NCBI RefSeq assembly: GCF_002906575.1
Contig: NZ_CP026309.1
Span: 868,001 to 932,000, forward strand
DNA length: 64,000 nt
From: Salinigranum rubrum
GTDB lineage: Archaea > Halobacteriota > Halobacteria > Halobacteriales > Haloferacaceae
Reading direction: 5' to 3'
The stretch's first letter is position 1, and every line of letters starts with the position of its first letter. Below are positions 1-64,000 of this stretch, in pieces. The notes beneath the pieces are model-generated. The model did not search any database, was not told the DNA's origin, and saw nothing but the letters and a program-made list of their open reading frames with translations. The position numbers were made by a program, and so were the translations under genes.

Positions 1-1
1 C

Positions 2-3000
2 CGCGCCGAGAAGCTCACCGACCTCATCTACAACCCCGGCCACGACGGGGACAGCGACGTCTCGGGCCCCCGTGAGGCGTCCGTCACGGTCGTCCTCGCC
101 AACGACGACGGCACGCTCTCGCGCTCGCAGGTCGCCTCCGCCGCCGGGACGGACGACGTCGGCGACGTCGACGAGATAACTGTCAAGCGCCGCGTCAAGC
201 GGACCGAGGAGAACTACTACTCGTACTACTACCTCAACGGGCGCTCGGTGAACCTTTCGGACATTCGGGACCTCCTCGCGCAGGCGGGCATCACGCCCGA
301 GGGCTACAACGTCGTCATGCAGGGCGACGTCACCGAAATCATCAACACCACGCCGTATCGCCGGAGAGAGATCGTCGACGAGATCGCCGGCGTCGCCGAG
401 TTCGACGCGAAGAAGGCCGACGCTTTCGAAGAGTTAGAGGCGGTCAAAGAGCGGGTCGAGGAGGTCGACCTCCGCATCGAGGAGAAGGAAGACCGACTCG
501 AACAGCTAGAGGACGAGCGCGAGACGGCTCTCCAGTACCAGGACCTCCGCGAGGAGAAAGAGGAGTACGAGGGGTATCTGAAGGCGGCCGAGTTGGAGGA
601 GAAACGCTCCGACCTCGCGTCTACAGAGAAGAAGGTCGAGGCGACCGAGCAGGAACTCGCCGACGTTCAGGCCACGCTCGACGAGCGGCAGGGAGCGGTC
701 TCCCGACTCGAATCCGAACTGGAGGAGCTCACCCGCGAAATCGAGCGGAAGGGCGAGGACGAGCAGCTGAGAATCAAGTCCGAGATGGAGGAGATCAAAG
801 GCGAGATCCGCTCGCTGGAGAACGACATCGAGGCCGCAGAAGAGCGCAAGGAGGGCGCAGAGAACGAGCGCCGGAAGGCGTTCGTCGAACTCGACCGCAA
901 GAACGAGCGCATCTCGGACCTCGAAAGCGAGATCAGACAGACGAAAGTCGAGAAGGCGTCGGTCAAATCCGAGACCCAGTCGACCGAGGCCGACCTCGCC
1001 GAGGTCGAAGCGGAGATCGAGAGCGTCGACACGGCGTTCGACGAACTGAAGTCCGACCTCCAGGAGAAGAAAGAGCGCCGGGAGTCGCTCAAATCCGAGC
1101 GGAACGACCTCCAGCGCGAGAAGGACCGCCTCCTCGACGACGCCCGCCGCCGCTCGAACGAACTCTCCGAGGCGCGCGACGAACTCTCCGAGGCGAAAGA
1201 GGCCATCCCGAGAAGAAGAGGCGCATCTCGGAACTGCACTCCGAACTGGACAAGGCGGAGAAGAACAAGGCGAAGATCGACGACGTCATCGACGACCTCC
1301 GCGAGAAGAAGCAAGAACTGAAAGAGCAGCTCTCGGAGGTCGAGAGCGACCTCAGAGGCAAGCAGAACGAGTACGCCGAACTCGAAGCCCGCGCGGGCAG
1401 AGACGGCGACGACTCCTATCCACGGTCCGTCACGACCATACTCAACGCGAGCATCTCGGGCGTCCACGGCACCGTCGGCCAACTCGGTGCCGTCTCCGGC
1501 GAGTACGCCACCGCGTGTGAGACGGCCGCCGGCGGTCGGCTGGCCCACGTCGTCGTCGACGACGACGGCGTCGGCTCCTCGTGTATCGACTACCTCAAAT
1601 CCAGGAACGCCGGCCGTGCGACCTTCCTGCCCATCTCGAAGATGGACGACCGGAGCCTCCCCCGAAAGCCCTCTCACGCGGGCGTCGTCGACTTCGCACG
1701 GAACCTCGTCGACTTCGACGCCCGGTACGACCCGGTGTTCTCCTACGTCCTCGGCGCGACGCTCGTCGTCGAGGACATGCAGACGGCACGGGACCTGATG
1801 GGCCAGTACCGGATGGTGACGCTCGACGGCGACCTCGTCGAGAAATCGGGCGCGATGACCGGCGGTTCCGGCTCAGGCTCCCGCTACTCCTTCTCGAAGT
1901 CGGGCAAAGGAAAGCTCGAACGGCTCGCCGAGGAGATATCGGAACTCGAAGAGACGCGGCGCTCCTTCTCCGAAGAGATCGACGACGTCGAGAGCCGTCT
2001 CGACGACGCTCGCGGGCGGGCCTCGAACGCGCGTGACCAGGTCCGGTCCGTCGAGACGGACGTCGAGCACGCCGAAGAGGAGCTACAGGAGGCCGAAGCC
2101 CGCGTCGAGACGCTCGAGGAGCGAATCGAGGAGTTAGAGGGAAAACGCGAGTCCGTCTCCGACGAGATGTCGGCGCTCGACGCGGACATCGAGACCAAAG
2201 AGGACGATATCGAGTCGGTCGAGGCCGACATCGAGGGACTGGAGCAGGAACTCGCCGACTCGAAGATCCCGGAACTCTCGGCGAAGGCGGACGACCTCCG
2301 CGCCGAGATCGACGAGCACGAGGAGCGGATGGACGACCTCGACGCCCGGCTGAACGAACTCTCCCTGGAGAAGGAGTACGCCGAGGAGGCCATCGAGGAC
2401 CTCGAAGAGACCATCGAGTCGGCCCAGAACCGGAAGGCCGACGCGACGGAGACCATCGCCGAGAAGGAAGACGAGATCGAGACACAGGAGGAACGTCTCG
2501 AAGCGAAGCGCGAGGCAGTCGCCGACCTCGAAGACGAACTGGCCGAGCTGAAAGAAGAGCGGCGAGAGCTCCAGTCGGAGGTCCAAGAGGCCCGGGCGAA
2601 GCGCGACGCGCAGAGAGACCGGGTGAACAAGGTCGAGTCGAAGCTCGAATCGCTCGAATCGTCGGTCGACCGCCTCGAGTGGGAGATCGACGAACTCTCG
2701 ACCGAAGTGGGCGACTACGACCCCGACGAGGTGCCTGACCACGACACCGTCGAGTCAGAAATCGAGCGACTCGAAGGGGAGATGGAGGCGCTCGAACCGG
2801 TGAACATGCTGGCCATCGACGAGTACGACCGCGTCTCCGAGGACCTCGACGAGATGTGCGAGAAGCGCGACGTGCTCGTCGAGGAACGCGACGGGATCCG
2901 AGAACGCATCGAGCGGTACGAGTCGCTGAAGAAGGAGACGTTCATGGAGGCGTTCGACGCCATCAGCGAGCACTTCACCGACATCTTCGAGCGGCTCTCG

Positions 3001-3411
3001 AACGGGACCGGCGCGCTCGAACTCGAGAACCCGGAGGACCCCTTCGAGGCCGGACTGACGATGAAGGCCCAGCCGGGGGACAAGCCCATCCAACGACTGG
3101 ACGCGATGTCCGGCGGGGAGAAGTCGCTCACGGCGCTCGCGTTCATCTTCGCCATCCAGCGGTACAACCCCGCGCCCTTCTACGCGCTCGACGAGATCGA
3201 CGCCTTCCTCGACGCCGCGAACGCCGAGCGCGTCGGCGAGATGGTCGACGACCTCGCGGGCGACGCGCAGTTCGTCGTCGTCTCCCACCGGTCGGCGCTG
3301 CTGGAACGTTCCGAGCGGGCTATCGGCGTCACCATGCAGGGCAACAACGTCTCGGCAGTGACGGGCATCCGTCTCGGCGGTGACGCCGAGGAGGTGCCCG
3401 CGGATGACTGA
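2..3411 (+). CDS. smc: Chromosome segregation ATPase SMC (5' partial, frameshifted)
   Basis: SMC forms the ATP-driven ring that compacts and segregates chromosomes. The Walker A end lies before the window; reading starts inside the N-terminal head (RAEKLTDLIYNPG). It is followed by a long coiled coil, a hinge at about 1420-1870, the return coil, and a C-terminal head with signature MSGGEKSLTALAF, Walker B FYALDEIDAFLD and the VVVSHR switch. Frame 2 is coding to about 1209 and frame 1 thereafter. One C missing from the run at 1207-1209 explains the break exactly (AKEAIP continues as EKKRRISELH). All domains are present, so a sequencing error is at least as likely as a pseudogene. The stop overlaps scpA, indicating an operon. 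Confidence 0.93.
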
Positions 3412-4564
3412 CGAATCGGCCGAACCCGAGTCCGAGTCCGGGTCCGGGGCCGACCGACGCGAAGAAGAGGCCGCGGAGGCGACCGACGCGGACGTGCCTG
3501 CGGGGGGTGGTGCTGGTGGGGACAGCCGGAACGGAAACGGGAACGGGAACGGGTTCTATCGTGACGGCACCCCGGACGACGTCGCCGACTTCTCGCTCGA
3601 CCTGACCACGCCACGAGAGGGGTCGAACGGGGAGTCGGAGCCGGCCCCCGCGCCGTTCGGGAACGGCTCCGAGTCGACGAACGGCGAGTCGGCGCCGACG
3701 GATAGCACCGAGTCGACGAACGGTGAGCCGGACTCGACGGACGGGGCGTCGAAGCTCCTGACCGACGCGACGGACGTCTCCGACTCGGACGACGACGGCG
3801 AGGTCGAACCGGTCGAACTCCTGGTCCAACTCGCCGAAGAGGGTGAGATAGACCCCTGGGACATCGACATCGTGGCCGTGACCGACGCGTTCCTCGAACG
3901 GTTAGACGAGAGCGACCTCCGGACGTCGGGTCGGGCGCTCTTCTACGCGAGCGTCCTCCTGCGGATGAAGAGCGACGAGATACTCGCACCCGACGACCCC
4001 GAACCGGAGGAGTCGTGGGCCGCCGAGATGAGCGGGGGGGAGTTCGACTACGACCCCATCGACGCGCTGGAGTCCGAGATAGACCGCAGGCTCGACCGCA
4101 AACACGCCCGGGGGTCGCCCGAGACGCTCGACGAACTCGTCCGTGACCTCCGCGAGGCCGAACACGGCTCGTGGTGGAAAGAGGGGCGGACGTACGACAC
4201 GAGCGGCTCTCCTCAGGGATACAACCGGGGGACACAGACGCTCGACTACCACGCCGCGGACGACTTCCGCGACGAGGGCGAACCCGGCGAGGCGGACGTC
4301 ACCGGGACCACCCACATGGAGGACATCGAGTCGACCATCGCCGACGTGGAGCGGGCGCTCCGGACCCACTACGACAAGGGGCGCGACGAGGTGCTGTTCG
4401 CGGAAATCCGCGACGTCGGCGGCCGGCGGGTCCAGACGTTCCTCGCGCTGCTCTTTCTCGCACACCGCGGCGTCGTCCACCTCCAGCAGGACGAACTGTT
4501 CGGCGACCTCTGGGTGCAGAACCCGGCCGTCGTCGCCGTCGGCGACGAGGCGGTCGCCGACTGA
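3404..4564 (+). CDS. scpA: Segregation and condensation protein A (kleisin)
   Basis: ScpA is the kleisin that bridges the SMC heads. I chose ATG 3404, which overlaps the smc stop (ATGACTGA) and has an AGGAGGTG ribosome site at 3389-3396, over the upstream GTG at 3380. The protein is 386 aa. Residues 1-135 are a low-complexity acidic Ser/Gly/Asn-rich linker containing near-repeats of STNGE. The kleisin N-terminal domain follows (EPVELLVQLAEEGEIDPWDI, then FYASVLLRMKSDEIL). The C-terminal part (about 310-386) is the winged helix expected to bind the second SMC head. Most family members lack so long a leader; such tails are common haloarchaeal acidic extensions. It is almost certainly cotranscribed with smc. 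Confidence 0.92.
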   Translation: MTDESAEPESESGSGADRREEEAAEATDADVPAGGGAGGDSRNGNGNGNGFYRDGTPDDVADFSLDLTTPREGSNGESEPAPAPFGNGSESTNGESAPTDSTESTNGEPDSTDGASKLLTDATDVSDSDDDGEVEPVELLVQLAEEGEIDPWDIDIVAVTDAFLERLDESDLRTSGRALFYASVLLRMKSDEILAPDDPEPEESWAAEMSGGEFDYDPIDALESEIDRRLDRKHARGSPETLDELVRDLREAEHGSWWKEGRTYDTSGSPQGYNRGTQTLDYHAADDFRDEGEPGEADVTGTTHMEDIESTIADVERALRTHYDKGRDEVLFAEIRDVGGRRVQTFLALLFLAHRGVVHLQQDELFGDLWVQNPAVVAVGDEAVAD

Positions 4565-4576
4565 GCCTGCGACACC

Positions 4577-4942
4577 CTACGCGTCGTCCGTCTCGTCCTC
4601 TTTATCGGCCGCTGCCTGGCCGTCCTCCCCGTTTGCCGCCTCGCTCTCGCCTCCCCCGCCCGTCGTTCCGCTTTCGCTCCCCTCGGTCATCCCCTCGATT
4701 GCCTCGAGCAACGGGACGATGTCGTCGAACGCCGGCCCGCGGACGACGGTTCCCCCCCGTCTGTTCCAGTCGACGAGTCCGGCCGATTCGAGCTTCGGGA
4801 GGTGGATGTGATAGAGCCGCGCGTGTGCGGCCGGGTCGCCAGGGTCGACCGTCACCGGTCCCTCGCTACCGAGCAGTGCCTGAAGGAGTTGCCGTCGCTG
4901 TTCGTTCCCGAGCAGTTGGAGATAGTCGTCGAGAGTTCCCAT
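4577..4942 (-). CDS. Winged-helix protein, DUF7344-like
   Basis: This is a 121-aa protein with an ArsR-like winged-helix N-terminus (MGTLDDYLQLLGNEQRRQLL, then HIHLPKLESAGLVDW) and an acidic Gly/Ser-rich tail from about residue 88. Haloarchaea encode many such short helix-turn-helix proteins (DUF7344 type), thought to be transcription regulators, with targets unknown. Its 3' end lies 12 nt from the convergent scpA stop. A TATA-like TTTATAGTATA at 4964-4974 sits about 25 nt before the start, so the transcript is probably leaderless and separate from mtnP upstream. The family call rests on sequence pattern only. Confidence 0.75.
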   Translation of the reverse strand: MGTLDDYLQLLGNEQRRQLLQALLGSEGPVTVDPGDPAAHARLYHIHLPKLESAGLVDWNRRGGTVVRGPAFDDIVPLLEAIEGMTEGSESGTTGGGGESEAANGEDGQAAADKEDETDDA

Positions 4943-4963
4943 CTAAGGACATTCCTTCTCTCC

Positions 4964-4974
4964 TTTATAGTATA
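4964..4974 (-). promoter_or_regulatory. TATA-like box of the DUF7344-like gene
   Basis: The AT-rich string TTTATAGTATA lies 22-32 nt upstream of the ATG at 4942, in an otherwise GC-rich genome. That spacing fits a leaderless archaeal promoter. The flanking bases 4975-5000 are also AT-rich. Confidence 0.5.
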
Positions 4975-5030
4975 CATCAATATTAAACAATTACTCCATT
5001 ACCACACCTTAACGACTGGTTGACACTCGA

Positions 5031-5885
5031 TCAGAGGTAGTCGCCGACGAGGGGTGCGAGTCGGTCCTTCGTGGACTCCGGAATCGCGTGACTGGGCGTG
5101 TTTATGGTCCCCTCGAGCGCCGTGTGACAGCTGCACGCGTGGTCGTCGGGAAGCGTCTCGATGGCGCGTTCGACCGTCCGTTTGATGGCGTCTTCGTTCG
5201 CCTGTGCGTTCTCCAGCACCTCTTCGAGGGTCACCTGCGACCCCTCCTTCCAGACGTCGTAGTCGGTCACTCCCGTCACGGTGGCGTAGGCGATTTCCGC
5301 CTCGCGGGCGAGTTTCGCCTCCGGGATGGTCGTCATGCCGACGACGTCCCACCCCTGTGCGCGGTAGAACTCGCTCTCGGCCACGGTGGAGAACTGCGGC
5401 CCCTCGATACAGACGTACGTGCCGCCCTCGACGACGTCGGTTCCCGCGGCCTCGCGGGCCGCCTCCGCGAGGTGTGCGGAGAGTTCCCGGCAGTACGGCT
5501 CGGCAAAGGGCTGGTGGACGACGATACCCTCGTCGAAGAACGTCAGGGGGCGGCGTTTCGTCCGGTCGTACGTCTGGTCCGGGACGACGAGCGTCTGCGG
5601 CGGGAGTTCTTCTCGAAGGCTCCCGACCGCGTTCGACGCGATGACGTGCGTCACGCCGAGTTCCTTCAGCGCGTAGATGTTCGCCCGGTAGGGGAGTGTC
5701 GTCGGTGAGTACTGGTGGTCCCGGCCGTGCCGAGGCACGAACGCGACTTCGCGGCCGGTGTCGGCGAACTCGCCGACGACGATGGGGGCCGAGGGGTCCC
5801 CGAACGGCGTCGTCACCGTCTCCTCGCGGGTGTCGTCCAGGGGGAGCGCCTCGTAGATTCCGCTGCCGCCGATGAAGCCGAGCAT
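5031..5885 (-). CDS. mtnP: S-methyl-5'-thioadenosine phosphorylase
   Basis: Phosphorolyses methylthioadenosine, the by-product of polyamine and related SAM-using reactions, to adenine and methylthioribose-1-phosphate in the cytosol. The 284-aa protein has the PNP/MTAP family-2 features: N-terminal GFIGGSGIYEALP phosphate loop, PRHGRDHQYSP, IASNAVGSLRE, and YVCIEGPQFSTVAE with the purine-site pattern. Length is normal for the family. The start is ATG 5885; the bases upstream lead into a divergent sugar dehydrogenase. Inosine or guanosine phosphorylase activity cannot be excluded, but the GPQFST motif favours MTA. Confidence 0.9.
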   Translation of the reverse strand: MLGFIGGSGIYEALPLDDTREETVTTPFGDPSAPIVVGEFADTGREVAFVPRHGRDHQYSPTTLPYRANIYALKELGVTHVIASNAVGSLREELPPQTLVVPDQTYDRTKRRPLTFFDEGIVVHQPFAEPYCRELSAHLAEAAREAAGTDVVEGGTYVCIEGPQFSTVAESEFYRAQGWDVVGMTTIPEAKLAREAEIAYATVTGVTDYDVWKEGSQVTLEEVLENAQANEDAIKRTVERAIETLPDDHACSCHTALEGTINTPSHAIPESTKDRLAPLVGDYL

Positions 5886-6043
5886 ACCGCGAGTGCGTCG
5901 AGCGCCTACTAAACCGTGGTGGCTGGAGCGGTCTGCCCATCCCTGGATAGCATCCTCCTACCACAGCAAACGGTCGGCGTACCGTCCGTTGTGCCGCGAT
6001 TACGCCCTGTGTAACCATGTTCAGCCGCTCCTACTGTTCGTCA

Positions 6044-7246
6044 ATGAACCGCCGTGAGTTCCTCGCTGTGGCGTCTCTCTCTGCACTCGCCGGCTGTGCG
6101 ACCAGTTCGGCCCCGGGGTCGACCGCGGACACGGGCGACACGACGACGTTCTCGCCCCCCTCGGCTACGGACGAGACGGCTGCGTCCCCCGCCGTCTCCG
6201 GTCTCTCCGTCCCCGACGGGTTCCGCGTGTCGACGTTCGCCGACGACGGCTCGCTCGGCGGCGGCGAGTTCCGGCCCGGACCCGAACCCGGTCCCCGTCT
6301 GCTCGCCGCCCACGAGGGCGCGGTCTACGTCACGGTCCCCTCTCAGGGCCGGGTCGTCGCCTTCTCGACCGACGACGAGACGGCAACCGAGGTCACGACG
6401 GTCGTCGCCGACCTCGACAGGCCCCACGGCATCGACTTTCTCGACGGTCAGCTCTACCTCGCTACCGCGGACCAACTCCTTCGATACGACCTCGACGGCG
6501 TCGCGGTCGCCTCCGACTCGATGCAGGTGCTCGCCGACGACATCCCCGCCGGCAAGTACCACTGGACGCGCAGTCTCGCCCTCTCCGACGGCCACCTCTA
6601 CCTCTCGGCGGGGAACTGTCTCTCCGGCGACTGCACGGCGGGGAACGAGGACTACCTCACCGCTATCACGCGGTTCGACCTCGACGGGTCGAACCCGACG
6701 ACGTACGCGACGGGCCTGCGGAACGCCGTCGGCATCGCGTGGCACGACGGCCGCCTCTTCGCCACCGACAACGGCACAGACGACCTCGGCCCCGACCTCC
6801 CACCGGACGAGATCAACGTCGTCGCCGAGGGCGGCGACTACGGCTTCCCCCACTACTACGGGGCGAACGTCCCGGTGAACGAGTCGGTGTCGGCCGACGC
6901 CCCCACCGACGCACTCGCGCCCGCCGTCGAACTCCCGCCCCACTGTGCCCCGCTCGGGTTCGACTTCGCCACCGGTTCCGCGTTCCCCGAGGCGTACCGC
7001 GGCGACATGTTCGTCGCCCTCCACGGGTCGTGGGGGCGCGAGGACCCGACCGGGTTCGAGGTCGTTCGCGTGCCGTACGAGGAGGGGACGCTCGGCTCGC
7101 CCGAGCCGTTCCTCTTCGGGTTCCTCCCCGACGGGAAAGGGATGGACGAGGCGACCGGCCGCCCGGTCGACGTGCTGGCGCTCGACGGGACGCTGTACGT
7201 GAGCGACGACCTGGGGGGACGGGTGTATCGCGTCGACGTCGTGTAG
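6044..7246 (+). CDS. Secreted PQQ-type sugar dehydrogenase (Tat lipoprotein)
   Basis: This six-bladed beta-propeller resembles soluble aldose or sorbosone dehydrogenases that use PQQ. ATG 6044 is preferred over ATG 6017 because it places a Tat signal and lipobox at the N-terminus (NRREFLAVASLSALAGC), predicting an exported lipid-anchored protein. Propeller hallmarks include PHGIDFLDGQLYLA, GLRNAVGIAWHDGRLFATDN, DLPPDEINVVAEGGDYGFPH and FVALHGSWGRE. The length of 400 aa is typical. Many haloarchaeal homologues have no demonstrated substrate, so the activity is family-level inference. It is a single-gene unit followed by a repeat-filled intergenic region. Confidence 0.82.
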   Translation: MNRREFLAVASLSALAGCATSSAPGSTADTGDTTTFSPPSATDETAASPAVSGLSVPDGFRVSTFADDGSLGGGEFRPGPEPGPRLLAAHEGAVYVTVPSQGRVVAFSTDDETATEVTTVVADLDRPHGIDFLDGQLYLATADQLLRYDLDGVAVASDSMQVLADDIPAGKYHWTRSLALSDGHLYLSAGNCLSGDCTAGNEDYLTAITRFDLDGSNPTTYATGLRNAVGIAWHDGRLFATDNGTDDLGPDLPPDEINVVAEGGDYGFPHYYGANVPVNESVSADAPTDALAPAVELPPHCAPLGFDFATGSAFPEAYRGDMFVALHGSWGREDPTGFEVVRVPYEEGTLGSPEPFLFGFLPDGKGMDEATGRPVDVLALDGTLYVSDDLGGRVYRVDVV

Positions 7247-7308
7247 TTCGTTTCGTGTCGTCCGCTGAGTGACTCTGTGGTCGGTTCCGGATTCGGTCGA
7301 GTGAATCC

Positions 7309-7376
7309 GTGGCCCGGTCGTCGATGTGGTCCGGTTGTCGATGTGGTCCGGTTGTCGGTGTGGTCCGGTTGTCGAG
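7309..7376 (+). repeat. Four tandem copies of a 17-bp unit
   Basis: The unit is GTGGTCCGGTTGTCGAT. Copies lie at 7309-7325 (two substitutions), 7326-7342 (perfect), 7343-7359 (one substitution) and 7360-7376 (one substitution). The array sits just after the sugar dehydrogenase stop and before the dispersed repeat. A 17-bp period is not coding-phased. Confidence 0.9.
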
Positions 7377-7700
7377 TGAGTGAGCGGAGAGACAGCGACC
7401 GCGCGACACACGGGCGCGGTGAAGCCACAGGCCTCCCCAGCCGATTCGGCCACTCGCTCACTTCGTTCGCTCGTGGCCTCATCCCTCGCGCGTGAGGTGC
7501 GCGGACGAAACCGCGCACCGTCACGCGCCACCGCATCCGGCTAGTGCGGTTGGATCGGCGCGTGAGAGCGAGCGACCGACGGGAGCGAGTGAACGCGCGA
7601 GGGGACGCGAGCGCCTCCGTGTGCGAGCATCCGGTTGGGGGGGGCACGAGGCTGCGGTCCACTGTGTCCGTGCCCCGCGCGGCGTCCTTCTTCGCCGTGG
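7377..7700. repeat. Dispersed intergenic repeat, inverted pair (copy 1)
   Basis: The 535-bp gap between convergent genes at 7246 and 7782 holds no supported gene. It contains a minus-oriented copy (core near 7400-7430, head out to about 7545) and a plus-oriented copy (core near 7650-7680). The core resembles CACCGCGTCCGTGTACCG. The minus copy aligns over about 150 bp with 54061-54220, including shared blocks GGTGGCGCGTGACGG, ACGCGCGAGGGAT and CGAATCGGCTGGGGAGG. Confidence 0.75.
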
Positions 7701-7781
7701 TGCCCCCGACGACGGAGTCCGCGTTGTACCCACCGGTACGTCTCTCTCCCGTCTCTCACGCGCTCCATCAGCGACGCCACT

Positions 7782-8735
7782 TCAAAACAACAGCCCGGCG
7801 TCCAAGAGCGCGATGAGTCCCGTGAGCACGGGAATCGACACCAGCGTCGTCACGAGCACGACCGTCGAGACGAACGACTCGACGGGGACGCCTCCGACCT
7901 CCCCCTCGCCGAACTCGACGAGGAGGATGAGCGGCGTGATGGCGGCGGGCATCGCGCTCTCGAGGACGACCACCCGCCCCACCGTCGGGTCCGAGAAGCC
8001 GATGGCGAGCGCGACGCCGGCGGCGACCAGCGGGGCGACGCCCATCTTGAGTACCGTGGCGGTCCCGACCTGTCGGAGGGTCGCGCCGTAGTTCGTCTCC
8101 GCGAGTTGGAGCCCGAGGATGAGCAGCATGATCGGGATGGCCGAGTCGCCGACGAGCCCGAGCGTCTCCATCGCCGTCGACTCCGCCGGCGGAACGAGAT
8201 TCAGCGAACGGGCGGCGAGCGCGGCGAGGACGGCGTAGATGAGCGGGACGGTGAACACCCGCTTTACCCCCGCCAGCGCGCCCTCGCTGCTTCCGCGGGA
8301 GGCGATGTAGATGCCGACGGTGTACACCAACACGGACTGGGTCGTGAGGTAGAGGACGGCTGTCGCCCGCCCCGTCTCGCCGAACGCGAACTCGGAGACG
8401 GGGATGCCGAAGTTGCCCGAGTTCGGGAAGGCGCTCACGAGGACGATGGCGCTCACCCCCGTCGTGGCCCCGTCGACGAGTCGTCCGACCCCCTCCGCGA
8501 TGAGGATCATCACCACGTGGTAGGCGACGACGGCGAGGGCGACGCTGGCGAGCGTCCCGGCCGCCAGTTCCGTCGTCGCGAGGCTGTGGAAGACGAGCGC
8601 CGGCGCGAGGACGTACACCGTCACCGTGTTCAGCGGCCCCGGGTCGATATCCCGGGTCCGCCCGAGGACGAACCCGACGACCGCGATAGCGAAGATAGGG
8701 AGGATGGCCGTCGCGAAGATAGAGAGAAGCGACAT
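7782..8735 (-). CDS. AEC family (auxin efflux carrier-type) permease
   Basis: This is a 317-aa integral membrane protein with about ten hydrophobic segments in the two five-helix repeats of the AEC/BASS fold. Characteristic strings are GFVLGRTRDIDPGPLNTVTV, LVSAFPNSGNFGIPVSEFAF in the crossover region of repeat 1, and LESAMPAAITPLILLVEFG in repeat 2. ATG 8735 gives a clean transmembrane start; longer readings to 9227 add non-family sequence antisense to the pilin gene. Bacterial members export organic anions or small amphipathic molecules; the substrate here is unknown. Convergent with the dehydrogenase and divergent from the pilin gene. Confidence 0.88.
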   Translation of the reverse strand: MSLLSIFATAILPIFAIAVVGFVLGRTRDIDPGPLNTVTVYVLAPALVFHSLATTELAAGTLASVALAVVAYHVVMILIAEGVGRLVDGATTGVSAIVLVSAFPNSGNFGIPVSEFAFGETGRATAVLYLTTQSVLVYTVGIYIASRGSSEGALAGVKRVFTVPLIYAVLAALAARSLNLVPPAESTAMETLGLVGDSAIPIMLLILGLQLAETNYGATLRQVGTATVLKMGVAPLVAAGVALAIGFSDPTVGRVVVLESAMPAAITPLILLVEFGEGEVGGVPVESFVSTVVLVTTLVSIPVLTGLIALLDAGLLF

Positions 8736-8831
8736 ACGGAGGGGAGGCCCGTGGGTCGTAACAAATCCGTCGGTTCGAACCGTCGACTCCGCACCGGAAC
8801 TACTATCACTTAGAAAAACAGTCATAAAATA

Positions 8832-9374
8832 ATGAGTATACTCGGGAGATGGCTCCGGTGGCGGGGGGCGGACCGCGGCACGACGTCCGTCGTCGGGTCG
8901 TTGATGACCGTAGTAATCGTGTTCGTGGTGGCCGGGTCGGTCGGCCTCGCGGGGCTGACTCTCGGGGAGGAAGTCACGACGAGCGTCTCCGACCCCGCGC
9001 CCATCCCCCACATCGACGTCGAACCGACGCTCGACGGCGCCGACAACCACGGCGTGGCGTATCTCCGTCTCGTCCACGAGGTGGGCGACCGGGTCGACGG
9101 CCAGTCGATACTGATCCGCGACAGCGACGGCAACACGGTGACCTGGTCGGACATCTACGAGGGCGACCGGTACATGCGCGGCGGCGAGAGCATCCACCTG
9201 GACGGCTACGGCCCCTCGGACGGCCATCTGAACTGCCTCGCGGAGGGTGAGACGTACATCCTCGTCTGGCAGGCGTCGAACGGCGACAGTTTCGTCATCG
9301 ACCGGATCACGCTCGATCAGTCCCCGCCGGCGTCCTCGCTGGACGAGTGTCGGGACGGCTGGCCGCCGGGGTGA
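8832..9374 (+). CDS. Type IV pilin-like protein
   Basis: This 180-aa protein has a class III archaeal pilin start: basic leader, then DRGTTSVVGSLMTVVIVFVV, where a prepilin peptidase (PibD) would cleave before the hydrophobic helix. The remainder (about 45-180) is an extracellular beta-rich domain with two Cys (NCLAEG, DECRDG) that could form a disulphide. Haloarchaea carry many such orphan pilins used in adhesion and biofilms. The start is ATG 8832, preceded by AT-rich sequence at 8805-8830 compatible with a leaderless promoter. No pilus assembly genes are nearby. Confidence 0.8.
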   Translation: MSILGRWLRWRGADRGTTSVVGSLMTVVIVFVVAGSVGLAGLTLGEEVTTSVSDPAPIPHIDVEPTLDGADNHGVAYLRLVHEVGDRVDGQSILIRDSDGNTVTWSDIYEGDRYMRGGESIHLDGYGPSDGHLNCLAEGETYILVWQASNGDSFVIDRITLDQSPPASSLDECRDGWPPG

Positions 9375-9405
9375 TCAGACCGACCGCCACCGGCGTTCGC
9401 TCCGA

Positions 9406-10085
9406 TTACTCGTCCGTCCCGCGCTCTCTGAGCGCCTCGTAGCGCGCTCGAGTCTCCTCGAACAGTCGCCGCCCGACGTCGGTCGAGAGCCGCGGTTCGG
9501 CGGTGGCGAAGAACTCGTCGAGCGCCGCGAACTCGCTGTCGAACTCGCCCGCGTACCGCTCGCCGCGCTCGTACGCCAGCGCCTGCAGACACATGTCGAC
9601 GAGGTCCATGTCCTTGACGAACCGCGCGACGTGGGTGTCGCGGCGCTCGTACGCCTCCCACGCCTCCTCGATTGGGGGAAACGGACGGGCCAGTTCGGCC
9701 ATCGCGGCCCGCTCGCGGCGCTCTTTCTCCTCGGCCGAGAGTGGTTGCTTGCTCGGGTCGACACGGGTGGGCACGTCGCCGGTCCGCGCTTCCGCGAGAT
9801 CGTGGACGACCGCCAGTCGGAGCGCGCGGTCGGGGTCGACGCCGGCCTCGTCGGCGAACGCGAGACAGAGCAGGCTCACGCCCCACGTGTGGGCGGCGAC
9901 CGACTCGGGGTCGTCGACACCGCGGAGTTGCCAGCCGGTGCGCCGCTCGTCCTTCAGTGCGAACCCCGCTTCGAGCGCGTCGATGGGGTCGGCCTCGCTC
10001 CTCTCCCGGGCCGCTGCTTCGTCTGCATCGTCATCTGCCGCCTCGCCGACACCGTCGTCCGTCCCCCGTCGTCGCGGTCGGTCAC
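9406..10085 (-). CDS. HD-domain hydrolase, YfbR/HDDC2-like 5'-nucleotidase (frameshifted)
   Basis: Metal-dependent HD phosphohydrolase related to deoxynucleoside 5'-monophosphatases. Metal ligands are visible in AAHTWG, VVHDLAEA and KDMDLVDM. The reading open from 9879 lacks the first ligand region. In-frame upstream sequence restores it (DPIDALEAGFALKDERRTGW). GTG 10085 overlaps the phosphoribosyltransferase stop as GTGA, a typical coupled start, and that frame joins the HD frame if one base is added to the C run at 10063-10067. The corrected gene is 227 codons including stop. It is probably the second gene of a purine salvage operon. An indel error is the simplest explanation. Confidence 0.78.
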
Positions 10086-10783
10086 TCCTCTCCGACCAGT
10101 CGCCAGGCGGACCCGTCCGCGCTCTCGACGACGCCGCGCCGTTCCATCTCGGTCATCACTTCCGGGAGGCGGCCCGGCTGGGCGATCTCCATCTCGATGC
10201 GGTCGATCCGGTGGTACGACGAGAGGTGGTGGCGAACGTCGTCGGTCTCGAACGTCTCCTCGTCGGCCTTCTCCATCACGCCCGAGACGAGGTCGATCAT
10301 GTCCTCGATGAAGTTCCACGGGTAGACCACCCACGCCCACTCGTCGAGGCGCTCGCCGACGTAGTCGGGGTCGAACTCGCTCGTGCCCAGTAGCTGAAGG
10401 GTGGCCGTCCGGACGGCGCTCGGTTCGCGCTCGTGGACGTACTCGTGAGCGCGCTCGATGGAGCCGCCGGTGTCGGCGATGTCGTCGATGATGAGGACGT
10501 CCTTTCCGGCGACGCTCCCCTCCGGCATCGGGTACCGAACCTCGGGTTCGCCCGACTTCTGCGCGGTTCCGACGTAGTGCTCCATCTTCAGGCTCGTCAG
10601 GTCGTCGAGTCCCAGAAAGTCACAGATACACCGGCCCGCGAACCAGCCGCCACGCGCGAGCGCGACGATGACGTCCGGCTCGAACTCGGACGTTTTCACC
10701 TCGTCGGAGACGTCCCGACAGAGGCCGTAGATGTAGTCCCAGTTCGTGATCGTACACTTGAACTCCTCGGGGAGATCACCCAT
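10082..10783 (-). CDS. Purine phosphoribosyltransferase (xanthine/hypoxanthine type)
   Basis: Transfers ribose-5-phosphate from PRPP to a purine base for nucleotide salvage. The 233-aa protein has the type I PRTase PRPP loop VLIIDDIADTGGS at about residues 91-105 and an N-terminal ALARGGWFAGR substrate loop. After about residue 165 it carries an extra C-terminal winged-helix-like region (DDVRHHLSSYHRIDRIEMEI) seen in haloarchaeal Gpt-like proteins. Its stop overlaps the start of the HD hydrolase, linking base salvage with nucleotide dephosphorylation. The exact base preference cannot be read from sequence. Confidence 0.85.
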   Translation of the reverse strand: MGDLPEEFKCTITNWDYIYGLCRDVSDEVKTSEFEPDVIVALARGGWFAGRCICDFLGLDDLTSLKMEHYVGTAQKSGEPEVRYPMPEGSVAGKDVLIIDDIADTGGSIERAHEYVHEREPSAVRTATLQLLGTSEFDPDYVGERLDEWAWVVYPWNFIEDMIDLVSGVMEKADEETFETDDVRHHLSSYHRIDRIEMEIAQPGRLPEVMTEMERRGVVESADGSAWRLVGEE

Positions 10784-10911
10784 GTCTCTCGGTCACCGTT
10801 CGTGATAGGGTGTGGCGAGGTTGTTAAGAGACCCGACTCGCACGCCCGGTATCGGCGTCATAACTTTAACACGTCTTCGTGTCTGTTAACGTGTCACACA
10901 GTGGTTCCATC

Positions 10912-11076
10912 ATGCACACCTGCACCAACTGTAATTCGTTCGTTACGCCCGACTTCGTCCGCGTCTTCGGCACGGAGGACGACCGCGTGTTCGGTTGTCC
11001 CCACTGTGCGAACATGCGCGAACTGATGCAAGGACTCGGCGCCCGCAACCCGGAGGAGAACACGTCCCTCTCCTGA
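10912..11076 (+). CDS. Small zinc-ribbon protein (DUF7563-like)
   Basis: This tiny protein has two Cys-x2-Cys knuckles (CTNC and CPHC) spaced for a zinc ribbon: HTCTNCNSFVTPDFVRVFG and DDRVFGCPHCANMRELM. Haloarchaea encode many such single-ribbon proteins of unknown role, probably nucleic-acid or protein binding. ATG 10912 is used. In-frame GTGs at 10879 and 10891 are possible and would add up to 11 residues; an AT-rich stretch at 10858-10870 fits leaderless transcription from GTG 10891. Confidence 0.75.
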   Translation: MHTCTNCNSFVTPDFVRVFGTEDDRVFGCPHCANMRELMQGLGARNPEENTSLS

Positions 11077-11260
11077 GACGGCCCGTTGTGAGTCCGTTCC
11101 GCCCGTCGCCGTCTTCAGGGAGGGCGACCGGGACACGGCCACGACAGGTCTTCCGACTCTCCGACGGCGTCTCACACCGCACGGCCGACCGCACACACGG
11201 CACACCGTGCACTGAACGCGGAGACGGTGGCTTCTTGAGTCGCCCACCCGTCTCGCGGGC

Positions 11261-12199
11261 ATGACCACCGCGTGTCGAACGCTCCTCGTCGACGCCTTCA
11301 CCGACGAACCGCTCACGGGGAACCCCGCCGGTGTCGTGCCCGACGCCGGCGACCTCACGGAGGACCAGATGCAGGCCATCGCGCGCGAACTCGGCGCGAG
11401 CGAGACGGCGTTCGTCCGTCCCTCCTCGGAGGCGCTCCACCGCGTCCGGTACTTCACGCCCTCTCAGGAGGTCGACCTCTGCGGCCACGCGACCGTCGCC
11501 GCGTTCTCGCTTCTGGCGCGCGAGGGCGCACTCGACCCCGGCACGCACGAGGTGGCGACCAACGTCGGGACGGTCGGAATCGACATCGAGACCGAGGCTG
11601 GCGACGACGCCCCGCTCGTGTGGCTCACCGGTCGGGAGCCCACGGTCGAACTCGTCGACCTCGACTACGCTCGCGTCGGTGAGGCGCTCGGCATCGACCC
11701 GGCGGCGCTCGAAGACGTCGGCGCGGACCTCCCGCCCGCGGTGGCGTCGACCGGTCTGCCGTGGCTCTGTGTCCCCGTCAACTTCCTCTCCCACCTCGGC
11801 GGTGCAGCGCCGCAGGCTGACCTCGTCGAGGCCCTCGCGACCGAACACGACGCGGCCGGCGTCTACGCGTTCACGTTCGACACGCTCGATTCCGACTCCG
11901 CGCTCCACGCCCGGGCGTTCGCCCCGGGTATCGGCGTCACGGAGGACCCCGTGACCGGGACGGCCGCCGCCGCCTGCGCGGCGTATCTCCGCCACGTCGA
12001 CGTCTACGACGACGAGCAGGGGTACGCCGACCTCCGATTCGAGCAGGGACACTTCGTCGACCGGCCCGGCCTCGTCCGCACGCGGGTCACCGACGACGAG
12101 GACGGCCCCGAGGTCGCCGTCGGCGGCACGGCGACGGTGGCGCTCGACGGGACGCTCTCCGTCCCTGCCCCCGAGGACGACGACATCGTCGTCGCCTGA
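11261..12199 (+). CDS. PhzF family epimerase/isomerase-like protein
   Basis: This 312-aa protein has the two-lobed PhzF/diaminopimelate-epimerase fold. Diagnostic strings are VDAFTDEPLTGNPAGVV near the N-terminus, LGASETAFV carrying the family catalytic Glu, EVDLCGHATVAAF, and EDPVTGTAAAACAAYL in the second lobe. Known PhzF acts in phenazine synthesis, but most homologues have no assigned substrate and this organism shows no phenazine genes here. Length is normal. It stands alone, 62 nt before a histidine kinase with its own TATA box. Confidence 0.9.
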   Translation: MTTACRTLLVDAFTDEPLTGNPAGVVPDAGDLTEDQMQAIARELGASETAFVRPSSEALHRVRYFTPSQEVDLCGHATVAAFSLLAREGALDPGTHEVATNVGTVGIDIETEAGDDAPLVWLTGREPTVELVDLDYARVGEALGIDPAALEDVGADLPPAVASTGLPWLCVPVNFLSHLGGAAPQADLVEALATEHDAAGVYAFTFDTLDSDSALHARAFAPGIGVTEDPVTGTAAAACAAYLRHVDVYDDEQGYADLRFEQGHFVDRPGLVRTRVTDDEDGPEVAVGGTATVALDGTLSVPAPEDDDIVVA

Positions 12200-12233
12200 C
12201 CGGTTTTCGCTGGTGATACCACGGCCGAATCCG

Positions 12234-12240
12234 TTTTATA
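12234..12240 (+). promoter_or_regulatory. TATA box of the GAF/PAS histidine kinase gene
   Basis: TTTTATA lies 22-28 nt before ATG 12262, the spacing expected for a leaderless haloarchaeal transcript. It shows that the kinase is transcribed independently of the phzF-like gene. Confidence 0.55.
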
Positions 12241-12261
12241 CGTCCGATTTCGATATCGGCC

Positions 12262-14322
12262 ATGAGTCCCGCCGGCTGTCGTCCGACGGCCACCATCGGT
12301 CGGCGCGAGCGCGTTCTCCTGGTCGACGCGTCAACGACGTTCGTCGACCGGGCGAAAGGGGCACTGACGCGCGACGAACCGGCCGTCGTGCTCACGACGG
12401 CCGACCCCGACGCGGCGCTCACGTCGCTGGCGTCGGCCGACTGTCTCCTGCTCGGTGCGGCGTCAGACGAACACGAGCGGACGCGACCACGAGCGGCGTT
12501 CGTCGAGACGGTGCGCGAACGGGACGCGACGCTGCCGGTCGTCGTCGCGGTCGACCCGGGCGACTCGGCGACCGTCGACGCGGTGCTCGCGGCCGGCGCG
12601 ACGGACGTCGTCGACCCGGACGCCCCAGACGCGCTCCTCGCGGCACGCCTGCGGAACGCCCTCGCGCGTCGGACGCGCAGAGGAGGTGAGTTGGTCGGTG
12701 AGGCGGAGCGCCCCGACGACGCTCCCGACCCGACCGTCCTCCAGCGGGAACTGGACGACGTCCAGCGGTCGCTTCACGACCTGTACACGGTGACGACGGA
12801 CGCGAGCCTCTCGCTCGACGAGCGCATCGAGCGGACGCTCGCGCTCGTCTGCGACCGGATCGACGTGCGCCTCGGTTTCCTGACTCGAATCGACGACGAC
12901 ACCCAGCGCATCGTCCACGCGGTCGGCGACCATCCCCTCCTCCAGCCCGGCGAGTCGTGTCCGCTCTCGACGTCGTACTGCCGGCGGACGCTCGAGGCCG
13001 ACGGCCTCCTCGCGGTCGGTCACGCGGCTGTGGACGAGGGCTGGGAGGACGACCCCGGCTACGAACTGTTCGGGCTGGAGTGTTACCTCGGCGGGAGGGT
13101 CAGCGTCGACGGCGACCTGTACGGGACGCTCTGCTTCGCCGACACCGAGCCCCGAAACGAGCCGTTCACCGAGTCACAGACCGCGTTCGTCGAACTGCTG
13201 ACGCGGTGGGTGAGCTACGAACTCGAACGCGAACGGCACGAGCGCGACCTCCAGCGGGCGACCCGGCGGTTCCGCGCGCTGTTCGACAACCCGCGGACGT
13301 TCGCCGGCATCCTCGACCCCGACGGGACGCTCCGCGAGGTGAACGACACGGCGCGGTCGACGCTTTCGGACCCCGACTCGGCCGTCGGCCTGCCCTTCTG
13401 GGACACCCCGTGGTGGGCGCCCGACGACGACTCGGTCGCGACCGTCAGAGACGCCGTGGAGGCGGCTTCGGGCGGGGAAGCCGCGTCGTTCGAGTGCCGG
13501 TACTTCCCCCAGGAGGGTGCCGGGACGGTCAGTGCCACCATCTATCCCGTCTACGGTGCGCTCGCCGAGGACGAGGTGCTCGGCGGCGGTACGTTCGACG
13601 CCGCAGCGACCGACGACGCCGAGGTGGTCTCGCTGATGGCCGTCGGCACCGACACGACGACGCGAACCGAACAGGCCGAACAGCTCAGGCGACAACGCGA
13701 CCGGCTCGAGGAGTTCGCCTCGGTCGTCTCACACGACCTCCGAAGCCCGCTGGAGGTCGCCCGTGGCCGACTCCACCTGTACGAGAAGACCGGCGACGGG
13801 GAGAACCTCGGGGACGTCAAGGCCTCCCTCGACCGGATGTCGACGCTCATCGACGACCTCCTCGACCTGGCGCGGCAGGGCGAGGCCGTGTCGAACCCCA
13901 CCTCGACGTCGGTCTCCGACGTCGCCCGCCGGGCGTGGAACACCGTCGCGACCGACGAAGCCACGCTCGCGGTCGACCTCGACTCGGACCTCACCGTCGA
14001 CGCCGACCCGAGTCGCCTCCGACAGCTGTTCGAGAACCTCTTTCGGAACTCGGTCGAACACGGTTCGACCGACGGGGAGCGGGTCACCATCAGACTCGTC
14101 GCGCTGGACGACCGACGGGGATTCGCCGTCGAGGACGACGGCGTCGGTATCGCCCCGGACGACCGCGAACAGGTCTTCGAGCGCGGCGTCACGACGAACC
14201 AGGCGGGGACGGGTTTCGGCCTCGCGATCGTCGAGCGCGTCGTCGAAGCACACGGCTGGCGAATCGACGTCACCGAGAGCGCGGCTGGCGGGGCGCGGTT
14301 CGAGGTGTCGTTCGACTCCTGA
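12262..14322 (+). CDS. Receiver-like/GAF/PAS sensor histidine kinase
   Basis: This 686-aa soluble sensor kinase contains a receiver-like domain (about 14-135), a GAF domain (about 170-320), a PAS domain (about 330-455) and a kinase core. The H-box is FASVVSHDLRSPLEVARG and the ATP-binding N-box is LFENLFRNSVEHG, followed by DDGVGIAPDDREQVFERG and GTGFGLAIV. The receiver lacks the usual phospho-acceptor: the SADCLLLGAAS strand has Gly where Asp is expected, so it probably acts as a binding or dimerisation module. There are no membrane segments, so it likely senses an intracellular cue. No partner regulator is adjacent. Confidence 0.88.
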   Translation: MSPAGCRPTATIGRRERVLLVDASTTFVDRAKGALTRDEPAVVLTTADPDAALTSLASADCLLLGAASDEHERTRPRAAFVETVRERDATLPVVVAVDPGDSATVDAVLAAGATDVVDPDAPDALLAARLRNALARRTRRGGELVGEAERPDDAPDPTVLQRELDDVQRSLHDLYTVTTDASLSLDERIERTLALVCDRIDVRLGFLTRIDDDTQRIVHAVGDHPLLQPGESCPLSTSYCRRTLEADGLLAVGHAAVDEGWEDDPGYELFGLECYLGGRVSVDGDLYGTLCFADTEPRNEPFTESQTAFVELLTRWVSYELERERHERDLQRATRRFRALFDNPRTFAGILDPDGTLREVNDTARSTLSDPDSAVGLPFWDTPWWAPDDDSVATVRDAVEAASGGEAASFECRYFPQEGAGTVSATIYPVYGALAEDEVLGGGTFDAAATDDAEVVSLMAVGTDTTTRTEQAEQLRRQRDRLEEFASVVSHDLRSPLEVARGRLHLYEKTGDGENLGDVKASLDRMSTLIDDLLDLARQGEAVSNPTSTSVSDVARRAWNTVATDEATLAVDLDSDLTVDADPSRLRQLFENLFRNSVEHGSTDGERVTIRLVALDDRRGFAVEDDGVGIAPDDREQVFERGVTTNQAGTGFGLAIVERVVEAHGWRIDVTESAAGGARFEVSFDS

Positions 14323-14355
14323 TCTCTGCTCCGTCGCGCCGACTGACCCGGACCG

Positions 14356-15138
14356 TCAGCCGATGTACCGGAGGTCGTCGTCGGTCGGGACCGACCCCTG
14401 CTGATCCTGCATCTCCTGGATCTTGCCGACGACCTCCTCCATCTCCTCGGCGCGCTCTTCGAGCGCCTCGAAGCTGACGTCGAAGCCGAGGACGTCTTCG
14501 AGCACGACGAGGACGGCCTGTGCGCTCTTGGGGTCGACGAGGTAGCCGCTCGTCTCGCCCATCAGACAGGCGACTTCGAGGCCGCGGCGTCCGCCCAGGC
14601 CGAGCATGAGCCCCGAGACGCCGACGACGCCGCCCGCCGGTTCGTCCTCGCGGAACTCGACGCCGACGTCTTCGAGCGCCTCGATGTGCTCCCCGGCCGA
14701 CACCGCACCGAGGACGCTCGGCTCCTCGACCAGTTCGCCGGTCGGGACCCCACCGAGCGCGAACACCTGCTGGACGCCTATCTCCTCGGCGAGGTCGAGA
14801 AACGCCTCCGTCAGGCGGTAGTGACCCGCGTTCGTCTGCGCCTGATGGTCCCCCGTCAGCACGAGGAGGTCGATACCGTCGGTCTCGTCGTCGGTCGCCT
14901 CGTCGGCGATGGTGACGGCGTGGAGCTCCGCCGACGCGAGTTCGGCGACGCCGTCGGTGATGGTTACCTGCGGCGGGAACTCGGTCGCGTACACCCGCCG
15001 TACGACCTCGCTCTCGAACTCTTCGAGGAGGTGTTCGACCGCCAGCTTCCCGACGTGGCCGACGCCCGGGAGCCCCTCGATGAGTATCGGGTCCGACAGC
15101 TCCGGCTCCGCCAACACCTCGACTTCGATGTCATCCAT
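14356..15138 (-). CDS. PAC2 family (proteasome assembly chaperone-like) protein
   Basis: This 260-aa protein matches the archaeal PAC2/COG2047 group: IEGLPGVGHVGKLAVEHLLE at the start, LLVLTGDHQAQTNAGHY in the middle, ALGGVPTGELVE, and a C-terminal helical acidic tail. In many archaea it follows nop10 in the L44e-S27e-aIF2a operon. Here a plus-strand histidine kinase sits between nop10 and this gene, while PAC2 keeps the minus orientation. Function is inferred from eukaryotic proteasome chaperones and is not established in archaea. Confidence 0.87.
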   Translation of the reverse strand: MDDIEVEVLAEPELSDPILIEGLPGVGHVGKLAVEHLLEEFESEVVRRVYATEFPPQVTITDGVAELASAELHAVTIADEATDDETDGIDLLVLTGDHQAQTNAGHYRLTEAFLDLAEEIGVQQVFALGGVPTGELVEEPSVLGAVSAGEHIEALEDVGVEFREDEPAGGVVGVSGLMLGLGGRRGLEVACLMGETSGYLVDPKSAQAVLVVLEDVLGFDVSFEALEERAEEMEEVVGKIQEMQDQQGSVPTDDDLRYIG

Positions 15139-15329
15139 GTGCTCTAGTCGTGGCGGCGGGTCATAAGAGGGCGTTGGTCGGTGATGGGGCGTGGGAGACG
15201 AGTGCGCGGCTCTCGGTTCTGCGACCGATCGCGACGCCCGTCCCGAACGTGTCGGCGCCGTGTCCTCAGGTTATCAGGTGTGAATGTCGAACGGATAGGT
15301 TTTGATACTCCACCCTGCCACTGTGGACA

Positions 15330-16826
15330 ATGGACACTACGCCGGTCGAGACGGTGCTGCTCGACCGCACCCTCGACATCGTCGTGCTCCTCGACGAGTC
15401 GGGCCGCTTCCGATACGCGAACTCCGCGGTCGAGCGTGTACTCGGCTACGCGCCCGACGACGTTCTGGGGCGGGACGCCCTCTCCCTCGTCCACCCTGAC
15501 GACCGTCCACGCGTCTCCTCGGTGTTCACGCGCCTCGTCGACGCCGCTCCTCGCGACGCCGACGCACGGGCGCTGTCGCCCACGGAGTTTCGCTACCGCG
15601 CGGCGGACGGCTCGTGGGTCTGGCTGGCCGCGCAGATGTCGACCGAACCGGCGCTCGGCTCCGACGAGTACGTCGTCACCTGTCGCGACGTCAGCCCGCG
15701 GCGAGAGGCCGAGGCGGAACAGCGCCGCACTCACCAGCGGTTCCTCACCATCACCGAACACACCAACGACGTCCTCTGGATGTTCTCGGGCGACTACTCG
15801 GAGGTGCTGTTCATCAACTCGGCGTACGAGACGGTGTGGGGACGGTCGGTCGACGACCTTCGGGCCGACCCGACCGATTTCATCAACGGCGTCCACCCCG
15901 CGGACCGTGACCGGGTCCACGAGACGATGGCGCGGCTCTCCGACGGCGAGTCGGTCGACCTCGAATACCGCGTCGACGCCACCAACAGCTACCGGACGTG
16001 GGTCTGGGTCCAGGGGTACCCGCTCGTCGACGACGACGGATCGGTCTCGGCCGTCGTCGGCTTCGCCCGGGACGTGACCGACCGACGCGAGCGCGAGCGC
16101 CAACTCCTCGTGATGGACCGCCTCCTCCGTCACAACCTCCGCAACGAGATGAACCTCATCCTCGGACACGCGGAACAGGCCCGCTCGAACGGGGGCGAAG
16201 CCGTCGAAGCCGACGTCGCCCGCATCGTCCGGGCGGGCGAACACCTCCTGCGGACGGTCGACAAGGAGCGAGACGTCGTCGGCCTCCTCACCAACGACCC
16301 GGACCCCGTCGTCGTCGACCTCGTCGCGGTGACGACGGACATCTGCGGACGCGTCCGGGAGCGGTATCCGGAGGCGACCATCGAGGTGTCGCTTCCGGAG
16401 ACGGTCGACGTCCGTGCGGTTCCGAAGCTCTCTCTCGCCATCTACGAACTCCTCACGAACGCCGTCGAACACGCCGACGTGGACGACCCGACGGTCACGC
16501 TCACCGTCAGGGTCGACCACGAGGACGATGGCGACGGGGAAAGCGTCGTCGGCAGCGATGACGGGGTCGCCGACAGCGACGACGACGGGGCCGGTGGCAC
16601 GAGCGACGCCCGGACGGTCACGCTCTCGGTCGCTGACGAGTGCCCGCCGATTCCGATCCAGGAGATCCGTGTCCTCCGCGGCGAGCGCGACGTCCGCTCC
16701 GTCTACCACGGCAGCGGACTGGGGCTGTGGCTCGTCTACTGGGCCGTCGACCGTTCCGGTGGCGACCTCGCGTTCGGAAGCGGGACGCGGGGGAACACGG
16801 TCTCGGTCACGCTGGACGCGGCCTGA
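15330..16826 (+). CDS. PAS/PAS sensor histidine kinase
   Basis: This 498-aa kinase has two PAS domains: about 8-120 (LDESGRFRYANSAVERVLGY) and about 130-250 (TNDVLWMFSGDYSEVLFINS). A phosphoacceptor helix MDRLLRHNLRNEMNLILGHA and an ATPase domain follow (IYELLTNAVEHA, then GSGLGLWLVYWAVDR). An acidic Asp/Gly-rich insertion of about 35 residues interrupts the ATPase domain near 395-430, an unusual place that may be a flexible loop. It is soluble. It is transcribed opposite to its neighbours and lies inside what is usually one operon (nop10 to PAC2), suggesting insertion. Confidence 0.87.
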   Translation: MDTTPVETVLLDRTLDIVVLLDESGRFRYANSAVERVLGYAPDDVLGRDALSLVHPDDRPRVSSVFTRLVDAAPRDADARALSPTEFRYRAADGSWVWLAAQMSTEPALGSDEYVVTCRDVSPRREAEAEQRRTHQRFLTITEHTNDVLWMFSGDYSEVLFINSAYETVWGRSVDDLRADPTDFINGVHPADRDRVHETMARLSDGESVDLEYRVDATNSYRTWVWVQGYPLVDDDGSVSAVVGFARDVTDRRERERQLLVMDRLLRHNLRNEMNLILGHAEQARSNGGEAVEADVARIVRAGEHLLRTVDKERDVVGLLTNDPDPVVVDLVAVTTDICGRVRERYPEATIEVSLPETVDVRAVPKLSLAIYELLTNAVEHADVDDPTVTLTVRVDHEDDGDGESVVGSDDGVADSDDDGAGGTSDARTVTLSVADECPPIPIQEIRVLRGERDVRSVYHGSGLGLWLVYWAVDRSGGDLAFGSGTRGNTVSVTLDAA

Positions 16827-16841
16827 CGGTAGCGACCCCGG

Positions 16842-17042
16842 TCAGTCGGGCGCTTCCCCATCTCCGCGACGCCTGCGTTTCAACCGCCGCCGGTACTCGC
16901 CGTAGGCGTCGGTGGGGTCGAACGGGGCCGGGGCGCTGTTCGTGGTTTCGGAGCCACAGACGGGACAGGTGTCGGAGAGGGCGTACACGGGCCGGTCGTG
17001 CGCCTCGCGCCAGGCGGCACAGACCCGGATGTCGGACTTCAT
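16842..17042 (-). CDS. nop10: RNA-protein complex protein Nop10
   Basis: Nop10 is a core protein of H/ACA ribonucleoprotein, which guides pseudouridylation of rRNA. The 66-aa sequence is full length: MKSDIRVCAAWREAH, PVYALSDTCPVCGSETTNSA and PAPFDPTDAYGEYRRRLKRR. The zinc-ribbon half is partial in the archaeal way: one Cys in the first knuckle and CPVC in the second. It is the last gene of the L44e-S27e-aIF2a operon, starting 16 nt after aIF2a ends. Confidence 0.92.
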   Translation of the reverse strand: MKSDIRVCAAWREAHDRPVYALSDTCPVCGSETTNSAPAPFDPTDAYGEYRRRLKRRRRGDGEAPD

Positions 17043-17058
17043 CTCACGCTCGACGGCC

Positions 17059-17859
17059 CTACTCGTCGTCTTCGTGTCGCTCGCGGTGGTACGTGGCGGT
17101 CCCGCCGTGGGACTCGATGACCGACCGCGCGCGTCCGGCGGCCGTTTCGAGTTCGGACTCGGCCGTCTTGTAGTCGGGCGCGCGAACCTTGATGCGGTAC
17201 TCGGGCGACCCGACGTACGTCACCTCGAGCTCGATCCCCTCGGGCACGTCGCCGTTGCCGCCGGCGGCCTTGAGCGCCTCGCGGATGTGCTCGACGCCGT
17301 CGCCGACCGGACAGCGGAGGTCGACGTAGCCCGTCACGTTCACGTACGGGACGGAGACGTTCTCGCGGGCGGTCTCGACGAACGCTTCGACCTCTTCTTC
17401 GTCTAAGTCGACGTCTTCGAGCGCGGCAGCGCCGTGGATGGCCGCCTGCTCGAACCCGTCGTAGAGGCTGTCGAACTCCGCGAGGACGGCGTTCGCGACG
17501 GCCGAGTACTGCTCGTCGGAGACGTCTTCGCCGAAGGCGAGCGACATCCACTTGTCGGCCTTCTGCTCGTTCTTCCACTCCTGGATCTTCTCCTTGCGCT
17601 GGTGCTCGTTGACGTCCTTGATCGAGAGGTCGATCTGCTGTGAGGACTCGTTGACGTCGAGCACCTTCGCGACGACCGTTTGTCCCTCGCGGACGTGGTC
17701 GCGGACGTTCTTGATCCAGCCCGAGGCCACCTCCGAAATGTGAGCCAGACCGCGCTTGTCCTCGTACTCTTCGAGGTCGATGAAGACGCCGAAGTCGGCG
17801 ATGTCGTCGACCTTGCCGACCACGAGTTCGCCTTTGTCGGGCCAGCCACTGTACTTCAT
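17059..17859 (-). CDS. eif2a: Translation initiation factor aIF2 subunit alpha
   Basis: Alpha subunit of aIF2, which brings initiator Met-tRNA to the ribosome. The 266-aa protein has an S1/OB domain at the N-terminus ([39 protein letters not shown]), the Ser-region [19 protein letters not shown], a helical middle domain, and a C-terminal alpha-beta domain ([18 protein letters not shown]) that binds the gamma subunit. Length is normal. It is the third gene of the operon with S27e 11 nt upstream. The initiator tRNA that it handles is encoded at 24673. Confidence 0.95.
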
Positions 17860-17870
17860 CTGTAACCCCC

Positions 17871-18044
17871 TCAGCGGGCCTCGACGGTTTCGACGATTTC
17901 GTGGTCGATCTGTGCCTTCCCGCCCGTGGGCGTCGCCAGCGTCGTGCCGCAGACGGCGCAGTTGACAGCGGTCGACGCCTTACCGAAGACGATCTGTTCG
18001 TTCTCGCAGTCGGTGCACTTGACGCGGTAGTACGAGCCTGCCAT
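17871..18044 (-). CDS. rps27e: 30S ribosomal protein S27e
   Basis: A 57-aa zinc-ribbon ribosomal protein of the archaeal/eukaryotic small subunit. The two knuckles CTDC and CAVC are intact ([32 protein letters not shown]). The start ATG 18044 lies 2 nt from the L44e stop, so the two are translationally linked. It is too short for many gene finders, but family match and position are unambiguous. Confidence 0.96.
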
Positions 18045-18046
18045 GG

Positions 18047-18328
18047 TTACTCCTGGAACTCCAGTCGGCCGGCGCGCCAGCCCTCGCGCATGTGCGCCTT
18101 GCCACAGTCGGAACAGCGGTACTTCAGGTGGGTCTTCTTCGTCGGCTTGTCGCCACCGGGCACCTTCGAGAACTTGCCGGCGTTCCCGATGGTGGCCTCG
18201 CCACGGCGCTCCTGGCGGGCGGCCCACTTCATCCCCGTCGCGCGGCCGGTACGGACCTTCTCGACCTCGTGTTCGTGGTGCGCGTTGCAGTGCGGACAGT
18301 ACGTATTAAATCGGCGAGGTATCTGCAT
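18047..18328 (-). CDS. rpl44e: 50S ribosomal protein L44e
   Basis: A 93-aa large-subunit protein with a zinc-binding motif (CPHC and CSDC) at the tRNA exit region. It starts [20 protein letters not shown], has the basic centre [20 protein letters not shown] and ends with [20 protein letters not shown] 18328 heads the operon L44e-S27e-aIF2a-Nop10. The promoter would lie at about 18340-18375, where TTTTAACG-like bases occur on the minus strand. Confidence 0.96.
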
Positions 18329-18499
18329 GTTATCTACCTTGCCGGGTTTTTGACGTCGCTCGTTAAAACCCGTTTGGTTCTTCTCTCGCTCGTGGGGGCT
18401 CCTCGCCGTTCGACAGTAGTTCACACGCGGTTCGGTGTGGTCCGCCCCGGCGAACGAACGTCTCGGGGTATTTTTGTCGGGACGTACAAGCCCCCTCCC

Positions 18500-19282
18500 A
18501 TGCGTCGCCTGGCCGGGTGTCTGGCCGTCATCGTCGCCATCGTCCGGACGACCATCGAGGAGAAGATTCGCTATCCGGCGGCGGCGCTCGCGTACTACGC
18601 GTTCGTTTCGTTCGTCCCGCTCTTGGTGCTGGTCTTCGCCGCCGTCGGTGGACAGTACGCGACGGAACTCTCGCGGACCTTCCCGCAGTTTCTCACCCCG
18701 GCAGTCAGGCGACTGGTCGACCGGTCGGTGACCACCGCGTCCGGTCGAACCGGTGCGGGCCTGCTCGCCGTGGCCGTCCTGGGATGGAGCGGTGCGAACT
18801 TCGTCGGCGACGTCCGAACCGTCGTCCAGCGGGTCGAGGGAACCGCCGGGGGGTCGCTCGGACAGTGGCTTCTCGACGCCGTCGCCGTCGTCGGCAGTCT
18901 GGTGACGGCGGCTCTCACCGTCGTCACGGTGAACCTCCTCATCTCGGTTCTCTCCCTCGGCCGCGTCGTCGGACTCGTCGCCTTCGCCGGACTGTGGCTC
19001 GCCCTCACGGTCGCGTTCGTCGCGCTGTACTACGTTCCGTCGGGACTGGTGACGTCGCCGTGGGAAGCGCTCCCCGGTGCAGTCACCGCCTCGTTCGGCT
19101 GGACCCTCCTCCAAGCGGCCCTTCACCTCTACTCCGTCAACGCCGGCCGATACGCGGTGTACGGCGTCCTCAGTGGCGTCATCATCCTCCTCACGACGCT
19201 CTATCTGGCCGCGCTCGTCCTCTTGGTCGGCTTCGTCGTCAACGCGCAGATCCACACCGCTCTCGCCGCCCGTGACGAGTAG
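18500..19282 (+). CDS. YihY/BrkB family membrane protein
   Basis: This 260-aa membrane protein of the YihY (formerly RNase BN) family begins [20 protein letters not shown]. It shows about six hydrophobic helices, with family motifs [38 protein letters not shown] and [20 protein letters not shown]. Despite the old name, no ribonuclease activity is credible; transport or envelope roles are suspected. ATG 18500 was chosen because upstream in-frame sequence is antisense to L44e and does not resemble the family. Confidence 0.87.
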
Positions 19283-19312
19283 CGCGGTGGCGGTGCCGTC
19301 TCGGCTCCCGTG

Positions 19313-19972
19313 TCACCGCTCGGCCGAGAGCGGTTCGTAGACGTACGCGTTCGGCGGCACGGCTTCGAACATCAGGGTCCCGGCCGGAAGCCGGACGAGC
19401 ACCCACGCGAGGTAGAGGTCGCCGACGGCACCGGCGGTGTTCAAGACGAGGCCGAGATACGCGACCGCCTGCACGACCGGGCCGCCGAGGACCATCCCGA
19501 GCAGACCGACCGGCGTCAGGACGGCCAGCGGCGCGAACGCGACGGCGAGGTTCGCGCGACGGGTCTGGAACTGCCCGAACGCGGCGACGTACAAGCCGCC
19601 GACGGCCGGGGCGACCCCGTAGGAGACGTCGTAGCCGAGGAGTCGATAGACGGTGGCGTGGACGAGTTCGTGGACGACCGGAACCCCGACGACGACCGCG
19701 ACGAAGACGCCGCCGAGGAGGAACAGGTCGGGCGTGATGACGAGGCCATCGGGGATGGGGTCGACGCGGACGAACCGCTCGACGAGACCCGGTCCCCGGA
19801 GCGCGAGGAGCACGACCGCGTAGCCGACCAGCGAGGCGAGAGCCAGACCGAACGCGGCGACCTGGAGCCACAGGGCCGGATACTCGAAGGGGGACGGCGG
19901 CCCGTACCCGGCCGGTGGGTCCGGCGGGTCGCGCCACCGACTCGGACGCTCGCGCCGTGTCCCAGGTGACAT
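19313..19972 (-). CDS. DUF3267 putative membrane zinc metalloprotease
   Basis: This 219-aa membrane protein has about five hydrophobic helices. The motif VVHELVHATVYRLLGYDVSY provides HExxH-type zinc ligands inside a helix, as in site-2-protease-like DUF3267 members. LVLNTAGAVGDLYLAWVLVR could supply the third ligand Asp. The N-terminal 25 residues are Pro/Arg-rich and cytoplasmic. Substrate is unknown. It is convergent with the YihY gene and has its own upstream region facing the HAH_0734 gene. Confidence 0.8.
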   Translation of the reverse strand: MSPGTRRERPSRWRDPPDPPAGYGPPSPFEYPALWLQVAAFGLALASLVGYAVVLLALRGPGLVERFVRVDPIPDGLVITPDLFLLGGVFVAVVVGVPVVHELVHATVYRLLGYDVSYGVAPAVGGLYVAAFGQFQTRRANLAVAFAPLAVLTPVGLLGMVLGGPVVQAVAYLGLVLNTAGAVGDLYLAWVLVRLPAGTLMFEAVPPNAYVYEPLSAER

Positions 19973-20061
19973 ACCCGGCCCGACTCGGGGGCGACGAATG
20001 AAGCTTGCTCCCCTCGCGGAATCCCGAAGAGATTAAGCCCGCGTCGCCGGAACCCGGGAGT

Positions 20062-20319
20062 ATGAAGAAGCTCATCGTCCGCGGCGACCCCGGCATCCGG
20101 CGAGACGCCATCATCGAGTGGGACGGCGAGGAGCAGGTCTGTTTCGCCATCGACCGACAGGGCGAGTTCCACGGCCCCGACGAGGTCCAGTTGTGGTGTA
20201 CCATCGGGACCGAAGCGGAGCGCGAGGCGTTCGACAAGCGCGAGTACGTCCCCCACTTCCTCGAAGTCGACTCCGTCGACGCCGAGGCGCTCACCGTCAT
20301 TCAGAAGCGCGGCGTCTGA
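20062..20319 (+). CDS. HAH_0734 family conserved haloarchaeal protein
   Basis: An 85-aa protein found widely in haloarchaea: MKKLIVRGDPGIRRDAIIEW, then QGEFHGPDEVQLWCTIGTEA and REYVPHFLEVDSVDAEALTV. No function is known. ATG 20062 is used rather than the in-frame 20005 because conservation begins at MKKLIV. It is compact, acidic and without membrane segments or metal motifs. Confidence 0.82.
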   Translation: MKKLIVRGDPGIRRDAIIEWDGEEQVCFAIDRQGEFHGPDEVQLWCTIGTEAEREAFDKREYVPHFLEVDSVDAEALTVIQKRGV

Positions 20320-20323
20320 TCTC

Positions 20324-22728
20324 TTACTCGTCCGGCAGCGACTCCTCTTCGACCCGGTACACCGTCACCGACCCTTCCCGGTAGGCGACTTCGACGCCGT
20401 CGAGGTCGGTGACGGTGATGTCGTCGTATCTGAGCCGTTCCGACGGCCCGACCCAGACGTACTCGACGTCGTACTGTCGGAGGAGCCGCGCCTGCTCTCC
20501 GGGCTGGCCGAGGAACATCGTGTCCACGTCGCGTACGCGCGAGTAGTACGCGTCGGGGCCGCGGTAGCCGACCTCGTGTTGCCAGCCCGCGACCGTCGGA
20601 ATCCCGGTCATGCTCGCCGCGGGGTTCGATGTCCACGCGTACATCCCGCGCTCGCGCTCGTCGGTGCCTCCCCGCGAGTGCCACGTCGTCCCCGGCGCGG
20701 AGAGGAGGGTCGGCTGCCCCTCGCGGTCGTCGAGCCAGTCGATGGCGGGCGCCTCCTCGGGGTGTTGTGATTCGATGAACGCCGTCGCGTCGAGGGTCGC
20801 CTCGGGCGCGTTCTCGAAGTGGCTGCCGAGCGCGAGCGTTCCGTAGGCGCTCGTCGAGACGACGAGGGCGACGACGAAGCCGACGATCACGACCCGCCGC
20901 ACCACGCCGAACTCCGGTCTCATATCCCTGCTGTCGCCCCCGCTTCCGTCGGCGGCGACCGCCTCCCGACTCCTCGATTTCGTGCTCGTCTCCGTCCCGG
21001 CGGGCCGGCCACGGAGCAACCCGGCGACGACGGCCCCGGCGGCGACGCCCCACAGCGCCCACACCTGGATGTAGAACTTGAACACGGTGTTCATGCGCAG
21101 CGGACCCGCCTGCTCGGTGAGATAGACGAGTTCGACCATCGTCACCAGGCCGGCCCCGCCGACGATCAGGACCGTCTCGAAGCCCACCGGCCGGTCGAAC
21201 CGGAGCGCGACGAAGCCGAGGACCAGGAGTGGAACGGTCAGGAGCAGCACGGGCAGACCGATGGCGCTCGCGACGAGCGCGACGGCCGCGACGCCGACGA
21301 GTATCGGAACCGACCGGCCGACCCGCCCGAAGAGGTACGCGCCGAACGCGAGGACGAACCCGCCGTGGACGAGGAGCAGTCCGGCGAGCGAACTCCGCTC
21401 GGCGGCGGCGAGAATCTCCAGCGAGCGACTGCTCCCCCCGCCGCTCGCGAGCAGGACGAACGGCGCCGAGAGGACGACGCCGACGACGCCCGCGAGGACC
21501 GCCACGCCGAGCGCGCCGCCGAGCCGAAGCAGTTCACCCTGAAGCCGGGACTCGAACGACCGGACGGTGCGCTCCGTGAACAGCGACAGCGGGTGGGCGG
21601 GCGCGAACGCGACTGCGAGAAAGACGAGGCCGAACAGGGTCGGGAAGCTCCACGTGTCGACCACCGACTGGAGGCCAGCGACGGCCGGCACGGCCCCGAA
21701 CACCAGGAGACGGCGTCGCGTCCGCTCCTCCGCCGGAGTCTCGTAGTACACGAACGCGAGGCCGGCGACGAGCAGGAGGAAGGGGAGGCCCATCATGTGC
21801 GCGTGGAGGTCGCCGTTGAGCCACGCAAAGAGGGGAAACTCGTTGATGGTGCCGGGAATGACCCGCGAGGCGTCGAAGTAGAAGAAACTGGACGACCCCT
21901 CCAGCACCTCGCTCGGCTCGGCGTCGGTCCCACTCGCGACCCAGGTCGCGACCGCGGTTCTCGGCCCCGCGGGGAGCAGTCCCAGCGCGACGCTCGCGGC
22001 GGTGTGGAGGTTGGCGGCGAGGCCGACGAAGAACGCGCCGAACGCGCCGGCCAGCCGTGCCGACGACGCCCTCGGTCGGTCGGCGCCCTCACCCTGCCGG
22101 GCCGCAGCGACCGACGCCGCGAGGTCGTACGCCGCGGTGACGAGCATCGCGTAAAAGCCCGCGAGTCCGAGGTTGTACGCGAAGCGCGGCGGCGTGAACG
22201 AGAGCCGCGCGAGCAGGGCCGTGACGAGGTGGCCGCCGTAGTAGTAGCGGACGGGTTCGCCCGCGAACCACACGTCCTCCGGCGGGAGCGCCGTCGTCCG
22301 CGAGAGCGACTTCAGGAGGCCGAAGTCGAGGAACTTCTCGCCGCCCAGCGCGTGGACCGCCGGGTCGACCGCCCGGACGGCGACGAGGAGCGAGAAGGCG
22401 ACGAGGAAGACGACGGCCGACTCCGCGAGCGCGCGGCGGTCGAGCGTGAGGTCGGGACTGGGTCGAACGCTCCCCCTACGGAGCGCGTTCCGGTCGAGCC
22501 CCGACAGGAGCGCCGCGGTGACGAGGACGCACCCCCGACGACCAGTCCCGCCGTGAGCGAGAGGTGACCGACCCAGTACGCGGGCAGGGTGAGGACGACG
22601 AGCGCGACCGGGAGTGCGAACCCCGCGCCGCGCCCGGGAACCGAGAACAGACGGGCGGCGATGGGGACGCCGGCCGCGCCGACGAGCGCGAACAGCAGAA
22701 GCCAGCGGAGAACCAGCGCGTACTCCAT
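20324..22728 (-). CDS. DUF2298 large membrane protein (frameshifted near N-terminus)
   Basis: This polytopic membrane protein has GT-C-like architecture. DUF2298 hallmarks are EPVRYYYGGHLVTALLARLS, NEFPLFAWLNGDLHAHMMGL and the soluble C-terminal region (IDWLDDREGQPTLLSAPGTT). The true N-terminus is MEYALVLRWLLLFALVGAAG at ATG 22728. That frame ends after LVVGG, and coding continues one frame over as CVLVTAALLSGLDRN. One base missing from the C run at 22532-22536 explains it; the corrected length is 802 codons including stop. The family is suspected of transferring lipid-linked sugars. The neighbouring GT2 and GtrA genes support an envelope glycan role. Confidence 0.82.
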
Positions 22729-22907
22729 ACACCCTTCCGACGCACCCGACTCGTTATACGCTTTATGTCTCCGTCGTCGACGCCGATACGTCACCGTGAG
22801 TGACTGGAGTGCGGGACGGCGGACCGCCCCGGGTCGCGTCGACGTCGGACCGCGCCGGACGCTGTGAGCCACCCGTTTGAAGGGGGAACGCCCCCTCCGT
22901 CCACGTG

Positions 22908-23156
22908 ATGGACGACCGCACGCCACCGGCGGACGCGGGCGAGGGGGGTCAGAGAGGCGACGCGCCCTTCGACAGGCGACGAGCCATCGTGGGCGGGCTG
23001 ACGCTCCTCGGCACGGTCGTCGGGTTCACCGTCGTGCAGGCGGCTATCGAGGCCGGGAACCTCTCCGAGGAGTGGGTCCTCGTCGCACTCCCGGCGTTCG
23101 GCGTCGTCGGTGCCGTCGGGTTCGTCGTCTTCGTTTCCGCGGTGATCGGCGACTGA
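22908..23156 (+). CDS. Small two-helix membrane protein
   Basis: An 82-aa protein of unknown family. A polar acidic N-terminus is followed by a basic patch (FDRRRAIV), one hydrophobic helix at about 25-45 (GGLTLLGTVVGFTVVQAA), a short loop, and a second helix at about 55-80. ATG 22908 is preceded immediately by GTG 22905. It lies between the DUF2298 and GT2 genes. Function unknown. Confidence 0.6.
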   Translation: MDDRTPPADAGEGGQRGDAPFDRRRAIVGGLTLLGTVVGFTVVQAAIEAGNLSEEWVLVALPAFGVVGAVGFVVFVSAVIGD

Positions 23157-23157
23157 C

Positions 23158-23215
23158 GCCGTCGGTGCCCCGGCCGCGTCGCCGTCGGTGCCCCGGCCGC
23201 GTCGCCGTCCGTGAC
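23158..23215 (+). repeat. Tandem 23-bp duplication
   Basis: Two perfect copies at 23158-23180 and 23181-23203 begin GCCGTCGGTGCCCCGG and end CCGCGTC, followed by a partial third copy (GCCGTC). The array separates the small membrane protein from the GT2 gene. Confidence 0.9.
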
Positions 23216-23280
23216 ACGCGAGGAGCGCCCGCGTGAGGGTATCGGTCGGTTTTTTAGCCACCCTGCGTAACCCACCCGCA

Positions 23281-24075
23281 ATGAGTAACGTCGGTGTCGT
23301 CGTCCCCGCCTACCGCCCCGACACCGCGCGGTTCACGAGCTACCTCGCGGCCATCGACGAGGTGTGCTCCCCCGCCGTCCTCCGCGTCGAACTCGACGAC
23401 CCCCGCCCCGGGACCCTCGATGCCCTCCGCGCGTGTTCGGTGCCGGTCGAGGTGTCGACGAGCGACGGTCGCCGCGGGAAGGGCGCGGCCATCACCGCCG
23501 GATTCGAATCGCTCGCCCCCCGTGTGTCGACCCTCGCGTTCGCCGACGCGGACGGCTCGACCCCGGCCGACTCGCTCGCCGACGTCGTCCGGCCGGTCGT
23601 CGACGGCCGTGCGGACCTCGCCGTCGGCTCGCGGAGACACCCCGCCGCCGACATCGTCTCCCACCAGACGCTCGCCCGCCGCCGACTCGGCGACGGCTTC
23701 GCGTGGCTCGCCCGCCGGTTCCTCGACGTCTCCCTCTACGACTACCAGTGCGGCGCGAAGGCGCTCTCGACCGAGACGTGGGCCGCGGTCCGCGAACACC
23801 TCTACGAACCGGGGTTCGCGTGGGACATCGAACTCATCGCCGTCGCCGGGGCGCTCGACTGCCGCGTCGCCGAGGTGCCGGTCACGTGGGAGGACCACCC
23901 CGAGTCGACGGTTTCGACCGCCGATACGACCCTCCGGCTGGGACTGGCGCTGGTTCGCTCTCGGCACCGCGCCCGGTCGCTCCGCCAGGACCGCCTGCAC
24001 ACCCTCCTCGACCGGTCCCGCGACAGCGGCCCCTCGCTCGTCGAGCGACTCGGTGCCGACGCGGTGGACGACTGA
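23281..24075 (+). CDS. Family 2 glycosyltransferase (polyprenyl-phosphate sugar synthase type)
   Basis: This 264-aa soluble GT-A enzyme begins MSNVGVVVPAYRPDTARF, with DGRRGKGAAITAGF for nucleotide binding and the DxD-type FADADGSTP. DYQCGAKALSTETW and GFAWDIELIAVA match dolichol-phosphate glucose/mannose synthases. It probably charges a polyprenyl phosphate with a sugar at the inner membrane face. ATG 23281 is chosen because conservation begins there. The GtrA gene starts 5 nt downstream, reproducing in two genes the GT2-plus-membrane arrangement of AglD-type proteins. Confidence 0.87.
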   Translation: MSNVGVVVPAYRPDTARFTSYLAAIDEVCSPAVLRVELDDPRPGTLDALRACSVPVEVSTSDGRRGKGAAITAGFESLAPRVSTLAFADADGSTPADSLADVVRPVVDGRADLAVGSRRHPAADIVSHQTLARRRLGDGFAWLARRFLDVSLYDYQCGAKALSTETWAAVREHLYEPGFAWDIELIAVAGALDCRVAEVPVTWEDHPESTVSTADTTLRLGLALVRSRHRARSLRQDRLHTLLDRSRDSGPSLVERLGADAVDD

Positions 24076-24080
24076 CGCCC

Positions 24081-24524
24081 ATGTCGGTCGTCGACGCGCT
24101 CCTCTCGGGCCGACGCTTCGGCAAGTTCGCTTCCGTCGGTGCTGTCGGCGCCGTCTTCGACGTGACGACGTCGACGGTGCTGCGCGAACTCGGCGTCTTT
24201 CCCGAACTCGCGGTGTTCGTCGGTATCGAGGTGGCCATCGTCGTCATGTTCCTCCTCAACGACAACTGGACGTTCGCCGAGCAGGGGTCGGCGGGTGTCG
24301 GCGCCGCGCTCCGTCGACTCCTGCGGTCGAACCTCGTCCGTGCGGGCGGCATCCTCGTCCAGTTGGCGACGTTCCGGTTCTTCTACCGCGTCGTCGCTCT
24401 CGACCTGACCGTCCTCGATATCGACGGCTGGTTCGTCGTCTCGAAGGTCGCCGGCATCGGGACCGGAATGCTCGTCAACTACGTCGCGGAGAGCCTCGTC
24501 ACGTGGCGGGTGGGGCGTAGCTGA
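24081..24524 (+). CDS. GtrA family membrane protein
   Basis: A 147-aa protein with four hydrophobic helices typical of GtrA, which helps move polyprenyl-linked sugars across the membrane. It starts LLSGRRFGKFASVGAVGAVF, has FLLNDNWTFAEQG (the conserved N-W-TF motif) and ends KVAGIGTGMLVNYVAESLVT with the terminal W-TF-like LVTWRV. It is only 5 nt after the GT2 gene, so the two form one transcriptional and probably functional unit. Confidence 0.9.
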   Translation: MSVVDALLSGRRFGKFASVGAVGAVFDVTTSTVLRELGVFPELAVFVGIEVAIVVMFLLNDNWTFAEQGSAGVGAALRRLLRSNLVRAGGILVQLATFRFFYRVVALDLTVLDIDGWFVVSKVAGIGTGMLVNYVAESLVTWRVGRS

Positions 24525-24672
24525 CGCTTCCAGTGAGTCGGTCCCGGCCGTCGCCGCTCCTCCCTCAGCGGCGACGACGGGGACACTGTCACAAGAGACC
24601 GTATCACGCCGAAAAGTAGCATACGGCGTCGTAATCATAACCCTTAACCGCAACCGCCGATTCGTACCCAGT

Positions 24673-24747
24673 AGCGGGATGGGATAGCCAGGAGATTCCG
24701 CCGGGCTCATAACCCGGAGATCGGTAGTTCAAATCTACCTCCCGCTA
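24673..24747 (+). tRNA. Initiator tRNA-Met (CAT)
   Basis: A 75-nt cloverleaf. The acceptor AGCGGGA at 24673-24679 pairs with TCCCGCT at 24740-24746, followed by A. The anticodon arm is CCGGG-CTCATAA-CCCGG, with anticodon CAT and an all G-C stem. The T-loop region is GTTCAAATC. The A1-U72 pair and the run of G-C pairs in the anticodon stem are features of archaeal initiator tRNA rather than elongator tRNA-Met. CCA is not encoded. Confidence 0.95.
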
Positions 24748-24873
24748 CTTCTCTCGGACTCACCTTCCAAGCGCCGAGTCTCGTCTCGGCGTGACTACAG
24801 TGAGTCCGTGCGAAATTCGACGAGGAGATTTGAATCAGGGAGTGGAGCGAACGGCACGAGCGGAACGACCGTC

Positions 24874-24940
24874 GTTCACATCTCCCTCCCGTTCTTTTCG
24901 AGGTAGTCACCCTTCGAGCGCCGAGCCCCGTCTCTCGACA
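24874..24940 (+). repeat. Degenerate copy of the tRNA-Met 3' end and its flank
   Basis: The bases from GTTCACATCTCCCTCCCG onward align with the tRNA 3' portion and the following 45 nt (24727-24790): GTTCAAATCTACCTCCCG, then CAAGCGCCGAG versus CGAGCGCCGAG. The copy has several mismatches and gaps. It looks like an old duplication of a tRNA 3' end, as left by integrases. No integrase is visible in the 150 bp between copies. The remaining gap to 25044 holds no gene that I can support. Confidence 0.55.
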
Positions 24941-25044
24941 GACGGCGGTAACACGCGCGTAACCCCGTGACGCGGGCGTCCGCGAGCGCTTATGCGTTCG
25001 CCGTGTGTAGTCCGACTCGTCGCGTCATCGCGGCATTCCCCCTC

Positions 25045-25698
25045 ATGTCCCAGCTAAAAACCGACTACGACGACGTAGGAATCGCCGAGGAACTCGACGA
25101 ACTCCCGAGCGACGAGGAACTCGACGAGGCCGTCGCGAACCTCGAAGCGAACGGGTTCGACGTCACGGTCGTCGACACCTCCGAGGAGGCGCTCGAAGCC
25201 GTCTCGTCTCTCATCCCCGACGGCGCCTCCGTGATGGACGGTCACTCGACGACCCTCGAAGAGATCGGATTCATGGACTACCTCACCGAGGGCGACCACG
25301 CGTGGGAGAACCTCCACGCCCAGGTGTGGGCCATCGACGACGACGAGGAGCGGGCCACCGCCCGACGGGAGGCCCAGACGGCCGACTACTTCGTCGGCGG
25401 CATCAACGCCGTCGCGCGCACGGGTGAACTGGTCGCCGCGGACCGCTCCGGCAGCCGCATCGGCGCGTACCCGTTCGCCGCGGAGAACGTCGTCGTCGTC
25501 AGCGGCGTCAACAAGGTGGTCGAGGACCTCGACGCCGCTCTCGACCGGCTCGAAAGCGTCGCATACCCCCTGGAGAACGAGCGCGCACAGGACGCCTACG
25601 GCGTCGAGAGCGCCATCGCCAAACAGCTGATCTTCCGCAAGGAACTCGCCGAGGGCCGGACCTCTCTGGTCCTCGTCCGCGAGCAACTCGGCTACTGA
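25045..25698 (+). CDS. LUD-domain protein (LutC-like)
   Basis: A 217-aa protein with the LUD fold found in lactate-utilisation proteins. VTVVDTSEEALEAVSSLIPD precedes GASVMDGHSTTLEEIGFMDY, and the typical TADYFVGGINAVARTGELVA and NVVVVSGVNKVVEDLDAALD follow. The C-terminus ends IFRKELAEGRTSLVLVREQL. No LutA/LutB partners lie nearby, so a stand-alone role is likely and the substrate is unknown. Start ATG 25045 fits the conserved N-terminus; an upstream in-frame ATG at 24967 would add non-conserved residues. Confidence 0.85.
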   Translation: MSQLKTDYDDVGIAEELDELPSDEELDEAVANLEANGFDVTVVDTSEEALEAVSSLIPDGASVMDGHSTTLEEIGFMDYLTEGDHAWENLHAQVWAIDDDEERATARREAQTADYFVGGINAVARTGELVAADRSGSRIGAYPFAAENVVVVSGVNKVVEDLDAALDRLESVAYPLENERAQDAYGVESAIAKQLIFRKELAEGRTSLVLVREQLGY

Positions 25699-25723
25699 GA
25701 ACGCGCGCGTTCCCCTCTCTCTC

Positions 25724-26650
25724 TCACCGCTCCTCGTCCGGTATCGGCGGGAGCTGTGGGGCTATCATCTCGCGGTCCGCTTCGAGCCACGGCGGGAGCT
25801 GAAGGCTCTCGCCGAGCGCGTCGACCGACTCGTCGACGGTCAGTCCCGGACCCTCTGTCGCCAGTTCGAAGAGGATGCCGCCGGGTTCGCGGACGTACAG
25901 CGAGTGGAAGTACCGCCGGTCGCGCACCCGGGAGGGTGAGAGGCCGTCCTCGATGAACACGTCGCGCCACGCTTCGAGCGCCTCCCTGTCGGCGACGCGG
26001 AACGCGACGTGGTGGACCGTCCCGATGCCCTCGCGGCCGAACGGGAGGTTCGAATCGAGAACGTCGACGACAGCGCCCGTTTCTCCTCCCTCGACCCGGT
26101 ACCGAACCCGGTCACCGGCCTGTGATTCGAGCGTGAAGCCGAGCGCGTCGAGGACGCTGGCGGTCTGGAACGGACTCGCCGAGGCGAGCGTCACGCTGTG
26201 CAGTCCGCCGATGGCGTGTTCCGATGGCACCGGCCCACCCGTCCACGGCTCTCTCTTTCCCCCGCTTCCGACGAGTTCGAGCGGTTGGCCCGCGCCGTCG
26301 GTGAACCGGAGCACCGGTTCGCCGAACCGCTCCGTGCGTTCGACGCCTGCGAGACGCTCTGTCCAGTACTCGATGCTCGTTCGCGGGACCGAGAGCGCCG
26401 TCGCCGTCGGCTGTGGCCGCCCCACGCGACCCTCCTGCCCGCGCTCGAACGGGAAACACGTCAGGAGCGTCCCCGGCCGCCCGCGCTCGTCGCCGAAGTA
26501 GAGGTGGTGCATGAACTGGTCGTCGTAGTTCACCGTTCGTTTGACGAATCTGAGTCCAAGGACTTCTGAATAAAATCCGTGCGTCTCGGCGGTCGTTCCG
26601 GTGATGACCGAGACGTGGTGCATCCCCGGCGTCGACGGCGGGAGGTTCAT
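25724..26650 (-). CDS. VOC-family ring-cleaving dioxygenase (MhqO-like)
   Basis: A 308-aa protein with two vicinal-oxygen-chelate modules: TPGMHHVSVITGTTAETHGF at the start and AIGGLHSVTLASASPFQTAS in the middle, plus GTVHHVAFRVADREALEAW. Metal-ligand candidates are the His of MHHV, the His of VHHV and the Glu in PGGILFELATEGPG. MhqO-type enzymes open methylhydroquinone-like or catechol rings. It overlaps the upstream hydrolase by ATGA (start 26650, hydrolase stop 26649), so the two are co-expressed. This matches the mhqO/mhqD pairing known in bacilli for quinone stress. Confidence 0.86.
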   Translation of the reverse strand: MNLPPSTPGMHHVSVITGTTAETHGFYSEVLGLRFVKRTVNYDDQFMHHLYFGDERGRPGTLLTCFPFERGQEGRVGRPQPTATALSVPRTSIEYWTERLAGVERTERFGEPVLRFTDGAGQPLELVGSGGKREPWTGGPVPSEHAIGGLHSVTLASASPFQTASVLDALGFTLESQAGDRVRYRVEGGETGAVVDVLDSNLPFGREGIGTVHHVAFRVADREALEAWRDVFIEDGLSPSRVRDRRYFHSLYVREPGGILFELATEGPGLTVDESVDALGESLQLPPWLEADREMIAPQLPPIPDEER

Positions 26651-27342
26651 CGGCCGTCCCCTCCCCTCTCGTCGGTCTCCGCTCCCGCCTCTCTCACGAG
26701 GTCGGCGAGGAGGTCGGTGACGAACGCGAGTTCGTCGTCTGTGGTCGTGTGAGCCATCCCCTCGTAGATCCGCTCGGTGACGTCGCCGCCGAGCGATTCG
26801 AACGCGTCACGGGACGCGTGGACGCGTTCGAGCGGGACGTAGGGGTCGACGTCGCTACAGCCGAGGAAGACGGGCGTTCCGGCGAGGTCACCCCCGTACT
26901 CGAAGTCGGTCCCCTCGGGACCGACGAGGCCGCCGCTCAGGACGACGAGACCACCGTACCGGCGAGGGTTCCGCGCGACGTACTCCGCGGCCAGACACGC
27001 TCCCTGTGAGAACCCACCGACGACGACGCGTTCGGGCGGGACGGAGGAGGTGACGTCGCTGACGGCGGCGTCGACGGCCGCGAGCGCCGAGGACAGTTCG
27101 GGTTCGTTCGAGTCGCGCGGCGCGAGAAACGACCCCGGATACCAGCGGTTGTACTGTGCCTGTGGGGCCGCGTACGCGACGCCGTGGACGTAACACGCGT
27201 CGGCCAGGTCGAGGATACTCCGGGCGGTCGCGCCCCGGCCGTGGAGGAGGACGACTGCCGCGTCAGCCACACGCAGCGGCGCGCCCGCGTATCTGATCGG
27301 CTGGCCCTGGTGGGGCCCGTCGGGGGATGCGGTCGTGTTCAC
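26647..27342 (-). CDS. Alpha/beta hydrolase, carboxylesterase (MhqD-like)
   Basis: A 231-aa serine hydrolase of the phospholipase/carboxylesterase family. AVVLLHGRGATARSILDLAD gives the oxyanion region, VVVGGFSQGACLAAEYVA the nucleophile Ser (G-x-S-x-G), FLGCSDVDPYVPLERV the acid, and YEGMAHTTTDDELAFV the catalytic His. GTG 27342 is the likely start. The ATG at 27384 lies upstream of a palindrome covering the promoter, so it would be too far 5'. First gene of a two-gene operon with the VOC dioxygenase. Substrate unknown. Confidence 0.85.
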   Translation of the reverse strand: MNTTASPDGPHQGQPIRYAGAPLRVADAAVVLLHGRGATARSILDLADACYVHGVAYAAPQAQYNRWYPGSFLAPRDSNEPELSSALAAVDAAVSDVTSSVPPERVVVGGFSQGACLAAEYVARNPRRYGGLVVLSGGLVGPEGTDFEYGGDLAGTPVFLGCSDVDPYVPLERVHASRDAFESLGGDVTERIYEGMAHTTTDDELAFVTDLLADLVREAGAETDERGGDGR

Positions 27343-27358
27343 ATCACGTGTGGGACTG

Positions 27359-27376
27359 GAACCGAAATAACGGTTC
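27359..27376. promoter_or_regulatory. Inverted repeat over the hydrolase promoter (putative operator)
   Basis: GAACCG (27359-27364) and CGGTTC (27371-27376) form a perfect 6-bp inverted repeat separated by AAATAA. On the minus strand the spacer reads TTATTT, a TATA-like box about 23-28 nt before GTG 27342. A repressor bound here would block the promoter. Regulator unidentified. Confidence 0.5.
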
Positions 27377-27707
27377 GCGGGCACCGACGTCTCCTGGTGG
27401 CGGCGGTGTTATCCCTCGCTGTCGGCCGGACCCGACTCGGACTTTCGGCGGGTGTATTTCGATACGCAATATAATTAATTGTATATTCGAGAGGGGCAGC
27501 TAAAATCGCGCGCAGACGAACGAGCACGTGTCGGCCTTCGCGAACGCGTCGAGGTTCTCATCGCCGCCGCCGAGGGGGAACGGCCCACGCTCGAAGCGTT
27601 CAACGACCCCGGCTATCGGGTGTATGGGCCCGCCAGGCATTCGCGAGCGTCGAATCATCACGAACGTTCGTTACTCCGATCCATTACGGTTGTATTAGTG
27701 TAATCCA
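27377..27707. other. Gene-free AT-rich spacer
   Basis: Between the hydrolase promoter and the IclR gene end there is no gene that I can support. A markedly AT-rich stretch at about 27460-27490 (containing AATATAATTAATTGTATATT, a near-palindrome) stands out in the GC-rich background. A 74-codon plus-strand reading at 27479-27703 has no recognisable family and is probably not real. Confidence 0.5.
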
Positions 27708-28475
27708 TCAGCTCATCGAGTTCTCCAGCTCGAACTCGTTGGCGACGCCGAGCAGCGTCTCGGGGAGCCCCGTCTCGAACCGGTCGTCGGTCATCCGGTT
27801 GGCGGGACTCGCAACGCTGAACGCCCCGATCACCTGACCGTCAGGGCCGTTCACGGGGACGCCGACGGCCTTGACGCCGTCGAGTTGCTCCTCGTGGTTG
27901 AACGCGACCCCGCGCTCGCGGACGGATTCGAGCTCCGCCACCAGGGTGTCGGCGTCGGTGATGGTGTTCTCCGTCGCCGCGGGGAGGCCCCACTCGTCGA
28001 TGATCGCCCCCACGCGCCCGTCAGGGAGCCGTGAGAGGATGGACTTCCCGGCGGCCGTCTGGTGGAGGTGGAACCGCTTGCCGACCGTCGAGTACGTCCA
28101 GACGGCGTGCTGCCCCGAGAACGTGTACATGTAGACCCCTCGGCCGTTCTCCTCGACGGCGAACACCGCGCGGCACTCGGTCTCCTCGGCGAGCTGTTCG
28201 GTGTACGACTCGGCGATGCGGTACGCCTTTCGCCTGTTGCGAACGTAGTCGCCGAGGCTCAAGAACGCGAGGCTCAGGTGGTAGACGTCGCCGGTCTTGA
28301 CGACGTACTCGTTCTCCGCGAGCGTCGTCAGGTGCGCGTGGACGGTGCTCGGTGCCAGGTCCATCGCCTCCGCCAGCTCGGTCACCCGGGCCCCGTCCAA
28401 GTCCCGAAGGGTCTCGACGACGCGCAACGAGGTCGCCGTCGTCTGCAACGTCCGGCCGCCGCCTTGGGTGCTCAT
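27708..28475 (-). CDS. IclR family transcriptional regulator
   Basis: A 255-aa repressor/activator. The N-terminal winged helix (TSLRVVETLRDLDGARVTEL, then DLAPSTVHAHLTTLAENEYV) precedes an IclR effector domain with AEETECRAVFAVEENGRGVY, HLHQTAAGKSILSRLPDGRV and GVAFNHEEQLDGVKAVGVPV. IclR proteins in haloarchaea often control sugar and organic-acid catabolism. Its place at the head of the island with the BKACE gene, ABC transporter and dehydrogenases suggests that it regulates them; the ligand is unknown. Confidence 0.92.
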   Translation of the reverse strand: MSTQGGGRTLQTTATSLRVVETLRDLDGARVTELAEAMDLAPSTVHAHLTTLAENEYVVKTGDVYHLSLAFLSLGDYVRNRRKAYRIAESYTEQLAEETECRAVFAVEENGRGVYMYTFSGQHAVWTYSTVGKRFHLHQTAAGKSILSRLPDGRVGAIIDEWGLPAATENTITDADTLVAELESVRERGVAFNHEEQLDGVKAVGVPVNGPDGQVIGAFSVASPANRMTDDRFETGLPETLLGVANEFELENSMS

Positions 28476-28687
28476 GGGGGGGAGTCACATCCCTCCCTAT
28501 TTAATATTCGGTACGCGCAAATCGCTCGGCGCCCCGTCACGCCGACATCTCATGGTAGGTTAAGACAGGACACGAAGTCGCCTCGCCCCTGGAGACCGAG
28601 ATTCGTCGCTCGTGAACGAGTGAGACGGTCGTCGAGAGGGTCGAGACGCGCCGTCCGAGAACCGATTCGCAGGTGCCGAACGCGGAT

Positions 28688-29542
28688 TCAGAGCCCGAGT
28701 ATCTCGCGCGCTTCCGTCGGGGAGGCGACTTCGCGTTCGAGTTCGTCGGCGATCCGTGCGGTCCGTCGGACGAGCTGTGCGTTACTCTCGGCGAGTTCCC
28801 CGCGGCGGTAGTAGACGTTGTCCTCCATTCCGACCCTCACGTGCCCGCCCATCGTAATCGCGGCCGTGGTCATCGGCAGCTGGTGTTTGCCGACGGCGAG
28901 ACACTGCCACTCGACGGGGTCGGGGAGGTTGTCGACGAAGTTCACGAGGTTTCGCGGGCCGGGAGGCATCCCGTTCTGCATCCCGAAGATGACTGTCGCC
29001 CAGTACGGCTCGTCGAGGAGTCCCTCCTCGATGAGGTGTTCCGCCTCGGGGATGTGGCCGGGGTTGAACAGTTCGAGTTCGGGCTTCACGCCGGCGTCGC
29101 GCATCCGCTCGGAGTACTCCTCGTTCTGCTCGCGCGTGTTCTCGGCCGTCCGCGTCTGGCCGAAGTTGATCGGGCCGAGGTCGATGGTCGCGAGTTCGGG
29201 CCGAGGCTCGGTTTCGAGCACGGGCGCGATGCGTTCCTCGCGCGTGTAGATGCCGCCGCCGCCGGTGGTGAAGTTCACGATCATGTCGTCGCAGTACTCG
29301 TCGATGGCGTCCCGTAGGAGTTGGAAGCGCTCTACCGACTTGGTGTCCTCGTCGTTCTCGTCGCGGGCGTGGAGGTGAACCATCGACGCACCCGCCGCTT
29401 CGCACTCGGCGAGGTCCTTCGCCACCTCCTCGGGTTGGGTGGGGAGGTTCGGGTTCGCCTCCTTTCCGTGGAGGCCGCCGGTGGTCGCGACGGTGATGAT
29501 GAGCTTTTTCCCGAAGAAGTCGTCGTAGCCCTGGTATGCCAT
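28688..29542 (-). CDS. Beta-keto acid cleavage enzyme (BKACE, DUF849)
   Basis: BKACE enzymes condense a beta-keto acid with acetyl-CoA and cleave it to acetoacetate plus a CoA ester; the founding member acts on 3-keto-5-aminohexanoate in lysine fermentation. This 284-aa protein has the zinc ligands in ASMVHLHARDENDEDTKSVE and GGHVRVGMEDNVYYRRGELA, and a TIM-barrel core with VNFTTGGGG. The substrate-contact region IFGMQNGMPPGPRNLVNFVD varies between subgroups. Start ATG 29542 fits the family (MAYQGYDDFFGKKLIITVAT). It is divergent from an SDR gene; sugar-acid substrates such as keto-deoxyribonate are plausible. Confidence 0.88.
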   Translation of the reverse strand: MAYQGYDDFFGKKLIITVATTGGLHGKEANPNLPTQPEEVAKDLAECEAAGASMVHLHARDENDEDTKSVERFQLLRDAIDEYCDDMIVNFTTGGGGIYTREERIAPVLETEPRPELATIDLGPINFGQTRTAENTREQNEEYSERMRDAGVKPELELFNPGHIPEAEHLIEEGLLDEPYWATVIFGMQNGMPPGPRNLVNFVDNLPDPVEWQCLAVGKHQLPMTTAAITMGGHVRVGMEDNVYYRRGELAESNAQLVRRTARIADELEREVASPTEAREILGL

Positions 29543-29627
29543 ATTCCGACGACTCCGCGTCGGAACTTTACTATTTCGGGAGTCGCGGCCCGCCGTCCGG
29601 ACGCTCTTCGAGCGGATGGTCACTATC

Positions 29628-29635
29628 TTTATATA
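29628..29635 (+). promoter_or_regulatory. TATA box of the SDR gene at 29658
   Basis: TTTATATA lies 23-30 nt before ATG 29658, a canonical leaderless haloarchaeal promoter. The 115-bp gap to the divergent BKACE start probably contains both promoters and the shared regulator site. Confidence 0.65.
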
Positions 29636-29657
29636 CCTTCATCGGGCTTGGGGAGAT

Positions 29658-30434
29658 ATGGAACGAGATAGCACCGCCCTAGTGACCGGTGGAGGGCGTG
29701 GTATCGGCCAGGCCATCTGCGCCGAACTGGCGGCTCGCGGGAACGACATCGTCATCGCCGACCTCGACGAAGAGGAGATGGCGTCCACGGTCGACCTTGT
29801 CGAAGCGGAGGGTCGACGCGCGCTCGCGCTCCAGACGGACCTGAAGCACCTCGACAGCGTCGAGACGGCGGTCGAGACCGCTCTGGGCGAGTTCGGCACC
29901 ATCGAGCACCTCGTCAACAACGCGGGCATCGCGGGTCCGACCTCCGCGTGCGAGCAGATCAGCTCCGAGGAGTGGGACGAGACGCTTGCGGTGAACCTCC
30001 GCGGCCCCTTTTACACCTGTCGAACGTTGCTCCCGCCGATGAAATCCGCGGGGTACGGCCGCATCGTCAACATCGCTTCCGTGACCGGAAAACGCCCGCT
30101 CACCAAGCGGACGCCCTACGCGACCACCAAGATGGGACTCATCGGCTTCACCCGAACGCTCGCCGCCGAAGTCGGCGAACACGACATCAACGTCAACGCG
30201 GTCTGTCCCGGGTCGGTCGACGGGCCCCGGATCCGACAGGTCTTCGAGCAGAAGGCGGAGGCCACGGGCCAGAGCTACGAGGCGGTCCGACAGAGCGCAG
30301 AGAACGAGAGCCCCCGCCAGGAACTGGTGACCCGCGAGGACATCGCGAACGCCGTCGCGTTCCTCTGCTCGTCGGACGCCGACCGCATCACCGGGCAGGA
30401 CCTCAACGTCTCGGCGGGGAAAGTGATGTACTGA
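29658..30434 (+). CDS. Short-chain dehydrogenase/reductase
   Basis: A 258-aa NAD(P)-dependent oxidoreductase of the classical SDR family. The cofactor motif is TALVTGGGRGIGQAI, with Asp in IVIADLDEEE favouring NAD. NNAG is present, with catalytic Ser in IVNIASVTG and Tyr/Lys in TPYATTKMG. VNAVCPGSVDGPRI and ITGQDLNVSAG close the fold. It is the first plus-strand gene of the island, divergent from BKACE, and could oxidise a hydroxy-acid to the beta-keto acid that BKACE cleaves. Other SDR roles (FabG-type) are possible. Confidence 0.88.
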   Translation: MERDSTALVTGGGRGIGQAICAELAARGNDIVIADLDEEEMASTVDLVEAEGRRALALQTDLKHLDSVETAVETALGEFGTIEHLVNNAGIAGPTSACEQISSEEWDETLAVNLRGPFYTCRTLLPPMKSAGYGRIVNIASVTGKRPLTKRTPYATTKMGLIGFTRTLAAEVGEHDINVNAVCPGSVDGPRIRQVFEQKAEATGQSYEAVRQSAENESPRQELVTREDIANAVAFLCSSDADRITGQDLNVSAGKVMY

Positions 30435-30514
30435 CCGCCGCCGCGACGCCGTGTACCGAGAAGACGCCGCGCCGAGTCAACGGCTCCTGGGAACTGTCGT
30501 GATTTTCAATCATA

Positions 30515-30523
30515 AACTATATA
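30515..30523 (+). promoter_or_regulatory. TATA box of the ABC transporter operon
   Basis: AACTATATA lies about 34-42 nt before ATG 30557, with AT-rich sequence on both sides (30501-30537). It marks a separate promoter for the substrate-binding protein and the permease genes after it. Confidence 0.55.
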
Positions 30524-30556
30524 CCGAGGGATTAACCACATGAGGACGTCGTAAAC

Positions 30557-31930
30557 ATGGTACGAGATAGCAGCAACCAGTCCAGGCGTCGCTTCCTGAA
30601 GCAGACCGTCGCCGGTGGGTCGGCGGTCACGCTGGGTGGGCTCGCAGGATGTACTGGCAGCGGCGGTTCGTCGGGCGGTTCGGCCACATCGAGCGGGTCG
30701 AACTCCGGCTCCGGCGGGTCGAGCAACGGCGACTCCTCCGGTTCCTCGGGTTCCGGCTCCGGCGGTGGCTCGATGACCTCGATGGCCTCCATCGCCAACC
30801 GACAGAACTCCTACTGGCTCAGCTGGGAGAAGGGCTACCTCGAGGCTGCCGAGGCCTTCGGCTACGAGACGAACGTCCAGACGAACAACGGCGAGGTCCA
30901 GACACAGCAACAGCAGTTCGACACGGCGGTGTCGAACGACGCGGACTTCATCGTCGGGCAGACCTACACCAACGCCGCCGCAATCACACTCGCGGAGACG
31001 CTGGCGGAAAGCGGCACGCCGGGTGTCCTCGCGGTGACCATCGCCGACTGGTTCGTCCCACAGGACGCCGGTGAGGAGTACGTGACGTTCTTCACGCCCC
31101 ACTTCGTCAACCACGCCTACACCGCCGCGAAGATGCTGTTCGAGGCGATGGGCGGCAGCGGGATGTTCGTCCACATCGAGGGCAACCGCGGGACAGCCCC
31201 CAACATCGGTCGGAACAAGGGTGTCGACCTGGCGATGCAGGAGTACCCGGACATCGAGATGGCGGGGCCGCGCCAGCCGGGCAACTGGATCCGCTCGGAC
31301 GCCCGCAGCGTCATGAACGACAAGGTCTCCCAGTTCGGCGACGACATCGACGGCTACTTCGGTCAGAACGACGCCGTCGCGCTGGGCGGGCTCACCATCC
31401 TCGAGGAGAACGACATCGACGTGCCCGTCGTCGGCATCGACGCGAGCGAGCCCGGGCTCGCGGCCATCGCCGAGGACCGGATGACCGGGACCGTCTCGGG
31501 CATGGGCCCGTGGCAGGCCGGCTGGTCGGTCGCGAAGTGCCACGACTACATCAACGGCCACACGCTCAGCGACGCAGAGAAGATGATGTCGTTCAACGCG
31601 CCGGTCTGTGTCAAGAACCCCGACGAGTGGACCGACGCCATCGACCGGCTCCCGGTCGTCGACGCCGCCGACTACAACGAGGCCATCTTCTCGGGCGAGA
31701 CGCCCTACGACTGGACGAAAATGTCCGTCGTCGAGGCCGGCGAGGACGCCTGGGACCCCCAGATCGACATGCAGCCCATGAACCTCGCGGACATGAAGGA
31801 GGTCCTCGACTGGAAGGACGCGGACAAGCCGAGCGACTACAGCCTGCCGGGCGTCTACACCGACGACACCGTCCAGGAGGAGACGACCCAGCTGTACCGG
31901 GACCGCTTCCAGACGAATCCGCTCAAATAA
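30557..31930 (+). CDS. Sugar ABC transporter substrate-binding lipoprotein (RbsB-like)
   Basis: A 457-aa exported lipoprotein. The Tat signal and lipobox QSRRRFLKQTVAGGSAVTL, then GGLAGC, are followed by a Ser/Gly-rich linker (to about residue 75) and a type I periplasmic-binding fold. Strings such as NADFIVG-like NDADFIVGQTYTNAA, GYFGQNDAVALGGLTILEEN and DVPVVGIDASEPGLAAIAED resemble ribose/galactose binders. It lies 18 nt before the ATPase gene. The ligand is unknown; a pentose or deoxy-sugar is suggested by neighbours only. Confidence 0.9.
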   Translation: MVRDSSNQSRRRFLKQTVAGGSAVTLGGLAGCTGSGGSSGGSATSSGSNSGSGGSSNGDSSGSSGSGSGGGSMTSMASIANRQNSYWLSWEKGYLEAAEAFGYETNVQTNNGEVQTQQQQFDTAVSNDADFIVGQTYTNAAAITLAETLAESGTPGVLAVTIADWFVPQDAGEEYVTFFTPHFVNHAYTAAKMLFEAMGGSGMFVHIEGNRGTAPNIGRNKGVDLAMQEYPDIEMAGPRQPGNWIRSDARSVMNDKVSQFGDDIDGYFGQNDAVALGGLTILEENDIDVPVVGIDASEPGLAAIAEDRMTGTVSGMGPWQAGWSVAKCHDYINGHTLSDAEKMMSFNAPVCVKNPDEWTDAIDRLPVVDAADYNEAIFSGETPYDWTKMSVVEAGEDAWDPQIDMQPMNLADMKEVLDWKDADKPSDYSLPGVYTDDTVQEETTQLYRDRFQTNPLK

Positions 31931-31948
31931 CCCTCATCACACGCCCCC

Positions 31949-33520
31949 ATGGCATCACAGACACACACCAACGCGATGGACGGGGACCGGGCCAGCTCCG
32001 AGAGTGAGGACCACAGTTTCCGCGTCGAGGGTATCTCGAAGTCGTTCCGCCACGTGCAAGCACTCAAAGACGTGTCGCTGGCCGTCGACCACGGCGAGGT
32101 CATCGGCCTGGTCGGGGAGAACGGCGCGGGAAAGAGCACGCTGTTGAACATCCTGACCGGCGTGTTGCAGGCGGACGAGGGACAGCTGTACGTCGACGGA
32201 GACCCGGTCACGTTCACGAATCCGCGTGAAGCGGCGAACCACGGCGTCTCGCTCGTCCACCAGGAGCAGGACGTCATCACGACCATGCGGGGGTACGAGA
32301 ACCTCTATCTCGGACGGGAGATGGAGCGCTTCGGGGTGCTCGAGAAGGAACAGATGCGCGAGGAGGCCCAGGCCTTCGTCGACGACCTGGGTATCAACAT
32401 CGACGTGGACGAGCGCGTGCGTAACTACACGTTCAACGAGCGCCAGATGCTCGAAATCGCGAAGGCGTTCCACGTCTCCCAGAAGTCCGAGAACCCCGTC
32501 ATCCTGCTCGACGAGCCGACGGCCGGGCTCGAAGAGAGCGGCCGCAAGATCCTCTTCGACCTCGTGAACGACCTGCGAGAACGGGCGACGTTCGTCTTCG
32601 TCTCCCACGAACTCGACGAGGTACTGCAGATCTCCGACCGGATCTACGTCCTCAAGGACGGGGAGCGCGTCGGCTCCACGACCGCGGCCGAAGCAACTAC
32701 GGACTCGCTGCAGCAGGCGATGGTCGGTCGGGAGACCGCCGACGAGTACTACCGCGTCCCCGACCAGCGGCGCGAGGCCGACCTCGGCGAGACGGCGATG
32801 ACCGTCGAAGGGGTGGCCCACGAGGACACCGTCGGCCCGATTTCCTTCTCCATCCGTGAAGGTGAGATATTCGGCATCGTCGGCGTCGAGGGGTCGGGCA
32901 AGCAGCGGCTCGGGCGCCTGCTCGCGGGCGACCTCGACGCGACTCGGGGCTCGGTCTCCGTCGGCGGCACCACGCTGCAGAACCCGACGGTCTCGGACAT
33001 GGTCGACGCGGGCGTCGGCTACATCCCGAAAGACCGGAAGTCCGAGGGCCTGCTGCTCTACCAGTCGGTGCTGGTCAACACCTCCCTGGCGATGGTCCGG
33101 GACATGAACGGCAACCTGCCGCTGCTCGATCTGGATGCCGAGGAGGAGGCGACGCTCGACGCCATCGAGGAGCTGTCCATCAAAACGCCGGGCCCCAACG
33201 CGCTGGTGCACGGCCTGAGCGGCGGGAACCAGCAGAAGGTCGTCATCGCCCGCTGGCTGGCCCAGGAGACCCCGGTGCTCGTGATGGACAACGTGACTCG
33301 GGGCATCGACGTCGGTGCCAAAGAGGAGGTGTACCGGCTCTGCCGTGAGCTGACCGACAAGGGGGTCTCTATCGTTTTCATCGGCGACGAACTGCCCGAG
33401 GTCATCGGCATGTCCAACCGCATCGCCGTGATGGCGAAAGGCGAGTTCGTCCGCGAACCCTTCGACGCCTCACCGGGTAACAAACCGACCGAAGAGGACC
33501 TGATACAGGAGATGATCTGA
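31949..33520 (+). CDS. Sugar ABC transporter ATP-binding protein (RbsA-like)
   Basis: A 523-aa protein with two fused ABC domains, as in ribose/galactose uptake systems. Domain 1 has Walker A GLVGENGAGKSTLLN, an atypical signature YTFNERQMLEIAKAF and Walker B VILLDEPTAGLEES. Domain 2 has Walker A GVEGSGKQR, less canonical as usual in RbsA, signature LSGGNQQKVVIARWL and VLVMDNVTRGIDVG. It energises the permease downstream, 2 nt away. Upstream and downstream spacing shows one operon. Confidence 0.93.
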   Translation: MASQTHTNAMDGDRASSESEDHSFRVEGISKSFRHVQALKDVSLAVDHGEVIGLVGENGAGKSTLLNILTGVLQADEGQLYVDGDPVTFTNPREAANHGVSLVHQEQDVITTMRGYENLYLGREMERFGVLEKEQMREEAQAFVDDLGINIDVDERVRNYTFNERQMLEIAKAFHVSQKSENPVILLDEPTAGLEESGRKILFDLVNDLRERATFVFVSHELDEVLQISDRIYVLKDGERVGSTTAAEATTDSLQQAMVGRETADEYYRVPDQRREADLGETAMTVEGVAHEDTVGPISFSIREGEIFGIVGVEGSGKQRLGRLLAGDLDATRGSVSVGGTTLQNPTVSDMVDAGVGYIPKDRKSEGLLLYQSVLVNTSLAMVRDMNGNLPLLDLDAEEEATLDAIEELSIKTPGPNALVHGLSGGNQQKVVIARWLAQETPVLVMDNVTRGIDVGAKEEVYRLCRELTDKGVSIVFIGDELPEVIGMSNRIAVMAKGEFVREPFDASPGNKPTEEDLIQEMI

Positions 33521-33522
33521 CA

Positions 33523-34515
33523 ATGAGTACAAGTAGCGTCAGCGAGTGGATCACCAACCAACGAGAGCAGCGTACCCTCCACGACTGGGTACAGGATCTG
33601 GGCCCGTTCGTCATGCTGTTCGGGCTGATGCTCGTCTTCACGTTCACGACGGAGCGCTTTTTCACCGAGGCCAACCTGCTCGACAACGTCGCGAAGAACG
33701 CCGTGACGCTGCTGTTGGTGGCGCTGGCGGGGACCTTCCCCATCCTCCAGCAGAGCATCGACCTCTCGGTCGAGTCGGTCGTGTTGCTGACGGGCGTCGT
33801 GACCGTCGTCCTGATTTCGCAGTTCGGCCTGGGCCTCTTGGCCATTCCGCTCGCCATCGGCGTCGGGATGCTCGCCGGTCTGTTCAACGGCGTCGTCTTC
33901 ACGAAGCTCAAGGTGCCCTCGTTCCTGGTCACGCTCGGGACGCTCTCGGTGTTGGCTGGGGTCGGGAAGATCATCACCGGTGGCTCGACCATCACCTTCC
34001 GGAACTCCGCCATCCGCACCATCTCGACCGGCGACGTCTTCGGCGTCCCCAACCTCGTACTCTGGGGGCTGCTCATCTACGTGGCCACCATCGTCCTGGC
34101 CTTCCGGACGAAGTTCGGCCGGTACTGCTTCGCGCTGGGCGAGAACGAGCGCGTCGTCGAACTGGCCGGCGCGAAGGTCGACCGCTACAAGATCTACCCC
34201 TTCGTGCTGTCGGGGCTGCTCTGTGGCACCGCCGGCGTCCTGCTGACGCTGCGCATCTCGTCGGCCTCGCCGAACATCGGGAGCGGGCTCCTCTTGCCCA
34301 GCATCGCCGCCATCGTCATGGGCGGGACGGCGTTGACCGGCGGCGTCGGCGGGCCCCACCGGACCATTCTGGGCGTGCTCGTCATCGCGGTGCTGAACAA
34401 CGGGATGAACCTGCTCGGCATCGACTCGTTCGTCCAGGAGATCATCTTAGGGCTCGTGGTCGTCGCCGCGGTGGCGCTCTCGATCGACCGCGCGAAGATA
34501 GACGTGGTGAAGTAA
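33523..34515 (+). CDS. Sugar ABC transporter permease (RbsC-like)
   Basis: A 330-aa permease with about nine or ten hydrophobic helices. Family motifs are LVALAGTFPILQQSIDLSVE, GLFNGVVFTKLKVPSFLVTL, FALGENERVVELAGAKVDRY (the cytoplasmic loop that contacts the ATPase) and GGTALTGGVGGPHRTILGVL. The order binding protein-ATPase-permease is that of carbohydrate uptake transporter 2 operons. Only one permease gene is present, so it probably forms a homodimer. Confidence 0.92.
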   Translation: MSTSSVSEWITNQREQRTLHDWVQDLGPFVMLFGLMLVFTFTTERFFTEANLLDNVAKNAVTLLLVALAGTFPILQQSIDLSVESVVLLTGVVTVVLISQFGLGLLAIPLAIGVGMLAGLFNGVVFTKLKVPSFLVTLGTLSVLAGVGKIITGGSTITFRNSAIRTISTGDVFGVPNLVLWGLLIYVATIVLAFRTKFGRYCFALGENERVVELAGAKVDRYKIYPFVLSGLLCGTAGVLLTLRISSASPNIGSGLLLPSIAAIVMGGTALTGGVGGPHRTILGVLVIAVLNNGMNLLGIDSFVQEIILGLVVVAAVALSIDRAKIDVVK

Positions 34516-34605
34516 CTCACCCTCCGCTTCGTACCCCTCTCGCGGTCGTTCGCTTTGCACCGTCTCCGACCAAAGATTCATGTTCAATGCTAGCGCAGCA
34601 CAGAT

Positions 34606-35031
34606 ATGGGACGCACACTCGTCGCACTAGACGATTCGCCGCAGGCACAGAACGCGCTCGCGTACGCCCTCTCGGTTCACGAGCGGGACGAGTTCGTCCT
34701 CCTGCACGTCATCGACTACAGCGAGTCCATCACGGACCCCGGTCGTGGCGGCCGCGGCCGTCTCGAAGGCTGGTACCAGAAGGCCACCGAGGACGCCGAG
34801 GACCTGTTCGAAGAGGCGACGGCGCTCACCGACGACTACGACGTCTCCGTGACGACCGTCGTCGCGGACGGAAAGCCCGCCCAGGAGATCATCGACTGCG
34901 CCGACGACCACGACGTCGACCAGATCGTCATGGGAAGCCACGGACGGACGGGCGTCGCTCGCATCCTTCTCGGGAGCGTCGCCGAACAGGTCGTCCGGCG
35001 CTCCGAGCGCCCGACGACGGTGGTTCACTGA
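34606..35031 (+). CDS. Universal stress protein (UspA)
   Basis: A 141-aa single-domain Usp. MGRTLVALDDSPQAQNALAY begins the fold, and VMGSHGRTGVARILLGSVAE carries the ATP-binding G-2x-G-9x-G(S) pattern. Such proteins are abundant in haloarchaea and modulate stress or transport. It follows the transporter genes by 90 nt and may share their regulation, but that is uncertain. Confidence 0.9.
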   Translation: MGRTLVALDDSPQAQNALAYALSVHERDEFVLLHVIDYSESITDPGRGGRGRLEGWYQKATEDAEDLFEEATALTDDYDVSVTTVVADGKPAQEIIDCADDHDVDQIVMGSHGRTGVARILLGSVAEQVVRRSERPTTVVH

Positions 35032-35050
35032 CCTGGGGGTAAAGGGCGAC

Positions 35051-36499
35051 TCAGTCGAGTCGGACGCAGACGTTCTTGAGCTGTGTGTAGTTGTGGATCG
35101 CCTGCCGTCCGTTCTCGCGGCCGATGCCGCTCTCTTTGTACCCACCGAACGGCGTCTCGTTCCCGCCGGCGAACCACTCGTTGACGTATATCTGTCCGGC
35201 GTCGAGGTCACGAGCGACCCGGTGGGCTCGTCCGACGTCGCGCGTCATCACGCCCGCGACGAGACCGTACCGGGTGTCGTTCGCGAGGCGCACCGCCTCG
35301 GCCTCGTCGGCGAACGCCCCGACCGTCAGCACCGGGCCGAATACCTCCTCCTGTGCGATCCGGCTGTCGTTGTCGACGCGGTCGAACACCGTCGGCTCGA
35401 CGAAGTAGCCGGGTCGGTCGAGCGTGTCGCCGCCGACGAGCGGGTCGCCGACCGTCTCTCGACCCAGGTCGAGATACTCCGCGACCCGTTCCCGGTGTTC
35501 TCCGGACACCAGCGGACCGACGTCGGGGTCGTCGACGCCGGGGCCGACCGAGAGGCCCGCCACCGCGTCGACCAGTCTGTCGACGTACTCGTCGTGGACG
35601 GCCTCGTTGACGAGCACCCGCGAACTCGCCGAGCAGACCTGTCCCGCGTTCGTGAAGATGCCGCTGACCGTCTCCTCGACCGCTCGACCCAGGTCGGCGT
35701 CCGGGAACACCAGAAGCGGGCTCTTTCCTCCGAGTTCCAGGTGGACCTCGTTGACGTTCGAGACGGCGGCTTTCGCCACCTCGCGACCCGTCGCTCCCGA
35801 CCCGGTGAACGTCACGCAGTCGATGTCAGGGTGGGACGTCAGCGTCGCGCCGGCCTCGACGCCGTCTCCTGGAATCACGTTGAGGACGCCCGAGGGGAGT
35901 CCGGCCTCCTCCGCGAGGCGGGCGACCGTCAGGGCGCCGACCGGCGTCTCCTCCGCGGGTTTCACCACCGCCGTGTTGCCCGCAGCGAGCGCGGGCGCGA
36001 CGCTTCGCGCGAAGAGGTAGATGGGAACGTTCCACGGGACGATGTGCGCCGTGACGCCGAGCGGTTCGTGACGGGTGTAGTCGACGTAGTCGTCGCCGAG
36101 CGGAATCGACTCGCCCTCGATCTTGTCCGCCTCGCCGGCGTAGTACTCGAAGTGTCGCGCACACCGACGGACCTGGTCGCGGGCCTCCGAGAGCGGCTTC
36201 CCGTTCTCCAGCGTCTCGATGCGTGCGAGGCGGTCCGCGTGCTCCCGAATCGCCTCGGCGACGGCCAGAAGCGTTCTGGTCCGCTCTTTCGGTACCCGCG
36301 CGGCCCACTCGTCGCACGCCGACGCCGCGACCGACACCGCCGCGGACACGTCCGCCTCCGTCGCGGCGGCGACGTGGGTCAGCACCTCGCCCGTCGCGGG
36401 GTTCTCGACGGCGAGCGTTCGCCCGCCGCTCGCCGGTCGGTCGGTGCCGTCGATCCACAGTCCGTACTCCTCGCTCTCGATAGCTGACGCTTGCGCCAT
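35051..36499 (-). CDS. NAD(P)-dependent aldehyde dehydrogenase
   Basis: A 482-aa ALDH superfamily enzyme that oxidises an aldehyde to an acid. Catalytic Glu lies in NEVHLELGGKSPLLVFPDAD and catalytic Cys in FTNAGQVCSASSRVLVNEAV. The cofactor site is VTAHIVPWNVPIYLFARSVA and FTGSGATGREVAKAA, and the C-terminal PFGGYKESGIGRENGRQA is intact. Length is typical. It is convergent with UspA and tandem with the next SDR on the minus strand (97 nt gap). It could process sugar aldehydes such as 2-deoxyribose or downstream intermediates. Confidence 0.92.
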   Translation of the reverse strand: MAQASAIESEEYGLWIDGTDRPASGGRTLAVENPATGEVLTHVAAATEADVSAAVSVAASACDEWAARVPKERTRTLLAVAEAIREHADRLARIETLENGKPLSEARDQVRRCARHFEYYAGEADKIEGESIPLGDDYVDYTRHEPLGVTAHIVPWNVPIYLFARSVAPALAAGNTAVVKPAEETPVGALTVARLAEEAGLPSGVLNVIPGDGVEAGATLTSHPDIDCVTFTGSGATGREVAKAAVSNVNEVHLELGGKSPLLVFPDADLGRAVEETVSGIFTNAGQVCSASSRVLVNEAVHDEYVDRLVDAVAGLSVGPGVDDPDVGPLVSGEHRERVAEYLDLGRETVGDPLVGGDTLDRPGYFVEPTVFDRVDNDSRIAQEEVFGPVLTVGAFADEAEAVRLANDTRYGLVAGVMTRDVGRAHRVARDLDAGQIYVNEWFAGGNETPFGGYKESGIGRENGRQAIHNYTQLKNVCVRLD

Positions 36500-36595
36500 G
36501 CTACCTGACCGTTCGAGAGACGACCTGTTAACAGTTACGCGCGACGCCGAATTCGCCCGAGTGGGGCCACACTCGCTCTCTCGCTCTCCCGCCGC

Positions 36596-37351
36596 TCACG
36601 CGGTGAAGCCGCCGTCCATCACGAGGTTGTGGCCGGTGACGAACGACGACTCCTCCGACGCGAGAAAGAGCGCCGCCTCCGCGACTTCTTCGGGCTGACC
36701 CGCGCGGCCCAGGGGCGTCTGTGCGAGAATGCCCTCCGCCGTCTCGCCGTCCTCCATCGTCATCGCCGTCTCGATGAAGCCGGGGTTGAGCGCGTTGACT
36801 CTGATCCCGTGTTCGCCGTGTTCGACCGCCAGTTGGCGGGTGAGGTTCGTCACCCCGCCCTTCGAGGTGCAGTACAGCGACGAGTTCTCCAGCCCGCGGA
36901 TTCCCCCGATGGAGGACATGTTGATGATGCTCCCGCCCGCTCCCTGCTCGCGCATGGCCTCGACGGCGACCTGGCTGCCGAAGTACACCCCTTTGAGGTT
37001 GATGTCCATCAGCCACTCGTAGTCCTCCTCGGTGACCTCGCCGAGGGGGAGTTGCCGTTCGACGCCCGCGTTGTTCACCATCACGTCGAGTGAGCCGAAC
37101 GCCTCGACGGTCGCATCCACCGCCGCTCGGAGGTCCGCCACCGAGCGCACGTCGCACTCGACGAACCGGGCGGCGCCGCCCTCGCTCTCGATGAGTTCGT
37201 GCGTCGGTTCGCCGCCCATCCGCGGGTCCGCGCGGACGTCGGCGACGGTGACGCTCGCGCCCTCCTCGGCGAACCGTCGCGCGATGGCGCGGCCGTTCCC
37301 CGAAGAGCCACCGGTGACCAGTGCTGTCTTCCCCTGCAGTCGCTCGGACAT
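36596..37351 (-). CDS. Short-chain dehydrogenase/reductase
   Basis: A 251-aa SDR: TALVTGGSSGNGRAIARRF for the cofactor, VADVRADPRMGG, MVNNAGVERQLPLGE, active-site Ser in INMSSIGGIRG and Tyr/Lys in SLYCTSKGGVTN, then NALNPGFIETAMTM and TGHNLVMDGGFTA. It resembles glucose/3-oxoacyl reductases; the substrate is not predictable. It sits upstream of the aldehyde dehydrogenase in the same direction and probably belongs to the same catabolic route. Divergent from the amidohydrolase gene across a repeat-bearing spacer. Confidence 0.9.
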   Translation of the reverse strand: MSERLQGKTALVTGGSSGNGRAIARRFAEEGASVTVADVRADPRMGGEPTHELIESEGGAARFVECDVRSVADLRAAVDATVEAFGSLDVMVNNAGVERQLPLGEVTEEDYEWLMDINLKGVYFGSQVAVEAMREQGAGGSIINMSSIGGIRGLENSSLYCTSKGGVTNLTRQLAVEHGEHGIRVNALNPGFIETAMTMEDGETAEGILAQTPLGRAGQPEEVAEAALFLASEESSFVTGHNLVMDGGFTA

Positions 37352-37518
37352 TACAGAGTGGTGTGGTCTTTCGTCCCAATTAAGTGTTTCTCGCTGGCTC
37401 TGGGGGAGTGTCGGTACCGTGGGAGTCCGACCCGGTGGTTGTGTGAGGGGTCGTCGCCGGTGGAATCACTGAAAACAGGGACACCGGGGGTTGCCAGGAC
37501 GGTGTACGTCTCACCCAC

Positions 37519-37600
37519 CGGAGTGGCTCTGTTACTCGGGTGGGTGTGGCTTCACCGCGCCCGTGTACCGCGCGCTCGCTGTCCGTTCTCTCCTGTCCGT
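37519..37600 (+). repeat. Dispersed intergenic repeat (copy 2)
   Basis: The 340-bp gap 37352-37691 between divergent genes contains one plus-oriented copy. A worn hairpin region (GGAGTGGCTCTGTTACTC) is followed by GGGTGTGGC and a core CACCGCGCCCGTGTACCG. The rest of the gap shows no gene; a reading from 37491 into the amidohydrolase only translates this repeat. Confidence 0.72.
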
Positions 37601-37691
37601 TCGCTCTTACACTCGCTCACACTCCTCCATCGCTCAGTACGTCAACGCACTGCCCCGCCACTTCCCGTTCCCGCCACACACGAAGACCCCA

Positions 37692-38822
37692 ATGTTTAAT
37701 AATCGGTATCAAGACGTACACAGTGAGATGCTAGAGAGTGGCTCACTGGTAGTGGACTCCGTGTCACACTGCTTCAACCACACGCCGGAGAATCACAAAC
37801 ACCCACACGCGCAGCGGTGGGACGACGAGACGTTCGAACTCGGCGAGAAACTCCTCCCCGACGGCTACGTCCCGTCGAAGGAGGTCTTCTACCGCGACCA
37901 CCAGCCCGAAGAACTCGCTCGACTGCTCTTCTTGGAGAGTCAGATCGACTACTCGGTGTACCACTCCCTGCCGCTGGACGACTACTTCCACGACGGGTAC
38001 GTCTCCCGCGAGAAGGGGTTCGAGTTCATGGAGCAGAACCCCGAGCGCGTGTCGATGTACGTCGACGTCAACCCGCTGGAGGACGACGCGGGCGACCAGA
38101 TCGAGGAGTACGCCTCTCGGGACGGTGTCGAGGGGATCAAGTTCTACCCGGCGCGCTACCAGAACGGCAACGACCTCTCGCTTCAGTTGACAGAAGACGC
38201 CGTCTGGCCGCTGCTGGAGCGAATCGCCGACTCCGAGGTGGACACTTTGGCCATCCACAAGTTCATCCCGTTCGCCACGGCTCCCGTCCGATACTTCCAG
38301 CCCGGCGACGTCGAGGACGCGGCCAACTCGTTCCCCGACCTCAACTTCGAGATCATCCACGCGGGCTTCTCGTTCGTCGAGGAGACGGTGTTCGCGATGG
38401 CGAGCCACAAGAACGTCTACGCCAACCTCGAGAACACCGCGTGTATGGTCAACACCCGTCCGCGGAAGTTCGCGAAAGCGCTGGGTGAGATGCTCTACTG
38501 GGCCGGTCCCGACCGCATCGTCTACGCCGGCGGCGCGACGGCGCTGCATCCCCAGCCACCCATCGAGGGCATCTGGAACTTCGAGATGCCCGAGGACCTC
38601 ATCGAGGAGTACGACTATCCCGAGGTCACTCAGGACATGAAGGAGAAGGTTCTCGGCAAGAACGCGCTTCGTCTCCTCGACAAAGACCCCGAGCAGATCA
38701 AGAAGGACATCGAGGGCGACAAGTGGGACCAACTCCGCAAAGAGCGCCATGAGACTGGCGAGTTCCCGGCCGAACCGTGGTCGACGTACGAAGCCGAGTC
38801 GGCCCTCGCGTCCGACGACTGA
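37692..38822 (+). CDS. Amidohydrolase-2 family protein
   Basis: A 376-aa TIM-barrel protein. VVDSVSHCFNHTPENHKHPH at the start corresponds to the metal-binding H-x-H strand of the superfamily, but the first His is replaced (V-S-H). DTLAIHKFIPFATAP, NFEIIHAGFSFVEETVFAMA and GPDRIVYAGGATALHPQPPI supply other barrel strands. Similar proteins next to a MIP18-like protein occur in operons of propane/acetone binuclear-iron monooxygenases, where they may help maturation rather than catalysis. ATG 37692 is preferred: upstream in-frame codons come from the repeat. Followed 6 nt later by the MIP18-like gene. Confidence 0.8.
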   Translation: MFNNRYQDVHSEMLESGSLVVDSVSHCFNHTPENHKHPHAQRWDDETFELGEKLLPDGYVPSKEVFYRDHQPEELARLLFLESQIDYSVYHSLPLDDYFHDGYVSREKGFEFMEQNPERVSMYVDVNPLEDDAGDQIEEYASRDGVEGIKFYPARYQNGNDLSLQLTEDAVWPLLERIADSEVDTLAIHKFIPFATAPVRYFQPGDVEDAANSFPDLNFEIIHAGFSFVEETVFAMASHKNVYANLENTACMVNTRPRKFAKALGEMLYWAGPDRIVYAGGATALHPQPPIEGIWNFEMPEDLIEEYDYPEVTQDMKEKVLGKNALRLLDKDPEQIKKDIEGDKWDQLRKERHETGEFPAEPWSTYEAESALASDD

Positions 38823-38828
38823 GTACCC

Positions 38829-39272
38829 ATGGCCGCACACACAGACCCGTACGCGAGGACGGAACCGGCCACGCACGTCACGCCGGACACGGAGTTCGAC
38901 GACGAGCGCAAGACGAAAATCAAAGAGCAACTGAGCGAGGTGCTCGACCCGTGTAGCTGTATGAGCGAGCACCCCATCAACATCGTCGACCTGGGCCTCG
39001 TCGAGTCTATCGTCCTCGACGGGAGGGACGTCGAGGTCACCCTTCTCTTGACCTCACAGCGCTGTACGTACTTCCTCGACATCGACGACGAGGTGTGCGA
39101 GCGCGTCGAATCGCTCGAGGAAATCGACTCCTGTGAGGTCCACCAGGACACCAGCGGCAAGATCTGGACCAACGAGCGGATGTCCGACGAGCAGCGCAAA
39201 GTCCGACGCAAACGCTTCCACGAACGGATGGAGGCCGCCGGCATCACCCCCTACGCGGAACGCTCGGACTGA
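38829..39272 (+). CDS. MIP18/DUF59 family iron-sulfur assembly-like protein
   Basis: A 147-aa protein with the DUF59 core (IKEQLSEVLDPCSCMSEHPI, NIVDLGLVESIVLDGRDVEV, LLTSQRCTYFLDIDDEVCER). DPxxxxxIVDLGLV is the family signature and LTSQRC the Cys-containing loop. An additional DPCSCMSEH motif gives two further Cys. The C-terminal tail (about 105-147) is basic and helical, not part of DUF59. DUF59 proteins deliver Fe-S clusters or mature metalloenzymes; coupling to the amidohydrolase gene suggests a joint maturation role. Confidence 0.85.
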   Translation: MAAHTDPYARTEPATHVTPDTEFDDERKTKIKEQLSEVLDPCSCMSEHPINIVDLGLVESIVLDGRDVEVTLLLTSQRCTYFLDIDDEVCERVESLEEIDSCEVHQDTSGKIWTNERMSDEQRKVRRKRFHERMEAAGITPYAERSD

Positions 39273-39377
39273 CCCCCTGACCGCGTGCCTCGGCCTCGTG
39301 GCCCTGCCGCTGTTCTCTCTATTTCTCCCCGTGAATCGACGGGAACGAAAACGAACTGACGACGCCCGACAGCGGCG

Positions 39378-41366
39378 TCAGGCGGCGTCTCGGAGTTCGT
39401 CGAGCGCGGCGGGGTTTTCGATGCTCGACATGTCGCCGAGGTCTTCGCCCTGGTAGATCGACGAGATGGCCCGGCGGATGATCTTGCCCGACTGGGTTTT
39501 GGGGAGCTCCGAGACGAACAGGAGTTCGCGCGGGCGGAACGGCTTGCCGTGTTCCTCGCCCACCAGCGCCGACAGCTCCGCGCGGAGGTCGTCGCTTCCC
39601 TCGAAACCGTCTTCGAGCATCACGTAGGCCACGACGGCGGTCCCCGTCGTGTCGTCGGGGACGCCCACGGCCGCGGCCTGGTTTACCGAGTCGTGTTCGG
39701 TGAGCACGCCTTCGATTTCGGCCGGTCCCACCTTGCGTCCCGCGACGTTCAGCGCGTCGTCGGCCCGTCCGTGCAAAAACCAGAAGCCGTCTTCGTCTTT
39801 TTGCGCCCAGTCGCCGTGGTCCCACAGGTCCTCCCACGTCGACCAGTACTCTTCGAGGTATCGGTCGTCGCCCTCCCAGAGCGATTTGGTCATCGACGGA
39901 CACGAGTCGCGCGCGACCAGAAAGCCCCGCTCGTTCGTGTCCGCAATCGAGTCACCCGCGTCGTTCACGATGTCGATGTCCATGCCCAGGCCTGGACCGC
40001 CCAGTGAGGTGGGTTTCAGTGGCTGGGTGGGCATCGGCATGAGGAAACACCCGCAGATTTCGGTCCCCCCCGAGATGTTGATGATGGGCGCGTCCCCGCC
40101 ACCGACGTTCTCGTAGAACCACTGCCACGACTCGGGGTCCCACGGTTCGCCCGTCGACCCCAAGAGTCGGAGCGACGAGAGGTCGTGGTCGTCGACCCAC
40201 TCGTCGCCGTGCTTGCGAAGGGCGCGGATTGCTGTGGGCGAGATACCGAACGTCGACAGGGAGTGGCGGTCGATCATCTCCCAGAACCGGTCTGGCTCTG
40301 GATGGTCGGGCGCGCCCTCGTACATGAAGACGGTGCCCCCGAACGTGTGGTTGCCGATGAGCGTCCACGGGCCCATCATCCAGCCGATGTCGGACACCCA
40401 GAAGAACCGGTCCGAGGGCTGGTGGTCGAAGCCGAAGTACATCTCTTTGGCACACTGCATCTGCACCCCCGCGTGGGTGTGGACGATGCCCTTGGGTTTG
40501 CCCGTCGTACCCGACGAGTACAGCAGCATCGACTCCTGGTTCGAGGGCAACGATTTCGTGTCGTACGCGTCCGAGTGGGTCTCGATGGCCTCTGACCACC
40601 ACTCGTCTCGGTCGTGCATCGGGACGTCGGCGTCGTCGCCCAACCGGTCGTACACGACCGTGTGTTCGACGTGGCCGGCCTCGTCGATAGCCTCGTCGGC
40701 GCTCTCTTTGAGCGTCAGGGGCTTTCCTCTCCGATAGAACCCATCACCGGTAAAGAGGACCGAGCATTCGGAGTCTTCGATTCGGGTGGCGGTGGCCTCG
40801 ACGCCGAATCCAGAAAAGATGGGGACGGCGATGGCGCCGACTTTGAAACACCCATACAAGATGGAGATGACCTCGGGGACCATCGGCATGTACAGGCCGA
40901 CCGTATCACCGGTGTCGATGCCGCTCGCTTCGAGGTAGTTCGCGATTTTGTTCGACTGGCGGGCGAGTTCGTGGTAGGTAATCTCGCGGACGTCGCCGGG
41001 TTCGCCTTCCCAGAGACACGCGATTTTGTTTCTGGTTTGAGAGTCGACGTGGGCGTGTCGGTCCACCACGTTGTGCGCGAGGTTCAACTCCCCGCCGGGG
41101 TACCACTTCGAGAACTGGGGGCCGTCGGTGTCGTCGCGGACCTGGTCGTAAGGGGTGTAAAAGTCGATGCCGAGATATTCGGGGAGGAGGTCCCAGAACC
41201 ACTCGATGCCCGACTCGTCGACGTGTTCGACACGGGAGGTGGTGCGCTCGATGAGTTCGTCGTAGTCGTCGATACCGTACTCGCGCATGAACGCGGCGAC
41301 GTTGGTCGACTCGACGAACTCCTCGCTCGGTTCGTGGACGACTGCCTCCTGCTGCTGGCTGGACAT
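39378..41366 (-). CDS. acs: Acetate-CoA ligase family (AMP-forming)
   Basis: A 662-aa adenylating enzyme forming acyl-CoA from a short acid, ATP and CoA. Motifs are LLYSSGTTGKPKGIVHTHAG (P-loop A3), FWVSDIGWMMGPWTLIGNHT, NISGGTEICGCFLMPMPTQP, DFWFLHGRADD-like GFWFLHGRADDALNVAGRKV (A7/A8) and PKTQSGKIIRRAISSIY, with the Lys that is acetylated in Acs regulation. ATG 41366 is preferred over 41393. Some residues differ from classical Acs, so propionate or another short acid is possible. It would finish the island by producing acetyl-CoA. Confidence 0.87.
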   Translation of the reverse strand: MSSQQQEAVVHEPSEEFVESTNVAAFMREYGIDDYDELIERTTSRVEHVDESGIEWFWDLLPEYLGIDFYTPYDQVRDDTDGPQFSKWYPGGELNLAHNVVDRHAHVDSQTRNKIACLWEGEPGDVREITYHELARQSNKIANYLEASGIDTGDTVGLYMPMVPEVISILYGCFKVGAIAVPIFSGFGVEATATRIEDSECSVLFTGDGFYRRGKPLTLKESADEAIDEAGHVEHTVVYDRLGDDADVPMHDRDEWWSEAIETHSDAYDTKSLPSNQESMLLYSSGTTGKPKGIVHTHAGVQMQCAKEMYFGFDHQPSDRFFWVSDIGWMMGPWTLIGNHTFGGTVFMYEGAPDHPEPDRFWEMIDRHSLSTFGISPTAIRALRKHGDEWVDDHDLSSLRLLGSTGEPWDPESWQWFYENVGGGDAPIINISGGTEICGCFLMPMPTQPLKPTSLGGPGLGMDIDIVNDAGDSIADTNERGFLVARDSCPSMTKSLWEGDDRYLEEYWSTWEDLWDHGDWAQKDEDGFWFLHGRADDALNVAGRKVGPAEIEGVLTEHDSVNQAAAVGVPDDTTGTAVVAYVMLEDGFEGSDDLRAELSALVGEEHGKPFRPRELLFVSELPKTQSGKIIRRAISSIYQGEDLGDMSSIENPAALDELRDAA

Positions 41367-41435
41367 GGCGTATGCGAGCGGATGGCGCGCCACTCACTAA
41401 GAGATACCGAAGCCGCCGCCGTTCACCCCGTCGAC

Positions 41436-41957
41436 TCACTCGAACCGCCCGGTCTGCTTGTACTCCCGGGAGAGGTCGACGTAGTGCTGGTGGACCCGTT
41501 CGATTTCGTCGCGCTGGTCGTCGGTGAGCGGTTTGGTCTGTGCGGGAGCGCCGTACGCGAGGTGGCCTTCCGGGACCGTCTGGCCCTGGAGCACCACGGC
41601 TCCGGCCGCGACGAGACAGTTCGATTCGACGGTGGCGTCGCGGAGGACACAGCTGTTCATCCCAACGAGCGAGTGGTCCTCGACGGTGGCGTAGTCGACG
41701 ACGACGCTGTGACCGACGGTGACGTGGTCCCCGACCTCGGCGCCGTGGAGCATCGAGAACTCCTGGACGTTCGTCCCCTCCCCGACGGTGACAGCCCCGC
41801 CGTCACCACGAAGGCACGTGAACGGCCAGAGACTCGCGCGCTCGCCGACGCTCACCTCGCCGATGAGGTACGAGAGCCGCGAGACGAACGCCGAGTCGGC
41901 GACGTCGGGGGTGTGTCCAAAGAGCCGTTCGCGCATCGAGTCCTCGGGTCGGGGCAT
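41436..41957 (-). CDS. Gamma-carbonic-anhydrase-like hexapeptide protein
   Basis: A 173-aa left-handed beta-helix protein with hexapeptide repeats (ERASLWPFTCLRGDGGAVTV, GEGTNVQEFSMLHGAEVGDH, VTVGHSVVVDYATVEDHSLV). Two of the three zinc His are visible, in SMLHG and TVGH. The third, expected in the next coil (VVLHG in active proteins), reads VVVDY. This may be a non-catalytic member or use Asp. It lies 70 nt upstream of acs in the same direction and could be co-transcribed. Confidence 0.8.
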   Translation of the reverse strand: MPRPEDSMRERLFGHTPDVADSAFVSRLSYLIGEVSVGERASLWPFTCLRGDGGAVTVGEGTNVQEFSMLHGAEVGDHVTVGHSVVVDYATVEDHSLVGMNSCVLRDATVESNCLVAAGAVVLQGQTVPEGHLAYGAPAQTKPLTDDQRDEIERVHQHYVDLSREYKQTGRFE

Positions 41958-42024
41958 ATCCGTTCTGCTCGTCGGAGCGCGATAAAACTAGTCAGTAGGG
42001 TGGCGGGGGGACGCGCCGACGAGG

Positions 42025-43176
42025 TCACGCAGGACGGGCGAGTCGCCAGCGCGTCAGCACGACCACGACGACCAGTCCGGCCATCGCGGGGACGAGCAGT
42101 CGCATCCCGGTCACGATGTCGGCTTGCTCGGCGACGACACCGACGACGAGGGGCGCGGCGGTGATGCCGAGGAAGTTCGCCCCGGTCGCGATGGCGTTGA
42201 CCGGACCGCTGTACTCCGACGCGTTGTCGATACCGAACGCCGAGAGGGTCGGAAAGAAGCCGGCGACGACGAACCCGAGCGCGAGCGCCCCGGCCGCGAG
42301 CACGAGGCCCGAGCGGGCGGTGAACGCGAGGGCGGTGACGGGAACCCCCACGAGGGAGAGGCCGAGGACGAGCGTCAGCGGCGGGAGGCGATCACAGAGG
42401 TAACTGTAGAGCAACCGACCGGGGACGTACATCACCAGGAAGCCGGAGAGCAAGACGTTCGCGCGCGCCCGCGGGACGAACTCGCCGGCGTAGTAGGCGA
42501 ACCACGCGAACATCGTCCCCTCGATGGAGCCGCTGAGAACGAGGGCCGCAGCCATCCCGAGCACGGCGGGTCGAGCGAGGAGGCTCCGCACGTCTCCGAG
42601 CGAGATGCGCTGTTCGTGGTGCATCTCCTCGGGTGGAGACGCCCGCCAGAGCAGGACGACGACCGGCAACAGCGGGAGGAGGAGGAACAGGAACGTCATC
42701 CGCCAGTCGGTCGCGGCGAGGACCCAGTTGACGAACAGCGGGCCGATGGTCGCCCCGACGGCCCAGGTGAGCGCGTAGAGGTTGAACATCCGACCCCGGA
42801 CGGCGGGGTAGAGGTGGCCGAGGAGCGGCCGGTCGAGCGCGCGGACGGCACCGACACCGAGCCCCTGGAGGAGGAACGAGCCGACGAGCACCCAGTACGA
42901 CTGCACGAGCGTGAGCGACGCGAGCGAGAGGACCGTGAGGCCGACCCCCGCGAGGAGCGTCCGTCTGACGCCCACGCGGCCCGCGTTCGTTCCGAGAAAC
43001 AGTACCGAGAGGAGGAGACCGACGGTCGCGGCGGGCGCGACAGCACCGAGCAGACCCTGTGAGACCTCGAACGACTGCTCGAAACTCGCCAGCAGAGGAC
43101 CGCGCGTCTGGGAGACGACGCCGTGGCAGGCGACGAACGAGAAGACGACGACGGTCCACCGCGTGCGAGCCTTCAT
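42025..43176 (-). CDS. Major facilitator superfamily transporter
   Basis: A 383-aa MFS protein with twelve predicted hydrophobic helices. Recognisable are FLGTNAGRVGVRRTLLAGVG (motif A-like loop between helices 2 and 3) and LQGLGVGAVRALDRPLLGHL in helix 4. A cytoplasmic loop SPPEEMHHEQRISLGDVRSL separates the two halves. No substrate can be named; drug or small-molecule efflux is typical of this length. It is not obviously linked to neighbours. Confidence 0.88.
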   Translation of the reverse strand: MKARTRWTVVVFSFVACHGVVSQTRGPLLASFEQSFEVSQGLLGAVAPAATVGLLLSVLFLGTNAGRVGVRRTLLAGVGLTVLSLASLTLVQSYWVLVGSFLLQGLGVGAVRALDRPLLGHLYPAVRGRMFNLYALTWAVGATIGPLFVNWVLAATDWRMTFLFLLLPLLPVVVLLWRASPPEEMHHEQRISLGDVRSLLARPAVLGMAAALVLSGSIEGTMFAWFAYYAGEFVPRARANVLLSGFLVMYVPGRLLYSYLCDRLPPLTLVLGLSLVGVPVTALAFTARSGLVLAAGALALGFVVAGFFPTLSAFGIDNASEYSGPVNAIATGANFLGITAAPLVVGVVAEQADIVTGMRLLVPAMAGLVVVVVLTRWRLARPA

Positions 43177-43241
43177 GATCAGTCCGCTCGTCTGTCGGGT
43201 GCTAAAATCGTTTGTTCCGTCGTGGCGAGGCAGCGTGAGTT

Positions 43242-43676
43242 ATGTGCTTGCCGTCGAAACGGGAGGACGTGTTCCGAGTGCTCGTTGCGGTCAGTGACGA
43301 TGTCGACCAGGCACGTAAACAGGCGGACTTCGTCGCCTCGCTCCCCGGAAGCGAGGAACTCGACGTCACAGTGACGCACGCGTACGTCGAGGCGGACGAA
43401 CGCGACCCGCGCGGTGAACCGCTCCCTCCACGGAAGAGCGACGGCGTCCAAACAGCACGCGAGCGACTGACCGAAGCAGGACTCGCCGTCGAGACGCGCG
43501 AGACCTACCACCCGGTCGCCGACGGTATCGTTGCCCTCGCGGCAGACGTCGACGCCGATCTCGTCGTCGTCGGCGCGCGGAGGCGGACGCCGGTCGGCAA
43601 GGCGGTGTTCGGGAGCGTCACGCAGTCGGTCGTCCTCGACTCGCCAGTTCCCGTCACTGTGGTCGGTGTCGAATGA
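43242..43676 (+). CDS. Universal stress protein (UspA family)
   Basis: A 144-aa Usp-like protein: RVLVAVSDDVDQARKQADFV at the start and LVVVGARRRTPVGKAVFGSV at the end, where the Gly-rich ATP loop is altered (GARRRTPVG instead of GSHGRTG). It may therefore bind nucleotide poorly. ATG 43242 is used; GTG 43269, preceded by GGGAGGA, would begin at the conserved core and is a good alternative. Divergent from the MFS gene. Confidence 0.83.
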   Translation: MCLPSKREDVFRVLVAVSDDVDQARKQADFVASLPGSEELDVTVTHAYVEADERDPRGEPLPPRKSDGVQTARERLTEAGLAVETRETYHPVADGIVALAADVDADLVVVGARRRTPVGKAVFGSVTQSVVLDSPVPVTVVGVE

Positions 43677-44119
43677 GACTCCCGTAGAACGCGACTCGAG
43701 CGTCCGAGAGCCACAGTGGCACGGGACGTGGCTCCGGACGCTGAGGGGGGTGGGGCGAGACTGACGTGACCGGTAGCTTCGCGGCAGTGTCACGGGGTGA
43801 CTGAGTGCCTGCGGTCCCCGATAGCGACTGGGGACATCGTCATCGTCGTACTGCTAGAGGTTAACAGTTTCCACACCGGCAGTGTACTCATCACCGATAT
43901 CGCTGTGCTCGTGACAGAACTCGTTGAACACCGAGTCGACGACCCGGCCGCGCCTCCGTCGACGGGCGTCCGAGTCGATGGAGCGCGAGTCGAGTCGAGT
44001 CGCGTCGGCGTTCGGCGGCAGTCGGTCGGTCTGTCCGGGTCGAGAGACACTTCGAAATCAGCTGACGGTCCGGAGAGTTGGACTCTCGTCTCCATCGACT
44101 TCTATCGAATTCGATCGAC
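43677..44119. other. Gene-free spacer, possible gene remnant
   Basis: No intact gene is supported here. On the minus strand a reading ends with FNEFCHEHSDIGDEYTAG and a stop near 43860. It looks protein-like but has no start and no family that I recognise, so it could be a worn 3' fragment. The codon pattern of the rest is not convincing in any frame. Confidence 0.35.
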
Positions 44120-44533
44120 TCAGCCGCCGAAGCCGATCCGACTGCCCGACGACCGCGATTCGTCGTCCGACTCCCCGACGTGTTCGAAGGTGTAGCCGTC
44201 CTCGGAGACGAACACCTCGCCGTCGTCGACTTCGACGTCGACGGTGGCGAGATACGACCCCTCACACGGGCCGAAGTTGCAGTACCCGGAACCGGACTCG
44301 AACGTCGCGGCGTGTTTCTGACAGACGATTTCGTCGTTCCGAACGAGCGCTCCCGACCCCTTGTCGAGCCGAACGTCGGTCCAGTGCTGACAATAGTTCT
44401 TGTACGCTGCTACGCCGTCGTCGAGCCGGGTGAGGATGACCTCTTCGAGTCCGTCGCCGTTCCGAAGCGTGACGAGAAGCGTCCCGTCCGTGGGGACGTC
44501 GTCGAGCGACGCGACGTGCCGGTCGTCGTCCAT
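44120..44533 (-). CDS. Rieske [2Fe-2S] domain protein
   Basis: A 137-aa soluble ferredoxin-like Rieske protein. Cluster ligands are CQHW (Cys-x-His) at about 48-50 and CQKH (Cys-x2-His) at about 70-73. CNFGPCEGSYLATVDVEVDD completes the domain with two further Cys. The short acidic tail (HVGESDDESRSSGSRIGFGG) is haloarchaeal. Such stand-alone Rieske proteins donate electrons to oxygenases or act in nitrite-reductase-like systems; no partner is adjacent. Confidence 0.88.
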   Translation of the reverse strand: MDDDRHVASLDDVPTDGTLLVTLRNGDGLEEVILTRLDDGVAAYKNYCQHWTDVRLDKGSGALVRNDEIVCQKHAATFESGSGYCNFGPCEGSYLATVDVEVDDGEVFVSEDGYTFEHVGESDDESRSSGSRIGFGG

Positions 44534-44583
44534 GCCGGGGCTTGGGGTGAGACCTAATCAATCGTTGCGGTTCTCGGTCCGGA

Positions 44584-45060
44584 TCAGGTCCGGTCGAAGA
44601 GCGCGTTCGTGTACAGCGCGTCGACGTCGATTCCCTCGGGGTGGGCGAGCAGCACCGGCGTGTACCCGTGCGAGACGTCGTAGTCGTCGAGGGCGAAGGC
44701 GTTCAGGTCGATGCCGTCGCGTTCGGTCTGAATACCCTCCCACGGTATGAACACCCACGTCGCGTCCGCCTCGCCCTCGACGAGCGTGTGGGGAACGCCT
44801 AACTCGGCGGGGTGATGGTCCCCGGTTCCCCCCGCCCGCCATCGTTGCGAATCAATTGCCGGACGACGTCCTCTTCAAAACGCGCGTCGTACGACGCGTA
44901 GGTCAGATTGTCCAACTTTTTCGGTTGATATCTTCGACGCCAGGGCGCCGATAGCGCTGGTGTCGCGCTGACAGACCGTGGTGACGGCCGTCAGTGAGGG
45001 GTACTCGAGGCGGTGTTCCGGCGTGAACAGTGCCGGCGTGTCGTCGCCCTCGCTCGGGGT
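44584..45060 (-). pseudogene. Truncated ABC substrate-binding protein remnant (ThiY/NMT1-like)
   Basis: Directly after the pabC stop, minus-strand sequence encodes pieces of an NMT1/THI5-like binding protein: TPEHRLEYPSLTAVTTVCQR, SAIGALASK, then in another frame QPKKLDNLTYASYDARFEED and VVRQLIRNDGG, then in a third ATWVFIPWEGIQTERDG and ALDDYDVSHGYTPVLLAHP, ending VDALYTNALFDRT. There is no start codon. There are at least two frame changes (near 44930, and at the C run 44828-44833), and probably an internal deletion after LLAHP. The intact protein would bind a thiamine-precursor-like pyrimidine. Multiple lesions argue for genuine decay. Confidence 0.7.
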
Positions 45061-46085
45061 TCAATCGCCGCCGACGTCCCACTGGCTGTCGACGCCGGCG
45101 ACGCCGTCTTCGTGGTCGTCTTCACTCTCCCTGTCGGCGTCGCCGACGCGACCCCGGTAGTGTTCCCGCTCGACTCGCTCGTCGAACAGTCGCGAGAGGA
45201 GCGTCGTGACCGGACCGCCGCCGCACTCGATGCCGTCGACGGTCTCGACGGGCCGCAGTTCCCACGTCGTGTTCGTCACGAACACCTCGGCGGCGTTTCG
45301 GACGTCGTCGGGGGTGAACTGCTCCTCGCGGACGGGGATTCCCTCCTCCCGGGCGAGGTCGATGACGACGTCGCGGGTTACGCCGGGAAGCACCGGACCG
45401 TCGAGCGACGGCGTGCACAGCGCCTTCTCGGAGACGAAGAAGACGTTGCTCGTCGCACCCTCGGCGACGTACCCCTCGGCGTCGAGCACGAGCGCCTCGT
45501 CCGCACCGGTCACGCGGAGTTCGAGCCGGGCGAGAATCCCGTTCAGGTAGTTGTGCGTCTTCGCACGCGAGGGGATGGCACGGTCGGAAACGCGACGCGT
45601 CTTCACCGTCTGGACCGTCGCCGGGCCGTCCCAGACGGGTGTGCTCTCGCGGCCCCCCGCGGGAGTTCGTCGACCAGGACGACGACCGTCGGGTCGACTT
45701 CGGGGTCCGGAGTGAGCTTTCCCGGCTGGACGCCCCGGGTGACCGAGAGCCGGACGTACGCGTCGTCGAGGTCGTTCGCCGTCAGCGTCTCTCGGACGCG
45801 TCGGTGGAGGTCCGCGTCGGGGAGGCCGTGGTCGAGTTGGAGGACCTCGCACGTCCCGGCGAGTCGACGGGCGTGGGCGTCCCACGCGAACACCTCGCCG
45901 CCGTACGCTCGGAGCGTCTCGAACGCCGCGTCGCCGTACATGAACCCCCGGTCGCGGACCGAGACGGTCGCCTCTTCTGCCGGGAGCAGGTCGCCGTCGA
46001 CGTGATACAGGTACTCGCCGTCTCCCCTGCCGTCGCCGTTTCCGCCGCCATCGTCGCCTGTGGACGCCGTCGGGTCCTCGCTCAT
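45061..46085 (-). CDS. pabC: Aminodeoxychorismate lyase / BCAT-like aminotransferase (frameshifted)
   Basis: A PLP fold-IV enzyme converting aminodeoxychorismate to p-aminobenzoate for folate/methanopterin. N-terminal half: VSVRDRGFMYGDAAFETLRA, ARRLAGTCEVLQLD, YVRLSVTRGVQPGKLTPDPE. Catalytic Lys lies in the C-terminal half, in SRAKTHNYLNGILARLE, with VAEGATSNVFFVSEKALCTP. The two halves are in different frames. One base missing in the C run at 45653-45658 joins ELPRG to GRESTPVWDG. The corrected length is 342 codons including stop. The start overlaps the pabA remnant stop as ATGA, the normal pabB-pabA-pabC operon order. Confidence 0.82.
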
Positions 46086-46310
46086 CGGCACGAGTCGACG
46101 AACGCCGCCACCATCGTCTTTCCGGCCTCGGTGAGGATGCTCTCGGGGTGGAACTGGACGCCGACGTGCGGCTTCTCCGTGTGGCGCCGAGTCGGTCCGC
46201 GCCCGGCGGTACGCCGCGGAGGGGTCGTCGACCGTGACGCGAACCTCGACGGGAACGCGAGCAGCGGGCGGGGCCTCGCGGAACGGGTTCCGTCCGGTCA
46301 CCGGTTCCAT
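46082..46310 (-). pseudogene. pabB start fused by deletion to pabA end
   Basis: ATG 46310 begins like aminodeoxychorismate synthase component I (PabB: PAARVPVEVRVTVDDPSAAY, then RRAR). Near 46185-46195 the sequence changes to the C-terminal end of the glutamine amidotransferase component II in another frame (HTEKPHVGVQFHPESILTEA, then VAAFVDSCR and stop). The catalytic-triad HPE is present but the Cys-containing part and nearly all of pabB are missing. About 1.9 kb appears lost compared with an intact pabB-pabA pair. Either a real deletion or an assembly collapse. Confidence 0.72.
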
Positions 46311-46371
46311 ATCACTGCGGAACTGGCGGGCGTAAGTAACGGTTTCGTGACGCGATCAGACGAGCAGAGGG

Positions 46372-47268
46372 TTAGTACTCTTTCGCCCGGTCGATCCACC
46401 GCGAGACGCGCTTCGGGGAGACGTCGATCTCGTCGCCGAGCGCGTCGGCGTCGGCGGCCGCCAGGTCGGCGACGGTGTCGATACCGGCGTCGGCGAGTCG
46501 GCGAGCGTACGCCGGGCCGATGCCCTTCAGCACGTCGGGCGACTCGTCGGACCCGGCGGTCGCTGCGTCGGCCGCGTCGTCGGCCGCCTCCTCGACCGTC
46601 TCGCCCTCGTCGGTGTCGACCGCCTCCGCCGATTCGGCCGGCGTCTCCTCCTCGTCGGCCGCGTCCTCGTCGATCAGGTCGGCGGTCTCGGCGTCCTCGA
46701 CCGCAACGGTCTCCTCGTGGTCGACTTCGCCCGCGCTCGTCTCCGCGTCGTCGTCGGCCGCTCCCGTCTCGGCTTCGGCTTCGACCTCCTCGATGTCGCC
46801 GACTGCCTCGGCGTCCGTATCGACGGCTTCGGCGGGTTCTGTCGCCTCGTCGGCCGTGTGCTCGTCGACCATCGACCCGGTGGAGGCGCTCGCGTCGCCT
46901 CCCGCGGCGGCGGCCTCGTCGGTCTCGGGTGGTTCGGTGTCGACGTCGGTCTCCGCCGACTCGTCACCGCCGATGGAGACCGCCTCGGCGGGTTCTGCGA
47001 CCTCGGCGTCCGCGTCGACCATCGACCCGGTCGACGCCGCCGCGTCGGTCCCGGCGGCGGCCGCGTCGTCCGCGTCGTCCGTCTCGTCGCTGTCGACGGC
47101 CTCGTCCGCGGGCGCTTTCACCGCGCTCTCGGACGCCGTCTCCGGTTCGGGGTCGGACCCTTCGGCCGCGCGCGTGTCGCGCTCGACGGTCACGCCGACG
47201 TCCTCGTCGCTTCGGCGGTCACCGCCGCCGATGCCGAGGAGCGACTTGAGAGTATCCAAGAGCCCCAT
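46372..47268 (-). CDS. Acidic protein with C-terminal helix-hairpin-helix domain
   Basis: A 298-aa protein. The N-terminus MGLLDTLKSLLGIGGGD could form an amphipathic helix. Residues about 20-235 are extremely acidic and low-complexity (Asp, Glu, Ala), with internal near-repeats around ASTGSMVD and EPAEAV. The C-terminus (about 238-298) is a helix-hairpin-helix domain: LKGIGPAYARRLADAGIDTV, then DLAAADADALGDEIDVSPKR. HHH domains bind DNA without sequence preference. The family is haloarchaeal and of unknown role. Start ATG 47268 is favoured because upstream codons are not conserved-looking. Confidence 0.8.
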   Translation of the reverse strand: MGLLDTLKSLLGIGGGDRRSDEDVGVTVERDTRAAEGSDPEPETASESAVKAPADEAVDSDETDDADDAAAAGTDAAASTGSMVDADAEVAEPAEAVSIGGDESAETDVDTEPPETDEAAAAGGDASASTGSMVDEHTADEATEPAEAVDTDAEAVGDIEEVEAEAETGAADDDAETSAGEVDHEETVAVEDAETADLIDEDAADEEETPAESAEAVDTDEGETVEEAADDAADAATAGSDESPDVLKGIGPAYARRLADAGIDTVADLAAADADALGDEIDVSPKRVSRWIDRAKEY

Positions 47269-47418
47269 TACCGATCCGCTCCCGTCACGTCCAGTTCCGC
47301 GTGTTCCTTCCAGGCCCGTGTCATGCCTCGACTTACGCCCGCCCGTATTTAAAATTCGTCGGATGCGCACGTCGCGTCCCGCGGTTCGGCGTCCGGGTCG
47401 ACGCGAGAGCGCCTCACT

Positions 47419-48219
47419 CTACGACAACCGCGCGCGCAGCGCCTCGTTCATGGCCTCGACGGGCGCGTCCCGTCCGGTCCACCGCTCGAACGCCTCGACG
47501 CCCTGATACAGGAGCATCCACGCCCCGTCGACCGTCGTCGCGCCGACTTCGCTCGCCTCGCGCAGGAGTCGGGTTTCGATGGGGCTGTACACCGCGTCGA
47601 GCACGGCGAGGTCGGCGTGGAGGTGTTCGCGCGGGACGGGCGACTCCTCTGTCTCCATCCCGACGCTCGTCGCGTTGACGAGCACGTCCGCCTCGCTCAC
47701 TCTGTCGAGCGTGTCGAGTCCACCCGCGGAGGCACCGTCGATGGACTCGACGAGCGATTCGGCTTTCTCGACCGTTCGATTGGCGACGTGGACGCGACAC
47801 CCCGACTCGGCGAGCGCGAACGCGACTGCCCGCCCCGCCCCGCCCGCCCCGACCACGACGGCGTCGCGTCCGTCGAGCGGGACGCCGTGGTGGGCGAACG
47901 AGCGAGTCACGCCCGCCGCGTCCGTGTTGTACCCTCTCGGAGTCGCCCCGGAGAAGTCGACGGTGTTGACCGCGCCGATGCGTTCTGCGAGGGGGTCCGG
48001 GTCGACGAGGCCGAGGACGTCCTGTTTGAACGGGATGGTGACGTTGAGCCCACTGATCCCCAGCGCCTCGGCGCCGCCGACGGCCCGCTCGATGTCGTCG
48101 ACGCCCGGTTCGAAGGTGACGTAGCGCGCGTCGATGCCGAGCGCGTCGTACGCGGCCTCGTGCATCGGCGGCGACAGCGAGTGCCCGACGGGGTTGCCGA
48201 CGAGTCCGAACACCTGCAT
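47419..48219 (-). CDS. aroE: Shikimate dehydrogenase
   Basis: Reduces 3-dehydroshikimate to shikimate with NADPH in aromatic amino-acid synthesis. The 266-aa protein shows the substrate site [20 protein letters not shown] and [16 protein letters not shown] (catalytic Lys), [19 protein letters not shown], the dinucleotide fold [20 protein letters not shown] with NRT, and [22 protein letters not shown] 48219 ([10 protein letters not shown]) is preferred over ATG 48246. Close to the pab genes, which use the chorismate made downstream of it. Confidence 0.94.
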
Positions 48220-48359
48220 ACCTTCGGCGACTACCTTCCGTCGCATAAACGCACTCCTCTTCGCTCGCCGCGAAACCCCTCGTCGTCACCCGTTCGAGGG
48301 GAGGCCGTCTCCGACCTGAAAGGGGAATCAATATCTGTCTCCCTCTGTTCGTCTCGGAT

Positions 48360-49733
48360 ATGAGTTCCCGACTGCGCCACCCCCTCTTCGCGGTTTCGCT
48401 CGCGGTGGCGCTCACGCTTCCCTGGTCGCTCTCGTGGGCGACAAACGCGAACGCTTCGTTCGAAACTCTCACCACCGTGGCCATCAGCGGCCTCGCGGTG
48501 CTCGGCGCGTCGTTCCTCCTCGCGTGGGGTGCGGAGACGGCCGAGAAGGACGTCCCCCGGGCGTTCGCGCTGGCCGTCCTCGCCGTCCTCGCCGTCGCGC
48601 CGGAGTACGCCGTCGACGCGCTGTACGCGTGGACCGCCGGGGCGAACATCGGAACGCCACGCGGGGCCGAGGCGGCGAACCTCGCGGTCGCCAACATGAC
48701 CGGCGCGAACCGCATCCTCATCGGCCTCGGCTGGTCAGCCATCGCGGTGTTCACGGTGTACAAGGCGCACTCCACGAACGACCCGGCCGTCGAACGCCGG
48801 TCGGGTTTCCTCGGCGACGTCGTCCACCTCGACCGCGACATCTCCACGGAAATCGCGTTCCTCCTGGCCGCGACGCTGTTCGCGTTCTTCGTTCCCTTCA
48901 GCGCCGCGACGCTCGCGGGCGGCGAGACGATGGGAGGCATCGGCGTCGTCGACACCGTCGTCCTCGTCGGCCTCTACGCGCTCTACATCGGCATCATCAT
49001 CCGCGGCGACGTCGACTCCCACGAGGAACAGGTCGGCGTCCCCGCGTACTTCCAGGCGTACCGCAAGCCGAGGCGAATCGCGACGGTGCTTCTCCTCTTT
49101 GCCTTCTCGGGGCTGCTCATCCTGACCGCGGTCGAACCGTTCGCGCACGGCCTCGAAGAACTCGGCCAGCAGGCGGGCGTCCCGCCCTTCTTCATGATCC
49201 AGTGGGTCGCGCCGCTGGCCTCCGAGTCGCCCGAACTCATCGTCGTCGCCTACCTCGTCAACAAGGCGCGGTCGACGGCGGGGTTCAACGCGCTCATCTC
49301 CTCGAAGCTCAACCAGTGGACGCTCCTCATCGGGACGCTCGCCGTCGTCTACTCCATCGCCGCCGGCCGGGTCGCTCCGCTCCCGTTCGACCAGAAGCAG
49401 GTGGCCGAAATCTGGATCACCGCCGCGCAGAGCTTCTTCGCCATCGCCATCCTGACCAACTTCGAAATCTCCATCCGCGAGGCGGTCGCGCTCTTCGGCC
49501 TCTTCATCACGCAGGTCGTCGCGGAGTTCGTCGTCATCCGGACGGTCGCCGAACCGCTCGCCTCGACGTACAGCCTCTACATCCTGTACGGCTACACCGT
49601 CGTCTACCTCCTCATCGGACTCGTGCTCTTTGCGGCCCGGCGCGACGAACTCCGCTGGCTGTTCGGCAAAACCAGAGCCACCGCTCGGGAGGCTATCGGC
49701 TCGGCCGAGGCCAGCGCCGACCACGCCGATTAG
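48360..49733 (+). CDS. Sodium/calcium (cation/proton) exchanger family protein
   Basis: A 457-aa membrane protein with about eleven hydrophobic helices and the two alpha-repeats of the CaCA superfamily: EAANLAVANMTGANRILIGL and SPELIVVAYLVNKARSTAGF followed by NALISSKLNQWTLLIGTLAV. The intervening cytoplasmic loop includes DVDSHEEQVGVPAYFQAYRK. Ion specificity is not certain; the alpha-repeat residues differ from classical NCX. Divergent from aroE. Confidence 0.87.
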   Translation: MSSRLRHPLFAVSLAVALTLPWSLSWATNANASFETLTTVAISGLAVLGASFLLAWGAETAEKDVPRAFALAVLAVLAVAPEYAVDALYAWTAGANIGTPRGAEAANLAVANMTGANRILIGLGWSAIAVFTVYKAHSTNDPAVERRSGFLGDVVHLDRDISTEIAFLLAATLFAFFVPFSAATLAGGETMGGIGVVDTVVLVGLYALYIGIIIRGDVDSHEEQVGVPAYFQAYRKPRRIATVLLLFAFSGLLILTAVEPFAHGLEELGQQAGVPPFFMIQWVAPLASESPELIVVAYLVNKARSTAGFNALISSKLNQWTLLIGTLAVVYSIAAGRVAPLPFDQKQVAEIWITAAQSFFAIAILTNFEISIREAVALFGLFITQVVAEFVVIRTVAEPLASTYSLYILYGYTVVYLLIGLVLFAARRDELRWLFGKTRATAREAIGSAEASADHAD

Positions 49734-49790
49734 CCGGGCGAACGGCTCGAAACCGACTCGATTTTACCCCACCGTCGGCAAGGACGGGAC

Positions 49791-51173
49791 GTGATTGCGC
49801 TCGTCGTCAGCCGCGCCGACCGCGCCTCCGAACACATCGGCGAACACGTCCTCGACCTCGCGGAGTGGGACGAACGGGTCGACGACACCCGCCGTGAGGG
49901 AGCGGGCGGCGGCACCTACTACGCCCGACCCGGTTTCGAACTCCGAACGTTCGAGGACCTCCACCTCCACCTCGACGGCGTTTCGGAGGCCTTCGACGAC
50001 CCCGACTGTCTGTGCTTTCTCTCGCGGCACTCGGGCGAGACCGGCCCGCTGCTCTCGGCGCACTTCACGGGCAACTTCGGCCCCGCCGAGTACGGGGGAC
50101 GAGACGGCGAACTGGCCCGCGCGTGTCCCGGTGCACAGAAGAAAGTCGTCGAAGCGCTCGCAGCGCACGCGCCCGAGGAGTACGACGTCGGCATCGAGTG
50201 TACCCACCACGGCCCCTCTCGGGTCGGCGTCCCGTCGATGTTCGTCGAACTCGGTTCTGATCCACGGGAGTGGGACGACCCCGAGGGCGCTCGGGCGGTC
50301 GCTCGGGCGGTCCTCGACCTCGCTGGTGTCTCGGCCGACCGGGCCGACGGTGAGGAGACGAGACACGTCGTCGGCTTCGGCGGCGGCCACTACGCCCCGC
50401 GGTTCGCGCGGGTCGTCCGCGAGACGGACTGGGCCGTCGGCCACGTCGGCGCGGACTGGCCGCTCGAAGCCATGGGACCGGTCGGAGAGCACGGGGACGT
50501 CGTCCGCGCGGCGTTCGAGGAGAGCGCCGCGACCCTCGCGCTCGTCGACGGCGACCGGCCACGGCTCACAGAAACCATCGCGGACCTCGGCTACCGCGTC
50601 GTGAGCGAGACGTTCCTCCGAGAGACGCGGGCGGTCCCGCGTGACCTCGTCGAACACGTCGAGGCGGACCTTGGAACGGTCGACGACGGCGTTCGGTTCG
50701 GCGCACACGCGCGGGTCGGCGTCGGTGAGTCGTCCGACGTCCCCTTCGACGTCGCCGACCTCTCCCGCGAGTTCGTCGACGGGACGCTCGGCGTCGACCA
50801 CGACGCGGCGCGCGCGGCCGTCGACGACCACACCGTCGCCTTCCACACCGAGGAGAGCGGTCGTCGACCGACCGGCCGGGTGGCCATTCCTCGCGGCTTA
50901 GACGGCGACGAAGCCGCGGACGCCGACCCGTACGACCGCCTCGTAAGCGCGCTCTGTGACGTTCTCCGAGCCCGCTACGACGAGGTCACCCGCGAGGACG
51001 GCGTCGTCGTCGCCCGCGAACGCGCGTTCGACGCCGAGGCGGCGGCCGACCTCGGCGTTCCGGAGGGACCGGCGTTCGGACGACTCGCCGGCGGGCAGTC
51101 GGTCGACGTCGAGGGTCGGGAAGTCTCCCCCGAGGACGTCCACCGCGACCGAACTGTCAGGTTCTCAGTATGA
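49791..51173 (+). CDS. dtdA: D-aminoacyl-tRNA deacylase (archaeal DtdA/DTD2)
   Basis: Removes D-amino acids mischarged onto tRNA. The 460-aa protein starts at GTG 49791 (MIALVVSRADRASEHIGEHV). Family strings are FLSRHSGETGPLLSAHFTGN, YDVGIECTHHGPSRVGVPSM, FVELGSDPREWDDPEGARAV and HVVGFGGGHYAPRFARVVRE, containing the zinc-binding His/Glu set. The C-terminal 200 residues extend beyond the catalytic core, as in other haloarchaeal DtdA proteins. It is followed by ftsZ1 in the same direction, with a 90-nt gap carrying its own ribosome site. Confidence 0.93.
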   Translation: MIALVVSRADRASEHIGEHVLDLAEWDERVDDTRREGAGGGTYYARPGFELRTFEDLHLHLDGVSEAFDDPDCLCFLSRHSGETGPLLSAHFTGNFGPAEYGGRDGELARACPGAQKKVVEALAAHAPEEYDVGIECTHHGPSRVGVPSMFVELGSDPREWDDPEGARAVARAVLDLAGVSADRADGEETRHVVGFGGGHYAPRFARVVRETDWAVGHVGADWPLEAMGPVGEHGDVVRAAFEESAATLALVDGDRPRLTETIADLGYRVVSETFLRETRAVPRDLVEHVEADLGTVDDGVRFGAHARVGVGESSDVPFDVADLSREFVDGTLGVDHDAARAAVDDHTVAFHTEESGRRPTGRVAIPRGLDGDEAADADPYDRLVSALCDVLRARYDEVTREDGVVVARERAFDAEAAADLGVPEGPAFGRLAGGQSVDVEGREVSPEDVHRDRTVRFSV

Positions 51174-51263
51174 ATCGACGGAATCGCCCGAAAAACCGTC
51201 AGACAGGCGTATGACGGAGGGGGAAAGGTAATGTGTCTTGGTCGGAAAGGAGTGCGCATACGT

Positions 51264-52397
51264 ATGGACTCCATCGTCGACAGCGCGATCGAGGAGGCCG
51301 AGAAGATGGAGGATGGGACGACAAACGGTGTCGACGAACCATCATCTTCGACAGGGCCGACGGGAACGATGACTGACGAACAACTGCAGGACGTCCTCAA
51401 GGACTTACAGACCAACATCACGGTCGTTGGCTGTGGCGGCGCGGGCGGCAACACCGTCAACCGAATGGCCGAGGAGGGGATCAAGGGCGCGAAGCTCGTC
51501 GCGGCCAACACGGACGTTCAGCACCTGGTCAACGTCCAGGCCGACACCAAGATTCTCATCGGCGAGCAGAAGACCCAGGGACGCGGCGCCGGGTCGCTCC
51601 CCCAGGTGGGCGAGGAGGCCGCGCTCGAATCGCAGGAGGACATCCACGACTCCATCCAGGGCTCGGACATGGTGTTCGTCACCGCCGGCCTGGGTGGCGG
51701 CACCGGCACGGGTTCGGCTCCGGTGGTCGCGAAGGCCGCCCGCGAGGCCGGCGCGCTCACCATCGCCATCGTCACGACGCCCTTCACCGCCGAAGGCGAG
51801 GTACGACGGACGAACGCTGAAGCCGGGTTGGAGCGACTCAGAGACGTGGCCGACACGGTCATCGTCGTTCCGAACGACCGCCTCCTCGATGCCGTGGGGA
51901 AGCTCCCCGTCAAGCAGGCGTTCAAGGTCTCTGATGAGGTACTGATGCGCTCGGTCAAGGGCATCACCGAACTCATCACGAAGCCGGGTCTGGTGAACCT
52001 CGACTTCGCCGACGTCAAGACCGTGATGGAGCGCGGCGGCGTCGCGATGATCGGCCTCGGGGAGTCGGATTCCGAACAGAAGGCACAGGACTCGGTCAAG
52101 AGCGCGCTCCGCTCTCCGTTACTCGATGTGGACATCTCCGGGGCGAACTCCGCGCTGGTGAACGTCACCGGTGGCTCCGACATGAGCATCGAGGAGGCCG
52201 AGGGCGTCGTCGAGGAGATTTACGAGCGCATCGACCCCGAAGCGCGCATCATCTGGGGCACCTCCATCGACGAGGACCTCGACGGCAAGATGCGGACGAT
52301 GATCGTCGTCACCGGCGTGGACTCCCCACAGATCTACGGTCGCACCGACGTCCAGCCGCAGGCGGACGACGTCGACGACATCGACTTCGTCGAGTAA
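51264..52397 (+). CDS. ftsZ: Cell division protein FtsZ (FtsZ1 type)
   Basis: Tubulin-like GTPase that polymerises at midcell. The 377-aa protein has the N-terminal acidic leader [20 protein letters not shown], the nucleotide fold [17 protein letters not shown], the tubulin signature [33 protein letters not shown], the T7 synergy loop [20 protein letters not shown], and the C-terminal domain with [23 protein letters not shown] 51264 has AAAGGAGTG upstream; ATG 51231 would add 11 residues and is less likely. The secE-spt5 neighbourhood is that of haloarchaeal ftsZ1. Confidence 0.95.
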
Positions 52398-52622
52398 TCG
52401 CGGTCGCGCTCTCTCGCGGGGTCGTCCTCCGTTTCTGTCCGTCCGTTCCGTGCTCGATACGGACGGGGTCGTGAGTAGGCGACTCGGCCGGGGAGGACGT
52501 GGTCTCTCCGCGTCCGTCCACCGCGCGGTCTCTACATCCCCAGACACGCTCACGACACTGCACGCGCCCACGAAGTCATCAATAGATAGAAAAAGCCCGC
52601 CCGCCTAGCGCCGACAACAACC

Positions 52623-52796
52623 ATGGACGTCAAATACGATCTCACCAGCTACGTTCGGGTGTTGAAGCTCGCGTCGACCCCGTCGTGGGAGGAGTTCTCA
52701 CAGATCTCGAAGATCGCCGGTGCGGGTATCTTCCTCGTCGGGTTCCTCGGCTTCGTCATCTTCGCCGTGATGAGCTTCCTCCCCGGAGGCGTGTAG
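52623..52796 (+). CDS. secE: Protein translocase subunit SecE/Sec61-gamma
   Basis: A 57-aa single-span membrane protein that clamps Sec[21 protein letters not shown] begins the amphipathic helix; [20 protein letters not shown], then [16 protein letters not shown] is the transmembrane helix. It is too short for many gene finders. It is followed 2 nt later by spt5, the usual archaeal pair. An AT-rich element at 52579-52594 (AATAGATAGAAAAA) about 30-40 nt upstream is the probable promoter. Confidence 0.95.
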
Positions 52797-52798
52797 CG

Positions 52799-53251
52799 AT
52801 GCCGATATTCGCCGTCAAGACCACCGCGAGCCAGGAACGCACGGTGGCCGACATGATCGCCAACCGCGAGGAGTCCGAGATTCACGCCGTGCTCGCCCCG
52901 GACTCTTTGACCTCGTACGTGATGGTCGAGGCCGACAACAACGCGGTCATCGAACGCGTCTTAGAGGAGATTCCGCACGCTCGCGGCCTCGTCAGTTCAG
53001 GCGGACAGGTCGGCCGGTCGTCGATGGCCGAGGTCGAGCACTTCCTCTCGCCGACGCCCGACGTCGAGGGCATCGCCGAGGGCGACATCGTCGAACTCGT
53101 CTCCGGGCCGTTCAAGGGCGAGAAGGCCCGCGTCCAGCGCATCGACGAGGGCAAGGACCAGGTCACCGTCGAACTGTACGAGGCGACCGTTCCGATTCCG
53201 GTGACGGTCCGCGGCGACCAGATCCGCGTGCTCGACAGCGAGGAGCGATAG
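52799..53251 (+). CDS. spt5: Transcription elongation factor Spt5 (NusG-like)
   Basis: A 150-aa archaeal Spt5 with NGN domain ([20 protein letters not shown], then [20 protein letters not shown]) and C-terminal KOW domain ([20 protein letters not shown]). It binds the RNA polymerase clamp and increases processivity. ATG 52799 lies 2 nt after the secE stop with GGAGGCG as ribosome site inside secE. In-frame sequence upstream of this ATG is merely secE in another frame. Confidence 0.96.
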
Positions 53252-53264
53252 CTCCTCGGGCCGT

Positions 53265-53395
53265 GCGAGCGGCGACTCTCGTCGCCGCGAGCAGATTCCG
53301 AAGAACGGTGAGCGAAGCGAACCGTTCCTCGAAGAGCGAGTGGCCGAAGGCCGCGAGCCACTGAGAAACGCTGAGGCGTTCTTCAAGGTCTCACT
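53265..53395. repeat. Cluster of stem-loops after spt5
   Basis: Short inverted repeats follow one another: GAACGGTGAGCGAAGC with AACCGTTC, GTGGCCGAAGGCCGCGAGC with CAC, and GAAACGCTGAGGCGTTCTTC. They lie between the 3' ends of spt5 and the minus-strand zinc-finger gene, so they may end both transcripts. They are in the style of the dispersed repeats but lack the core. Confidence 0.5.
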
Positions 53396-53500
53396 CGTCC
53401 CGCTCGCCCCACTCTGTTCCGCCCACGCGCGAGGAACGGCCGCCGCCGGCGCACGCCACGAACACGTCGTTTCGGTTTCTGATGGACGCACTCCGCCCGC

Positions 53501-53803
53501 TCAGAGCCGACCGTCCGCGTCGAGGCGTTCGGCGACCCTCGACACGTCGACCGTCGACTCGATGGCCCTTCGAACCGCCTCGCGCTCGCGGATGTCGTCG
53601 GGGCCGGCGTCGTACGCTCGGACGTACTCCGCACGGCTGTGCTCTTCGAGCGCGTGACGGATGGCGAAGTAGCCCTCGGGGACCTCCGCCGTACAGATTT
53701 TGCAGGTGTGGTACTCGTGTTCGGTCGCCTGGTGGACGAGGGTGTCCTCGGCGTCGGGGAACTCCGCCCCACACCCGCGGATGGCACACTGCCAGGGGGA
53801 CAT
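53501..53803 (-). CDS. Zinc-finger protein (DUF7565-like)
   Basis: A 100-aa protein: MSPWQCAIRGCGAEFPDAED, TLVHQATEHEYHTCKICTAE, VPEGYFAIRHALEEHSRAEY. It has Cys/His pairs (C..C..H..H, then CKIC..H..H) for two zinc sites resembling C2H2 fingers, then a helical acidic tail. It is a conserved haloarchaeal family with unknown function, probably regulatory. Its 5' side faces the dispersed repeat. Confidence 0.8.
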   Translation of the reverse strand: MSPWQCAIRGCGAEFPDAEDTLVHQATEHEYHTCKICTAEVPEGYFAIRHALEEHSRAEYVRAYDAGPDDIREREAVRRAIESTVDVSRVAERLDADGRL

Positions 53804-53940
53804 GCAGGGTGGTTGCGGGCGGGCGACAAAACGGTTTCGTGGGTGTCGAGCGGTAGCAGTGTACGTTACAGACGGTTGACCGTCGTTGCGTCTGGTGTTC
53901 GTCGTCGGACCCGACCACTGTCGAGGGAACTGGTCGGTCC

Positions 53941-54240
53941 AACGTGCGGTCCGAGCGGTACACGGACGCGGTGACCCGTAGCCTCGCCCACCGGAGCAAC
54001 GGAGTTGCTCCGAGCTGTTCGTTCGGTTCTCTCACGAAAACCTCGCGCGCCGACCGCCACAAGATGAGGCGGTGGCGCGTGACGGCGCGGCCTCCGTGTC
54101 GCGCGACACGCGCGAGGGATAGAGCCCACGAGCGAACCTGTGAGCGAGTGGGCGAATCGGCTGGGGAGGGCGTGGCGACACCACGCCCGTGCATCGCGCG
54201 GTTGCTCTCTCGTCCCTCGCGCCGTCGGTCACTGTTTCCG
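53941..54240. repeat. Dispersed intergenic repeat, inverted pair (copy 3)
   Basis: The 612-bp gap 53804-54415 between divergent genes has no supported gene. A minus-oriented copy has its core at about 53955-53985 and its hairpin GGAGCAACGGAGTTGCTCC at 53993-54011. A plus-oriented copy (54061-54220) shares long blocks with 7381-7545. Bases 53804-53940 and 54241-54415 show nothing else that I can name; 54315-54375 includes Ser/Thr-like low-complexity CTCTCTC stretches. Confidence 0.75.
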
Positions 54241-54415
54241 CTCGTGGTATCGTGCTTGCCCCGGCCACAACGCCTCGCTGATTCGTACACCCCGACCCTC
54301 ATCGACACCCGAGACGACGAACTCTCTCACTCTCGCTCACGCTCTCGAACGCCCGCAGTCACTCGATTCACGCCGAATAGCAACCACTAACTTCCGGCTC
54401 CGTTTCCCATCGCAT

Positions 54416-55198
54416 GTGACGCGCGAGGCGCCGCCCGGCGACGAGACTCGGGTCGACATGCACGTGAAGCTCCTCGACGACCGCGTCGTCGAGCGAGCGA
54501 AGGCCCGCGGCCTCGACGTCCTCGTGTACGCGCCGCATTTCTCCCGGCTCCCCGACATCCGCGCTCGCGCCCGCGAGCACACCGACGACGACCTCCTCGT
54601 CGTCCCCGCCCGGGAGGTGTTCACGGGGCCGTGGCACGACCGCAAACACGTCCTCGCCGTGGGGCTTTCGGACCCCGTCCCCGACTTCATCACCCTCGAC
54701 GCGGCCATCGCGGAGTGCGACCGACAGGGCGCGGCCGTTCTCGTTCCCCATCCCGACCTCCTGTCCGTGAGCCTCGGTCTCGACGACGTCCGGCGCTTCC
54801 GAGAACGGATCGACGGCGTCGAACGCTACAACGCGAAGTGCCTCCCGTGGCAGAACGAGGCGATGGGTCGCGTCGTTCGCGAGACGTCGATGCCGGCGTT
54901 CGGGTCGTCGTACGCGCACCTCCACTCGACGGTGGGCGAGGCGTGGACGGCGTTCGAGACGTCCATCGACGACGAGTCGGCCCTCGTGCGCGCGCTCAGA
55001 ACCGGGGCACCTCGGCGGGTGATGCGTCGGTCGGGCGTCGGCCACCGACTCCGCGGCGTCGCCGAGTTCACCCACCTCGGGCACGAGAACACCTGGGGGA
55101 AGGTCGACCGCCTCCTCCTCTCGGGCATGGAGCCGACCCATCCCGACCACATCGCCTACCGGGGCCGGTTCGACGACGTCTCGGTGTACCGACGCTGA
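54416..55198 (+). CDS. PHP-domain protein
   Basis: A 260-aa PHP (polymerase and histidinol phosphatase-like) TIM-barrel protein: TRVDMHVKLLDDRVVERAKA, LDVLVYAPHFSRLPDIRARA, LLVVPAREVFTGPWHDRKHV, AAVLVPHPDLLSVSLGLDDV, and AFGSSYAHLHSTVGEAWTAF. The usual H-x-H of strand 1 reads DMHVK, so one metal His is substituted, as in other haloarchaeal relatives. It probably hydrolyses a phosphoester; substrate unknown. GTG 54416 is the preferred start because in-frame sequence further upstream is repeat-derived. Confidence 0.83.
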   Translation: MTREAPPGDETRVDMHVKLLDDRVVERAKARGLDVLVYAPHFSRLPDIRARAREHTDDDLLVVPAREVFTGPWHDRKHVLAVGLSDPVPDFITLDAAIAECDRQGAAVLVPHPDLLSVSLGLDDVRRFRERIDGVERYNAKCLPWQNEAMGRVVRETSMPAFGSSYAHLHSTVGEAWTAFETSIDDESALVRALRTGAPRRVMRRSGVGHRLRGVAEFTHLGHENTWGKVDRLLLSGMEPTHPDHIAYRGRFDDVSVYRR

Positions 55199-55269
55199 GG
55201 AGTGCGGTGGGTCGAGTGGGTCGAGTGAACCGTCTCAGACGAGGAGCGCGAGCGACCCCATCGACGCCG

Positions 55270-55776
55270 TTACGAGGTCCTGTACGTTCGTGAGCCCCGA
55301 GTCGAGCGGAAGGCGAAGTAGTGAACGCCCGCGAGCAGGGCCAACTCGAAGAGGGTGATGACGACGGTGACCGCGTCGGCGTGTTTCGAACTCGTCGTCA
55401 CGCCCGACGGGAAGCCGTACTCGGTCTTCGAGAGGGGGTAAAACAGCGCGATACCCCGCCGGCTCCCGACCACGTCGAGGAGGTAGTGGGTCGCCACACC
55501 GATCCAGACGAACTGGAGGTTCCCGAAGAGGAACGGGAACGCGAGGAACACCCCCAACACGGGGAGGTTGTGGAGCGTCTTGCGGTGTTTGCCGAAGGCG
55601 GTGTCGACGTCGGGGAAGAGCGCCCCGAGCGTCACGGGCACCGAGAGTTCGACGACACGCGTGAGCACCTCGACGGCGACGTCGGTCGTCGGCCGCGTGG
55701 TCGGGTCGACGGTGAGAATGAGCCCGAGGCCGACGCCGAGGAGCACCGCGTTCAGCACGTGTCCCTTCTTGTTCAC
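55270..55776 (-). CDS. YdjM-like membrane-bound metal-dependent hydrolase
   Basis: A 168-aa membrane protein starting at GTG 55776 (MNKKGHVLNAVLLGVGLGLI). Conserved polar residues are GALFPDVDTAFGKHRKTLHN and WIGVATHYLLDVVGSRRGIA, giving the His/Asp set of DUF457/YdjM proteins, which are annotated as LexA-regulated membrane hydrolases. Four hydrophobic helices are visible. Function unproved. Divergent from the aminotransferase across a dispersed repeat pair. Confidence 0.85.
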   Translation of the reverse strand: MNKKGHVLNAVLLGVGLGLILTVDPTTRPTTDVAVEVLTRVVELSVPVTLGALFPDVDTAFGKHRKTLHNLPVLGVFLAFPFLFGNLQFVWIGVATHYLLDVVGSRRGIALFYPLSKTEYGFPSGVTTSSKHADAVTVVITLFELALLAGVHYFAFRSTRGSRTYRTS

Positions 55777-55874
55777 GCTTTTCCTGGCTCCGCGGGGGAC
55801 TCAAGCGTTTCGCCACGTTATCATTCCCTGTGCCTCGATGCGTTCTGTGTCCGTGTACGACGACGAGAACGAGA

Positions 55875-56115
55875 CTGTGAGTGCGAGACGGGAGCGGTCG
55901 CCAGGGCGCTGTGGCCACGCCCTCCCCAACCGACTCCTTCACTCACTCGTTTCACTCGTTCGCTCAGTCATCCACCGAAGCGACTGCGTCGCTTCGAGCC
56001 GTTCGCTCGGTCCCCTCACGAGGACCGCTCGCGGCTCCGTCCGCGAGCGACTGGGTGGGGAAGGCCGAGGCTGCGGTCCACCGCGTCCGTGTATCGTCGG
56101 TCGCGTCTCTCTCCG
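55875..56115. repeat. Dispersed intergenic repeat, inverted pair (copy 4)
   Basis: The 452-bp gap 55777-56228 carries a minus-oriented copy (about 55880-55960) and a plus-oriented copy (about 55977-56110) with hairpin GAAGCGACTGCGTCGCTTC at 55977-55995 and core CACCGCGTCCGTGTATCG near 56079-56096. The blocks GGCTGCGGTC and GACTGGG/GGGGAAGG parallel copy 1. No gene is supported in the gap; readings over it only translate the repeat. Confidence 0.75.
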
Positions 56116-56228
56116 TCTCATCTCGAACCGCTCGGTCCCGTTCGTCCGAACTTCGACTGTCTCTCAGCTCCGAAACCCCATCGAATCCAGGACGAAAACG
56201 CCAACACCCTCGGTTTCCATCCACCCAC

Positions 56229-57329
56229 ATGGACTACGACGAGCCGCTGTTCTTCCACGTCATCCAGTACGCACACCACGCGGACCGGGACGTCGTCGAC
56301 ATGGTGAGCGGCAACCCCGACTGGGACCCGCCCGCCGCCCTGCGTGAGGGGCTCCACGAGTACGCCGACGCACCCACCGCGGCGTTTCAGTACCCCCCGA
56401 GCGACGGCCTCCGCGAGTTGCGAGAGGAGATCGCCGAGCGCCGGAACGTCGACCCCTCGCGAGTCATCGTCACCATCGGCGGCGGCGAGGCGAACTACCT
56501 CGCGATGGCCCGGGCGATGGAGCGCGACGCCGGCGACGAGTTCGTCCTCACCGACCCCGTCTACCCGTACTACCCGGGGAAGGCGCAGATGCTCGGCGGG
56601 CGCGTCCGGATGGTCCCGGTCCACGAGAACGGCCAACTCGACATGGACGCGATGCGCGAAGCGATCACGGACGAGACGGTCTGCATCGTGGTCAACACGC
56701 CGAACAACCCCACGGGGGCGGTGTACCCCCGCGAGACCATCGAGGAACTCGTCTCGCTCGCGGAGGCGCACGACGCGCTCCTCCTCGCCGACGAGGTGTA
56801 CGACCACTTCGACTTCTCGGGCGACTTCGAGTCCGCGCTGACTATCGACTCCGACCACCGCATCGTCACCTCGTCGTACTCGAAGACGTTCGCTATCACG
56901 GGCTTTCGCGTCGGCTACGCCGTCTTCCCCGAGTCGCTGGTCGAGAAGGCCAAAACGAGACACATGCTCGTCAACGTCACCGGCGCGCGCCCGTCGCAGG
57001 CGGCGGTTCTCGCGGCGCTACAGAGCACCGGTCCCGAGTACTACGAGGACGTCCGCGACTCGCTTCGAACTCGCATCGACGCCTTCTGCGACGCGCTCGA
57101 CGCGGCCGGCGCGGACTACACCCGGCCCGAGGGGGCCTTTTACGTGCTCGCGCGCTTCGACGGCTTCCCCGGGACGATGGAGAACGTGAAGACGCTCATC
57201 GACGAGGCCGGCGTGGCGGGGATGCCCGGCGAAGCCTTCGGGACGGCTCGTGACGAGTGGATCCGCTTCGCGCTGTGTACGCCCCGGGCGCAGGAGGCCG
57301 CAGAGCGGTTGGCCGAATACTTCTCCTGA
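56229..57329 (+). CDS. PLP-dependent aminotransferase, class I/II
   Basis: A 366-aa fold-type-I aminotransferase. FQYPPSDGLRELREEIAERR, VIVTIGGGEANYLAMARAME, TPNNPTGAVYPRETIEELVS, LLLADEVYDHFDFSGDFESA, and SSYSKTFAITGFRVGYAVFP with the PLP Lys in SYSKTF, then EGAFYVLARFDGFPG and C-terminal WIRFALCTPRAQEAAERLAE. It resembles aspartate/aromatic aminotransferases; the substrate is not determinable. ATG 56229 is chosen because an upstream open reading to 55881 covers the repeat. Confidence 0.92.
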   Translation: MDYDEPLFFHVIQYAHHADRDVVDMVSGNPDWDPPAALREGLHEYADAPTAAFQYPPSDGLRELREEIAERRNVDPSRVIVTIGGGEANYLAMARAMERDAGDEFVLTDPVYPYYPGKAQMLGGRVRMVPVHENGQLDMDAMREAITDETVCIVVNTPNNPTGAVYPRETIEELVSLAEAHDALLLADEVYDHFDFSGDFESALTIDSDHRIVTSSYSKTFAITGFRVGYAVFPESLVEKAKTRHMLVNVTGARPSQAAVLAALQSTGPEYYEDVRDSLRTRIDAFCDALDAAGADYTRPEGAFYVLARFDGFPGTMENVKTLIDEAGVAGMPGEAFGTARDEWIRFALCTPRAQEAAERLAEYFS

Positions 57330-57418
57330 GTACGGCTTTCGAGCCGTTCGGTAGATGTCCGTTCTGTCGTTCTCTGCGGCTCCTCGGGGGCGTGTCCGTG
57401 GCACGTTCGACGGACGTG

Positions 57419-57540
57419 TCGAGTTCGGGTCGCCCGCGAACGAGCGCATACGAGCGAACGAACGGCTCGAAGCGGCGGAGCCGCCTCGATGGTGTGGCCT
57501 CACCGCGTCCGCGCACCGCGCGACCACCGTGTTCGCATCT
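57419..57540 (+). repeat. Dispersed intergenic repeat (copy 5)
   Basis: In the 368-bp gap 57330-57697 between two plus-strand genes lies one plus-oriented copy: hairpin GAAGCGGCGGAGCCGCCTC (57469-57487) followed directly by GATGGTGTGGCC and core CACCGCGTCCGCGCACCG. The remaining bases show no gene. Confidence 0.72.
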
Positions 57541-57697
57541 GTATCGATGCTCTAGCTCATCTCCCGTACCAGTTCGCACACCGACTCTCTCCCGTACGTG
57601 ACCGCGCTGTTCGTCGGTGAGGCGTCTCGACGCGCCGTTCTCACCTCCGTATCTTCCAGACCGACGGGTACACAAAGCTCGACGGTCGAGAACGGGT

Positions 57698-58999
57698 ATG
57701 ACGAACATCGACGTCGAGGCGGTCGACTCCGTTGACGACGCGGACGACGGGCACGTCCACGACGACGGGGGCGGAGAGGGCGGCGCGGGCGGAGACCCTA
57801 TCGAGGTGGAGACCGGGCCGATCGAGGAGAGCGACGCCGACCTGCCCGTCGGCGTCGACGCGCCCGAGTACGTCCTCTACGGCGGGAAGGGCGGCGTCGG
57901 TAAGACGACGATGGCGGCGGCGACGGCGCTCGCCTCCGCCGCGGACGGGACGGCCACGCTCGTCGTCTCGACCGACCCCGCCCACTCCCTCTCGGACACT
58001 CTCGAAGTCGACGTCCCGCCCAGACCGACGCAGATTCGCGACGACCTCCCCCTGTACGCCGCCGAAATCGACCCCGAGGCGGTCGCACAGGGGCCGTTCG
58101 CCGGCGGGGAGTTCGACCCCGGGTTCGGCGCCGACGACGACAGCGGTCCCGCGGGGGCGACGGCCGGTCCAGGTGGTGCCGCCGGCAGCGACGAGAACCC
58201 CTTCACGGATGAGTCCGGTTCCGGCGTGGGTGGCGCTGCGGGCGACAACCCCTTCACCGGCGGTCCTGGAGGTGCCGGCGACGGCCCGATGGGCGCGGGC
58301 ATGGGCGGTCTCGGCGACCTCTTCGGCGGCGACTCCCCCCTGAGTGGACCGATGCCCGGCGCGGACGAGGCGGCGGCGATGCAGCAGCTTCTGGAGTACC
58401 TCGACGACCCCCGGTTCGACCGCGTCGTCATCGACACCGCGCCGACGGGCCACACCCTTCGACTGCTCGAACTCCCCGAAGTGATGGACTCGATGGCGGG
58501 TCGACTCCTCAAGATGCGCGAGCAGTTCTCGGGGCTGATGGACGGCATCAAGGGGATGTTCGGAGCCGGGTCCGAGTCGGAAAAGCCGCTGGCCCAACTG
58601 GAGGAACTCGCCGAGCGCATCGAGCGCCTTCGAGCGGTGCTCAGAGACCCGTCGCGGACGGATTTCCGCGTGGTGATGGTGCCCGAGAAGATGAGCGTGC
58701 TCGAATCACAGCGCCTCATCAGACGGCTGGACGAGTTCGGCATTCCGGTCCAGACCGTCGTGGTGAACCAGGTGATGGAGAACCTCGCCGAGGTCACGAG
58801 CGACGTCGACCCCGAGTGGGTCGTCTCGCCCGACCTGGAGAACTGCGAGTTCTGCAAGCGGCGCTGGAAGGTCCAGCAGGCCGCGCTCTCGGAGGCGATG
58901 GACCTCTTCCGCGGACACGACGTCAAGCGCGTTCCCCTCCTCGCCGACGAGGTGCAGGGGGAGGCCGCGCTGAAAGTCGTCGCGGCGTGTCTGCAGTGA
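57698..58999 (+). CDS. Get3/ArsA-type ATPase with long internal insertion
   Basis: A 433-aa deviant Walker ATPase of the tail-anchored-protein/arsenite group. The P-loop GGKGGVGKTTMAAATALAS, switch I VVSTDPAHSLSDTLEVDVP, and switch II VVIDTAPTGHTLRLLELPEV are intact. CEFCKRRWKVQQAALSEAMD carries the CxxC zinc dimer motif of Get3. Two additions are unusual: an acidic leader (1-55) and a Gly/Pro/Asp-rich insert of about 85 residues (about 145-230, GPGGAGDGPMGAGMGGLGDL) between the switches, where the client-binding subdomain should begin. Archaeal members are proposed to insert tail-anchored proteins. Confidence 0.88.
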   Translation: MTNIDVEAVDSVDDADDGHVHDDGGGEGGAGGDPIEVETGPIEESDADLPVGVDAPEYVLYGGKGGVGKTTMAAATALASAADGTATLVVSTDPAHSLSDTLEVDVPPRPTQIRDDLPLYAAEIDPEAVAQGPFAGGEFDPGFGADDDSGPAGATAGPGGAAGSDENPFTDESGSGVGGAAGDNPFTGGPGGAGDGPMGAGMGGLGDLFGGDSPLSGPMPGADEAAAMQQLLEYLDDPRFDRVVIDTAPTGHTLRLLELPEVMDSMAGRLLKMREQFSGLMDGIKGMFGAGSESEKPLAQLEELAERIERLRAVLRDPSRTDFRVVMVPEKMSVLESQRLIRRLDEFGIPVQTVVVNQVMENLAEVTSDVDPEWVVSPDLENCEFCKRRWKVQQAALSEAMDLFRGHDVKRVPLLADEVQGEAALKVVAACLQ

Positions 59000-59091
59000 G
59001 TTCGTAGACGGTTCGACGACCGGTGCGTCCCCGCAGAACCTATCTGTTCGCGACGTGTGACCGTCACACACGGTGTTACCGATCGGACACG

Positions 59092-59433
59092 ATGTTCACG
59101 CTTCGCCGCCCCGACACCGGTGGACTGCTCGGACTCCTCACGCTCGCGATCATCGCCCTCCTGGCCGTGGTTCGAGGGCAGCCAGTTGGTCGTCTCGAAC
59201 TGGCGTTCTTCACCTCCATCGCTGTCTTGATGACCCTCGCGGCGTTCACGAGGGGCTTTCTCCGCTCCCCGTGGTATCCGCTCGTCGGCGGTGCGCTCAT
59301 CACCGTCTTCGCGCTGCTGCAGTATCAGCAGACACAGAACGCGTGGTTCCTGTTCGGAACCGTCGTGGGTGTCGGATTCGGCGCCTACGGTGTCGTCGAT
59401 TCGCTGAACGACGCCCGGACGGAGCGCGAGTAG
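59092..59433 (+). CDS. Small four-helix membrane protein
   Basis: A 113-aa membrane protein of unknown family: LLGLLTLAIIALLAVVRG, LELAFFTSIAVLMTLAAFTR, WYPLVGGALITVFALLQYQQ and WFLFGTVVGVGFGAYGVVD are hydrophobic. ATG 59092 is preferred to 59023, which would add a polar Cys-rich stretch. It follows the Get3-like gene by about 90 nt. No function can be proposed. Confidence 0.65.
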   Translation: MFTLRRPDTGGLLGLLTLAIIALLAVVRGQPVGRLELAFFTSIAVLMTLAAFTRGFLRSPWYPLVGGALITVFALLQYQQTQNAWFLFGTVVGVGFGAYGVVDSLNDARTERE

Positions 59434-59549
59434 CCTCGCTGCTCGACCCGGACGTGCGGGTGTGACTGTGAGGCGCTCTCGCGGCTGACCGGTGCGTCTC
59501 GGCGACGCTCCGTGAGTGCCGTCGCCGTCGCAAGCAACCCGCCCGGCCC

Positions 59550-60380
59550 TCAGGAGAGCTTTCGCAGGAGACCGAACGCGCTGTCTCTGAGCGAATCGGG
59601 GACGAACCGGCCCAGGACGGCAATCGACGCGACGGTCCCGACGGGGTAGCGCGCCGCGGGCTTCGTCGCCGACGCGGCGTTGACGATGTCCTCTGCGACC
59701 CGTTCGGGCGGTTCCTCCCAGAACCCGCCCTCGCCGACAGCCTGCGCGTCGTCGAACGCCTTGTAGAACGGCGCGTACGCCTCGGAGCGCTCGATTTCTT
59801 CCTCGTCGGCCTCCTCCGCGGCCCGCTGGTTGAACTGGGTGTCGACCGGGCCGGGTTCGATGAGGACGACGTCGATTCCCTTGTCCTCGACTTCGACGCG
59901 GAGCGCGTCGCTCATGGCTTCGAGCGCGAACTTCGAGGCGCAGTAGACGCCGCCGCCGGGGAAGGAGAGTCGCCCGGCGACGCTGGAGACGTTGACGATG
60001 GTCCCCGACTCCTGCTCGCGCATGTGGGGGAGGACGGCGCGAGTCAGTCGGTGGGGGCCGTAGACGTTGGCGTCGAACTGCTCGTGGACCTTGTCGGTGG
60101 GCACGTCCTCGATGGGACCGAACTGCGCGTAGCCCGCGTTGTTGACGAGGCAGTCGATGCGGCCGTGCTCGTCGACGATGCGGGAGACGACGCGCTCGAC
60201 GTCCTCGGGGTCGGTGACGTCGAGCGTGGAGATGTCGCAGCCGCGGTCGCCCAGCGTCTCGATGTCGGCGGGGTTGCGGGCGGTGGCGTACACCTCCCAC
60301 TCCTCGTCGAGGAAGGCGAGCGCCGTCGCGCGGCCGATTCCTGACGAACAACCGGTGATGAGGACCGTCTTGGGGTGCAC
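59550..60380 (-). CDS. Short-chain dehydrogenase/reductase (retinol-dehydrogenase-like)
   Basis: A 276-aa SDR: VLITGCSSGIGRATALAFLD, VYATARNPADIETLGDRGCD (basic residue after strand 2 suggests NADPH), DCLVNNAGYAQFGPIEDVPT, SSVAGRLSFPGGGVYCASKF (active-site Ser and Tyr/Lys), LIEPGPVDTQFNQRA. The C-terminal helix ends FVPDSLRDSAFGLLRKLS. Substrate unknown. It lies alone between convergent and tandem neighbours. Confidence 0.89.
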   Translation of the reverse strand: MHPKTVLITGCSSGIGRATALAFLDEEWEVYATARNPADIETLGDRGCDISTLDVTDPEDVERVVSRIVDEHGRIDCLVNNAGYAQFGPIEDVPTDKVHEQFDANVYGPHRLTRAVLPHMREQESGTIVNVSSVAGRLSFPGGGVYCASKFALEAMSDALRVEVEDKGIDVVLIEPGPVDTQFNQRAAEEADEEEIERSEAYAPFYKAFDDAQAVGEGGFWEEPPERVAEDIVNAASATKPAARYPVGTVASIAVLGRFVPDSLRDSAFGLLRKLS

Positions 60381-60441
60381 GCCGGTACGTCGGAACGCGG
60401 ACGGTTAAGTGCCACCGATTGCGGAGGTTCTGCAGGGCTGT

Positions 60442-61236
60442 TCAGGTGTACTCGGCTTTCACCTCGGCCGCGTACTGGTCTGCGAGGCGCGTGGGTTCGG
60501 GGAGTTTGTACCCGTCACAGCAGCGGAGCACGAGGTCGGCGGCGGTCTCGGCCGAGACCCGGTGGCCGGGGCTGACGTAGAGCGGATTGATCTTCCGAGA
60601 CGACTCGTACTGTCTCGACTGGACGGCGTAGCCGATGACGCGGCCGTCGGGCACGTCGACGTCGCTGTCGGCGAGAATCGGCGTGCGCCACCCCTCTGGT
60701 CGGCCGTCGACCGACTCGCGGGGGCGACCACAGAGCAGCGACTTCGCGACGCCCACGCTCGGGCGGTCGAAGACGACGCCCATGTGCGTCGCGAGGCCGG
60801 CCTGTCGGTAGTGAATCCGGCCGCTCCCGTCGAAGACGAGCAGGTCCGGGTTCGTCTGCACCCGTTCGAGCGCGTCGACGATGGGGCCGCCCTCGCGGAA
60901 CGAGAGCAATCCAGGGATGTACGGAATCGACAGCTCAGAGACGGCGTGTGCGCGTTCGACGACCTCACCACCCTGGAGGCAGACGACGGCGCTGACGGCC
61001 GCGTCGTCGAGGAACGCCTGGTCGACGCCGGCGACGACTGGGGCGTCCGGTCCAGAGGGTCCCCCCCGCTCGCCCCCGAGCGTCGTCTGTTCGTCGTCAC
61101 CGCGCCCGACGCGGGTCGGGTCGAACGTGAACGCGTCGTCGAAGGTGGCCGCCTCGGCGACCCGGCGCTGGAGGGCCTCCATCTCCTCGCGCGTCGCGGT
61201 GGGGTCGGGGAGGTACTGGGGGTAGCGCGGCTCCAT
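60442..61236 (-). CDS. nfi: Endonuclease V
   Basis: Cuts DNA (or RNA) next to deaminated adenine (inosine). The 264-aa protein has VVAGVDQAFLDDAAVSAVVC (first catalytic Asp), ELSIPYIPGLLSFREGGPIV, DLLVFDGSGRIHYRQAGLAT followed by HMGV, SVGVAKSLLCGRP, and NPLYVSPGHRVSAETAADLV. Longer than bacterial Nfi because of an acidic/Gly insert at about 45-65. It begins 3 nt from the rhomboid gene stop, so it probably forms an operon with it. Confidence 0.9.
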   Translation of the reverse strand: MEPRYPQYLPDPTATREEMEALQRRVAEAATFDDAFTFDPTRVGRGDDEQTTLGGERGGPSGPDAPVVAGVDQAFLDDAAVSAVVCLQGGEVVERAHAVSELSIPYIPGLLSFREGGPIVDALERVQTNPDLLVFDGSGRIHYRQAGLATHMGVVFDRPSVGVAKSLLCGRPRESVDGRPEGWRTPILADSDVDVPDGRVIGYAVQSRQYESSRKINPLYVSPGHRVSAETAADLVLRCCDGYKLPEPTRLADQYAAEVKAEYT

Positions 61237-61239
61237 GGT

Positions 61240-62157
61240 TCAGAACCGACCGCGACCCGGTCCTCCCGCTCCCCCACCGCCGCCGCCGCCGAACTGCAGC
61301 GACTTGGGGACGCCGACCCGTCCCTTGACCCGGCCGCCGTAGGCCAATCCCACGAGGAGGCCGACGAGGTGAGCGAAGTGGGCGACGTTGCCGCCGAGCG
61401 CGCCGACGCCGTTCGCGGCACCGAACCCGGCCCAGAGGCTGAACGCCGCGAAGCCGAAGGTGAGCACCCACAGCGGCATGGGGATGATGAAGTAGAGGTA
61501 CACCTTCAGGTTCGGGTTCAACACGGTGAGGACGCCGAGAACGCCCATGATGGCGCCCGAGGCGCCGACGACGCCGGGACCCGCCGCGCCCTCCGTCAGG
61601 AGCGTCGTCCCGACCTGTGCGAGGCCCGCCAGGACGCCCGCGCCGAAAAAGAGCGCCGTGAACCGCCTGGTGTTGAGGTAGCGCTCGACGACGGGGCCGA
61701 AGAAGTACAGCGCGATGCTGTTGAACGCGATGTGGGTGAAGCCGCCGTGTGCGAAGATAGAGGTCACCCAGGTCCACACGTACTCGATGTTCCCAGGGCT
61801 GAGAACGAACACGGTGCGGTAGAGAGCGGGGCTCAGACCGAGTAACTGAAAGAGGAGCTGCAACGCGAAGGTGACCCACATCAGACCGAGGAACAGGTAG
61901 CTCATGTTCCCGCGGAAGTACCCGAGCGGCCCGCCGGTCGACGTCACCCGGTCGAGGACGCCCTTCGAACGACTCCCACGCTTTTCGACCGAGTCGTCGA
62001 AGTCGCTCTCGAAGACGCCGGAGGGGTCGTCCCAGTCGTTCAGGCCGGGACAGTCGTGGTTCTCCGGGAGGCGGTGTTCCCCGCAGAACGTGCGTCCACA
62101 GCGCCGACACTGGTACGGCAAGTTCTCGTGCTTGCCGCACGCGTCACACTTCGCCAT
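61240..62157 (-). CDS. Rhomboid intramembrane serine protease with AN1-type zinc finger
   Basis: A 305-aa fusion common in haloarchaea. The N-terminal AN1-like finger is CDACGKHENLPYQCRRCGRT followed by FCGEHRLPENHDC. The rhomboid domain has six hydrophobic helices, WVTSIFAHGGFTHIAFNSIA, catalytic Ser in VVGASGAIMGVLG, and catalytic His in NVAHFAHLVGLLVG. The tail after about 275 is a Gly-rich linker (QFGGGGGGGAGGPGRGRF). It cleaves membrane proteins within the bilayer; substrate unknown. First gene of the operon with endonuclease V. Confidence 0.93.
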   Translation of the reverse strand: MAKCDACGKHENLPYQCRRCGRTFCGEHRLPENHDCPGLNDWDDPSGVFESDFDDSVEKRGSRSKGVLDRVTSTGGPLGYFRGNMSYLFLGLMWVTFALQLLFQLLGLSPALYRTVFVLSPGNIEYVWTWVTSIFAHGGFTHIAFNSIALYFFGPVVERYLNTRRFTALFFGAGVLAGLAQVGTTLLTEGAAGPGVVGASGAIMGVLGVLTVLNPNLKVYLYFIIPMPLWVLTFGFAAFSLWAGFGAANGVGALGGNVAHFAHLVGLLVGLAYGGRVKGRVGVPKSLQFGGGGGGGAGGPGRGRF

Positions 62158-62226
62158 TACCCACGCCTAATAGCGTGGTGCTAAAAGGGGTTGCCCTCCT
62201 GCGCACGGGAAGTACAACGCGGCGGT

Positions 62227-62373
62227 TTACGTCTCGTCGGTGTCGGCGGCCGACCGGTCGTCCTCGTCGAGTGCCGGGGCGGGCACGACGGTCCGGTGGT
62301 CGATGCCGACGCGGGGTCGTCTCGAACTCATCTCACCATCGGCTACGTCCTCTCCCCGCAAAAAATTACCCAT
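62227..62373 (-). CDS. Possible small protein (48 aa)
   Basis: A minus-strand reading begins MGNFLRGEDVADGEMSSRRP, continues with VGIDHRTVVPAPALDEDDRS and ends with TDET before the stop. An AT-rich element (AATAAATTATGCGC) precedes the ATG, and composition is acidic like real haloarchaeal proteins, but no family is known. A shorter start is ATG 62331. The rest of the 62158-62571 gap holds no gene that I can support. Confidence 0.3.
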   Translation of the reverse strand: MGNFLRGEDVADGEMSSRRPRVGIDHRTVVPAPALDEDDRSAADTDET

Positions 62374-62571
62374 GCGCATAATTTATTGGCCGGCAACCCG
62401 GTATAACCGAGACACATACGGGTTCTGCCCACAGCGCTCGTCGAGGACCCCGCGGGCCGTCGCCGTCGGTCGTTCGACGGCTTCCTCCGGCCGCGACGGT
62501 CGGAGGGAGGACACGCCTCGTCCGTCCGAGAACAGCGGCAAAAAGCCCGTTCGACCGGTCGTTCGAGGAGG

Positions 62572-63105
62572 TTACGCGAAGTTCTCTTCGTAGAGGTCCA
62601 TCGCGTGCTCGATGGCCTCCTTCGCGGCCTGCGCGTCCTCCCAGCCCAGCGTCTCGACCTCTTTGCCCTCTTCGAGGTTCTTGTACGTCTCGAAGAACTC
62701 CGAGATCTCGGCTTTCGTCTGTGCGGTCAGGTCGTCGACGTCGGTGACGTGGTCGTAGCGGGGGTCCTCGGTGGGAACGGCGATGACCTTGTCGTCCTTC
62801 TCGCCGTCGTCGTCCATCCCCATCAGGGCGACGGGTCGAGCCTCGATGACGCAACCGGGGAACGTCTGGTCCTCGACGAGGACGAGCACGTCGAACGGGT
62901 CGCCGTCGTCGTAGTAGGTCCGCGGCATGAAACCGTAGTCGGAGGGGTAGTGGACGTTCGAGTGGAGGACCCGGTCGAGGACGACGCCGGGCACGTCCTT
63001 GTCGTACTCGTACTTGTTTCGCTCTCCCTTCAGACACTCCACGACGGCGTAGACGACGTCCGGCGCGTCCGGACCGGTCTCCATGTCTTCCCAGAGGTTG
63101 ACCAT
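62572..63105 (-). CDS. ppa: Inorganic pyrophosphatase
   Basis: Hydrolyses pyrophosphate to drive biosynthesis. The 177-aa soluble family I enzyme has VECLKGERNKYEYDKDVPGV, HYPSDYGFMPRTYYDDGDPF, DVLVLVEDQTFPGCVIEARP, and MDDDGEKDDKVIAVPTEDPR, with the Asp cluster DGDPFD for Mg. Length matches archaeal enzymes. ATG 63105 fits the conserved N-terminus; the sequence upstream to 63246 is not family-like. Confidence 0.95.
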   Translation of the reverse strand: MVNLWEDMETGPDAPDVVYAVVECLKGERNKYEYDKDVPGVVLDRVLHSNVHYPSDYGFMPRTYYDDGDPFDVLVLVEDQTFPGCVIEARPVALMGMDDDGEKDDKVIAVPTEDPRYDHVTDVDDLTAQTKAEISEFFETYKNLEEGKEVETLGWEDAQAAKEAIEHAMDLYEENFA

Positions 63106-63292
63106 ACGTGTCCGTCCGCTGAGTGGCGCAAAAATCCGTCGGTATCTCCGAGCGGACCCTCCGACGGACGGCAGGCGGTCATTTATTGCAGCGCGCGGCC
63201 TCACGAGTGGATGTGCGATCCGATCACGAGTGATACACTCAATCACTACCTCGCGGAAACGACCGGTTCAGGGGACTTAAACGGATAAATTC

Positions 63293-63326
63293 TATCTCTA
63301 AATATGATATTTTAATACTGTAGATA
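63293..63326 (+). promoter_or_regulatory. AT-rich palindromic region before the PadR gene
   Basis: A perfect 13-bp palindrome AAATATGATATTT (63300-63312) lies between TATCT (63293-63297) and AGATA (63322-63326), which are themselves inverted. It is about 57-90 nt upstream of the PadR start and could be the operator at which PadR represses itself. Confidence 0.45.
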
Positions 63327-63382
63327 CCGAAATAAATAATGGTATACGAAGTGTTAAGTAGTCGGGTGACATGTCCAGAGGT

Positions 63383-63742
63383 ATGTCAGAGGCACAATCA
63401 CTGGGCACCGAGTCTGGCATGGCGCGGGACCTCACCGCGTTCCAACAGAACATCCTCGTTATCCTCGCTGAGGAACCGATGTACGGACTCGCGATCAAGC
63501 GACACCTCGAAGACTACTACGGCACAGAAGTCAATCACGGGCGACTCTACCCGAACCTCGACGACCTCGTCGAGATGGGGCTCGTGAACAAGAGCGAACT
63601 GGACAAGCGGACGAATCAGTACGAACTCACCGACGACGGCCACCAGACCGTCCTCGACCGCTTCAACTGGATGCTGTCGAAGTTCGTCACCAGCGAGGAG
63701 CGCGCGGACGAGGTCCGCGAACTCGTCGACGGTCACCTGTAA
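63383..63742 (+). CDS. PadR family transcriptional regulator
   Basis: A 119-aa winged-helix repressor: LTAFQQNILVILAEEPMYGL, AIKRHLEDYYGTEVNHGRLY, PNLDDLVEMGLVNKSELDKR, then TNQYELTDDGHQTVLDRFNW. Haloarchaeal PadR-like proteins of this size are common and sense small molecules. ATG 63383 has CAGAGGT just upstream; ATG 63371 would add four residues. The AT-rich promoter at 63280-63340 suggests autoregulation. Confidence 0.9.
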   Translation: MSEAQSLGTESGMARDLTAFQQNILVILAEEPMYGLAIKRHLEDYYGTEVNHGRLYPNLDDLVEMGLVNKSELDKRTNQYELTDDGHQTVLDRFNWMLSKFVTSEERADEVRELVDGHL

Positions 63743-64000
63743 CTCGGTCGGTCACGGCCGGCCGCATCGAACAGGAGTCGTAACGACTCCTCGACCACCG
63801 CTTTTTGTTCCGCCGTCGGCCAGGCGTTACGTGGGTAGTACTCGGTGAGGAACTCCCGTACCTCTCTCCCCGAGGCCGCCTCGATTCGCCGGGTGTAGTG
63901 GTTGCCGAGGAAATCGGCGAAGGCGCGCGCGTTCGCCGCGTGGACGGCTCCGTGCTCCTCGCTCACCCGTTCGACGAGCGCGGCGTTCTCCGCTTCGACC
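63733..64000 (-). CDS. rnhA-operon-type protein, DUF7108-like (5' partial)
   Basis: The reading continues past the right edge of the window (VEAENAALVERVSEEHGAVH), so the true start lies beyond 64000. Conserved-looking C-terminal strings are ANARAFADFLGNHYTRRIEA, REVREFLTEYYPRNAWPTAE and QKAVVEESLRLLFDAAG. They match a haloarchaeal family usually encoded next to ribonuclease HI. It is convergent with PadR, overlapping its 3' end by 10 nt. Function unknown. Confidence 0.7.
   Translation of the reverse strand, partial: VEAENAALVERVSEEHGAVHAANARAFADFLGNHYTRRIEAASGREVREFLTEYYPRNAWPTAEQKAVVEESLRLLFDAAGRDRPSYR

Follow-up and report, generated by a model that had tools for sequence, protein, structure and literature searches.

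Remnant of an NMT1/THI5-like gene beside a pab deletion in Salinigranum rubrum

A gene remnant between pabC and a Rieske-type gene

The genome of Salinigranum rubrum comprises 4.97 Mb in 6 contigs, and the stretch analyzed here, referred to as the window, is the 64-kb segment C1:868001-932000. Positions 44584-45010 of its minus strand carry what is left of an NMT1/THI5-like (PF09084) gene. A Pfam profile search recognizes the remnant on the minus strand with 35 bits (E 3.4e-8, profile positions 135-188), above the curated cut-off of 20.5, and its three-frame read-through is 66-75% identical to the intact genes of three same-genus genomes, which served as our reference sisters (G001, G002 and G003; the S. 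rubrum genome is G000). The match is not due to chance, since all three sisters (3/3) hold an intact gene of 310-317 aa in the same slot, in the order Rieske-type gene, NMT1/THI5-like gene, pabC. It is this intact order in close relatives that an earlier first-pass annotation of the window had proposed to look for. The features of the locus, all on the minus strand, are as follows.

44120..44533, minus: Rieske-type gene, intact, the conserved downstream neighbor
44584..45010, minus: NMT1/THI5-like remnant (PF09084), codons ~71-200 and the last ~15, in pieces of differing frames
44584..44631, minus: retained C-terminal codons IDVDALYTNALFDRT and stop
44625..44633, minus: deletion junction, in-frame loss of 294 bases (counted on G003) with a copy of ATCGACG on each side
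44638..44805, minus: piece C, ELGVPHTLVEGEADATWVF...LLAHP, frame shifted again after a 1-base loss
44805..44921, minus: piece B, KKLDNLTYASYD...ITPP, in another frame after a 5-base loss
44935..45003, minus: piece A, YPSLTAVTTVCQRDTSAIGALAS, the first readable homologous stretch, with no start codon upstream
45011..45060, minus: ~50 bases from the pabC stop to the remnant, with no recognizable similarity to the ~290-base stretch that G003 has in this place
45061..46085, minus: pabC (aminodeoxychorismate lyase type), split over two frames; a G/C run near 45660 has lost 1 base, and protein change is not in excess
46082..46310, minus: start of pabB fused to the end of pabA by a deletion of ~1.9 kb relative to G003

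The remnant has no start codon; DNA comparison with G003 shows that the gene start and the first ~70 codons are missing, with homologous DNA setting in around 45010, which corresponds to codon ~71 of an intact copy; the stop of pabC lies at 45061-45063. Two frame changes follow, the first from the loss of 5 bases near 44930 and the second from the loss of 1 base near 44805, both relative to G003. The 294-base deletion is in frame, and therefore the authentic C-terminus IDVDALYTNAL and its stop at 44584-44586 survive. Each of the lesions for which the first-pass annotation had called a real NMT1/THI5-like pseudogene, namely an absent start, at least two frame changes and an internal deletion, was borne out by codon reading and DNA comparison, and all are disabling relative to the intact orthologs of the same locus.

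Relaxed constraint and the adjoining pab deletion

An alignment of 21 intact orthologs has 59 invariant positions, and the remnant deviates at 9 of them (9/59); in a leave-one-out control, each of the 21 intact orthologs deviates at 0-3 of 59-62 invariant positions. Branch-specific dN/dS values, derived from the pairwise values by three-taxon arithmetic over 118 codons of the NMT1/THI5-like gene, are ~0.24-0.28 on the window branch and ~0.03-0.05 on the G003 branch. This excess is visible only after the branch split, the pairwise value between the window and G003 (0.149) being little above those of intact pairs (0.119-0.131). For neither pabC (291 codons) nor the Rieske-type gene (121 codons) does the window branch show a comparable excess. 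Because of its large deletions and the change at 9 of the 59 invariant positions, sequence comparison confirms the remnant as a true pseudogene rather than a functional short gene, a call that rests on one genome of the species.

The remnant does adjoin a deletion of the pab genes, as had been claimed: ~1.9 kb of pabAB is missing relative to G003, in which pabB adjoins pabC at this locus. PabB was not found anywhere in the S. rubrum genome by a whole-genome search for chorismate-binding genes, of which there are two, compared with three in each of the three sisters. It is counted as missing because both remaining genes appear, by their similarity and neighbors, to be of the TrpE type and the MenF type, names that were read from sequence. 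FolP-type domains are present in 4/4 Salinigranum genomes. As to the earlier suggestion that folate supply is affected, PabB is absent genome-wide while FolP-type domains persist, and an effect of the pab loss on the supply of folate precursors is plausible. A side observation concerns the sisters G001 (L034, C2) and G002 (L035, C2), where pabB lies elsewhere, beside genes that read as pabA-like and FolD-like. As to the age of the deletion, the pabA remnant is identical to G003 at 106 of 112 bases and pabC is still constrained, which suggests that the pab deletion is younger than the loss of the NMT1/THI5-like gene, with few sites behind this order of events.

A proposed history and its alternatives

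We interpret the locus as holding a genuine, moderately old pseudogene next to a separate pab deletion, the lost protein most likely being of a salvage type whose loss was probably tolerated (probability about 0.92). The Salinigranum ancestor would have possessed an intact gene of 310-317 aa between pabC and the Rieske-type gene, which came off selection in the S. rubrum lineage. The start and first quarter of the gene would then have been lost, together with the 294 bases between the 7-base repeats, as frame changes and substitutions accumulated, and the greater part of the adjoining pabAB would have gone in a separate, probably younger deletion.

That ThiD-ThiN, two TenA proteins, Thi4 and transporters were kept is probably why the cell tolerated losing the NMT1/THI5-like gene. 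ThiC is found in 0/4 Salinigranum genomes, whereas ThiN and TenA are each found in 4/4; Thi4 is clear in G000, G002 and G003 (3/4) and has no clear match in G001. A cluster in S. rubrum comprises ThiD-ThiN, two TenA proteins, a sodium:solute symporter and an Nramp gene, as named by Pfam from the G003 copies and mapped to S. rubrum by tblastn. This answers the suggestion to look for thiamine transporter or synthesis genes elsewhere, and, judged by gene content, the salvage set is still in place after the loss. The S. rubrum genome also has two other PF09084 matches, neither at this locus nor close in sequence, and both were rejected as replacements: L032 has a lipobox-like start (read by eye) and lies near an ABC ATPase, and L033 fits the TRAP TAXI family.

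Among the alternatives, the most probable builds on the first-pass annotation, which saw the 1.7-kb block as a hotspot of loss: a single event there would have abolished pab and NMT1 functions at once, with a drop in the supply of folate as well as thiamine. Both losses do lie within 1.7 kb and PabB is absent from the genome, but protein change is not in excess in pabC, which sits between them, and the close identity of the pabA remnant to G003 suggests that the pab deletion came later. The thiamine part of the claim is likewise unsupported, as the protein has no export signal, ThiC is missing genus-wide, and ThiN, ThiD-ThiN, TenA, Thi4 and the symporter remain. We consider a joint loss of this kind unlikely.

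Distinctly less probable is an assembly or sequencing artefact, in which the cell would in fact carry a whole gene and the apparent damage would come from a collapsed or error-rich stretch. The same assembly does contain 1-base losses in G/C runs, which hit an SMC-like gene, an Nramp-family gene and pabC. Compared with G001, the SMC-like gene (window 2-3408, plus strand) is 1 base short near 1220, where the surrounding bases are CCCGG; this is probably a residual assembly error. The Nramp-family gene of the thiamine cluster (L142:4660-5999; C1 ~2,955,660-2,957,000) is split by a 1-base G/C-run loss and intact in both G003 and G001. Since losses in G/C runs affect other genes too, single-base losses were not counted as proof of a pseudogene, and the 1-base loss of the remnant and the frameshift of pabC could be sequencing faults. 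A frame-break control against G002, covering 344 kb of the S. rubrum genome, flagged 9/116 genes and, in the reverse direction, 8/122, too noisy for a rate because most flags read as antisense or alternative-start frames; a narrower control over the window gave mostly flags of the same kind, plus pabC and SMC. However, residual indel errors do not make large deletions or change 9 invariant positions, and the Rieske-type and aroE-type genes on either side keep open reading frames under constraint. We therefore reject an artefact as the explanation of the whole, and retain it for the single-base losses.

That the truncated remnant encodes a functional short protein has next to no likelihood, for although the 294-base deletion preserved the reading frame, the start codon is absent, the frame changes twice and constraint is lost at invariant sites. 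A relative keeping the same short reading under selection had been named as the observation that would speak against decay; among 170 family and 392 order genomes, the short broken copy occurs only in S. rubrum. The reading as a pseudogene beside a separate pab deletion leads to the question of what the intact gene encodes.

The intact subfamily and its relation to ThiC

The intact ortholog of G003 scores 157 bits to PF09084. A profile of the orthologs matches ThiY-type and thiamin-type solute-binding proteins over nearly its full length, and these are the closest solved relatives: 4nmy (E 1e-44), which we take to be a thiamin binder, and 3ix1 (E 1e-27), a formyl-aminopyrimidine binding protein. 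The orthologs differ from these proteins in having neither a signal peptide nor an adjacent same-strand permease or ATPase. No export signal was seen in any of the 21 orthologs, a verdict drawn from frame lengths and inspection by eye of the conserved starts; 10/21 open at most 21 residues upstream of the conserved DWTPNTNH, and the rest were judged by eye. Nor does a same-strand permease or ATPase lie beside the gene in any of the 21 neighborhoods, as assessed by clustering, with Pfam applied to selected neighbors. G035 and, as judged by clustering, G131 do encode an importer near the gene, but on the opposite strand and with a binding protein of its own.

An AIR-synthase-like gene is found in 10/21 neighborhoods, in two families (e.g. 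L029:6794-7858), and in 5 of the ten it immediately precedes the NMT1/THI5-like gene in the same orientation. It matches Pfam AIRS and falls below the NCBIfam cut-offs for ThiL, HypE and SelD. No neighbor in the 21 loci proves a role in thiamin metabolism. Because the orthologs carry no signal peptide, the lost protein was probably not a subunit of a surface transporter. From homology and from the association with ThiC-less genomes described below, we infer that the intact gene most likely encodes a cytoplasmic protein of the ThiY/thiamin-binding fold, handling thiamin or a pyrimidine precursor in salvage.

Fungal THI5/THI13 (4esx, 4h65) belong to the same Pfam family and resemble the orthologs over most of their length, with a weaker profile match than 4nmy and 3ix1. 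To our knowledge THI5, too, is without an export signal. According to an excerpt of PMC10848271, His66 and Lys62 of THI5 take part in the reaction; in the alignment, Lys62 corresponds to A/G60 and His66 to S/T64 in the 21 orthologs. An HMP-P synthase activity of the fungal THI5 kind was rejected for the orthologs on the basis of these two missing residues.

ThiC (PF01964) is a protein unrelated to the orthologs and would perform the same step if the ortholog were a source of HMP. It is predicted in Haloferax volcanii as HVO_2154, according to a portion of PMC4215014, and the absence of thiC from some haloarchaea has already been published, for Haloarcula, as stated in a passage of PMC12029414. 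In our family sample, orthologs occur in 14/170 genomes (13 intact plus S. rubrum) and ThiC in 55/170, with zero overlap between the two. In the order sample, orthologs occur in 17/392 genomes, S. rubrum included, and ThiC in 236/392, being present in 2/17 carriers of the ortholog versus 234/375 non-carriers. Fisher's test gives p = 3.7e-5 in the order sample and p = 0.005 in the family sample, both uncorrected for kinship, and some of the carriers are incomplete genomes. As many genomes are without both genes, the NMT1/THI5-like gene is not a required substitute for ThiC.

The pseudogene itself is ordinary, and its interest lies in the conserved intact subfamily to which it points. No publication on this signal-less haloarchaeal subfamily was found by title or abstract. 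A protein of the thiamin-precursor fold without an export signal is a candidate pyrimidine source for ThiC-less haloarchaea, for which S. rubrum would be a natural knockout. We offer only as a speculative and rather doubtful idea that the orthologs form a cytoplasmic, non-THI5 branch that replaces ThiC in some haloarchaea, supplying the pyrimidine, with the AIR-synthase-like neighbor as partner, by novel chemistry or by salvage, and that this branch was secondarily lost in S. rubrum.

Both genes occur together in the order sample only in G356 and G409. The match in G409 is near full length, yet a TGA was counted within the matched stretch. In G356 (C3:212707-219555, L127), the NMT1/THI5-like gene lies ~5 kb from thiC.
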